DNA of 43,809 nt. Source: Candidatus Iainarchaeum sp. GTDB lineage: Archaea > Iainarchaeota > Iainarchaeia > JAGGVJ01. Below are positions 1-43,809 of the stretch, in pieces. Below the pieces are notes generated by a model. That model ran no database searches and had not been told where the DNA came from. It was given only the letters and a program-made list of their open reading frames with translations. Position numbers and translations under genes: made by a program. Numbering within the stretch: position 1 is the first letter of the stretch; the number at the start of each line of letters is the position of its first letter. The stretch spans positions 1 to 43,809 of the forward strand of contig JAGGVJ010000038.1 of the NCBI GenBank assembly GCA_021158055.1. The letters are read 5' to 3'.

Positions 1-268
1 ATACAAAGGGGTTATATATAAATAATCTATTTATTGCCATTGAAGAAAAGAAGTATATTAAAACACCATTAAGACAAAGAAGTAATAAAAAATAAAAAAT
101 AATTATATCTAAAATTCTACCATATTTTTCAAATGGCATCTTAAAACTTGTTAAAACAACCTCTATTGCATTCATAATATCATCCATTAATAATCTTTAG
201 TTTGACATGCAATACTATTATATCAACGCATTTAAAAACATAATCCCCTTGTTTCTAATCTAAACGAC

Positions 269-1000
269 TTACAGCACTTCAATGGTTATCGAATCCTGTA
301 TTATCCAGCATTCGTAGGGGTAATGTGTTATTGTTGGCGCGTAAATTTCCCCTTTTATCTCCTTTGTTTTTCCCTGGTTTAAACTCAACTGAACTGCTTG
401 TGCTTTGTCCCAACCTGCTTTTGCGCTTTCAGAACTGTTTTGAGTTGAAAATATTATGTTGAGCTCAACAGCGGTTGAATTGTTGTTTTTAACCTTAAAT
501 GTCGGCGTGCAGGGGTGTGTTTCATCATTTTGTGTATCTGATTCAAATCCTGAAACAAGAATATTTTTTAGCTTTTCTTGTTTTTCATCCGTTATCGGCA
601 CAATTTCTCCTTCTATTGATGTGGTTGTGTCAGTTATTTCCGGTTTAATTTCCTGATCATTATCTAACGTTTTTTGTTCATTATCAGTTATTAAAGGCGC
701 CACCATCGAATTTGGTGGATTTACTGCTTGTGTTTCAGGAATTTTTGGCTCTTCGGGAGCATTAAGGCATTTGTGATACCCAAGACATTTTTGACCTGCA
801 CCACAATCACTATCTATATTGCATTTTCCCGGAGCAAGAAAACAAGTGCCTGTTGCATTATCATAAATTTCATATGTTTGACAGTGCCCAAAGAAAAATC
901 CCCACAGCATCCAAATCAAAACAAGCAAAAAGATCACAAATATTTTTGTAAGCGGGTGATCCATTAATTTATTTATATTACAATAATTGATCCAGATCAT
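269..1000 (-). CDS. Hypothetical membrane-anchored Cys-containing extracellular protein
   Basis: Long ORF; N-terminal hydrophobic segment KIFVIFLLVLIWMLWGFFFG followed by a Cys-rich stretch and a Thr/Glu-rich linker. Confidence 0.7.
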   Translation of the reverse strand: MIWINYCNINKLMDHPLTKIFVIFLLVLIWMLWGFFFGHCQTYEIYDNATGTCFLAPGKCNIDSDCGAGQKCLGYHKCLNAPEEPKIPETQAVNPPNSMVAPLITDNEQKTLDNDQEIKPEITDTTTSIEGEIVPITDEKQEKLKNILVSGFESDTQNDETHPCTPTFKVKNNNSTAVELNIIFSTQNSSESAKAGWDKAQAVQLSLNQGKTKEIKGEIYAPTITHYPYECWIIQDSITIEVL

Positions 1001-1233
1001 AACCTAACAACTCAATAAACATTATTATGTTTTTCTAACTTAATTAAAGAAAAACTTTGTTTCTTTTAGAAATACTTTATTTCTATTAACCATTTTTGCA
1101 ATAAAAAAACCCAATATATTATAATCTAAAAAATCTTTATGTTAAAGTATATATAGTATACACCGTATATATCATATTTTTCTCAGGATTATTAAACTAA
1201 ACATAAGAATCCAGAACAATAAGAGGTGATTTG

Positions 1234-1482
1234 ATGGCGAAACCAATCAGGGCAACGCCTGTTTTGACTGGTGAGGCCGGAAACAGGTTTTTGGAGTCAA
1301 TGATTAAAAAACAGGATTCCAAGATAACAAAAAAGGAGATTGAGTTAAGTGAAAATGTTAAGAATTTTATTCAATTTTCAAGAGAAATAATGTCTTTTCA
1401 CAAACACCCTATTTTCAAAAATCTATTTAAGTTTTCCCTTTATATTAATAAATATGAAATCAAAAACCCTTGCAATACATAA
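1234..1482 (+). CDS. Small conserved archaeal protein of the AKPIRATPVLTGExxxRFLExM type; the tail may be altered
   Basis: N-terminal motif RATPVLTGEAGNRFLESM resembles small proteins often paired with a second small gene; directly upstream of the STAS-like gene. Confidence 0.5.
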   Translation: MAKPIRATPVLTGEAGNRFLESMIKKQDSKITKKEIELSENVKNFIQFSREIMSFHKHPIFKNLFKFSLYINKYEIKNPCNT

Positions 1483-1782
1483 AAAATTCAATGTAGACAC
1501 ACTTAGAAACAGGTCTACGGCCAGAAGCATCGTGAAAGCATCGATAATTTGGATCAATCAGGTCCAATTGAACTTGATTTTAAAGGCATATCGTTTATTT
1601 CCCGTTCTTTTTGTCATGAATTATTAAGCAACATTAAAACCAAAAAAAACATTAAATTCAAAAACACCAATACAGAGATAGAAAACATGATTAACGCTGT
1701 GACTAATCAAAAAAATAAAGACAAAATCAAAATAAAACACATTAAAGAAGTTGATTTAAGCAAAGTTGTTTTGAAAGCCTAA
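1454..1782 (+). pseudogene. Frameshifted STAS-like (DUF4325-type) protein
   Basis: ATG at 1454 gives ...FNVDTLRNRSTARSIVKAS in one frame; the continuation DNLDQSGPIELDFKGISFISRSFCHELL lies in another frame (ORF 1549-1782). Confidence 0.55.
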
Positions 1783-2100
1783 TCAAGGGTATTTTGAAGG
1801 ACCTGTGTTTTTTAGTTCAAATCTCAATCCGATAAACAGAAAGTGTTAATCCTCTGATTATTTGAAAAAACTGCGTAAAAGAGATGCAGTACTTGGAAGT
1901 TACCTGGGGACAAATTGTCCCCTGGTGGAAATGCTGACTGAAACAAAGACAACGGGAACTGTTTTGCAGGGAATACAAATGGTGTTTTTCGGATTATTCA
2001 ATCAATTACAAATATTTATATAGTAATATCATTTTATATTATAATATAAATAAGTATTATAATAACATTGTAATATAAATATGTATTAATAAGTGATTTT

Positions 2101-3417
2101 ATGGCAAATGATTTTGTTTCTGTTTGGGAGATATATGGCTTAAATTTGGATCCTTTTTCCACGGCTCCGATTCTTGTAAAGGGGAATTTAATTCCGCCTG
2201 AAGTTTTCACGGGCAGAATAAACGAATTAAAGCGCTTGGAGAAGCTTTTTGGGTCTTCTGGTGGTTCAAGGTCCATTGTGTTCGGAACGCAGGGTGTCGG
2301 GAAAACAACTCTTGTAAATATTGCCCGCATAAATGCATTGGAGCATAATTTTTTTACTCCTTATCAGGAGATAAAGGTTGACATAAATTGGAGTGTTGAT
2401 GATTTTATTGTCAACACTCTTTCCGCAATATATTCAACTTTAATAAAAAAGCCAAAGCAAAATGAAGAGTATTCAAAAATAATTAGCAAATTAAAGCTCT
2501 TGTTTGACTTATATGAAAAACGTGAACAAGGCGGTTCTTTTGAAGTCGGGGTCTTGGGCACTTCAATTGGCGCGGGGCTGACAAAAAATACCCTCATAAA
2601 TAAACCATTGATTAGCACCACGTATTTAGAGGAGTTGTTTAAAGAAACTGTGGATTCAATTCTTAACCTTGGTTTTAGGGAGATTATCATCCATTACAAC
2701 AATTTGGATAATTTTGATGAGGAAGAAGAGAAAATTAAAATTTTGTTTAACGGTGTCCGGGATTTTACTCAGACGCCTTTTGTTCATTTTGTTTTTATCG
2801 GAAGTCCGACCACTGCGTCAATAATAACTTCCATCCCGCGGGTTTCAAATATTTTCAATGACACGCCAATGCAACTTGAACCTCTTTCATTGCCTGAGAT
2901 AAAAAAAACTATTTGTTCAAGAGTAAAGGTTTCGGCAATTGAGGGCCTCAAATATTTCAATCCGGTAACAGATGAATCAATTGAAACACTGTACAGCTTG
3001 CATAATGGAAACATCCGCGCAATATTCAATGCTCTTTCAATTGCAATTAGAGAGGTTACGGAAGAAAAGCCGGTTTCGCTAACAAATGAATTGTTAAAAT
3101 CTGTTCTTTATAAGATTGCTAAAAAAAGATTTATTGATAAAACCACTCACACGTTAAAGGAAGTGTTGATAGAGATGCTCCATCAGGAAGAAAGTTCAAA
3201 CAAGACCATTTCAAGAAGTTTAGATAAGCAGCCTCAAAATGTTTCCAAGTATCTTAAAGATTTGAAGGAATTGCAGTGTATTTATTTAACAAGAATCGAA
3301 TCAAAAGAGAAATACTACGCTGTATCAGAAGGGGTTAAATGGTTATTATTAACTGACGGGGAAATCGACGAAGAACAAGATATTAATGCTAAACAGACCA
3401 CACTTAAACAACATTAA
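2101..3417 (+). CDS. Archaeal AAA ATPase (Orc1/Cdc6-like or PF01637-like) with C-terminal winged helix
   Basis: Walker A GTQGVGKTT; C-terminal HTH-like NKTISRSLDKQPQNVSKYLKDLKEL; AT-rich promoter upstream. Confidence 0.75.
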   Translation: MANDFVSVWEIYGLNLDPFSTAPILVKGNLIPPEVFTGRINELKRLEKLFGSSGGSRSIVFGTQGVGKTTLVNIARINALEHNFFTPYQEIKVDINWSVDDFIVNTLSAIYSTLIKKPKQNEEYSKIISKLKLLFDLYEKREQGGSFEVGVLGTSIGAGLTKNTLINKPLISTTYLEELFKETVDSILNLGFREIIIHYNNLDNFDEEEEKIKILFNGVRDFTQTPFVHFVFIGSPTTASIITSIPRVSNIFNDTPMQLEPLSLPEIKKTICSRVKVSAIEGLKYFNPVTDESIETLYSLHNGNIRAIFNALSIAIREVTEEKPVSLTNELLKSVLYKIAKKRFIDKTTHTLKEVLIEMLHQEESSNKTISRSLDKQPQNVSKYLKDLKELQCIYLTRIESKEKYYAVSEGVKWLLLTDGEIDEEQDINAKQTTLKQH

Positions 3418-3530
3418 AATAAGAACGCTTTACCTTCTGTCATTAAACAACACAAGCCCAACCATGACCCTTAAAACAATAAAGATATCACTCGATCTGA
3501 AAGTCTGGCTAAATCTTCAGGTCCTTTTCT

Positions 3531-4619
3531 TCATATCAATTCGTTTTCAATGTTGATTTCGCCGTGCAGGTCTTCCAGCATTTTGTTTTTTATCTGTTCG
3601 TAGCTGAAGTTTTGCGCGAGCAGCCAGGCAAGTTTTGTTGTTATTGATTCGATGCTCATGTCAAAGGCGGGAATGGCCAGGTCTTTGTCTTTTAGCATCT
3701 TGCCTGAGTCGTTTACCTGGAAACTGGCTATGCCGTTGGGGGCTTGGGTGGTGACGACAATCGGGATGTTGTTTTTTTTCAGGTATTCAAAACCTTCTAT
3801 TAAGTGCGTGCTTGCGTCTCCTGCGCCGAATGCCCTGAAGATGAATGCTTTTGTGTTGTTGTTTTCAACCAGTATCCGGAAGATATCCGCGGACATGCCT
3901 GGAAATTCCGTAAGGGATGCAATGCTTGCGGTATCAAAATCTTTTGACGCTGAGCACCCGGGACTGGATGGCGAGGGGCTTGACTTTCGAGAGGTAGGCT
4001 ATGTGTTTGTTCAATGCATCTTCGTCTATCCGGATGAACCGCCCGATCTGGCCCAGCGAGCCGGTGATGAAAGATTGGAAGGGGTCATAGTCAAAATCTG
4101 TGCCTTTTTTGATTCTTGCGCCTGATATGATCTTGCTTCCGAAAACACAGACGACTCCTTTGATTGGGTGATATCCCCAGACAGCAAGCCTCAATGAGTT
4201 TACCAGGTTGGTGACGGCGTCAGTCCCTAAGTATCCCGGGGGGACTTGCGCGCCTGTCAGAATAACCGGCTTGTTGATGTTTTCCAGGGCAAAAGAAAGC
4301 GCGGCTCCCGTGTACCCCATTGTGTTTGTTCCGTGCAGTATGATAAACGCATCAAATTTGTCATAGGATTCGGTTATTTTTTCTGCAAGAATCGCCCAAT
4401 TTTGCGGCAGCATGTCTGAGCTGTCAACGTCAAAAAGTTCTTCGACCACGGGCTCGATTTCAATCCCCCAGTTTTTTTTCACGATGTTCACTGAATCATT
4501 GACTATCGGCATAAAGCTGCTGGAGTCGGAATCAATGCATTCCGAGACATCGTTTTTAGCGACTTTTCCGGCGATTGTTCCGCCTGTCAGAAGAAGCAAT
4601 ACCCGTTTTTTTTTTGCAT
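3531..4619 (-). pseudogene. L-asparaginase (type I-like), reading frame disrupted (ORFs 3934-4728 and 3531-3896)
   Basis: LLLLTGGTIAG, ILHGTNTMGYTGAALSF, FITGSLGQIGRFIRIDED in the first ORF; FDTASIASLTEFPGMSADIF...FRAFGAGDAS continues in a different frame. Confidence 0.75.
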
Positions 4620-4951
4620 AGGTGTCCGTACTATTTACTGACAAGGATAATTTATAAATAATACTATTTCGCGCCTGTGTCGACGGGTTAAAGAAGTCTG
4701 GATGGGTAATAAATGCGACTTCACCCACACATCAAAAGAATAACACTTTACTTCCTGCCATCAGACACCACAAGCCCGACGTTGGCTTCAAATGCATTGA
4801 TTGGCGGATGCGCTAATCCTTCGTGGCAGCACCTGCCTTCTTCAGGCAAAGAACAGGGTTTTTCAGGGTGCAAATTGGCCCGCACACCCTTCCTTCGTCC
4901 CCTGCCGAAGCATTCGCAAACTTTATAACTTTCCCGCCATTAATTTAAATC

Positions 4952-5575
4952 ATGGGAGAAGAGGATATAACCACAACCATAGACAGCTATGATAAAACAG
5001 TGGGTGATTACATAAAGAATGCTGATGGTTTGCATCCTGTTAAGGAGGCAAAAAGATTCCTTTCCTATTTAGATAAACACGCCTTGATTCTTGACTTGGG
5101 GTGCGGTCCGGGAAGGGATGCAATAATATTCACTCAAAAAGGGTTTCGGGTTGTCGGAATTGACCTTTCAAAGAAAATGATTGAAAGGGCAAAAACCAGG
5201 TTTAAGTCTGCTGAATTCAAGGTAATGGATGTCAGAAAACTGAAGTTCAGTGACGGGCATTTTGACGGTGTCTGGGCAAGCGCCATTTTTTTGCATGTCC
5301 CGAAAAAGGATGTTCCTGCGACGTTAAAGGAAGCGCATCGGGTCTTGAAAAAGAACGGGGTTTTTTATGTTTCTGCCAAGGAAGGCAGTGGCGAAATCCT
5401 GAAGCCTGACAAAAGGTATCCTGGAGATATCAAAAAGTTCTGGTCATTTTTTCAGGAAGAAGAACTGGTAAACGAATTGAAGAAAGCCGGTTTTGATGTT
5501 CTGGATTCATATACTGAAAAGCAGGACAATCCTTATGCAAAAACCCGTTTCATAAACATCCTTTGCAGAAAATAA
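4952..5575 (+). CDS. Class I SAM-dependent methyltransferase
   Basis: Motif I ILDLGCGPGRDAIIF; VVGIDLSKKMIERAK; TTTATAA about 25 nt upstream of the ATG. Confidence 0.85.
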   Translation: MGEEDITTTIDSYDKTVGDYIKNADGLHPVKEAKRFLSYLDKHALILDLGCGPGRDAIIFTQKGFRVVGIDLSKKMIERAKTRFKSAEFKVMDVRKLKFSDGHFDGVWASAIFLHVPKKDVPATLKEAHRVLKKNGVFYVSAKEGSGEILKPDKRYPGDIKKFWSFFQEEELVNELKKAGFDVLDSYTEKQDNPYAKTRFINILCRK

Positions 5576-5596
5576 CTTCAGACCTTATTACAAAAC

Positions 5597-6433
5597 TCAT
5601 TCAGTAAGCCGTGTGGCTTCCAGTATTGGGAGGTTTGCTTCGGTGGGCACGTATATCACTTCGGAGGTTTCGTTTTGCAGGCCCTGGACCCACAGGTACA
5701 GGATGTAATCTTTGTCTATTGAATCAGCGATTATTTTGTTTGCTTCTGCAACTCCTTTTGCCCTTTCGACTTCTATTTCCGCGTCTTTTGTGGCTGCAAG
5801 CAGTTCAAATTCTTTTCTTTGCGCTTCTTGTTCTTTCTGCAGTTTGAGTTCGATTGCGTCGGTTAATTTTTGCGGTAAAGTGATTCCGCGAAGCAGGATG
5901 TCTTCGATTATTATGCCTCTGCTTTGCAGTTTTTGAATCAGGTTGTCTTTTATTTTGTTTGAGATTTCTTTTCTTCCGGATTGGGAGTAAATTGTTTTTG
6001 CTTCGTAGCCGGAGATCGTGTCCCTGAATTCGTTTCGGATATACGGCACGATTAATGTGTCCTTAAAATTCGCATTGACGTTTTTTCGCAGTTCTGCAAC
6101 CATTGTTGGCTCAAGGTGATAGAGCACGCTTGCATCGAGTGTAATGATTAGCCCTTCTGATGACGGGACCGATGAACTTTCCCCTATTTCCTGTGTTTTT
6201 ACATCGTAGACTTCAATTGATTCTACAAACGGGATTATTATTGCAACCCCTGTTCCGATTTCCTCATCACTTATGTGCCCGAATGTTTTTTTCACTCCGA
6301 CTTGTCCGTCTTCAATAATGTAAATCATGATTGGGGCAAGCAATATGACAATGCCTACCAGAATAATCAGTGTAATTAAGACACCGGAAAAAGCTTTGTT
6401 TTCTTTAACAAATTTAATTGTAACATCTTCCAT
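5597..6433 (-). CDS. SPFH/Band 7/prohibitin-family membrane protein
   Basis: N-terminal TM; RGIIIEDILLRGITLPQKLTDAIELKLQKEQEAQRKEFELLAATKDAEIEVERAKGVAEANKII. Confidence 0.85.
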   Translation of the reverse strand: MEDVTIKFVKENKAFSGVLITLIILVGIVILLAPIMIYIIEDGQVGVKKTFGHISDEEIGTGVAIIIPFVESIEVYDVKTQEIGESSSVPSSEGLIITLDASVLYHLEPTMVAELRKNVNANFKDTLIVPYIRNEFRDTISGYEAKTIYSQSGRKEISNKIKDNLIQKLQSRGIIIEDILLRGITLPQKLTDAIELKLQKEQEAQRKEFELLAATKDAEIEVERAKGVAEANKIIADSIDKDYILYLWVQGLQNETSEVIYVPTEANLPILEATRLTE

Positions 6434-6554
6434 AATAATCACTTTTTTTCTGGACAAAAATACTTAATTGAAGACCATTATCCCAATAAATCTAAAAGGC
6501 TAATAAAACTGACGCGCTGTTTTTATTTAAACCTGTTGGCAGTGAACCTTCAAA

Positions 6555-6887
6555 TCACTTCTTTTTTTCTTTGAGCTTCCTGTGCATTTCAATTGCCACG
6601 ATTCCCAAAAGCAAAAGCAGGAACGGGATATAAAACACAGGGGAAAACATGAAGAACGATTCATGCACTTGCTTTTGCGTCTCTTCAAGGTAACCGGAAT
6701 CACTGAAACCGCTGCCGAAACCGTTTGACATCAGCTCAAGGTTTTTGTCTGCCGAGTCAAAGGCCAGCAGCAGGATGAATGCAACCATCACGGCAAGAAT
6801 CAGGCCCATCGAAAAACCTTTCCTGCTGGTGGAAAACAATTCCTTGTGCCTGTCAAAAAACCCCATGGTAACAATTGAAACAAACAC
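6555..6887 (-). CDS. Small membrane protein with two predicted TM helices
   Basis: ORF with two hydrophobic helices and a basic C-terminus. Confidence 0.5.
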   Translation of the reverse strand: MFVSIVTMGFFDRHKELFSTSRKGFSMGLILAVMVAFILLLAFDSADKNLELMSNGFGSGFSDSGYLEETQKQVHESFFMFSPVFYIPFLLLLLGIVAIEMHRKLKEKKK

Positions 6888-7055
6888 TAAAATAAGGTTT
6901 TTGGGTGCAGCAAGAACTATTAAGGAAAAACTTTATGTCTTAAGGAAGAAGATTATTTCTTAAAGAAAAAAACCCAGCAACCACCCCTCCTTTTTAGGTG
7001 GATTATTTTTTCCCTTTTATCAAGTCAAACCAAAAATAGATTTTTTCAATTAAAA

Positions 7056-7092
7056 TGTTGTGTTCACCGCATCAAAAACAGTGAACACAACA
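7056..7092. repeat. Perfect 12-bp inverted repeat TGTTGTGTTCAC / GTGAACACAACA with 13-nt spacer
   Basis: Direct reading of both arms (7056-7067 and 7081-7092). Confidence 0.85.
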
Positions 7093-7136
7093 ATCAATTA
7101 AGTCAGGGGTTTATCGGTTCTTCTATTTTTTCAGTG

Positions 7137-7268
7137 AATGTAATTAGGGCGGGAACTGTCCGAATCCAAGCCTGTTGGAGACAATGCCTTTACTGTTTGT
7201 TGTACAAGCAAACAGCAAGTGTTATCTATGAATCAGGAAGCCCCATCCGTGAGGGTGGGGTGGTTCAC
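7137..7268 (+). mobile_element. Remnant of an IS605-family tnpB 3' end plus right-end hairpin
   Basis: Degraded frames read NVIRAGTVRIQAC/GDNAFTVCCTSKQQVLSMNQEAPSVRVGWFT; GGAAGCCCCATCC..GGGTGGGGTGGTTCAC right end, matching the copy at 34069-34136. Confidence 0.75.
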
Positions 7269-7569
7269 GCACTCTTTTGTATGGGTTGTCTGTGGTTTCA
7301 AAAAGTATTGTTTTTCCTGTTAAGTTTGAGGGAATGACTCTCCCGGCTTTTTTTACAGTGAAAAAAACGTGTTGAGATGTCTGTTTTTGTGTCTGTTTTT
7401 TGCTTTGTTTTGTTTTTGTTTCAAGGCGTTCCACGCGGTCGACTATCACTTGCGAGTCGTTTACTGTTGCGCGCATTCCTGATCCAAGGAAGCCGTTTTT
7501 TACTGTACCCACGAATACGAAGCCGATTCCCTGAATTTTTGAGCTTCCCTTGACGAGAACCATTGCACC
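7222..7569 (-). CDS. Small beta-barrel protein (EF-Tu domain II-like); 3' end runs into the mobile-element scar
   Basis: VLVKGSSKIQGIGFVFVGTVKNGFLGSGMRATVNDSQVIVDRVERLE; C-terminal REPPHPHGWGFLIHR is encoded antisense to the IS605 right end. Confidence 0.5.
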   Translation of the reverse strand, partial: GAMVLVKGSSKIQGIGFVFVGTVKNGFLGSGMRATVNDSQVIVDRVERLETKTKQSKKQTQKQTSQHVFFTVKKAGRVIPSNLTGKTILFETTDNPYKRVREPPHPHGWGFLIHR

Positions 7570-7644
7570 CATGAATTTATTTGATTTGGTGTTGTTTAAA
7601 TATCTTCTGAATTTTTTCAGATGCCACATGCTGTACTGCATGTT

Positions 7645-8673
7645 TCACATGTTTCCGAATACTATTTTTCCCACAAAAAGAACTGTCAAAAACGTTGCTG
7701 CTGCGAGTTCTTTTGTTCTCCAGGTCTTTTCTTTTTTGATGATTTTTGCAGCGGTTAAAAATATCCACAGCGCAAAGAGATATGCCGCCATGAGCGATGT
7801 TGAAAAGAATATCGGGTGACTCCAGGCCCCAATCATTTCCCCCGCAAGCTCATCAAACAAGGTCATGGCTCCTGTTGCAACTGCAAGGTGTCTTTCTTTT
7901 CCGCGTTGGAAAAGGGAAAATGCCGCCAGATATGAGGGGATCGCAATGAATATTGAAGGGGAGTTCAGCAGGTTGAGTACAAATAGATCAAAAGTAATAA
8001 GCACTGCGGTTCCGATGATGAATGTTTTTGAGAAAAGTTTTTCTTTCAGGTGGTGGTGTTCTTCAAAGTGCGTCCACAAGTTGTATGACGCCCAGAATAT
8101 CACCCCGTATCCGGGCATTATCCATGTTGGCGCTCCAAATGCCATTCCTGTAGTGTAAGTGAACCACCCGAGGTTTGCCCCGAGTATCTCGTGGAATATT
8201 CCGATAAGTGATGCACCGACAAGCATTGTTTTTTCTTCAGTTGTTGTTGAGTTTTTCCAAAATACAAACCAAAGCATCGAAAGATAAAAAACCGGCAATA
8301 GCTCGTCTTTTGTAAAGGAGTAGTAAACAAGTATTGCAACTATGTTTATAATGCAAAACACGGTGAATTGTTTTGTGTTGTTTAAAACGTTTTCTTCAAT
8401 TGTTTTCAGTTTGCCTGCCATATTCTGAAGCATGTTTTTCCCTTGCGTTTTGTGTATTCTTTTTTTGTTTTGAAATTCTTGCCCTGCAACCTGTTGAAGT
8501 TGCCTGTTTAATTTTTCCTGTTTTGCTGAGAATAAGCTGTTGTTGCCTGTTATTATTTTCAGTTGGCAGTAATTTATAATTGTGTTGGAATTTATAATTG
8601 TGTTGGATTTGAGATTTGCATGTGTTTTGATGCGGACGCTAAAAGCTTGATTCCGGATATTGCGTGCAGGCAA
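7645..8673 (-). CDS. Polytopic membrane protein (TM region resembling carotenoid-synthesis or DUF2878-type proteins)
   Basis: Multiple hydrophobic helices; ILGANLGWFTYTTGMAFGAPTWIMPGYGVIFWASYNLWTHFEE. Confidence 0.5.
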   Translation of the reverse strand: MPARNIRNQAFSVRIKTHANLKSNTIINSNTIINYCQLKIITGNNSLFSAKQEKLNRQLQQVAGQEFQNKKRIHKTQGKNMLQNMAGKLKTIEENVLNNTKQFTVFCIINIVAILVYYSFTKDELLPVFYLSMLWFVFWKNSTTTEEKTMLVGASLIGIFHEILGANLGWFTYTTGMAFGAPTWIMPGYGVIFWASYNLWTHFEEHHHLKEKLFSKTFIIGTAVLITFDLFVLNLLNSPSIFIAIPSYLAAFSLFQRGKERHLAVATGAMTLFDELAGEMIGAWSHPIFFSTSLMAAYLFALWIFLTAAKIIKKEKTWRTKELAAATFLTVLFVGKIVFGNM

Positions 8674-8781
8674 AAAGAACCATTTTATATCCGAACAATC
8701 TTATCAATCTGATATACTTACCGTTTGATTTGCTGTTGGTTGTGCAGGTAATGTTTATTTTTTGTTGTGTGGTGGTCTGAG

Positions 8782-9336
8782 ATGAAGCCTGGGAGAAAAG
8801 GTCTTGATGACGTTGAAAGAAGAAAACTTGCTTCGTATGCTTCTTCTGGTGTAAAGTCGCAGGAGGCTTTGTTTTGGCCAAGTGTTGACAGGCTGGGCAA
8901 GCTTGGCATAACAAGTGACGCAAGGCTTGAAATGCGCGACATTGTCGGCTTGATTTTCCCTTCTGAAGTGTCTCCGAAATACAATGAGATTGCCGTTTCT
9001 TTCATGGATCTGGTCCTGAAGACCCCTTATAACCTGACCCACGATGACATGGGGCGGTGGCTAAGGGAAAACGGGTTTTCAGAGTCGACTTTTTACAATG
9101 TCGTAAGGTTGCGTTTGAGGCGCGCCGGTTTAATCAAAATTTCAAGGCTTGGCCAGACAGTGAAGACTTCCAAGACAAAATACAGTAAAAGCGTGGTAAG
9201 CTTGAGCGAGAGTTTCGGGCGCATTGCTGAGAGAGTCGGAAGCGAGTATACAAGCATCGTGGCAAAGGCCCGCAAGGACTACACAGGAAGAAACCCCAAG
9301 TTGTTTTCTGATGAAAACAAAGTGGAAGATAATTAA
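8782..9336 (+). CDS. Hypothetical protein with HTH-like central region
   Basis: ORF MKPGRKGLDDVERRKLASYASSG...; MGRWLRENGFSESTFYNVVRLRLRRAGLI. Confidence 0.6.
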   Translation: MKPGRKGLDDVERRKLASYASSGVKSQEALFWPSVDRLGKLGITSDARLEMRDIVGLIFPSEVSPKYNEIAVSFMDLVLKTPYNLTHDDMGRWLRENGFSESTFYNVVRLRLRRAGLIKISRLGQTVKTSKTKYSKSVVSLSESFGRIAERVGSEYTSIVAKARKDYTGRNPKLFSDENKVEDN

Positions 9337-9395
9337 AAAAGAGTTATAATTTATAATCTAAGGTTATACAAAGCGCAAAGGGAGAAATTGATGCA

Positions 9396-9740
9396 ATGGT
9401 GTTTGACAGCAAGGGTCTGAACCACATAAGAAAAAGGCGAAACGGTTACATAGATTACGAAAAGTACCCGCATCCTAACAAGTGGATGAAAATCATTGAC
9501 AAAATTGTGATTTTTAGTGGTTTTGCGGGTTTTTTGATTACCCTGCCGCAAATAACACGCATCTGGATTGACAATGTAACCGCGGGTGTGTCGCTTGTTT
9601 CCTGGATGGGTTATTTTGTGATTGCGGTTACCTGGATAATTTACGGGCTGGTGCACAAGGAAAAGTCAATTATAATCACAAATGTGTTGTGGGTTTTGGC
9701 CCACACCATGATAATTGTGGGACTTTTGATTTACGGGTAA
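9396..9740 (+). CDS. SemiSWEET/PQ-loop family transporter
   Basis: GFAGFLITLPQITRIW...TAGVSLVSWMGYFVIAVTWIIYGLVHKEKSIIITN. Confidence 0.8.
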   Translation: MVFDSKGLNHIRKRRNGYIDYEKYPHPNKWMKIIDKIVIFSGFAGFLITLPQITRIWIDNVTAGVSLVSWMGYFVIAVTWIIYGLVHKEKSIIITNVLWVLAHTMIIVGLLIYG

Positions 9741-12636
9741 GGTTGCAGGCGCCTATTTCTTTCATGTGCTCTATTCTTTTCTGCAGCAGCTTTGGTGTGC
9801 CGATGTCGCTTCTGTAACGCACGTTTCCCTTGACTTTCATGCATGCTTTTTCTGCTTTTTCCTGCGCCTCGTCTATGGTGTCTGCAACTGCGACGATTCC
9901 AAGCGCTCTTGAAGAGCTCATGAACAGTTTTCCCTGTTGTTGGTTTACTGACGCAAAGTAAATATTGACTCCTTCCTGCGCCTCGTCCTCTATGCTTCTT
10001 ATGTCAACTTCGTCACCGCTTGACGGGTTGTCCGGATATCCTTTCGGAACAAGGTATTTGCATACTGTTGCCTTGTCGGAGAATTTTACGTCAATGTCTT
10101 TCAGTTTTGTTGCGGTTATTGCGCGGCAGATTTCAACAAGGTCTGTTTCAAGCAGTGTTAGCGCGTTTATTGCTTCGGGGTCGCCGAGCCGCGCGTTGTA
10201 TTCAATGAGCTTGACTCCGTTTTTTGTTGCTATGAACCCGCCGTACATTATTCCTTTGTATTTTTGCTTTGTTTCAGCCAGTATTGCCTTGTTGACTTCA
10301 ATGGTGATGTCGTGTGCCTGCCTGATGTGGCTTTTGGTTATGAACGGAAGGCCTTTGCATGCTCCGTTGTATGACCCCATACCTCCGGTATTCGGTCCTG
10401 TGTCGTCTTCAAATGCTCTTTTGTGATCCTGTATTGGCGGCATGTCAATCACTGTTTCACCGTCAACAAAGGACTGCAGGCTGAATTCTTCCCCTGCAAG
10501 CTTTTCTTCAATTACTGCCTTGTTTCCCTGCGCAAATATTTCTTTGCAGTAATCAATCCCGTCCTGAACGGTCTGCAGGTGTTCTCCCTGCACTTTTACT
10601 CCTTTGCCTCCTGTAAGGCCGTCTGGCTTGACAACAAATCCTGTGTCCTGAAGTGATTCCAGGAATTCTTCAAGTCCTTGCGTTGAGGAGAATATTTCAA
10701 ATTTGGGGTTTCCGAAGATGTTGTGTTTTTTCAAAAGCAGTCTTGTAAACGATTTGCTTGTTTCAAGTTTTCCGAGTTCTTTTTTCGGCCCTACTGACGG
10801 GATCCCCATTTTTTCAAGCTCGTCTGCAACACCTGCTGAAATGGGCAGCTCTGGTCCGATGAACGCAAATTCGGGTTTTGTTTGTTTTGCAAATTCAACT
10901 ATCGCGGAAACGTCATCCAATGCGCCGATTTTTATCTGCTCGGACAATCCTGCAATTCCCGGGTTCATTGCGTTCATGAATGCGTAGATTTTGGGTTTTG
11001 ACACGCTTTTTTTCAGGGTTTCTGCTATGATGTGTTCTCTCGCGCTGTTTCCGATGACAAGGATTTTGGGGTGTTTTCCCGCATTTTGCGCTTGTGTCGC
11101 GTGGTCTGCAGCGGTTTCACCTTCAGTTGCGGTGGTTTTACCTTCAAGGCCTTCGGTTATTGCTGTGTGGGGGCTGTTGTTTGAGTTGATTTCTTCTGTT
11201 CTTTTTTTTGCTATCTCTTCAAGGGTTGTTTGTTTCATTTTTATCGGGTAGTTGCCGTCCAAACACGCGGTGCACAGGTTTTCACAGCCGATTGCTTTTT
11301 TCAGCCCCTCGATTGTCTGGTAGGTTACGGTGTCTGCACCGATTTCCTGTGCTATTTCGGCTTCGGTTTTGTTGTTTGCTATGAGCTCGTCTTTTGTGGG
11401 CATGTCTATCCCGTAAATGCACGGGTACATGATCTTGGGGCATGTTGAGATCATGTGAACGCTTTTCGCGTCGGATTTTTTGAGTTTTGCAATGAGTTTT
11501 GCGCTTGTTGTGCCGCGCACTATGCTGTCATCAATTATGGCTATTTTTTTCCCTGTCACTTCGTGTTTTAAGGTGTTTATCTTGAGGTTTGCCGCGTCTT
11601 CTCTTTCGCTTTGGGTGGGCATTATGAATGTTCTTCCGATATACCTGTTTTTTATTAATCCTTCCCTGTAAGGCACTTTTATCTTTTCCGAGAATGCAAG
11701 GGCTGCGGTCCGCGAGGTGTCCGGGGCGGCTATGACCACGTCAACTTCTATGTTTTTTTTGTCTTGTTTTTTTGCCCATTCATGCACAATTTCTTCACCG
11801 AGTCTTTGCCTTGTTTTGTAAACGCTTTTTCCGTTGAGGTCTGAGTCAGGGCGGGCAAAGTATACATATTCAAACATGCAGTGAGAGTAAGTGTCTTCAA
11901 CAAGTTTTTTTCTGCAGATCCCTGTCTCGCGGTCTATAATGACAATTTCTCCTGGCTGCACGTCATCAACAAGCTCAAAATCCAATGCATCGCAGGCAAC
12001 TGTTTCTGAGGCGATCAGATAACTTTTCCCTGTTGGCTCTTTTTTTTCTCCTATTACAAGGGGTTTGATTCCTTTGGGGTCGCGGAATGCAATGAGTCCT
12101 ATTCCTTTGATTATCCCCACTATTGAGTAACTTCCAATCGCTTTTTCCATGAATTTCCGGGTTGCGGCAATAACATCTTGTTTTGTGGGCTTTTCCCTGT
12201 TGTTGACATGCATCTCATGCTTTAAAAGGAGTGAAAAGACCTGCATCAGGCCTTCAAGGTCGCACTGTGAACTGAGTGAAATGTTTTTGTCCCACAGCCA
12301 TTTTTTAAGTTCTTCGTAGTTTATGGTGTTTCCGTTGCTTGCCATTGCAATTTCTATTGGAAGAGATGTAAAAAACGGTTGCGCGTTTTTGCGTGTGCAT
12401 GCCCCGGCTGTTGTGTATCTTACATGCCCTATGCCGATGTTGCCCTGAAGTTTCGAAAGATTGTGGTCTTTGAAAGTTTGGGTCACAAGACCTTTCTTTT
12501 TTCTTATTCTGATTTTCCCGTCAAAAAGAGTCGCGATCCCAACTGAATCCTGGCCGCGGTGCTGCAGAGAAAGCAGTGACTGATAAATTTTTTTAGATGT
12601 GTTTTCATTAGAAAGTATTCCAACTATCCCACACAT
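9676..12636 (-). CDS. purF-purD: Fused amidophosphoribosyltransferase (PurF) and phosphoribosylamine-glycine ligase (PurD)
   Basis: N-terminal MCGIVGIL, SLQHRGQDSVGIAT, PRPP loop IAIIDDSIVRGTTS; low-complexity linker; C-terminal ILVIGNSAREHIIAETLKK, AFIGPELPISAGVADELE, VVKPDGLTGGKGVKV, NTGGMGSY, EYNARLGDPEA; one uninterrupted ORF. Confidence 0.92.
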   Translation of the reverse strand: MCGIVGILSNENTSKKIYQSLLSLQHRGQDSVGIATLFDGKIRIRKKKGLVTQTFKDHNLSKLQGNIGIGHVRYTTAGACTRKNAQPFFTSLPIEIAMASNGNTINYEELKKWLWDKNISLSSQCDLEGLMQVFSLLLKHEMHVNNREKPTKQDVIAATRKFMEKAIGSYSIVGIIKGIGLIAFRDPKGIKPLVIGEKKEPTGKSYLIASETVACDALDFELVDDVQPGEIVIIDRETGICRKKLVEDTYSHCMFEYVYFARPDSDLNGKSVYKTRQRLGEEIVHEWAKKQDKKNIEVDVVIAAPDTSRTAALAFSEKIKVPYREGLIKNRYIGRTFIMPTQSEREDAANLKINTLKHEVTGKKIAIIDDSIVRGTTSAKLIAKLKKSDAKSVHMISTCPKIMYPCIYGIDMPTKDELIANNKTEAEIAQEIGADTVTYQTIEGLKKAIGCENLCTACLDGNYPIKMKQTTLEEIAKKRTEEINSNNSPHTAITEGLEGKTTATEGETAADHATQAQNAGKHPKILVIGNSAREHIIAETLKKSVSKPKIYAFMNAMNPGIAGLSEQIKIGALDDVSAIVEFAKQTKPEFAFIGPELPISAGVADELEKMGIPSVGPKKELGKLETSKSFTRLLLKKHNIFGNPKFEIFSSTQGLEEFLESLQDTGFVVKPDGLTGGKGVKVQGEHLQTVQDGIDYCKEIFAQGNKAVIEEKLAGEEFSLQSFVDGETVIDMPPIQDHKRAFEDDTGPNTGGMGSYNGACKGLPFITKSHIRQAHDITIEVNKAILAETKQKYKGIMYGGFIATKNGVKLIEYNARLGDPEAINALTLLETDLVEICRAITATKLKDIDVKFSDKATVCKYLVPKGYPDNPSSGDEVDIRSIEDEAQEGVNIYFASVNQQQGKLFMSSSRALGIVAVADTIDEAQEKAEKACMKVKGNVRYRSDIGTPKLLQKRIEHMKEIGACNLTRKSKVPQLSWCGPKPTTHL

Positions 12637-12948
12637 ACAAAACCCCCAAAAGCAATCTTACACGTTGTTGCCGCTGTTTTTTGGAACAGTAGCGTTTATT
12701 TTCAATTCAAATACTTCTTGTCTGTTCTTGATTATATTACTGGATTCCAGATTTATATTGGTTTGTTTATTGTGTCCAAACACTCAGACCCCCCGAACTT
12801 CCTGTATTCTCTGCTTGTTTTTTCACTGAATTTTGCAGCTTTTTCAATTCAAAGAACAACGTTTATTTAAAGGTTTTTCCTGTAAAAAACAAAAACCGCA
12901 AACCCAAAGTATGTGCAAAAAAGATGCAATATATGTATATATAAATAT

Positions 12949-13028
12949 GTATAATAATATATATGTATAATAATATATATGTATAATAATATATATGTAT
13001 AATAATATATATGTATAATAATATAATA
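12949..13028. repeat. Tandem repeat, unit GTATAATAATATATAT (16 bp), about 5 copies
   Basis: Four exact 16-bp units plus one partial unit, read directly. Confidence 0.9.
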
Positions 13029-13144
13029 AATAAAGTATATATTTTATCATTTTGTATTGATGGCTGTGAAGGATTTTTGTGTTTGCGTGCTGGAATGGAT
13101 ATGGCTGCAAGTAGCTTGTTGATTGAAAAAAGCTTAAAAAGTAG

Positions 13145-13456
13145 TTATTTGCCTATCCTGTGTCTTTTCGGTGGCAGATAAGGGTTTTTTTCTTTGGGCT
13201 TTTCGGCGGGTTCGTTGTTTCCTTTTTCCTGGACTATTATGATGTCTCCTGAGGAGATGACGTTATTGTATAAGATGCTTTTTTCCTTAAGCAGTTTTTC
13301 TGCGTGGGATTTGTTTGTTATCCTTAGCGGTTCAAGGGTTATTCTCTCGATTGTCCCTTCTTCCATGTTCATTATGATATCATGGACTTTGCCGAGGTAT
13401 TTTGCTTGGTCATTGTATATGTCAATGCCCCACAGTTGGGATAGCTTTATGCTCAT
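13145..13456 (-). CDS. PRC-barrel domain protein
   Basis: LSQLWGIDIYNDQAKYLGKVHDIIMNMEEGTIERITLEPL. Confidence 0.8.
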   Translation of the reverse strand: MSIKLSQLWGIDIYNDQAKYLGKVHDIIMNMEEGTIERITLEPLRITNKSHAEKLLKEKSILYNNVISSGDIIIVQEKGNNEPAEKPKEKNPYLPPKRHRIGK

Positions 13457-13940
13457 TGTATCTTTTCCTTTTTGTTGTTTGTTGTATAATTGAATAATGT
13501 ATAAATCTTGTAATTTATGCTATAAATATCCTTTGTTTTTTGGGGCTCTGTAGAAATTCTTTTAAAACCCAAAATTGTGGGAGAAATGCTGGTTGGGAAG
13601 CTATCGTTTTTGGTTTTTTGAAACATGTTTTCTGTAGATAAAAAAACGCAAACCAGTGTCACTTTAATTTTCATTTATAAAGGATTTTTACAGAGCAGTT
13701 TTTTGGTGTTTATTAACAGTTGTGGGTTGTTTTATAAATTGTTATTGTTTTTATTTATTGGACTTGTTATATGTCTTACTGGTTTGTTTTTGTGCTTTTG
13801 TTGCAATCAGTTGTGATTAATCTGAAATATCTGAAATGGATTAGGGCCCGTGATCTAATAATAGGGGAAGTGAGGGGTGTTGGAGTGGGTGTTTTTAAAA
13901 GAGAATATTTTTTGAGGAATTTTTGAGGAGTGGGTGTTAG

Positions 13941-14645
13941 ATGAAGGAAGTGTCTGTTTCATTGCCTGAGAAAAAAGTGATAATTGTGGGTACGGCGCAC
14001 GTTCTTCCCGAAAGCGTTGAGCTTGTGAAGAAAGTGATAAGGGAGGAAAAGCCGGATGTTGTTGCAGTGGAGCTTGACGAAGTAAGATATGCTTCGATGA
14101 TGTCTGAGAAAAAACCTAAGATTGACAAAAAGCAGCTTTTGAACCCGAAAAATTTTGTTTTTATTTCAGTGCAGTATTTGTTGTCTCTTGTTCAGAAAAA
14201 GCTTGGGGATTCTTTTGGGGTGGAGCCGGGAAGCGAGCTCAAGCAGGCAATAGAGGAAGCGAGGGGGGTTGGAGCAAGGGTGGAGCTGGTTGACCGCGAC
14301 ATCAGGATCACAATGTCAAGGATGATCCAAAAAATGAGCTTTCGTGAAAAGATGCGGTTTGTGTCACAGCTTTTTCTTGGGTTTTTCGGTGTAGGGGGGA
14401 AGGTTGATTTGACAAATCTTTCAGATGAAAAGATTGAGGATGAGCTAATGCCGATATTTAAGAATGATTTTCCAAGCGTTTACACTGTTTTGGTTGAGGA
14501 AAGGGATGAGTACATGGCGCAGGTGATTTTTTCCCTGCTTCCTTCCTGTGAAAAAATGGTTGTGGTTGTGGGGGCAGGGCACAAGAAAGGCCTTGCAAAA
14601 AAACTTTCAGGCCTTGCAGGGTCAGGCAATGCAATTGCAATGTAA
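13941..14645 (+). CDS. TraB/PrgY (GumN-like) family protein
   Basis: IIVGTAHVLPESVELVKKVIREEKPDVVAVELDEVRYASM; later VVVGAGHKKGL. Confidence 0.85.
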   Translation: MKEVSVSLPEKKVIIVGTAHVLPESVELVKKVIREEKPDVVAVELDEVRYASMMSEKKPKIDKKQLLNPKNFVFISVQYLLSLVQKKLGDSFGVEPGSELKQAIEEARGVGARVELVDRDIRITMSRMIQKMSFREKMRFVSQLFLGFFGVGGKVDLTNLSDEKIEDELMPIFKNDFPSVYTVLVEERDEYMAQVIFSLLPSCEKMVVVVGAGHKKGLAKKLSGLAGSGNAIAM

Positions 14646-14794
14646 TACTTGCAATGCATTCTTGTGCGTTTGCGAACATTTTTTATTTGGGCTTTGATTT
14701 ATAAGTATATAGTAAGTTGTGTATGTAATAATTTGTATTGGCTGTTAACAGTGCCTTTGCAGCAGTTTGATAATGTTTATTGGGGGATATATTG

Positions 14795-15064
14795 ATGGGG
14801 GTTGAAGTGGTGGAGGTCCTGTTTAAAAAAAAACCGGCGATGTCGCTTATTTTTTTAAAGGATAAAAAGCAGGAGTGGTACGCTTCAAAACTTGCAAAGA
14901 GAGTTGACTGCACTTATCCCCACATGGTGAATGTGCTGAAAAGGTTTGAAAAGAGCGGTTTTGTTAATTTTAACCAGGACGGCCGAAAGAAGTTGATTGT
15001 CCTGACCGAGAAAGGCCATGAAATAGCTGGATTGCTGCAGCGTATCTCTGGAAAAATGAATTGA
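14795..15064 (+). CDS. MarR-like winged-helix transcriptional regulator
   Basis: WYASKLAKRVDCTYPHMVNVLKRFEKSGFVNFNQDGRKKLIVLTEKGHEIA. Confidence 0.75.
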   Translation: MGVEVVEVLFKKKPAMSLIFLKDKKQEWYASKLAKRVDCTYPHMVNVLKRFEKSGFVNFNQDGRKKLIVLTEKGHEIAGLLQRISGKMN

Positions 15065-15185
15065 TTTCTGAAAAAACCGTTATCATGCATTTGGAAATAC
15101 TTTTTTTCTGCAAAGAAACTTATTTAAACTCCCCGTGACAATATTTCTTTGGGGAAATAAGTTATCAAATTCAGGGGGGAATCAA

Positions 15186-15362
15186 ATGTTGTTTTGTCCG
15201 CAGTGCGCAAGCAAGGCTATTAAAAAATCTTCGTATCCTTATCACAGGAATAGCAAAAGTGAAAGTCATTTTTATTGCAGCAAGTGCGGTTATTTTGGTT
15301 CTGTTGCTATTGAGAGCCACAAAACCGCGTTTCAGGCCAGGTGTGCGGGTGGGGGAATTTGA
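15186..15362 (+). CDS. Small zinc-ribbon protein
   Basis: CPQCASKA...CSKCGYFG. Confidence 0.55.
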   Translation: MLFCPQCASKAIKKSSYPYHRNSKSESHFYCSKCGYFGSVAIESHKTAFQARCAGGGI

Positions 15363-15589
15363 AGACTTACCTGATTGTCTGGTTCAGCAGCGAGGGCGTA
15401 ATCCCGTCAGAGGTTAATTCCCGTTTGCTTTCTATGGGGTTTGAGGCTGTCCGCGGGAATTATGATTTTGTCTATAATTGGGGGCGCCGTGCGGATTTGA
15501 ATCAGGTTTTGGCTATCGGAGACAAGGTCAACGCAACGTTGAAGGGCACCAAGGTGCTTTATAAGATTGAGACAATTCCCAGCGATTAG
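15359..15589 (+). CDS. Small conserved archaeal protein
   Basis: ORF KTYLIVWFSSEGVIPSEVNSRLLSMGFEAVRGNYDFVYNWGRRADLNQVLAIGDKVNATLKGTKVLYKIETIPSD; TTG start overlaps the upstream stop. Confidence 0.6.
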   Translation: MKTYLIVWFSSEGVIPSEVNSRLLSMGFEAVRGNYDFVYNWGRRADLNQVLAIGDKVNATLKGTKVLYKIETIPSD

Positions 15590-15654
15590 TTTTTGGATTG
15601 TGTTGATTGATTTTTTTAGTCAGGGCTTTTTTTGATATTTATTTGTCGCAGGTG

Positions 15655-16308
15655 ATGTGTTTGAAAAGATTTTTTTTTGCAATGGCAGCCGTTGTCTTTG
15701 TATTCTCTTTTGCGTTTTCAGCAGCAGAAATCTCAGATAAAAACGGTGACCTGATAAAAGGGGGGGACCTGAAGTCAAAAACCATTGAAGAGGTTGCAGA
15801 TATTTACGGAATTGATGCAGGGGGGTATTCTGACCAGTTATCCCGATATGTGGGACTTAGTCTGAACCCAAAGGATTCCTTTCAGCTTTTGCATGATAAT
15901 TACGGGCTGGAGCCAAGTGTTGCAAAAGATATTGCCTTGTCGCTCAAACTGGACAGTTCACTGATTTTGCCTGAAAGCAATGATGTTTCAAAAGGCAGGC
16001 CGTATTATCTTTTGCCTGTTTCGTTGTTTTTGGTTTTTTTGTATGCGGCAGGATATGCTCTTTCTAAAAAAGGAGTTATAAGTGTTGTTGCTCACCGAAA
16101 AGTGTGGAATTTTGTGTTGCTTGTCACGTTTTTGGTTTCCGGGGTGCTGGGGATTTTACTGATTTTAAGAATCAGTTTTGGTTTTGTCATTCCTTTGCCG
16201 TTTAATATTCTGTTTTGGCATGTGGAGGCAGGAATAGCAATGTTTGTGATTTCAGTGTTTCACGTGTTGTGGCATTTGAGTTATTTCAGGAACATGCTTA
16301 AGTTTTAG
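15655..16308 (+). CDS. Membrane protein with DUF4405-like His-containing TM region
   Basis: N-terminal signal/TM; HVEAGIAMFVISVFHVLWHLSYFRNM. Confidence 0.6.
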   Translation: MCLKRFFFAMAAVVFVFSFAFSAAEISDKNGDLIKGGDLKSKTIEEVADIYGIDAGGYSDQLSRYVGLSLNPKDSFQLLHDNYGLEPSVAKDIALSLKLDSSLILPESNDVSKGRPYYLLPVSLFLVFLYAAGYALSKKGVISVVAHRKVWNFVLLVTFLVSGVLGILLILRISFGFVIPLPFNILFWHVEAGIAMFVISVFHVLWHLSYFRNMLKF

Positions 16309-16340
16309 CAGATATAAGTTTGATCTTTTAGTCAGTAAAT

Positions 16341-16781
16341 TTAATATATGTAAAAATAGTATGATTCCTGGTCTGTTGCCACAAACAGCACATCTCTTGT
16401 TTTTAGTTTTCCGGTCCCCATGAAACTTGTTTCCTGGTTTTTCCTGAGTATGTTCAGTTCGGGTCCGCCGTTGATATTGTTTAACTGGACGATCTGGCCT
16501 GATTTTTTTGCCAGGAAGATCTTCAGGGCCGTGAGGTCAACCCTGCCTGTGTTTTCCACGGTTATTCTTACGTTGTCTCCTGATTCTACGTTTCCGCCGA
16601 ATTCGTCTGAGAGCTTCAGGTTTGCGTCGAGTTTTTCTTCAAGTTTTGTCATGCTTGTTTTGGTTTGTTCAAAGTCGGTTATTGTCTGGTTTACTGTGTA
16701 GTTTGTTATCATGGTGATCATCATTCCGAATATCATGACTGAGAATACGAGTGTGAACGCCTGATGTATCCCTCTTTTCAT
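16341..16781 (-). CDS. Archaeal pilin/archaellum FlaF-FlaG-like protein
   Basis: N-terminal hydrophobic helix QAFTLVFSVMIFGMMITMITNYTV; beta-rich VRITVENTGRVDLTALKIFL; 4-bp ATGA overlap with upstream gene. Confidence 0.65.
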   Translation of the reverse strand: MKRGIHQAFTLVFSVMIFGMMITMITNYTVNQTITDFEQTKTSMTKLEEKLDANLKLSDEFGGNVESGDNVRITVENTGRVDLTALKIFLAKKSGQIVQLNNINGGPELNILRKNQETSFMGTGKLKTRDVLFVATDQESYYFYIY

Positions 16782-17218
16782 TGTGTCACCGTGGTTATGT
16801 ATAGTCCTTGCTTGCTGGTTATTATAATCTTGTCCCCTTCGTTTGTCGCTCCAAGGACCATTGTGGTGTTTTGGTCCGGGGGCAGGCTGGTTCTTTGAAG
16901 GGCCAGTTCTTCTATGGTGCCGTTTTCATCCATGTGGTGGGCGGTTATGTTTGTTGCGTCTTTTGATCCCTGGTTTGATATGAACGCGATTGAGTCGCCT
17001 TGATTTATTTCGCTTCCGTTTTCATCCATTACCGCGAGCATGGAGTCGTTTAACACATTTTTTCTTTCCAGATTTTTGATTGCTTCGTTTTCAAACCCGC
17101 TTATTGATTTTTTTTTGATCTGTGTCATGCTTGAGGCTGTGAACAGGAGAATTGACGTGATGCATATTATGAAGAGTATGTTTGAAAATCCTCTTGAGAT
17201 TTGTTTCATGTGGCTCAC
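16778..17218 (-). CDS. Archaeal pilin-like protein
   Basis: RGFSNILFIICITSILLFTASSM; IAFISNQGSKDATNITAHHMDENGT; 4-bp overlap with upstream gene. Confidence 0.6.
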   Translation of the reverse strand: MSHMKQISRGFSNILFIICITSILLFTASSMTQIKKKSISGFENEAIKNLERKNVLNDSMLAVMDENGSEINQGDSIAFISNQGSKDATNITAHHMDENGTIEELALQRTSLPPDQNTTMVLGATNEGDKIIITSKQGLYITTVTQ

Positions 17219-20115
17219 ATTATTTTTTCAGTTGATATTTCGGCTGAAGTGATTTTTATCCTGTCTCCGGGCGATGCGCTTCCAATGTCTGCGATGCACA
17301 TTTCCCCGGGCGCGAGTCTGCTTAGTGTCTGGCTTGAGACGTCAAACCGCTGGTTTTCAATCACGTATACAATTGTCCATCTGTCAAGCATTGCTGTGCT
17401 GAACTGGTCAGTCGACTGCATGTTTGCCCTTAGTTTTATGACTGAGGCGTTTTGGTCAAGCAGCCCTCCGTTTGAAAGGTTTGTCTGAATCGGGTTTCCG
17501 GATTCGTTTAAGAGGTCCACGGTCAGCGTTGTGTTGTTTGAGTCCTGGGTTGCTGGCAGCCAGGAAACAGAGGTCCATGAGACAAGGTTATTTGGGGCAA
17601 TTGAAAAGGAGATGATTGTTCCGTTTGAGTCATATTTTTTCGTGTATTTGTATATGAGGTAGTCGTTTTCACATGAAATGTATACTGACGGGTGGTCGAC
17701 TGCAAGTGACCTTGTTTTGTTCCCAAGGCACACGTTCAGAACGTCAAACAGGTTGTAATCGTTTTTTGTGTAGATTTTTACTTGTCCTCCGCTGTTTCCC
17801 GCGTAGATGAAGTCGTCATCAACAGCCACGGGGTTGATGGTGGATGGCACCAGAGCAGTTTTGTTGAGGTCTACTGTGACCATGTCTGTGCCGGTGTTGT
17901 TGTCGCTGTTTGTGACGCTTACTACGATCGTGTTTAGGCCGGGATCCAAAAAGATTTGTTTTTGAAATACCCCGTAGGTGATCGGAAGGTAATAGTCGTC
18001 TCCGTTCAGTGTTAGTGTTCCGTTGGGTGTTGTGGTGTCGTCGACTAATCCGGTGACGGTTATTGTGTCGTCACCAACAACTGTTCCGTTTTTTGGGGAG
18101 ATGATGTTTACGAGTACACTGTTGGTGGTCAGGAATACGCTTATTTCTTTTGAGGAGGTTTTTCCCTGCGGGCTTGTTGCAGTGATTTTTATTGTGTTTC
18201 CACCTTCTTCGAGCGTGATGTTTTCAACGAAGACGCCGTTGGTTACAGGTATTGTGGTGTCTGTTCCGTTTAGAGTGAGGGTCACGTCAGTGATTCCGGT
18301 GTTGTTTACTGCACCTGCAAGGGTTTGCTGCGAGTTTGAGTAGGTTTCGCCATGAATCGGGGAGTTTATAGTTATTATGGGGATGCTTGCGTCGTACAGG
18401 ACGTTTATGAGTGCGCTTGAACCGGTGTTTGTTGCTTTGTCTGTTGCGCTTACGAAGATTAAATTGTTTCCTTCTTCAAGCACCGCGGAACCGCCGAAAG
18501 TCATGCTGCTTACTGAAATTTGTTTGGGGTTTCCGTTCAGTGTCAGTGTTGCCTGGCTCATTTCCTGATCTTCGTCTGAGATTGTCCCGGTCACTATCAG
18601 GGTCTGTTCTCCTGTGCTGTACCCGTCTGCGGGAAAGTTGATTGTTATGTCAGGGGGAGCCATGTCAACATAGACATTTATTATCGGGCTTGTTCCGGTT
18701 TTTCCGCTGAGGTTTGTGCCGACTGCTTTTATTTCGTTGTTTCCGAGAGAAAGCGTGAGGTCTTTTGTGAATACTCCTGAAGTTACATTGGCTGTTCCGG
18801 CGCTGATTTCGTTTATAAACAGGTCCACTGAGCTGACGTCTGTGTCATTGACTGTTCCGTTTATCGTCTGGCTGTTGTTGTTTGTCCAGGTGTTGTTTGG
18901 AGGAGAGGTGATGGTCAATTCAGGCAGTTCAGGGTCAAGTGTCACTGTGATTTCATCGAACCCGGTGTTGTTTGCCTTGTCTGTCAAGGACACTCTTATG
19001 GTGTTTGAACCGCTTTCAAGTGCAATGGGCTCGCTGAAGTTTCCGTTTGTTATAGGGATTGTGCTTTCTGAGCCGTTGATCAGCACTGTCGCCTCTGTGA
19101 TTGTCAGGTCGTCTGATGTTCCGGCAAGCGTCTGGTTTGGGTCCGGAACAATTGTCCCGTCAAGTGGGCTTGTTATGTTTACCGCGGGGTTTGTTATGTC
19201 AAGCACTATGGCGATTGTCTGGCTTGTCCCGGTGTTTCCAAAAGTGTCTGTTGCTGTGACTGAGATTGTGTTTGTGCCGACAAGAAGGGTTACCGGTTGG
19301 TTGAAGGCGAGGTTTGTCACGCTTATTTGAGTGGGAACCCCGTTTAACCTGAGGACTGCCTGCGATATTGTTGTGTCGGAATCGTCAATTGTCCCTGTTA
19401 CGTTTCTTGCGAAGTTGTTTGTGTAGGTTCCGTTTGTCGGATTTGTTATGGTGATTATCGGGGCGTCTGTGTCAGTGTAGTCTCCGGTCAGGGTCAGGTC
19501 GTCTATTGCAAAGCCGTTGTAGACTTTTTTGTTATCTGAACCCATATGGAATCTTATTTTTGTATTGCTTTGCCCGTTCAGTGCTGAGAGAAGGAATGTT
19601 TTTTGTTCCCATGCCGTGCTGTCGTCACACCATCCCTGGACATATCCAAGTGGGTTTGTGTCGCTTGTTATTGTTTCTGTGTAGCCTCCTTCAGGGAATA
19701 CTTGTGTCCATGTGCTTCCTCCGTTTACTGATATCTCAACTATCGCTCCGTCGTTGCAGTCTTTGAACTGGCGGTATTGCCAGTATGTCAAGACAATGTT
19801 GTTGTAGTTTTTCAGGTCAAGCGGGGGGGTTTCTGCCCAGGAGTTTTCATAGAAGTTGTATTCTCCGGTCGGGTTTGTCTGCATTACAAATGAGTCTGTG
19901 TGTGCGGCACCCGGTTCTATTGTGGGGGTCCCTCTTGCCCATGAGTTGTTTGGTCCCCCGACAGTCCACCCGCTTTCGAATTCAAAACCCTCCTGAAAGA
20001 TCACTGCTCCGGATCCGGTTTGGAGTTGAAGGATCGCGATAGTCAGGATTAGGGTCGCTAATGAAATGAGTTTGGTTTTTGCCTTGATTTTTTCTCTTTT
20101 GTTTGCGTGTTTCAT
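17215..20115 (-). CDS. Large secreted surface protein: N-terminal jelly-roll-like domain, six Ig-like repeats, partial beta-propeller
   Basis: Signal peptide LISLATLILTIAILQLQTGSGA; six modules of about 88 aa with PxITIxxPxNGT...VTGTIxD...LNGxxxxIxVTNGxF...LExGxNTIxVxATDxxGNTG; C-terminal INPVAVDDDFIYAGNSGGQVKIYTKND. Confidence 0.85.
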   Translation of the reverse strand: MKHANKREKIKAKTKLISLATLILTIAILQLQTGSGAVIFQEGFEFESGWTVGGPNNSWARGTPTIEPGAAHTDSFVMQTNPTGEYNFYENSWAETPPLDLKNYNNIVLTYWQYRQFKDCNDGAIVEISVNGGSTWTQVFPEGGYTETITSDTNPLGYVQGWCDDSTAWEQKTFLLSALNGQSNTKIRFHMGSDNKKVYNGFAIDDLTLTGDYTDTDAPIITITNPTNGTYTNNFARNVTGTIDDSDTTISQAVLRLNGVPTQISVTNLAFNQPVTLLVGTNTISVTATDTFGNTGTSQTIAIVLDITNPAVNITSPLDGTIVPDPNQTLAGTSDDLTITEATVLINGSESTIPITNGNFSEPIALESGSNTIRVSLTDKANNTGFDEITVTLDPELPELTITSPPNNTWTNNNSQTINGTVNDTDVSSVDLFINEISAGTANVTSGVFTKDLTLSLGNNEIKAVGTNLSGKTGTSPIINVYVDMAPPDITINFPADGYSTGEQTLIVTGTISDEDQEMSQATLTLNGNPKQISVSSMTFGGSAVLEEGNNLIFVSATDKATNTGSSALINVLYDASIPIITINSPIHGETYSNSQQTLAGAVNNTGITDVTLTLNGTDTTIPVTNGVFVENITLEEGGNTIKITATSPQGKTSSKEISVFLTTNSVLVNIISPKNGTVVGDDTITVTGLVDDTTTPNGTLTLNGDDYYLPITYGVFQKQIFLDPGLNTIVVSVTNSDNNTGTDMVTVDLNKTALVPSTINPVAVDDDFIYAGNSGGQVKIYTKNDYNLFDVLNVCLGNKTRSLAVDHPSVYISCENDYLIYKYTKKYDSNGTIISFSIAPNNLVSWTSVSWLPATQDSNNTTLTVDLLNESGNPIQTNLSNGGLLDQNASVIKLRANMQSTDQFSTAMLDRWTIVYVIENQRFDVSSQTLSRLAPGEMCIADIGSASPGDRIKITSAEISTEKIM

Positions 20116-20167
20116 TTGATTCCCTTTGATTTTTTTGTCTGCCTGTATTTTTTATAAGATGTCAAGT

Positions 20168-21283
20168 TTATGAGTTATCCAGTGTGGCAAGCAGGTCCCA
20201 TGTGTCTTTTTCAAACACGTGTACCTTGTTGTCTTCGGTCGCCGCGTAGATTCTTGATACGTCGCTTTTTACTGAAGTCACTTGCGCTGTCCCGGTGATT
20301 ATTGAGGTTGTCTGTTCCCAGTTGCTTTTGCTTACCACTGCAATTGACCCGTCCTGGAGCCCTGCGTAAAGGTATTTTGTGTCAGCGTAAATGGAGTTTA
20401 TTCCTACTTCCCCTAGATCTATTTTCCTGACGCGGTTCCATTCCTTGTCTGTGAGCGTGATTATTGTGTATGCGTTGTCTCCCGCGTACACGAAGTTTAT
20501 GTCGGAAAAAACAGCATCAACAGTGTTTTCCGTTGGTTCGGTGGCGGTGAAGGTTGTTGTCAGGTTCAGGTCGATCTTGTCATACACGAGCACTTCATCG
20601 TCTTCTCCAACCACGTAAATGTAATTTTCATCCCCGTGGATTGATTTGAGCTGGTCTGTCGGCTCTGCCGCCGCATTCAGGATGTAAACTGCCCCTGCAG
20701 AAGGGTTTGATCTGTCGTAGATGTTGATTATTGATCCGTTTGCCGCACTGTATTCTACGGCGTATATTTTTTCATTGTCTGTGTAAACGGAGTTGATTTG
20801 GGCATTTATATTGTATGCGTCTGACAGTGGGTTTTCGGACTGGAAGTCTGGAGGATATGTCAGGTTCAGTGTAGCTTTTCCCCCGCCTATTGTTGTGTTT
20901 GTAAGTATTTCTTCTTTGGTCTGGTCATTGAAGTGGTCTTCCCAGGTAAGCGAAGCCAACTCGGTGTTTCCTTCAACAGAGTAGCACGGCACAAGATTAT
21001 TGTTTACATAGACAGCTATTTTTGTGATGTCCTGCAGGCCTTCGTTGAATACGATTGCTTTGTTGCCCTGCAGCCCAAGGGTGATGTTTATTCCGCTTTT
21101 TTCAATTTGGGTGTCCAGCCTGGTTTTCACTGAACCTGTAATCCTGTTTACTTCGTCCTGGCTCCACACCCACAACAGGATAAAGGTGGAGACGGATATC
21201 CCTACGAGAAGCACGCTTGCTATTGTGGAGCTCAATGCTTTTTTGTCTTTGAACCGGTTGAGTTTGAGTCTGCTAATAGTCAT
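20168..21283 (-). CDS. Pilin-like N-terminus fused to a beta-propeller domain
   Basis: KALSSTIASVLLVGISVSTFILLWVWSQDEV class III-type N-terminus; repeated blades INSVYTDNEKIYAVE / LKSIHGDENYIYVVGEDDEVLVYDK / INSIYADTKYLYAGLQDGSIAVVSK / VTSVKSDVSRIYAATEDNKVHVFEK. Confidence 0.8.
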   Translation of the reverse strand: MTISRLKLNRFKDKKALSSTIASVLLVGISVSTFILLWVWSQDEVNRITGSVKTRLDTQIEKSGINITLGLQGNKAIVFNEGLQDITKIAVYVNNNLVPCYSVEGNTELASLTWEDHFNDQTKEEILTNTTIGGGKATLNLTYPPDFQSENPLSDAYNINAQINSVYTDNEKIYAVEYSAANGSIINIYDRSNPSAGAVYILNAAAEPTDQLKSIHGDENYIYVVGEDDEVLVYDKIDLNLTTTFTATEPTENTVDAVFSDINFVYAGDNAYTIITLTDKEWNRVRKIDLGEVGINSIYADTKYLYAGLQDGSIAVVSKSNWEQTTSIITGTAQVTSVKSDVSRIYAATEDNKVHVFEKDTWDLLATLDNS

Positions 21284-21776
21284 ATTTTGCAGACCTCTCA
21301 AGGGTGCTGATGAATATTGTTTTCCCGTCAAGGGTTTCATTGTCTGTGGCTCCGTTGCAGTCTATGTTGAAGTAGCATGCGGTGCCTGATTCTATTGAGT
21401 TGCAGGCACTGCCGTCAAGTTCCATGATTGCGGTCGGCACTCCGGACCCGGGAGAGTATTGGGTGCCGTCAAAAAACGCCTTGGGTTCTGTTCCGGTTGC
21501 GGTCCCTGCATTGTATACAAATACGGGCGCGCTGTTTGCACTGCAGTCTATTGGTGGTGGTTTTATGTCAAGGTCTATTCGCAGTTTGCTTATCTGCGTG
21601 TTGAGGTTTAAGTCCATGTCTGACTGGAGTCCTGCAAGGGAAGCGTTTGCCCAGTAATAAGTGGTTACCATAAGTGATGCGGCAGCGCTTACCAGAAGAA
21701 CTGTTGATATTATTTGGTTTACTGCGCGCCTGTCGTTTTTTAGTCCTTTTTTGCGCGTTTGTTTTTGAAAAAGCAT
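21273..21776 (-). CDS. Archaeal pilin-like protein
   Basis: LKNDRRAVNQIISTVLLVSAAASLMVTTYYWA N-terminus. Confidence 0.7.
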   Translation of the reverse strand: MLFQKQTRKKGLKNDRRAVNQIISTVLLVSAAASLMVTTYYWANASLAGLQSDMDLNLNTQISKLRIDLDIKPPPIDCSANSAPVFVYNAGTATGTEPKAFFDGTQYSPGSGVPTAIMELDGSACNSIESGTACYFNIDCNGATDNETLDGKTIFISTLERSAKYDY

Positions 21777-21954
21777 GGTTTCACCTCATAAGGTAAGATT
21801 CAAGAAGTTCTTTTTGTTATTAATTACTTTCTTTTTTGCGAAACGATAGTGTAATTTTTTGGCTTTTATCACGCCAGGCGTTTTTCAGGATTTTTTGCAT
21901 TGGCTGGGCAATTTCCGAAGTGTTAAATACTTTTTAAGCCGTATTTATCAGTGT

Positions 21955-22899
21955 ATGGGGAATTCAGGTATTTTTTTCAAAGCGGTTGCACTGGTCGCAT
22001 TTTTTTTGTTGGTCATGTTTTTGTTGAATGTGCAGTTTTCTTTTCCTTCTCAGGAGGAAGACGGGATCTCAAAGGCTGAGGCGCTTGAAAGGGCAAGGGG
22101 TGTCTTGAGGGATTCTAATTTTTCAGGTGAGATAAAGGATTATATTGTGACTCCTGTCAAGGGCGGCTTTGACGCGCGGTTTTTTTTCTTCCCAAGAGAT
22201 TGGGTTGTGTTGCCGGGTTTTGTTGTGACCGGAAAGCAGGTGATTGTTTCTTCGCAGGGAACGGTTCTTGAGGTAAGGGATTTTGTTTCGGAAAACGATG
22301 TTGTCTTGGTTTCCAGTGTAAAAGGTGTTTTGGAGCATTCGGAGAGCAATTTGGAGCACTCGACCGGCAATGGCAATTTTCAGGAGAGTATTTTTTCAGA
22401 CAGGCGGGTTTCTTTTATCGGAAAGTTTGTTTCAGAAGACCTGTTTACTGATTTGACGTCTGAGATCAAGGTGATTGATTCAAAAGACTGTGTTTCAAAG
22501 GATGTCGGTTTTGAGCTGGGCAGGGTGTATCAGGTTTTTGGACGGGTTTCAGAAAATGTGTTTTTGCTTGAAAAGATTTCTCCATCTGTTTTTTCCATGC
22601 CTTCAGCCGTTGAGACTGAAAGGAGTTTTGATTTCAACACCACTGTTTTTGAAACCGGAAAAGTTTTTTCTTCCTTGCACCCGGGCAGGAAACCGGTGTG
22701 TGTCTTGGCTTACAGGAATGTGGGGGTGTGCCCGGCGGAAGTCCCGGACTGTGTTTTCACAGAAGAGCATCTTTATGAGTGGGTTGGCGTTGCAGAGTAT
22801 GTTGATTTGGATTCAGATTCATCCCGCCTGAGTGCAGTGGTGTTTTCCATTAACGGGACCCCGAGACAGACAGCTGATGTTAGCGGAAGTATCTGTTAG
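21955..22899 (+). CDS. Hypothetical secreted/membrane-anchored protein
   Basis: ATG at 21955; N-terminal TM VALVAFFLLVMFLLNVQFSF; long soluble domain. Confidence 0.65.
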   Translation: MGNSGIFFKAVALVAFFLLVMFLLNVQFSFPSQEEDGISKAEALERARGVLRDSNFSGEIKDYIVTPVKGGFDARFFFFPRDWVVLPGFVVTGKQVIVSSQGTVLEVRDFVSENDVVLVSSVKGVLEHSESNLEHSTGNGNFQESIFSDRRVSFIGKFVSEDLFTDLTSEIKVIDSKDCVSKDVGFELGRVYQVFGRVSENVFLLEKISPSVFSMPSAVETERSFDFNTTVFETGKVFSSLHPGRKPVCVLAYRNVGVCPAEVPDCVFTEEHLYEWVGVAEYVDLDSDSSRLSAVVFSINGTPRQTADVSGSIC

Positions 22900-22989
22900 T
22901 ACTTGTTTTGTTGCAGCACCTCATCATTTTTGCAAAAAGCGGGAATGCAAGACAACGCTTTAATAAGAGATTGTTCTTTTTTTCTCTTA

Positions 22990-23786
22990 TGGCTGGTGTC
23001 AGGCAGGAAAAGTATCACGATGATTTTGTAAAATCCGGGATAGAGGGTTTTGATGACCTTTTTACCAGGAAAGGAATCCCTGTCGGGCTCCCAAGGGGTT
23101 CTGTTGTTCTTTTATCCGGTTCTTGCGGTGCTGGAAAAAGCATTTTTTCTGCGCAGTTTCTTTACAAGGGGATTATTAATTGCAGGGAGCCCGGGCTTTA
23201 TGTGTCAGTTGACGAGACCACTGACAACCTCTGGAAAGTCATCTATATGTTTAATTGGGCTAAAGAGCACCCTGATGCTCTTCGCAGGAAAGGGTTGCTT
23301 CACAATATGCAGATGATCGGATCCCGCACCCATTCAAGAAAAGACACTCAGGTCAATTATGAAACTTATCTTCGGAAGCTTGAGTTTGCAGAGTTTTTGA
23401 AGAAGCTGAAACAAATTGTTGCCACATATAAAATAAAACGCCTTGTGATTGATTCTTCTTCACAGCTTTCCATGCATTTTAAGACAGAGCTTGAGAGGAG
23501 GTCCGGCCTGATAAGGCTGATCAACCTGCTTAAAAGACTTGACTGCACGTCAATTTTTACTTCCGAAATTTTTGAGAGGGGGCCGATTACTTATTCCCGC
23601 CTTGGCATGGAAGAGTTTTTGGCTGACGGGGTTATTGTTTTGCGCCACACTGAAGCGAGAACAGGGCTTCGAAGGCACATCCTTGTCAAGAAAATGAGGG
23701 GCTTGCGTCACGATGAGGATTTTCACCCGTTTGTGATTGATGAAGAGGAAGGGGTCAGGATTTTCCCGCAGGAAAAGGTTTTCTGA
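22990..23786 (+). CDS. KaiC/RadA-like RecA-superfamily ATPase
   Basis: SGIEGFDDLF, Walker A SGSCGAGKSIFSAQFLYKG, Walker B IKRLVIDSSSQL. Confidence 0.8.
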
Positions 23787-23787
23787 T

Positions 23788-24546
23788 TTAGGAAGGGATT
23801 TCTTTTTTTGGAGTTATTTCCTCAAAGTTTTTTTCAATGTATTTGAGTTTGAGGGCCAGGCCCGAGTCTATTAAGTCGAAGGGCAGCCATTCGTCTTCAA
23901 GCCTTACGGCGTGTCTTCTTACCCTGATGTAGTTTTTGGTTTCTTCTCTCCGGAATTCCAGTGTAAAGTCTGTCAGGTGTTCGGCTGTGATTTCTATGTT
24001 TTTGTCAAACATGTTTTTGCTGAGCAGCGCAAATAAAACCATGCTGTGTTTTTTTATCATGGCGCGCAGAGCGTGAATGAACCGGAATACTGCGTCTGGC
24101 GGGTTGTAGAGCAAAAGGGTTGAAAGCGAGTCAATTACTAGAAAGCAGGTGTTTTTTGTTGCCGCGAACTTTTCGCATTCTTCTTTTATTTTCACGCTAA
24201 GCATGTTCAGGTTTGATAGGTCTTCAGTGTTGTGTTTTTGTTCGAATGTCCATGAGTAGGCGTCTATTATTGAAGTTTTTTTTGGGTCCAGTTTCCACCC
24301 GAATCTTTTGATGGTTTTTTTTGTGGTTTCCAAAGAGTTGTCTGTTGTAATTATGATTGTGTTTGTTTTTTCGTTTTTGCCGTTGAAAAGAATTTGTTCC
24401 ACAAATATTTCTTTTTCTTTTCTTGGCGGCCCCAAGACAAGTATGGTTGACCCGGCAGTTATTCCTCCGTTTAGCAGCTCGTCAAATTCTTTTATCCCGG
24501 TTTTGATTTGCTTCCCGGAAGTTTCTTTGTTTGTTGCAGCGTTCAT
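23788..24546 (-). CDS. KaiC-like RecA-superfamily protein with degenerate Walker A
   Basis: TGIKEFDELLNGGITAGSTILVLGPPRKEKEIFVEQILFNG lacks GK[ST]; Walker B-like CFLVIDSLSTLL retained. Confidence 0.75.
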   Translation of the reverse strand: MNAATNKETSGKQIKTGIKEFDELLNGGITAGSTILVLGPPRKEKEIFVEQILFNGKNEKTNTIIITTDNSLETTKKTIKRFGWKLDPKKTSIIDAYSWTFEQKHNTEDLSNLNMLSVKIKEECEKFAATKNTCFLVIDSLSTLLLYNPPDAVFRFIHALRAMIKKHSMVLFALLSKNMFDKNIEITAEHLTDFTLEFRREETKNYIRVRRHAVRLEDEWLPFDLIDSGLALKLKYIEKNFEEITPKKEIPS

Positions 24547-24789
24547 TAAATAGAATTAGCTGAAAGGGGTTTTTAATCGTTTTGAGGGGTTGACAGTTGC
24601 CGGAGTTATGTTGGCAATTTCAGGTGCTGAAAGATAAAAAGAGATTTGGCAGGTTTTGGAAATGTAATAACAATATAAATAAATAGATAGAGAGGTATAA
24701 AATATTAACTAAGAATGCTTATAATATGGATTTTAACAAGCAATGACCACTTAAAGTGTTGCGGTCTTGTTTTTGCAGGGGTGGGTTGA

Positions 24790-26076
24790 ATGAGTTTGTC
24801 AGGAAGGTTTTTTGGGTTGATTGCAATTGGTGTAATGTTGTTTGCGGTGTCGGGTGGGGTTTCAGCAGAGGCCTCAAGCGAGCCGAGTTCTGCGTTTATT
24901 GTGTTCCCGTTGAGCATGGAGGAAACAGCAGTATTTCCGGAAGTGATTGAGCCCGGGGAAAAAGGGGTGATTATAACTGCAAATATCCGGCACAATGACT
25001 TTAAGGACACTGTAGAAAACCTGAAGGGCATAATGCATTTTTCAAGCCCGTTGAAGTCGGTCGGTTTAAATACGGTGGAGGTTGGTGACCTCAAGCCCAA
25101 TGTCACAACCACGCTTGGTTTTGGCGCGGATGTGTCAGCGGTTGCAAAACGCGGCACTTACAAGCTTACTCTTGAACTGATTTACGATTACCTTGGCAAT
25201 GTCGGGATAAGCCAGAAGTTCCCGGTAACCGTTGTTGTTACGGGCTCGCCGGTACTTGATTTGACTGATATAAACATTTTCCCAAAGACCGCTAATCCCG
25301 GAGACTCTGTTAAGATAGAGGCGGTTGTCAGAAACACGGGAACGTATTCTTCAAAAAACACTTTTGTGTCGCTTGAACCCATAGAGCTCGCGTTTGGTTT
25401 AACTTCTGCTGCTGCAATGCCTGCGATGTCTTCGCAGGTGTTTATAATCCCGAGAAGCGAGCTTAAGGTGTTTGTGGGCAACTTGGGTGTCGGGGAGTCA
25501 AAGACTGTGTCGTTCATGCTTGATATTGACCCGTCAGCTGTTCCTTCAGTTTATCCCTTGAGTCTGAAGGTCGAGTCTGAAGGGATAAGTGAATTGGAGT
25601 TGATTGCGCTTGACGTGCAGGGCGAACCAGAGCTCACACTGGCAACCGCTGAAACAGATATTGACAAGATTGTTGCAGGGGGGGATTTTTCTCTTTCGAT
25701 ACAGCTTGACAACATCGGTTCGGACGGTGCGCTTGCAACAGAGGTTTCTGTGGAAAATGATGTCGGGTTCCTTGGACGGGCCACTGCGTATGTCGGAACA
25801 ATTGATGTGGATGACTCGGGTTCGGCAATATTTGATTTTTCAGTTCCAGTAGATATGGAAGCCGGCAAAAAGGTTTTGGAAGTAAAAGTGACTTACCTGG
25901 ATGAAAACAGGGAGCCGCATTCAATGATAAAACGGGTTGAGCTGTTTGTTTTTGAGGCTCCGCAGGCAGCGGACATGACTCCGATCCTGTTGGTCGTCGC
26001 GGCGCTTGTTGCGGGTTTTTTTGCTTTTAAGTTTCTGCAGAGAAGAAGAAAACTCAGGCAAATCGGGGTTAAGTGA
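24790..26076 (+). CDS. COG1361-like (S-layer/CARDB-type) secreted protein with C-terminal TM anchor
   Basis: Signal peptide; VEVGDLKPNVTTTLGFGADV, repeated Ig-like modules; C-terminal PILLVVAALVAGFFAFKFLQRRRK. Confidence 0.75.
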   Translation: MSLSGRFFGLIAIGVMLFAVSGGVSAEASSEPSSAFIVFPLSMEETAVFPEVIEPGEKGVIITANIRHNDFKDTVENLKGIMHFSSPLKSVGLNTVEVGDLKPNVTTTLGFGADVSAVAKRGTYKLTLELIYDYLGNVGISQKFPVTVVVTGSPVLDLTDINIFPKTANPGDSVKIEAVVRNTGTYSSKNTFVSLEPIELAFGLTSAAAMPAMSSQVFIIPRSELKVFVGNLGVGESKTVSFMLDIDPSAVPSVYPLSLKVESEGISELELIALDVQGEPELTLATAETDIDKIVAGGDFSLSIQLDNIGSDGALATEVSVENDVGFLGRATAYVGTIDVDDSGSAIFDFSVPVDMEAGKKVLEVKVTYLDENREPHSMIKRVELFVFEAPQAADMTPILLVVAALVAGFFAFKFLQRRRKLRQIGVK

Positions 26077-26108
26077 TGGCCTGCTTTGCAGGTTGAGGGG
26101 GTTCTTCT

Positions 26109-27290
26109 GTGTTTAAAGAAGCCTTGTTGAATCTTTCCCGGCGCAAGAGCCGCACTGTTCTTGCGTTGGTAGGGATAATTCTCGGCGTTGCGGCAATCAT
26201 AACTTTGGTTTCCGTTGTTGACGGCGTTGCTTCAAATGCCGAGGATTATCTGAGCGAGTTCAAGGGAATCAGCGTCACGCAAAAAGACGTTGTAACTCCG
26301 TTGTATAGCAGCTTTGACAGTGAATTTTTGAACAAGGTAGAAAGTATTCCGGGAGTGAATATTGTTGTTTCTGCAGTTGTCGGCCTGTCAAACGTTACCG
26401 AGCAAAAGAGGGGCGTTCGTTTTTCAAAAGAGAGGACAATGATGCAAATGACCTCGGAGATTGTTTCTTTGCTTGGTGTTGATCTGAAGAATTATTCAAG
26501 GGTGCACGGAACCGTCACCCCGTTAATCGGTGAACTTGAGGAAGGGCGCAACCTTAAAATGGGGGATGTGGGAAAGACAGTTATCTCAAGGGAGTTGGCA
26601 GACAACTACCGCAAGAGAATTGGCAATTCAATTGAACTGGCTGATAAAAAGTTTGATATTGTGGGAATTTCCAAGTCCGGGGTTTCGTTTGGCGGAATGA
26701 TGTCTGGTACTGCCGTTGTTTCAATTGATGACGCACGGGAAATGCTTGATTTGGAAAAAGACAAGGTGGGGCTATTGTATGTTGAGCCCATTGATTTTTC
26801 TAACACGAAACAGGTTGCAAACAGGATTAATTTTGTGTACGGGGATGATCTGGAGGCAAATATCCAGGGTGATTTTTTAGGGCAGGCAATGGGTATTTTT
26901 TCAAGCCTTCGTTCCCTTGTGTATGTTGTCGGCGCGATTTCTGCAATAGTTGCGGGAATCGGCATCCTTAACGTGATGCTTATGAGTGTTCTTGAACGGA
27001 CCAGGGAGTTTGGCACTTTGAGGGCTGTCGGCTGGTTGAGTTCGGATGTCATGAAGATGGTTTTGTTTGAGTCGGTTCTGCTTGGGGTGATCGGGGGTTT
27101 GCTTGGGTTGCTTTTCGGGGTTTTTATCTCGTTCCAGATTACTGCGTTGAGCGGTCTGAATACATTGGTGTCTTTTGAAGTGTTGTTTTTCAGTTTTATG
27201 TTTGCGTTGGCGGTGTCTGTTTTGGCAGGGATTTACCCTGCTTTCAGGGCGTCTAAAATGAGTGTTATGGAGGCGCTTAGAAATGAATGA
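26109..27290 (+). CDS. FtsX/MacB-like ABC transporter permease
   Basis: EALLNLSRRKSRTVLALVGIILGVAAIITLVSVVDGV; C-terminal MLMSVLERTREFGTLRAVG, GIYPAFRASKMSVMEALRNE. Confidence 0.88.
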   Translation: MFKEALLNLSRRKSRTVLALVGIILGVAAIITLVSVVDGVASNAEDYLSEFKGISVTQKDVVTPLYSSFDSEFLNKVESIPGVNIVVSAVVGLSNVTEQKRGVRFSKERTMMQMTSEIVSLLGVDLKNYSRVHGTVTPLIGELEEGRNLKMGDVGKTVISRELADNYRKRIGNSIELADKKFDIVGISKSGVSFGGMMSGTAVVSIDDAREMLDLEKDKVGLLYVEPIDFSNTKQVANRINFVYGDDLEANIQGDFLGQAMGIFSSLRSLVYVVGAISAIVAGIGILNVMLMSVLERTREFGTLRAVGWLSSDVMKMVLFESVLLGVIGGLLGLLFGVFISFQITALSGLNTLVSFEVLFFSFMFALAVSVLAGIYPAFRASKMSVMEALRNE

Positions 27291-28023
27291 GAAGCCGGGT
27301 GAAAAGATTCTTGAAGCAGTGAATGTAACCAAGCATTACAGGATGGGGAATGTGACAGTCAAGGCTTTGGACGGCGTGTCTATCGAAATTAAGCACGGGG
27401 AGTTTTTGGTGATAATGGGTCCGAGCGGAAGCGGCAAGAGCACTTTGCTGCATCTTTTGGGGGCCCTTGATTTGCCCAGTTCAGGCACTTTGCTGATTAA
27501 CGGCAAGGACATTTCGCAGTTTGATGATTTTCAGCTTTCGATGTTCAGAAGGAATTACCTGGGATTTATTTTTCAGACGTTTAACCTTGTTCCCACTTTG
27601 AATTGCCTTGAAAACGTTTTGGTTTCCCTGCTTCCAAGCGGTGTGAAGTTTGAGGATGAAAAGCATGCGGTTGAGTTGCTGAAACTGGTGGAGCTTGGCC
27701 ACAGGATAAACCACCGCCCGAACATGCTTTCAGGGGGGGAAAGGCAGAGGGTTTCTATTGCACGCGCTTTGATGAACGACCCTCCTCTTTTGCTTGCCGA
27801 TGAGCCCACCGGAAACCTTGATTCTGTCAGCGGGGGAAAGATCATGTCTTTTTTGAAGGATTTGAATCGCAAGGAAGGAGTTACGATTTTGATTGTTACG
27901 CACGACAGGGACATGGCACTGTATGCTGACAAGATAATTAATATTCGCGACGGCAAGCTTTTGGATGTTGAGGTCTTAAAAGACAGGAAGATTCACAAGA
28001 AGCACAAGAAGGTGATGGTTTAA
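27283..28023 (+). CDS. ABC transporter ATPase (LolD/MacB type)
   Basis: Walker A GPSGSGKSTLLHLLG; signature LSGGERQRVSIARAL; Walker B LLLADEPTGNLD; start overlaps permease stop. Confidence 0.93.
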   Translation: MNEKPGEKILEAVNVTKHYRMGNVTVKALDGVSIEIKHGEFLVIMGPSGSGKSTLLHLLGALDLPSSGTLLINGKDISQFDDFQLSMFRRNYLGFIFQTFNLVPTLNCLENVLVSLLPSGVKFEDEKHAVELLKLVELGHRINHRPNMLSGGERQRVSIARALMNDPPLLLADEPTGNLDSVSGGKIMSFLKDLNRKEGVTILIVTHDRDMALYADKIINIRDGKLLDVEVLKDRKIHKKHKKVMV

Positions 28024-29181
28024 GTGCACAATGTTGCTTTGCGTAATCTTTTGCGCAGAAAGAGCAGGACTGTTCTTTCTCTTGCTGCACTGATGATTGG
28101 TGTGGCGGCGATAATTGTCCTGGTTTCGCTTGTTGAAGGGATAGAGGGGGATGCTCAAAATCTTTTCGGTTCCCTGAAAACCATTGATGTCATGGAGAAG
28201 GGTGCCGGGGACCAGACCCTTTCAAGGATTGATATTTCTTATGTGAACAAGCTGGAAAATGTTTCAGGAGTAAACGCTGTTGTTCCGGAAATCTATACTG
28301 TCGTGTTTTCCATTGACGGGAAAAGCATAATGGAATCAGGCAGCGGCATGCCGTTTCTTACAGTTCTTGGGGTGGATCTGCATAAGCGCGCTTTGATGAG
28401 GTCAGACAAACTTCCTTTTATTCCTGATGTTGAAAAAGGCCGTGATCTGCGTCCCGGCGACAAGTCAAAAATAATCATTACAGAAGAGATTGCCAAAACT
28501 TACAAGAAAGTTCTCGGAAGCAGGATAAAGCTGGGTGAAAAGGGTTTTGAGGTAGTGGGTGTTTTTGGCCCTTCTTCTTCAATGATGGCTCTTGCGGGCG
28601 GGATAGTCATGGTTCCGATTGATGACGCGCGGCAGTGCGCGGGCCTTCCCGCAGGCAAGGTCGGGATGTTTGTGATTGAGCCGAGCAATCCTGAAAAAAT
28701 TGACAAGTTGGCCACAGCGCTGAAATTTAAGTTTTCTGACGAGTTTGATTTTTTCATGGCTTCTGATTACACGTCAATGATGGGTGATATGCTTGGCGAG
28801 TTGAGGTTGCTGTTGTTTTTTGTCGGCGCGATTTCCGGGTTTATTGCAGGTGTGGGGATAATGAATACGATGCTGATGAGTGTGATGGAGAGGACAAAAG
28901 AAATCGGCGCGCTTCGTGCAATGGGCTGGACCGGCGGTGACGTTGTGAGGATGATTTTGTTTGAGTCTTTGTTTCTCGGAATTTTCGGCGGTATTTTCGG
29001 CGGTATTTTCGGCTGGTTAATTTCAAGCTTGATTGGAAGCAGTTTTGGGATACTCACCCGCGTTTCACCCGGCCTTTTTGCCTTGGGCTTTGTGTTTGCT
29101 GTGTTTGTCTCGGTTCTTGGGGGTCTTTACCCTGCTTTCAGGGCGTCCAGGATGAACCCGATTGAAGCGTTGAGAGAGTGA
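28024..29181 (+). CDS. Second FtsX/MacB-like ABC permease (paralogue of 26109-27290)
   Basis: ALRNLLRRKSRTVLSLAALMIGVAAIIVLVSLVEGIEG; MLMSVMERTKEIGALRAMGW; GLYPAFRASRMNPIEALRE. Confidence 0.88.
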   Translation: MHNVALRNLLRRKSRTVLSLAALMIGVAAIIVLVSLVEGIEGDAQNLFGSLKTIDVMEKGAGDQTLSRIDISYVNKLENVSGVNAVVPEIYTVVFSIDGKSIMESGSGMPFLTVLGVDLHKRALMRSDKLPFIPDVEKGRDLRPGDKSKIIITEEIAKTYKKVLGSRIKLGEKGFEVVGVFGPSSSMMALAGGIVMVPIDDARQCAGLPAGKVGMFVIEPSNPEKIDKLATALKFKFSDEFDFFMASDYTSMMGDMLGELRLLLFFVGAISGFIAGVGIMNTMLMSVMERTKEIGALRAMGWTGGDVVRMILFESLFLGIFGGIFGGIFGWLISSLIGSSFGILTRVSPGLFALGFVFAVFVSVLGGLYPAFRASRMNPIEALRE

Positions 29182-29241
29182 AGCCGGTTGTGTGGAAGAA
29201 CAAGTAAGTTAAGCTGTTGAGGAAACAAAGCTAAAAACAGT

Positions 29242-29886
29242 TTATGCAAGTTTTGTACCTGTTTGCTTTTCTTTTTGTGTTATTATCGTTTCTTCGGAAT
29301 TTATTGGTTCTGCGGTTTCTGAGGGAACAGGAATTTTTTCTTCAGGTTTTAGGTGTTTGAATTTGGAGATTTCTTCTATTTGTTTTCTCGTGTCTTTTAT
29401 GGTGTTTTTAAGGTCTTTTATGAGTTGGGTGTTGTCTGTTGTCTGCATGTCTGAGTTGCATTCTGGGCATTTGAAGTTGTATTCGGAAGCTATTTCAAAA
29501 GGCATTCTTTCGCAGTTGTTCGGGCACTGGAAATAAATGTAGTTTTGTTCGTTTTCAAGTCTTTTTTCAAAATCTTCAATTGACTCGTTGTGTATTTGGG
29601 TGATCAGCTCAACGATTCTTTCCGGTTTTATGTTCCAGGTGTAAGTGTACCAGCCGGAGTTTTTGTCGCGGGTCCGCTCGTAAGTTGCTATCCCTTTGTA
29701 GTGGAGCTTGTTTAAAACAGACCTTATTTTTGTGAGTTTTGTGTCGTTTTCAAGAACGTTGAATATTTCTTCGTCTGTAAAAGACCCGTTACAAAGTGAA
29801 ATGAGTTTTGGGCATGTCTCGCCGCCAATTTCGATTAAAAAATTGTGGACAATTGGTATTTTTAATAAATTGGAAAGGTCTGCCAT
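29242..29886 (-). CDS. tfe: Transcription factor E alpha subunit (TFE/TFIIE-alpha)
   Basis: N-terminal winged helix; zinc ribbon YFQCPNNCERMPFEIASEYNFKCPECNSDM. Confidence 0.8.
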   Translation of the reverse strand: MADLSNLLKIPIVHNFLIEIGGETCPKLISLCNGSFTDEEIFNVLENDTKLTKIRSVLNKLHYKGIATYERTRDKNSGWYTYTWNIKPERIVELITQIHNESIEDFEKRLENEQNYIYFQCPNNCERMPFEIASEYNFKCPECNSDMQTTDNTQLIKDLKNTIKDTRKQIEEISKFKHLKPEEKIPVPSETAEPINSEETIITQKEKQTGTKLA

Positions 29887-29978
29887 TTAATTCAAAGTAT
29901 ATGTGTTGCTTGTTATTTATATGGTTGTTGTAAGGTATTTTTTTGTCATACTTTTTCTTATTTTTTGTTTCGGGAATT

Positions 29979-30593
29979 TTAACAGTTGTTTGTTTTTCTT
30001 TTCAGGGACTGTGTTCTCTTTTTTACTGTTTTTATGGCTTTTCCACGGGGATTCGGGCTTATTACTATTTTTGAGCCCTCAAATTTTCTTTTCAGCTCTT
30101 TTCCTTTGAAGTAGTCGTGGAGGAATATTGCAAGCGCGGATATTTCACTGTGCGGCTGGATTCCGATTGAAATGTTGTAGTCGCTTTCTTTGTATATTTC
30201 TATCGGTACTTTTTGCCCCCCGACAATTATCAGCAGATTGTTTTTTTTGTTTATTTTTTTTACGGCGCTGGAGTGGGCTTCGCCGTACATTGTCAAGTGC
30301 ACGGTTTTTCCTTTGTTTTTTTTGAATTCTTTTATTGTTTTCAGGGGATTTTCACAGTATTCTGCACTAAAGTTTCCTCCCCATGAGTCTGCGACTTTTT
30401 TTATGCTTGAAACAAGTTTTTCGTCTTTTTCCCCGCAGTAAAGTATTGCGTCTGCTCCGAATGCCCTTGCAACAAGCCCCAGGTGGGTGCTTACTCGTTT
30501 GTCGCGGGATGTTCTGTGCCCGAGCCGCAATATTGTGATGGTGGTCTCCTCCACCTCTTTCTCTTTTTCTTTTGTTTCTTTTTCATCTTTCAT
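29979..30593 (-). CDS. trm56: tRNA (cytidine(56)-2'-O)-methyltransferase, aTrm56 family
   Basis: ITILRLGHRTSRDKRVSTHLGLVARAFGADAILYCG; VHLTMYGEAH; LLIIVGGQKVPIEIY; ISIGIQPHSEISALAIFL. Confidence 0.88.
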   Translation of the reverse strand: MKDEKETKEKEKEVEETTITILRLGHRTSRDKRVSTHLGLVARAFGADAILYCGEKDEKLVSSIKKVADSWGGNFSAEYCENPLKTIKEFKKNKGKTVHLTMYGEAHSSAVKKINKKNNLLIIVGGQKVPIEIYKESDYNISIGIQPHSEISALAIFLHDYFKGKELKRKFEGSKIVISPNPRGKAIKTVKKRTQSLKRKTNNC

Positions 30594-30643
30594 TAAATCA
30601 CGTGTTTTTGTTTGTTGAGTTGTGTTTTGTATTATATGTCAGG

Positions 30644-31891
30644 TTATAATTTTTTTATTATAATCACTGCCATTAAGAATAATGCAGCGCATAATGCAAA
30701 GGGGGCGTTTAGGCCGGCGGATGTTTTGAAGGTGTCTGAGAGTATCCCGGCGGTTACTGGTCCTGCGAGTTTCCCGGCAGATTCAACTGAACTGTATATT
30801 CCTGTGATTTCCCCGTCTTTTCCTTTTCCAAAGTCTGTGATGTATGCTTCAAGTACGGGTGCCATCATTGCGATTCCAAGCGCGACAAACAATGAGAATA
30901 CAAACAGGTAAATTATGTTGCTGCTTAAAAACAGCATTGAAAAGAAAAATGCGGTTGTTATTGCGCCTGCGTAGAGCATTTTCTTTTTCCCTATGTGGTC
31001 TGCCAAGTCGCCGAAGATGAATTGCATTGTGAATGGTATGTGAAATACTGCGTATATTATTCCTATTTGCATGAATGATGCATTGTAGTTGCTGGCTGTC
31101 AGCGCGAGGTTCATCAGGAGCATACCTATTGAAAAGCTGAGGATGAAGCGAAGCGCAGTTATGTAAATTCCTTTCCTGCCTTCTGAAACGTAGTCAATTA
31201 TTTCTTTTTCAAACAGTTTGTCTTTTATTACCACTTCGTTTATTGCTGCTGAAAGCGGTTCTGTTTTTGTCTGTTTTTCAGGAATGTTTTTCAGCAGGAG
31301 TATTGTGATTACTGCGCCTATCGGGGGAAGGTAGAACAGGTAATTTATTGGGTTTTTTTCTGCAGGAAAGGCAATTATGATGAGTGTCAGCAGTCCTGCT
31401 CCAAGTATTGACCCGGCAATGGTTGAAAGCGCATTGGATGCGGAGAATAACCCCGTGGATTCTGCTTCAAGGTGTTTCGGGCTGTTTTCGCGCACGAATG
31501 CCCTTGCAGGTATCCAGACTCCGACCGATATTATCCCGTGATATGCCCTTGCAATTATCAGGGTCTGAACGGTGGTTGTCACAGCGTAAAATGGCCCTAT
31601 GATAAGGTAGTTTAAAAGAGAGAAGATCATCACTTTTTCTTTGCTTATCTTGTCTACCAGGTCACCGACCGGGATTTTCACAAGCAGGGTCATGAGTGGG
31701 ACTAACCCCACAAGGAACCCTATTTCGGTATAGCTGTTTGCGTGATTTTTTATAAACAATGGAAAGAACGGAGTTATCACCCCCCATGAGATGCTGTATA
31801 AAAAGAACGCCAGGGAAATTCTTTTCAGGGAACTTGGAAGGCTTGATAAGTCCCTGTGTATTTTTCTGAAAAAAGAAATGTGTGCCGGCAT
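30644..31891 (-). CDS. Major facilitator superfamily transporter
   Basis: About 12 TM helices; GFLVGLVPLMTLLVKIPVGDLVDKISKEKV; second-half FGDLADHIGKKK. Confidence 0.85.
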   Translation of the reverse strand: MPAHISFFRKIHRDLSSLPSSLKRISLAFFLYSISWGVITPFFPLFIKNHANSYTEIGFLVGLVPLMTLLVKIPVGDLVDKISKEKVMIFSLLNYLIIGPFYAVTTTVQTLIIARAYHGIISVGVWIPARAFVRENSPKHLEAESTGLFSASNALSTIAGSILGAGLLTLIIIAFPAEKNPINYLFYLPPIGAVITILLLKNIPEKQTKTEPLSAAINEVVIKDKLFEKEIIDYVSEGRKGIYITALRFILSFSIGMLLMNLALTASNYNASFMQIGIIYAVFHIPFTMQFIFGDLADHIGKKKMLYAGAITTAFFFSMLFLSSNIIYLFVFSLFVALGIAMMAPVLEAYITDFGKGKDGEITGIYSSVESAGKLAGPVTAGILSDTFKTSAGLNAPFALCAALFLMAVIIIKKL

Positions 31892-32058
31892 TTTTCTCCC
31901 CGTTTGTTGCTTGTTTTGATTTTGTTTGATCCTGTTTATTTTTGATTTTTTAGCGGTTTTGCGGATTGGGTTTTTGTTATTTGTTGTATTTCGTTAATTA
32001 AAATGTGTGTGGGAGTTTAAAATATATAGTTGGAGTATAAGTTTTTATTGTTGTTTTG

Positions 32059-32076
32059 CTGACAATATATTGTCAG
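32059..32076. promoter_or_regulatory. Perfect 18-bp palindrome CTGACAATATATTGTCAG, probable operator over the tRNA-Lys TATA element
   Basis: Self-complementary over all 18 bp; centre about 42 bp upstream of mature tRNA 5' end; contains TATATT. Confidence 0.6.
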
Positions 32077-32108
32077 AAGATCGTTCATTCTTTTTCTGTT
32101 ATTCGCGT

Positions 32109-32207
32109 GGGCCCGTAGCTCAGTCTGGCTAGAGGAATTTTTTTTCCGGCTAAAGCACCTGACTCTTAATCAGGGAGTCGCGGGTTCAAATCCCGTCGGG
32201 CCCGCCA
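32109..32207 (+). tRNA. tRNA-Lys (anticodon CTT) with 21-nt D-arm intron (32133-32153); CCA encoded
   Basis: Acceptor GGGCCCG/CGGGCCC, anticodon loop CTCTTAA, T arm CGGGTTCAAATCCCG, CCA; insert AGGAATTTTTTTTCCGGCTAA between exons. Confidence 0.93.
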
Positions 32208-32658
32208 GTTTTTTCATTGCGCTAATCAGTTTTTTTGGGTTTTGGCAGTAAAAATTTGTGTTTTTGATTTGTCCGCAGTCAGTCTGCAATATTTTGATGT
32301 TTGGCTGTTTGTCAAAGCTGCTTATCAAAACCAGTTGTTCTTTTAGGGTGGGGTGATTTTTTCCAGGGAGTTCGTGCACTTCTGTTATGTCTTTTAGTTT
32401 TATTGCTGTTATAACCGGACCGCATTGGATTACAAGTTCGTCGCTTCGCAGTTTTATTTTTCTTGCAGTAAAAAATAGGACCACGGCAGCCGTTATGGTT
32501 GCCAGGAATGCAAACACGGTTGCCTTGAAATAAAAAAGTGTGCTTGTTGACTGGAATAATGTGATTGCCATTATTGCGGATGGAAAAATCAGGAGTGCTG
32601 TTGCGCCGACCCATATCAGATCTATTCTGCCTGTTTCTTCAAAAAGAATTTCTCTCAT
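32170..32658 (-). CDS. Membrane protein with PH-like domain; 3' end overlaps tRNA-Lys on the opposite strand
   Basis: Two TM helices then KIKLRSDELVIQCGPVITAIKLKDITEVHELPG; C-terminal AGPTGFEPATP is antisense tRNA sequence. Confidence 0.6.
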   Translation of the reverse strand: MREILFEETGRIDLIWVGATALLIFPSAIMAITLFQSTSTLFYFKATVFAFLATITAAVVLFFTARKIKLRSDELVIQCGPVITAIKLKDITEVHELPGKNHPTLKEQLVLISSFDKQPNIKILQTDCGQIKNTNFYCQNPKKLISAMKKLAGPTGFEPATP

Positions 32659-32810
32659 GGTTGTTCCCTTTGTGTGAGCTGCGCAAATTTCAAATATGTT
32701 CTATTTTAGATGTATTCTATAATAATCTATATGATATATAATTTATATGACAGATTACTGTAAATTGTTTGCCTGCTATCTGCCCGGGGCAGGGGTTGTT
32801 TGGTGTTGAA

Positions 32811-33641
32811 ATGGTTTCTTTGAGTAATATTGTGGTTCCTTTGAAGGAGTCTTTTGAGTTCATGCGCAGTGAGCCGAAGGTTTTTTTGCCAAGGGTTTTT
32901 ACAACGGTTCTTTGGAGCTTTTTCATGCTTTATTATGTCAAGGTGCTGACAAGGTTTACTGTGGAGTTCATGGTTTCTCTTGACCCGCTGGCAATATTGA
33001 ATTACGCTCAGGATTTCCAGGTATTGCTTGTTTTGATTTTGCTTCTTGAATTGCTTGACGTGATTGTTTCGGGAATTTATCCTGCTTTGGTTGAACAGCT
33101 CAAGAGAAAAGAGCAGGTGAGTTTTTCAAGGGCTTTGAGTTCAATGAAAAACGCGATCCCGACGCTTTTGCTGGTCAGCGTGTTTATGATTGCCCTCTCG
33201 TTTTTGTTGATTTTTGCAGTGTTTGCATTGATTTTGTATTCGTTTTCATTTTCTGATCTTTTGTTTGGAATTTCACTGAGTTTTGCGGTGTTGCTGGCCG
33301 CAATGGTTTTGTTGGTTGTTCTTTACGTGATTTTTTATTTCAGTTTTCCGATAGCTGTTCTTGAAAGAAAAGGGTTTTTTTCAACTGTCGGGTCAAGCTG
33401 GTCTGTTGGAAAGCAAAATTTTGCACTGGTTCTTGCGATGTTTGCTGTTTCCATGGTTTCCGCGTCAATTGTTTCTTTTTCAGAGATTACTGTCCAGACA
33501 AACCCTGATGTCGCCGTGGCTGCGCAGGTAATTGGGGTAGTGGGGTTTTTGTTTTCAAGACTTGTAAATTTGCTTTCAGTCACTTACAATTCAGTGCTGA
33601 ATACAGACGTTTACCTGAATATTCCAGGTCCGTCAAGCTAA
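32811..33641 (+). CDS. Polytopic membrane protein (DUF4013/DUF7847-like)
   Basis: Multiple TM helices; FPIAVLERKGFFSTVGSSWSVGKQNF motif shared with 34174-35124. Confidence 0.65.
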   Translation: MVSLSNIVVPLKESFEFMRSEPKVFLPRVFTTVLWSFFMLYYVKVLTRFTVEFMVSLDPLAILNYAQDFQVLLVLILLLELLDVIVSGIYPALVEQLKRKEQVSFSRALSSMKNAIPTLLLVSVFMIALSFLLIFAVFALILYSFSFSDLLFGISLSFAVLLAAMVLLVVLYVIFYFSFPIAVLERKGFFSTVGSSWSVGKQNFALVLAMFAVSMVSASIVSFSEITVQTNPDVAVAAQVIGVVGFLFSRLVNLLSVTYNSVLNTDVYLNIPGPSS

Positions 33642-33765
33642 CTGTTTGTTGTTTGTGAAATATATTAAAAAGGCAGTGAATATGTATTAACCTTTCCGTA
33701 AGTCCCATTCCGGAAGGGAGGAGGTAAAGCAAAAGCATATAAGTTACTTTGCTTATAAGTAATGT

Positions 33766-33897
33766 ATGGTTGATGTAAAGAATGTAAAAATTGACAAAGA
33801 GGTATGGAAAAAACTATACCTCCTGCGGATACAAAATAACAAGAAAAGCATAAGTGAAATGATAAAGGAAATTGTTGAAAAATATGAAAGCATATAA
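33766..33897 (+). CDS. 43-aa protein, ribbon-helix-helix-like, overlapping the tnpB start
   Basis: MVDVKNVKIDKEVWKKLYLLRIQNNKKSISEMIKEIVEKYESI; stop overlaps tnpB ATG at 33884; not in the supplied ORF track. Confidence 0.55.
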   Translation: MVDVKNVKIDKEVWKKLYLLRIQNNKKSISEMIKEIVEKYESI

Positions 33898-34099
33898 GTA
33901 TAGGGTTTATCCTTCAAAGGCACAAGCCATAGAAATTGACAATCAGATTGAGTTTTGCAGGAAAACTTTCAATGAATTGCTTTCGCTGAAAAAACTCGCC
34001 TACAATCAATATAGGGCAAGTCTTGGAAGAAAACACCTGTATTCAGAAGTAAAAGGCACTAAAGAAGTTGTACAAGCAAACAGCAAGCATTGTCAATGA
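33884..34099 (+). pseudogene. tnpB: Truncated tnpB (N-terminal ~65 codons only)
   Basis: TnpB N-terminal motif YKYRVYPSKAQ; catalytic and zinc-finger regions absent; frame ends shortly after the junction. Confidence 0.8.
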
Positions 34100-34173
34100 A
34101 TCAGGAAGCCCCACCCGTCAGGGTGGAGTAGTTCACATAAGAATTATGCATTATTATTATTATCCGGAGACAG

Positions 34174-35124
34174 TTGTTTGTTATTGCAAGGGGTGGGTTT
34201 TTGAAGTCGTTTGATTCAGCAGTAAGGTTGTTTAAGATCCCGACAAGGTTTGCGGATGCTTATTACCCGTACATTGTTCATGTTGCGGTGTCGTCAATAC
34301 TGTTTATGTTTTTGGTGAATGTTTTTTTTCTGTCTTTTAGCAGTTTAATGACCGGCTTGTTCGCAAACCCGGCGTTGATTTCAGCACTGGAAGAAAGTTC
34401 TTCGCCGGAACAAGTGTTTGAATCAATGCTGTTTTTTCTTTCAACAATAATCCCAAACCTGATAACTGTTTTCATTTTGTTTGTTGTTGCGGTGTTTGTG
34501 GCTTATTCCTGGATTGATGCCATGTATGTGTATTTTGTCAGCGGTGTTTATTCAAAGAAAAAAAGTTTAATAGAAGATTCGGCAAGAAAAGCGGCTTCAG
34601 CGGCGCCCACGGTGTTTTTTGCAAATATGGTTGTTACCGGGTTGGTTTTTTTGATTACTTTGTTTTTGACGCTTTTGTTTTTCTTCCATCTTTTTTTGAA
34701 TCCGATCGGTTTTGCGGGCTATCTTTCAACTGCCCCGGGAGTTGTTTCTATGGCGGTTAGTCTGCTGGCGTGGATATTCACCCTGGCAGTTGTCTTGTTT
34801 TTGATGTCGCCGTTTTTTATGCTTGTTGTGCCGGTGGTTGTTTTTGAGAAAAAAGGTGTTTTTGAATCCGTTAAAAGGTCGTTTTCTCACGGCCGCAAAA
34901 ACTATTTTTCTTTTCTTGCATTCAATGTGATTTACATGCTGGCAGTGATGCTTGTCGGGATAGCGATGTCTGTTTTGTATTATATTATCCTTATTCCCTT
35001 GGTTGGCCCTATTTTGTTTGCTGTTTTCACGATAGTTTTTGAAGCGTATTTGTTTGCAGTTGCAGGCTCAATGCCAACAGTGCTATACCTGGATTACGTT
35101 AAAAGATCAAAGCCTCCGCTTTGA
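34174..35124 (+). CDS. Polytopic membrane protein, paralogue of 32811-33641 (start may be downstream, e.g. 34201)
   Basis: Multiple TM helices; LVVPVVVFEKKGVFESVKRSFSHGRKNYFSFL. Confidence 0.7.
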   Translation: MFVIARGGFLKSFDSAVRLFKIPTRFADAYYPYIVHVAVSSILFMFLVNVFFLSFSSLMTGLFANPALISALEESSSPEQVFESMLFFLSTIIPNLITVFILFVVAVFVAYSWIDAMYVYFVSGVYSKKKSLIEDSARKAASAAPTVFFANMVVTGLVFLITLFLTLLFFFHLFLNPIGFAGYLSTAPGVVSMAVSLLAWIFTLAVVLFLMSPFFMLVVPVVVFEKKGVFESVKRSFSHGRKNYFSFLAFNVIYMLAVMLVGIAMSVLYYIILIPLVGPILFAVFTIVFEAYLFAVAGSMPTVLYLDYVKRSKPPL

Positions 35125-35361
35125 TTTTGGTAGCCACTGCGTTTATTTCAGCAGTGGTTTGCAGACGGATGAAGCGGGGTTTTAAAGTAAAAAAGGATTG
35201 CATGCAAACAAAAACTTATGCACGCATAGAATAGTTTATATAATCAGAAAAAGATATATTGAAATATGTATTTTAAATGATATATTTTTAAGAATATGCT
35301 ATCTATTTTATATTATTTTTTAGGTGTTTAGTTTATATCTGACAATTCACTTAAATCTATT

Positions 35362-36303
35362 ATGGAATCCGAAGTTGGATTTGACCCTAAATTGCTTGTG
35401 TTTGGAAGCACTTCTTTTGACAATCTCACCACTCCGATGGACAGGCAGCAGGTGGCTGGAGGGGCGGGGTATTATTCGGCTTGCGCGGCATCTTTTTTTA
35501 CTAAAGTGAAATTTCTTTCAAATATCGGACTTGATTTTCCTTCGCAGTATGTCGGTCTGATTGAGCGCCTGGGTGTTGATGTCAGCGATGTTTCGTTTGG
35601 AGGCAATTGCGCGCGTTTTCACATAACTTATGAGGATTTTCAGGATGCTAATTATGACTTTATAGATTTTGGGGTGTGCAAGGAACCGGTTGTTATCCCG
35701 GAGTCTGCAAAACAGATAAAAAATGTTCATTTTGCAACTTTGAACAGTGACATTTTGCTTGATTCGATTGATGTTCTCGGAAAAAGAAAGATTTATTCAA
35801 TGGATTCTCATTCAAGTGTTTTTAAACTGTTTCCTGACCAGTTTGTAGAAAGTATTTCCCGCGTTAAGGTCTTGTTTCTGAATCACGAGGAGGCAAGGAT
35901 GATTTCCTGCAGGAACAATGTGTCGGACACGATTGATGAGCTCCTTTCAGTCGGTCCGGAAATTGTTGTAATAAAGCAGGGAAAACACGGGGCTGTTGTC
36001 GGTTCAAAGAAGTTCAGCTTCAAGGTGCCGACTCTAAACGCATTGCAGGTTGTTGATCCGACGGGTGCGGGGGACTGTTTCAGTGCTTCTTTTGCAGGTT
36101 ATCTTGCGCAGTCAAAAAAGCGCATGACTTTGAATTCTGTGTTTGAGGGATTAATGCATGCAAGCGCGGTTTCTGCATTGGTTATTCAGGATTTCGGCCC
36201 GAATAAGTTGTTTTCGGTAAGCCGCAAGGACATATCCAATGTCATGGATACTGCAAGCTGCGGCGTGGACCTGGATCTGGAAAAGGCGGTTGCAAATTAT
36301 TGA
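35362..36303 (+). CDS. PfkB/ribokinase-family sugar kinase
   Basis: GGAGYYSACAASFF; VDPTGAGDCFSASFAGYLA. Confidence 0.88.
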   Translation: MESEVGFDPKLLVFGSTSFDNLTTPMDRQQVAGGAGYYSACAASFFTKVKFLSNIGLDFPSQYVGLIERLGVDVSDVSFGGNCARFHITYEDFQDANYDFIDFGVCKEPVVIPESAKQIKNVHFATLNSDILLDSIDVLGKRKIYSMDSHSSVFKLFPDQFVESISRVKVLFLNHEEARMISCRNNVSDTIDELLSVGPEIVVIKQGKHGAVVGSKKFSFKVPTLNALQVVDPTGAGDCFSASFAGYLAQSKKRMTLNSVFEGLMHASAVSALVIQDFGPNKLFSVSRKDISNVMDTASCGVDLDLEKAVANY

Positions 36304-36450
36304 ATTTAATCAATTGCAGGTATTTTTCCAAAGGCCAATAAAAAGATAATCAAATACTAATAAAAACAGTTTCATACATAATATATTATACTTTTTTGCC
36401 AAAAAACATATTTTTAGTAAATTTAACTCATGCAGCTGATTTTTATTTGC

Positions 36451-36548
36451 GGGCCCGTAGCTCAGTCTGGCTAGAGGAATTTTTTTCCGGCTAAAGCACC
36501 TGGCTTTTAACCAGGGAGTCGCGGGTTCAAATCCCGTCGGGCCCGCCA
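36451..36548 (+). tRNA. tRNA-Lys (anticodon TTT) with 20-nt D-arm intron (36475-36494); CCA encoded
   Basis: Same scaffold as 32109 tRNA; anticodon loop CTTTTAA; insert AGGAATTTTTTTCCGGCTAA. Confidence 0.93.
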
Positions 36549-36640
36549 TAACTGGTTTTTTGTTTGTTAAACACTGATTGTTCGTCAATTATCGAAGTGA
36601 ACATATTTATTTGTGGAAAGTCTTAATTTTGTTGAGTTTT

Positions 36641-37651
36641 ATGGGTGAAAATATGTATGATGACCTTTTTTCGATTTTAAAACAAAACTCTTCCTTGATA
36701 GAAGAAGAGTTTTTGAAGTTTTTTAGTGCGGGTTTTAAACCAAAGCTTTTGTACAAGCCAATCAGGGAGTTTCTGGTTGACGGCGGCAAGAAAGCAAGGC
36801 CAACAATGTGTATGCTTGCCTGTGAGGGATTCTGCAGTCCGCCGAAGGATCTGGTTAAGATTGCATCGGCAGTTGAATTGTTGCATAATTTTACCCTTGT
36901 TCACGATGACATCATTGATAATTCTGATGTGAGGCGAACCAACCCGACCATGCACAAGAAGTATGGTGTTCCGATTGCGATTCTTTCAGGGGACGTGATG
37001 TTTGCCTATGTTTTCAAGATAATTTCAGGCACAAGCTTTTCAGATGGGATTAAAGTTCGTCTTGTGAAGCTTTTTTCCGAAAAAAGTATTGAGCTTGGCC
37101 AGGGGGAAGTGCATCAGATTGAAGCAGTTCATTCAAACACTCTTGACGAGAATGTTTATGCAAGGGTCGCTCAAAAAAAGACTTCCGCTCTTTTTGATGT
37201 CGCCATGCTCAGCGGGGCAATAGTCGGCGGGGCAACAGATGATGCTCTTGAAAAACTTCTTATTTATTCAAACAAGCTTGGGTTGGCTTTTCAGGTCCGC
37301 GATGACATCCTTGACCTGACCGGAGAAGAAAATATCATCGGAAAGAAAAGCGGGAACGACATAAAGGAAGGCAAAAGAACCCTTATTACAATTCACGCGC
37401 TGAATCATCTGCCAAGAGACAAAAGCAGGGTGCTTAGTGGCATTTTAAACATTCCGGCCAGGCGCACGACAGACAATGACGTGCGGGATGCAATGGCGTT
37501 GATTCACGAGGCTGATTCCATTAAGTTTGCACAGGAGTTTGCCGAGAACCTTGGAAAGGAAGGTATTGGGGCGTTGGGTGTTATTCCAAACGAGCGGGTC
37601 AGGACCGTGTTTGTGGATTTGATGAATTTTGCAATTCAAAGGGATAATTGA
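36641..37651 (+). CDS. Polyprenyl synthetase (GGPP synthase-like)
   Basis: FARM LVHDDIIDNSDVRR; SARM RDDILDLTG; GGKKARP. Confidence 0.9.
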   Translation: MGENMYDDLFSILKQNSSLIEEEFLKFFSAGFKPKLLYKPIREFLVDGGKKARPTMCMLACEGFCSPPKDLVKIASAVELLHNFTLVHDDIIDNSDVRRTNPTMHKKYGVPIAILSGDVMFAYVFKIISGTSFSDGIKVRLVKLFSEKSIELGQGEVHQIEAVHSNTLDENVYARVAQKKTSALFDVAMLSGAIVGGATDDALEKLLIYSNKLGLAFQVRDDILDLTGEENIIGKKSGNDIKEGKRTLITIHALNHLPRDKSRVLSGILNIPARRTTDNDVRDAMALIHEADSIKFAQEFAENLGKEGIGALGVIPNERVRTVFVDLMNFAIQRDN

Positions 37652-37719
37652 TTGTTGGTTGTTTTGAGTTGGTAAGTAATTTCAGAGGTCTTTTACTGGA
37701 TTTATTGGGGGTTGGTAGT

Positions 37720-38799
37720 GTGGAGGAAATAAAAGCGTATCTGAAGGAAAAAAAGCCGTTTATTGATTCAAAGATAGAAAAGTATATTCCAAGGGAATAT
37801 ACTCAGGAGAGCCTTGATTTTTCACTTGGTCCTGCCCGTTACAGTTATGATCTTGAGGCTCCGAACGAAGCGCTCGCAAAAGTCATCTGGGAGTTTTTGG
37901 ACAGGGGCGGGAAGCGCTGGAGGCCGGCTATGTTTTTGCTTTTGGCAGATGCCTTGGGCGGAGATGTTGATGAGTTGGGTGATTTTGTACTGGTACCTGA
38001 AGTTGTTCACAATGGTACTCTTTTGGTGGATGATATTGAAGACAGGGGTGAGTTGAGAAGAGGCAAACCTTGCAGTCACTTGGTTTTTGGGGTGGATGTT
38101 GCGGTGAATGCGGGAAACGCGATGTATTTCCTGCCTATTTTGGCGTTTATGAAAAACCGCGGCAGGTTTCCTGCTGAAACAATGCTTGATGCGTATGAGA
38201 TTTATTCGCAGGAAATGGTCAATCTTCACTTTGGCCAGGCAATGGATATCTGGTGGCACGGTGGCAAGGGTTCTTCTGATTTGATAGCTGAAAATGAATA
38301 CCTTCAGATGTGCGCTTACAAGACCGGGACTTTGGCGAGGATGAGTGCCAAGCTTGCGGGTGTTTTTGCCGGCGCTTCAAAGGAAGTGATTGAGTCTCTC
38401 GGAAAGTTCGCTGAGTCAGTTGGCGTGGCTTTTCAGATACAGGATGACCTGCTGGACATTTCCCTTAAGGAAAGCGAACGCGGTGAGTTTGGAAAAACTT
38501 TCGGAAATGACATAAAGGAAGGCAAACGCACTTTGATGATCATTCACACCCTGAAAAACGCGTCGCAGGAAGACAGGAAAAGGCTTATTGAAATACTGCG
38601 CGCCCATACAAGTGATAAAGACCTTTTCTGTGAGGCTTTGGCATTGCTTGAAAAGTATGGCTCTGCAGGGTATGCAAGGGAAAAGGCAAAAAGCCTTGTG
38701 AAGGAATCCTGGGCAGAAGTGGAAAAAGTGCTTGAGCCGGGCGAAGCAAAAGAAAAACTGCAGAGTTTTGTTGAATTTTTGATAAACAGGAAAATTTAG
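37720..38799 (+). CDS. Second polyprenyl synthetase
   Basis: GGKRWRP; LLVDDIEDRGELRRG; QDDLLDISLKESERGEFGKTFGNDIKEGKRTLM. Confidence 0.9.
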   Translation: MEEIKAYLKEKKPFIDSKIEKYIPREYTQESLDFSLGPARYSYDLEAPNEALAKVIWEFLDRGGKRWRPAMFLLLADALGGDVDELGDFVLVPEVVHNGTLLVDDIEDRGELRRGKPCSHLVFGVDVAVNAGNAMYFLPILAFMKNRGRFPAETMLDAYEIYSQEMVNLHFGQAMDIWWHGGKGSSDLIAENEYLQMCAYKTGTLARMSAKLAGVFAGASKEVIESLGKFAESVGVAFQIQDDLLDISLKESERGEFGKTFGNDIKEGKRTLMIIHTLKNASQEDRKRLIEILRAHTSDKDLFCEALALLEKYGSAGYAREKAKSLVKESWAEVEKVLEPGEAKEKLQSFVEFLINRKI

Positions 38800-38857
38800 G
38801 CTGGTTCGGCAAGCCACCTGCAAAAACTTTTTATCTTACCGGGCGCTTTTTCTCTTC

Positions 38858-40036
38858 ATGGAAAAATACGATGTTATTGTAGTGGGTGCGGGTCCGGCCG
38901 GTTCTACTTGTGCTTCAGTCACTGCGATTGGTGGTTTAAGTACTCTGGTGCTTGAAAGAGACAGTTATCCTGGGGAAAACAAAGTGTGCGGGGGTGGTCT
39001 TCGCGCAGGCCTTTTGGATGCTTTTTTTGTGGATAAGTGTGTCATTGAACATGAAGTAAGACACATTACTTTTTTTGGCTCTGACGGGGATTATGCAAAA
39101 ATTGATTTGCTTACTTCTCTTGGAGCAACTGTTGACAGGAAAAAGTTTGATAACTGGCTTGCCGAACGCGCTGTCAAGGAAGGGGCAGAGCTTCGCACAA
39201 AAACTCAGGTTGAATCCATTATAATGGAGGGTGGTAAAGCCAGAGGTGTTGTTGCAAAAGACCTTTCAACCGGAAAGGTTTACAAGGCTTTTGGGGATGT
39301 TATTGTCGGTGCAGATGGCATTGGTTCTTTGGTTTCCGGTCAGGCAGGGTTTAACCACACGTTAAATGAAAAAAATACTGCTCTTTGTTTTGAACGCGAT
39401 TTTGTTCTGCCTTCTTCTGATATAAATTTGCTTGTCGGGGATTCTTTTGAAATGTATTTTGACGCATCGCGCGTTCCTGAAGGCTTTGGCTGGGTTTTCC
39501 CTAAAAAGAACGTGCTTACTGTTGGAGTGGGCTCTTTGATGTCAAAAATGAACCTGAACATCAAAGATCATTTTAATCTTTTTTTGCAGGATGAAAGGGT
39601 AAAGAAAAAAATTGCGGGAGCCAAACCTCTTGAGCCAAAGTCTCACACCATTTATTTTGGAAAGCCTTTTGACAGGATTGTAAAAAATAACATTATTTTA
39701 ACCGGTTCTGCGGCAGGTCTGGTCGGGCCGTTTTTAGGGGAAGGGATTTATTATGCAATGAGGTCCGGCGAGCTTGCCGGAAAACAGATAGTTGAAGCAA
39801 ATTTTTCCGATACGACTTTAAGGCCGTATGAGGAAAAAATAAAAAATGAATTTTACCCTTTTTTGAACTATGCTTTGACTTTGAGAAAACTTCTTTTCAA
39901 AAACGAGAATTACAACAAATTTATCAAGGTTTTGAACATGTCTGGCACAGTCAGAAAAAGTTTCATATCACACATATTAAAAACATCCACTCCGAATCTT
40001 TTTGAGAGGCTGATTTTGAGAATTTGGCTTATTTGA
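38858..40036 (+). CDS. Geranylgeranyl reductase family flavoprotein
   Basis: VIVVGAGPAGSTCASVTA; CGGGLRAG; DVIVGADGIGS; TGSAAGLVGPFLGEGIYYAMRSGELAGK. Confidence 0.88.
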   Translation: MEKYDVIVVGAGPAGSTCASVTAIGGLSTLVLERDSYPGENKVCGGGLRAGLLDAFFVDKCVIEHEVRHITFFGSDGDYAKIDLLTSLGATVDRKKFDNWLAERAVKEGAELRTKTQVESIIMEGGKARGVVAKDLSTGKVYKAFGDVIVGADGIGSLVSGQAGFNHTLNEKNTALCFERDFVLPSSDINLLVGDSFEMYFDASRVPEGFGWVFPKKNVLTVGVGSLMSKMNLNIKDHFNLFLQDERVKKKIAGAKPLEPKSHTIYFGKPFDRIVKNNIILTGSAAGLVGPFLGEGIYYAMRSGELAGKQIVEANFSDTTLRPYEEKIKNEFYPFLNYALTLRKLLFKNENYNKFIKVLNMSGTVRKSFISHILKTSTPNLFERLILRIWLI

Positions 40037-40125
40037 CTTGTTGATATGTTGATAATTACTTGATTTTTTTGAAGTTTCCAAAAAATAAATTAGTTTACAA
40101 ATAGTTTTAAAAAAGAGCTTTCACT

Positions 40126-40503
40126 ATGGTTTTTAAAAGCCCTGTATCTTATATTTGGTTGTTAGTTATTGTAAAATTTACTGGATTAAAACAAGGTATC
40201 GGTGATTCTTTTTTGGAAATGTCCAAAATGTTTAATACTGGTGACAAAAAGTTGTCGAAAAAAACTTCGGAAGTTTATTCAATAATTGCTTCCGAGTGGC
40301 CTGTTAATCCGTGTTTTGTAGCTAAAAAACTGGGGGAACACGTTTCCGAAAAAACACGAAAAAGAATATCTTCAAAGTACCTTTATCACTTTAAAAAACT
40401 TTACGATCAAGGACACATAATGATGAAAACAGTAGGAAATACAAAAATAGCCTGGGCAATGCAAGTTGAAAAATACAGGGTTATTGATGAGTTATTAGGG
40501 TGA
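40126..40503 (+). CDS. Small HTH-like protein (start may be internal, e.g. MFNTGDKK)
   Basis: TSEVYSIIASEWPVNPCFVAKKLGEHVSEKTRKRISSKYLYHFKKLYDQGHI. Confidence 0.55.
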   Translation: MVFKSPVSYIWLLVIVKFTGLKQGIGDSFLEMSKMFNTGDKKLSKKTSEVYSIIASEWPVNPCFVAKKLGEHVSEKTRKRISSKYLYHFKKLYDQGHIMMKTVGNTKIAWAMQVEKYRVIDELLG

Positions 40504-41088
40504 TTGCGGTTGTTTGACCTATTTAAGAAATTGATGGTTGCCAGACAGATTCGTTTTGATGAGGGGTGTTTAGTTTTGCTGGGTCAAGCAGTAGTGATGA
40601 CTCCAAATTCTACTCTTGTTAAAATACAAGAATCTCTTTCAAAATATGGTTTAGAAAATATTATTTATTATTCTGCTAAAGAAACTGGTTTAGACTGGTT
40701 TATAAAAATGAATCAGTCATATGGAATTAGTATTAAAAATATGCCTAAGTGGGGTATTGATACTGTTTCTTTGGCGGGGTTTGGTAGACCAAAGGTTTTA
40801 AAATTAGATATTAAAAATAAACAGTCAATTATTAATTTAGAAAATTCTATAATGAGTGAGTATATTGGCAGGAATGATAAATATGTTGATCATCTTTTTA
40901 GGGGTTTTATTGCTGGTACAGCAACAATGATATTTGGTGAACCATCTGATGCAATAGAAGTGAAGTGTAAATCTAAAGGTGATGCTTATTGTCAATTTGT
41001 TCTTAAACCAACTAATCAATTTGACTTAAGAAATAAAGAAGTTAAAGAACAATTATCTTTGCCGCAAGGTAATAAAAAAGGTGTTTGA
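40504..41088 (+). CDS. V4R (4-vinyl reductase) domain protein
   Basis: C-terminal FGEPSDAIEVKCKSKGDAYCQFVLKP resembles the V4R E..C...GD..C.F signature. Confidence 0.7.
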   Translation: MRLFDLFKKLMVARQIRFDEGCLVLLGQAVVMTPNSTLVKIQESLSKYGLENIIYYSAKETGLDWFIKMNQSYGISIKNMPKWGIDTVSLAGFGRPKVLKLDIKNKQSIINLENSIMSEYIGRNDKYVDHLFRGFIAGTATMIFGEPSDAIEVKCKSKGDAYCQFVLKPTNQFDLRNKEVKEQLSLPQGNKKGV

Positions 41089-42166
41089 AGTAGAGATTAA
41101 TATTCAAGGAGCGGGTTTAGCCGGATTGTCTTCAGCGATTTTTCTTTCTAATGTTGGTATAAATGTCTCTGTTGCAGAAAAATATAGTCACATTGGCATT
41201 GCACATAATGAAAATACGCAAGCTATGCGAAATTATGGCCAAGGGGAAGATTTGTTAAGTGAATTTAAAAATATGGGTTTAAAACTAAAAAATTTAAAAC
41301 CGATTTATAGAATAAATAAATATGCTCCTTCTCTTAGGAAATCAATAATATATTCAAAAGATAAACCATTATTTTATGTTTTTAAAAGAGGACCAAGAGA
41401 AGATTCCATAGATCATCAATTATATGATCAAGCAATTTCTAACGGCACAAATTTTAATTTTTCTTATTCGTTTAAAAATTCTGAAATAGATGTTGTGGCT
41501 AGAGGGTCAACTTATAATACTGGATTTGGTTATGGTAAGGTATTTCAAGATGTTGACATCGATGATGATTTGATTCATTTTTTGTTAGATAATAAGTATG
41601 CACCTGACGGTTATATTTATGCATTACCCTTTGGTAAACATGAAATAACAATTGCCAGTACTTCGTTTAGAAAGAATGTTTTTGAATTGAAAAAGCTTTT
41701 TGATAAATTTATGGTAGAAAACAAAGTATTTAGTGAATTGGTTGAGGGGGGCAGTATTAAACATGATTTTAGTGGCACTGGATTTTATTCACTGCCAAAA
41801 ACAGCGGTTATTGGAAGAAAATATTATGTTGGGGGTGCTGCAGGATTTGTTGAAGCTTCACGTGGTTTTGGTGATTATTATGCTGTAAAATCTGGTTTTC
41901 ATGTTTCTCGGGCTATTAACGAAAAGTTGGATTATGATAAATTATGGAGAGATGATTTTGGAAAGGAGTTATTTGAAGGATTTTCTAAAAGGATGTTCTT
42001 ACGGGGACTGGACAATTCAGGTTATGAAAAATTAATACCTAAAAAGGAAAAGGTAGAGATTAGTGAGTATGCAAAATTATCAAAAAGAATTTTAAAATTT
42101 TTTTTAGAGTTGTATTCTGTTAAAAAGTTGAATAATTGGAGGCAAGAGTATCCGTTGATACCTTAA
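41081..42166 (+). CDS. FAD-dependent oxidoreductase, geranylgeranyl-reductase-like, divergent
   Basis: INIQGAGLAGLSSAIFLSNVGINVSVAEK Rossmann motif; YYVGGAAGFVEASRGFGDYYAVKSGFHVSRAI; overlaps V4R gene by 8 nt. Confidence 0.75.
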   Translation: MFEVEINIQGAGLAGLSSAIFLSNVGINVSVAEKYSHIGIAHNENTQAMRNYGQGEDLLSEFKNMGLKLKNLKPIYRINKYAPSLRKSIIYSKDKPLFYVFKRGPREDSIDHQLYDQAISNGTNFNFSYSFKNSEIDVVARGSTYNTGFGYGKVFQDVDIDDDLIHFLLDNKYAPDGYIYALPFGKHEITIASTSFRKNVFELKKLFDKFMVENKVFSELVEGGSIKHDFSGTGFYSLPKTAVIGRKYYVGGAAGFVEASRGFGDYYAVKSGFHVSRAINEKLDYDKLWRDDFGKELFEGFSKRMFLRGLDNSGYEKLIPKKEKVEISEYAKLSKRILKFFLELYSVKKLNNWRQEYPLIP

Positions 42167-43041
42167 ATTAGTAAAGTTGCTATTCCAAAGAGCAGTTCTA
42201 TTATTAATATTAAACCCATTCCAAAGTTGACAATTGGTGCTTGAGTTTTAACATTTTCAAAATTAGTTATATTGTAATTTTTTGAAAGTTTATAAGCTAT
42301 TAATGAAATAAAAATTGCCAAGGTTGATGGGAATATAAATTTATTATCAACTAAATTGATTAAAGAAGAAATTGCAATAATTAAAAGTGTTATTATTAGA
42401 ATGAAGAATATTAACTTTACGGAATTTTCATTTCCAATTAAAACAGGGATTGTTTTTATATTCATTTGTTTTTCAGTTTCCATATCTTCTAAATCTTTTA
42501 TAGTTGCGATATTTATTGCTAATACATAAAAGAAAAGGAAAAATAAAATTGGGAAATGGTCAACTGGGCTAATTAACCAAACACAAATGAAAGGAATTGC
42601 ACCATATAAAGTTCCACCAACTAAATTAGATAATCCCAGTTTTGTTTTTAATCTGATTGGAGGTAAAGAATATACAATTGAAATTAGAATAAATAACAGC
42701 ATTAAGCTGGTTGTTAGGATATTCGTGGGTAAGGTAAATATTATTGAGATTATAAAGAACAGAATACTTATGTAAAACGCTGTTTCTTTTTTTATTTTGC
42801 TGCTTGGTATTGGTCTGTTTGGTTTACTAATTTTGTCAATATTAATATCATAAACTTGATTAAAGGCATTTAACCCAAGTATAGCTAGTGAAAGAGAGAG
42901 TATAACTAATAACAAATTTGTATTGACATTTAAGTTTTGATTTATAATAATCCAAAACAAAATTGAATTGAATATAGTTATTGCAACATATTGAGGAACT
43001 GTTAAGTCAATAAATATTTTTATTTTTTTTATTAAGTTCAT
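42163..43041 (-). CDS. UbiA-family prenyltransferase
   Basis: NAFNQVYDINIDKISKPNRPIPSSKIKKETA (Nx3Dx2D-type motif), later IKDLEDMETEKQMNIKTIPV; multiple TM helices. Confidence 0.88.
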   Translation of the reverse strand: MNLIKKIKIFIDLTVPQYVAITIFNSILFWIIINQNLNVNTNLLLVILSLSLAILGLNAFNQVYDINIDKISKPNRPIPSSKIKKETAFYISILFFIISIIFTLPTNILTTSLMLLFILISIVYSLPPIRLKTKLGLSNLVGGTLYGAIPFICVWLISPVDHFPILFFLFFYVLAINIATIKDLEDMETEKQMNIKTIPVLIGNENSVKLIFFILIITLLIIAISSLINLVDNKFIFPSTLAIFISLIAYKLSKNYNITNFENVKTQAPIVNFGMGLILIIELLFGIATLLI

Positions 43042-43050
43042 ATTATCGCT

Positions 43051-43809
43051 TTATTTTTTTAACAATGAATAAAAGTTGATTTTTCTTGAGTTTTCCCATA
43101 CTTCATTAAAGTCATTTTCTAATTTTTGAGCAAATTCACATTTTTTTCCAGAAGGTGAAAAAATGTGGATGATTATATCTGGGCGGGTATTGTTTAACAT
43201 ATCAAATATTGTTATTATGGCTTCTTTTTTTGATCTGATAAATGTATTGATATGTGCTTCTTTTTCCCGTAATTCAAACTGATTTTTAGCGAGATAAGTC
43301 ACTGTTTCGTTTACCCGATTTAATTCAAAAATATTCTCGATTAATTTAGGTAATAAAAAATGAAGTTTTCCTACTATTTTGATGGTGTTTCCTCTTTTTA
43401 GACAGTCTAAAAACACTTCTTCTGTTTTTTTATCAGAGAAATATTTTGTTTCAACCCCCCCACAGGCTAAAATAGTGTCTGATTCTGCTCTCTCTAACAT
43501 TTTTAAGTAATAATCAGTTAATTGTTCAACGGAATTTATTTTAATCAATTTAAAAATATCTTTTACTTCGTTGTCTTGGTGTTGTTCATGTATGCTGATT
43601 TTTTCAAGTAGTTCGTTTTTTGTGTTGTTGATTTCTTTTTGTTTTGTTTGGAATGCTTTTTCTATGTTTTTGTTTGTGTTTATTATGAAGAATTGTTTTG
43701 GGTTGCTTTCTTGTGATTCAATTAGTTTTTTTCGTTCGAGTTCGGTTAGTGTGTCGTATATTCTTCCTCTTGGAACCCCTGATTCCTTGCTTATTTCAAA
43801 GGCGCTCAT
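43051..43809 (-). CDS. TrmB-family transcriptional regulator, probably truncated at the window edge
   Basis: AFEISKESGVPRGRIYDTLTELERKKLIES HTH, then coiled-coil and PLD-like sensor domain. Confidence 0.75.
   Translation of the reverse strand: MSAFEISKESGVPRGRIYDTLTELERKKLIESQESNPKQFFIINTNKNIEKAFQTKQKEINNTKNELLEKISIHEQHQDNEVKDIFKLIKINSVEQLTDYYLKMLERAESDTILACGGVETKYFSDKKTEEVFLDCLKRGNTIKIVGKLHFLLPKLIENIFELNRVNETVTYLAKNQFELREKEAHINTFIRSKKEAIITIFDMLNNTRPDIIIHIFSPSGKKCEFAQKLENDFNEVWENSRKINFYSLLKK

Follow-up and report, generated by a model that had tools for sequence, protein, structure and literature searches.

Predicted relaxed-motif introns in the D arms of two tRNA-Lys genes of a Candidatus Iainarchaeum genome with a single alpha-type EndA

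The inserts in the D arms of both tRNA-Lys genes found in this genome are very probably introns between tRNA positions 22 and 23, which would be cut at a relaxed motif with AGA and AAA bulges by the single EndA of the genome and joined by RtcB. Sequence, geometry, covariation and gene content were computed, and it is from these that we infer the cutting, the ligation and the responsible enzyme. The window analysed was the entire contig C33 (43,809 nucleotides); the genome comprised 1.15 Mb in 45 contigs and was 95% complete.

Borders and fold of the tRNA-Lys inserts

The tRNA-Lys(CTT) gene, with its D-arm intron and an encoded 3' CCA, was located at 32109–32207 (+ strand, as for all features of the two tRNA-Lys genes) from the sequence, the Rfam tRNA model and a deletion search. 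The Rfam model gave 57.2 bits for this interval and placed the entire insert in the D loop. The gene was identified as tRNA-Lys(CTT) because its anticodon loop was CTCTTAA; the labels assigned by ARAGORN, Gly(TCC) for this gene and Arg(CCG) for tRNA-Lys(TTT), were wrong because of the insert. In the deletion search, every deletion of 8–64 nt was scored on the cloverleaf and the bulge-helix-bulge (BHB) geometry for all tRNAs of the genome that carried an insert. For both tRNA-Lys genes, the optimum ended exon 1 at G22 and started exon 2 at A23 with all four stems complete, and the cloverleaf score was 35.0 for the spliced form versus 27–28 for the unspliced form. Exon 1 (positions 1–22) accordingly spanned 32109–32132, and the intron of 21 nt, AGGAATTTTTTTTCCGGCTAA, spanned 32133–32153 between positions 22 and 23 in both the sequence and the search. 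Exon 2 (positions 23–76) occupied 32154–32207, that is, 32154–32204 plus the encoded CCA, as read from the sequence and the Rfam alignment.

The central helix was composed of a 5' strand GGCT at 32127–32130 (positions 18–20a) and a 3' strand GGCT at 32148–32151, both supported by the sequence and the cross-archaeal comparison. Its four base pairs were G-U, G-C, C-G and U-G, two of which were G-U pairs. The 5' bulge AGA lay at 32131–32133 and the 3' bulge AAA at 32152–32154, with predicted cuts after 32132 and 32153, respectively. The inner hairpin GGAA-(T)6-TTCC was placed at 32134–32147 by sequence and folding; at least two Watson–Crick pairs were sought for the inner helix h', and GGAA/UUCC supplied them around a loop of six U in the CTT gene or five U in the TTT gene. 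The canonical hBHBh' motif is defined by an outer helix h of at least two consecutive Watson–Crick pairs (PMC7714728). The search for such an outer exon helix yielded one U-G pair followed by a C-C mismatch, and the tRNA-Lys junction was therefore assigned to the relaxed HBh' motif.

The first-pass annotation had described a 21-nt insert at 22/23 of tRNA-Lys(CTT), and its quoted sequence matched the window exactly, while its borders were recovered by the deletion search. Its statement that removal restores the D stem GCTC/GAGC also held, and the whole cloverleaf was complete after the deletion. The 4-bp GGCU/GGCU helix with two G-U pairs, two 3-nt bulges and a hairpin was found as it had described. 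Its proposal that the tRNA would be restored by cleavage 3' of the second base in each bulge fits the best borders. The designation as a non-canonical BHB-type intron was likewise borne out, since the outer helix was absent and the register and bulges were conserved with covariation in other phyla. The annotation was right about tRNA-Lys(CTT) and overlooked the sister copy in tRNA-Lys(TTT).

This second gene was located at 36451–36548 (Rfam, sequence and deletion search) and carried the same intron at 36475–36494 (sequence and deletion search), with 20 nt and T7 instead of T8; its insert was that of tRNA-Lys(CTT) minus one T. A third or intron-less tRNA-Lys was not found in the 95%-complete genome, which contained these two genes only, both with the insert. 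Hence, both intron-bearing genes must give working tRNA.

The pairing was evaluated against chance. Random 21-nt inserts reached four of four central and four of four inner pairs in register in approximately 8 per 10,000 trials. The local folding energy was not unusual relative to shuffled sequences (z of approximately 0), and energy alone is no argument for the fold. The BHB fold was not the predicted minimum, since a competing hairpin, UAGCU/GGCUA, was favoured over it by 1–2 kcal/mol.

Several further features of the inserts were observed. Runs of eight T (32138–32145) and seven T (36480–36486) occurred inside the tRNA-Lys genes, and the internal run of the CTT gene was longer than the T run just 3' of that gene (32210–32215). 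T runs of 7–8 are of the kind able to stop archaeal RNA polymerase. A near direct repeat was present at 32127–32154, with GGCTAGA and GGCTAAA on either side of the hairpin, GGAATTTTTTTTCC; GGTTAGA and GGCTAAA were seen at the equivalent flanks in an Aenigmatarchaeota gene (L063). A local duplication could have made the central helix, because GGCU pairs with itself via G-U.

The same site in other archaea and in the window's own class

One genome per species was scanned for tRNA-Lys genes with at least 12 extra D-arm bases, and the archaeal cases were aligned on the restored D stem. At least 21 distinct archaeal tRNA-Lys introns were located exactly at 22/23, two from this window and at least 19 from other phyla. 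The carriers were Nitrosocaldus and other Thaumarchaeota, Aigarchaeota, Bathyarchaeota, Thermoprotei, Aenigmatarchaeota and Woesearchaeota. By this sequence comparison, the tRNA-Lys D arm is a recurrent intron site. The earlier statement that D-arm introns are best known in Thermoproteales was thus too narrow for the tRNA-Lys site, which is used by all of the groups named.

All four central pairs were formed in 18 of the 21 introns among the matches listed. In these 21 introns, 96% of the central-helix cells were paired versus a mean of 79% when the 3' strands were shuffled among sequences, and none of 5000 shuffles reached 96%, although this statistic is inflated by related sequences. The register control, which is free of that weakness, gave only 13–48% paired cells when the register was slid. 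The pair type changed between lineages at three of the four central pairs: A-U, G-U, G-C, U-A and U-G at the first; G-C, C-G, U-A, U-G and G-U at the third; and U-G, U-A and C-G at the fourth. Next to the central helix, two consecutive outer pairs were seen in none of the 21 listed introns. The other archaeal introns at 22/23 resembled those of this genome in the tRNA, the site, the 4-bp central helix, the bulges (mostly AG^A and AA^A) and the lack of an outer helix, whereas their bodies were unrelated in sequence.

Two sets of matches were set aside. Thermoplasmata introns proposed at 22/23 of tRNA-Lys were unpaired there; their real site was 20/21, where the central helix was invariably CUAG/CUAG (L045, L085, L094, L098, L109, L113, L119, L126, L138 and L142). 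The bacterial matches to the pattern in the genome scan were excluded, being taken for tandemly arranged tRNA genes or fortuitous matches upstream.

D-arm introns are spliced experimentally in crenarchaea, in the tRNA-Glu of S. tokodaii and the tRNA-Thr(UGU) of A. pernix, and BHB-like variants are cut by crenarchaeal EndA (reviewed in PMC4307357). These introns lie in the D arm as do those described here, but in other tRNAs and with an (alpha-beta)2 endonuclease. D-arm introns have also been reported in Caldiarchaeum (PMC3293823). D-arm introns removed from relaxed motifs are already known experimentally in crenarchaea, and the tRNA-Lys pair is a further case.

Conservation among close relatives was absent: a tRNA-Lys D-arm insert was found in none of the 91 other genomes searched from the window's own class, so that this genome was the only one of 92. 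The class tRNA-Lys genes examined had nearly all an ordinary D loop, and some had anticodon-arm introns. A match in one class genome (G042) was a chance upstream match, and the tRNA-Lys of that genome was intron-free. In another (L153, from G007), the 5' half of tRNA-Lys was unmatched by a simple acceptor search, possibly owing to another insert. In an RpoB tree, the class formed its own clade, separate from the Micrarchaeota, Aenigmatarchaeota and Woesearchaeota sequences. A genome labelled "Candidatus ainarchaeum" (STA_33, L041), which has an epsilon-type EndA, had an RpoB very close to that of L069, labelled Micrarchaeota; one of these genomes is probably mislabelled.

Many other tRNA introns were present in the genome, in tRNA-Ile, Thr(GGT), Tyr, Asn, His, Pro, Leu, Ser and others. 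They were mostly located at 37/38, with a full hBHBh' motif and an outer helix of 5–6 bp. The intron of tRNA-Thr(TGT) (L021) lay at 30/31 and had a 3-bp outer helix. The tRNA-Asp(GTC) gene (L030, 1501–1611), read by hand, had two introns, both with outer helices: ATGC/GCAT with outer CAGG/CCTG at 29/30, and CTGT/GCAG with outer AAGC/GCTT at 37/38. Among the resolved introns of this genome, the outer helix was absent only from the two in tRNA-Lys. Elsewhere in the window, a 986-aa open reading frame at 9676–12636 (− strand) appeared by eye to be a fusion of PurF (amidophosphoribosyltransferase) and PurD (GAR synthetase).

The splicing endonuclease and rival explanations

The EndA gene of the genome (G000) was located at C16:6355–6828 (L031, 1222–1779) and encoded a protein of 186–189 aa that contained both Pfam domains. 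The enzyme was a single alpha unit of the approximately 180-aa type, with N- and C-domains present. A permissive genome search (E ≤ 10) for a second PF01974 subunit returned only noise besides this EndA, and the protein was far from the three-unit fusion of approximately 400 aa that characterizes epsilon2 enzymes. No CSL/ASL loop was inserted between FGEKKGKK and LLLSL, where the catalytic subunits of the TACK carriers have one. In the active site, Tyr and His were kept, and the position of the catalytic Lys (K156 in M. jannaschii, K287 in A. fulgidus) was occupied by Thr, with NIRTRY versus SVRKKL; the Tyr-His-Lys triad of alpha4 EndA was therefore incomplete. The Thr was shared by 30 of 30 class EndA sequences aligned (this genome and 29 others), with Tyr and His kept, and Ala was found at this position in the EndA of Aenigmatarchaeota AUK145 (L244). 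A lysine in the Tyr-His loop (M. jannaschii position 120), which this genome and most class members retain, is, on sequence grounds, a candidate substitute for the catalytic Lys. EndA matches were obtained in 51 of 58 class genomes searched, exactly one per genome. No EndA match was obtained in G021, G027 and G045, all of family f12 of the class, two of which are 94–96% complete. The RtcB ligase gene was present in the genome.

These features were compared with described enzymes. The alpha4 EndA of Methanocaldococcus jannaschii (1A79) is likewise a single unit, aligned over nearly its full length (E of approximately 1e-32) and shares Tyr and His; it has Lys156 where Thr occurs here, and described alpha4 enzymes are held to the strict hBHBh' motif. 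The epsilon2 EndA of ARMAN-2, also from an ultrasmall archaeon with non-canonical introns, has broad specificity, but it is a three-unit fusion with an ASL, both of which are absent here (PMC12397907). The carriers checked among TACK and Aenigmatarchaeota B8_G16 had mostly alpha+beta (CSL) or epsilon EndA, in contrast to the single alpha of this genome. In four Woesearchaeota (L077, L083, L087 and L134), one alpha EndA was found, with the Lys and without a CSL, together with the same relaxed tRNA-Lys introns.

According to the literature, efficient removal of relaxed motifs is confined to (alpha-beta)2 and epsilon2 EndA (PMC6379350; also PMC4090602), and Tyr, His and Lys are regarded as conserved across all four EndA types (PMC6379350); excision of a relaxed BHL motif from full-length pre-tRNA has been reported for the A. 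fulgidus EndA (PMC6379350). Against the proposed splicing stand this published limit to (alpha-beta)2 and epsilon2 enzymes and the lack here of partner, loop and Lys. The first-pass annotation had held that a broad-specificity endonuclease, heteromeric or epsilon, was required. This was not supported, at least in this genome: one alpha EndA was found, without a beta partner, fusion or CSL/ASL. It had also counted a genome with only a canonical-restricted endonuclease as refuting the intron. Gene content and published rules do describe such an enzyme, but in our reading the intron is not thereby refuted, because the comparison across archaea speaks strongly for splicing and both tRNA-Lys depend on it, and because D-arm tRNA-Lys introns are also carried by Woesearchaeota that have one alpha EndA and by Thermoplasmata with a fused two-unit EndA (L045, the sole carrier of the 20/21 group with EndA checked).

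Three other explanations were weighed. The insert might be retained, in which case the D arm of tRNA-Lys would be enlarged and structured, with approximately 31 loop bases. Without splicing, a D stem of 3 bp (GCU/AGC) can still form, as can the inner hairpin, and the EndA is of a type described as strict. This explanation is nonetheless highly unlikely: the cloverleaf score falls from 35.0 to 27–28, C13 would face A, and the GGCU containing G18-G19 would be tied up, while the D loop is ordinary in nearly all other class tRNA-Lys examined (L153 being a possible exception) and other phyla share the BHB register. Splicing in an alternative register, with a CUGG/CCGG central helix, cuts at CU^A and CU^A and the product GGCTAAAGC, would offer four of four central pairs with three G-C. 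It would leave a C13-A22 mismatch in the D stem, fold 4–5 kcal/mol worse with its own inner helix and break the register conserved in other lineages, and it is barely plausible.

Finally, the intron might be removed by a second, unseen factor, such as a beta-like subunit, an unrelated endonuclease or a host enzyme, instead of the single EndA. The relaxed HBh' motif, an alpha EndA that lacks CSL/ASL and has Thr in place of Lys, and the missing 5% of the genome are compatible with such a factor. We consider it unlikely, because the single EndA in each of 51 of 58 class genomes makes a lost PF01974 partner improbable, the search at E ≤ 10 gave only noise besides EndA, and Woesearchaeota with one alpha EndA have the same intron type.

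The pairing of intron and enzyme

Removal of the intron by the genome's own EndA would proceed as follows. In the precursor, GGCU (positions 18–20a) would pair with GGCU at the 3' end of the intron, leaving the AGA and AAA bulges and the GGAA/UUCC hairpin. An endonuclease, most likely the single alpha-type EndA (Tyr, His and Thr for Lys), would cut after the second base of each bulge. RtcB would then join the exons at the predicted junction GGCTAGAGC, and the D stem GCUC/GAGC would be restored. Either relaxed motifs are cut by this EndA in spite of the published rule, or an unseen factor acts in its place. It is more likely that the rule fails for alpha-type enzymes of DPANN or that the D-arm context makes the motif acceptable.

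The intron alone is one more case at a recurrent insertion site, and it is more ordinary than the enzyme with which it must be paired; the value of the finding lies in this pairing. The stronger proposition, that an alpha EndA without CSL/ASL and the catalytic Lys removes HBh' introns from both tRNA-Lys and that the subunit rule and the triad are not universal in archaea, has about an even chance of being correct. Because this lineage combines one alpha EndA, a Thr at the Lys position and relaxed introns in the only two tRNA-Lys genes found, the two review statements (PMC6379350) are directly testable with one enzyme and one substrate.
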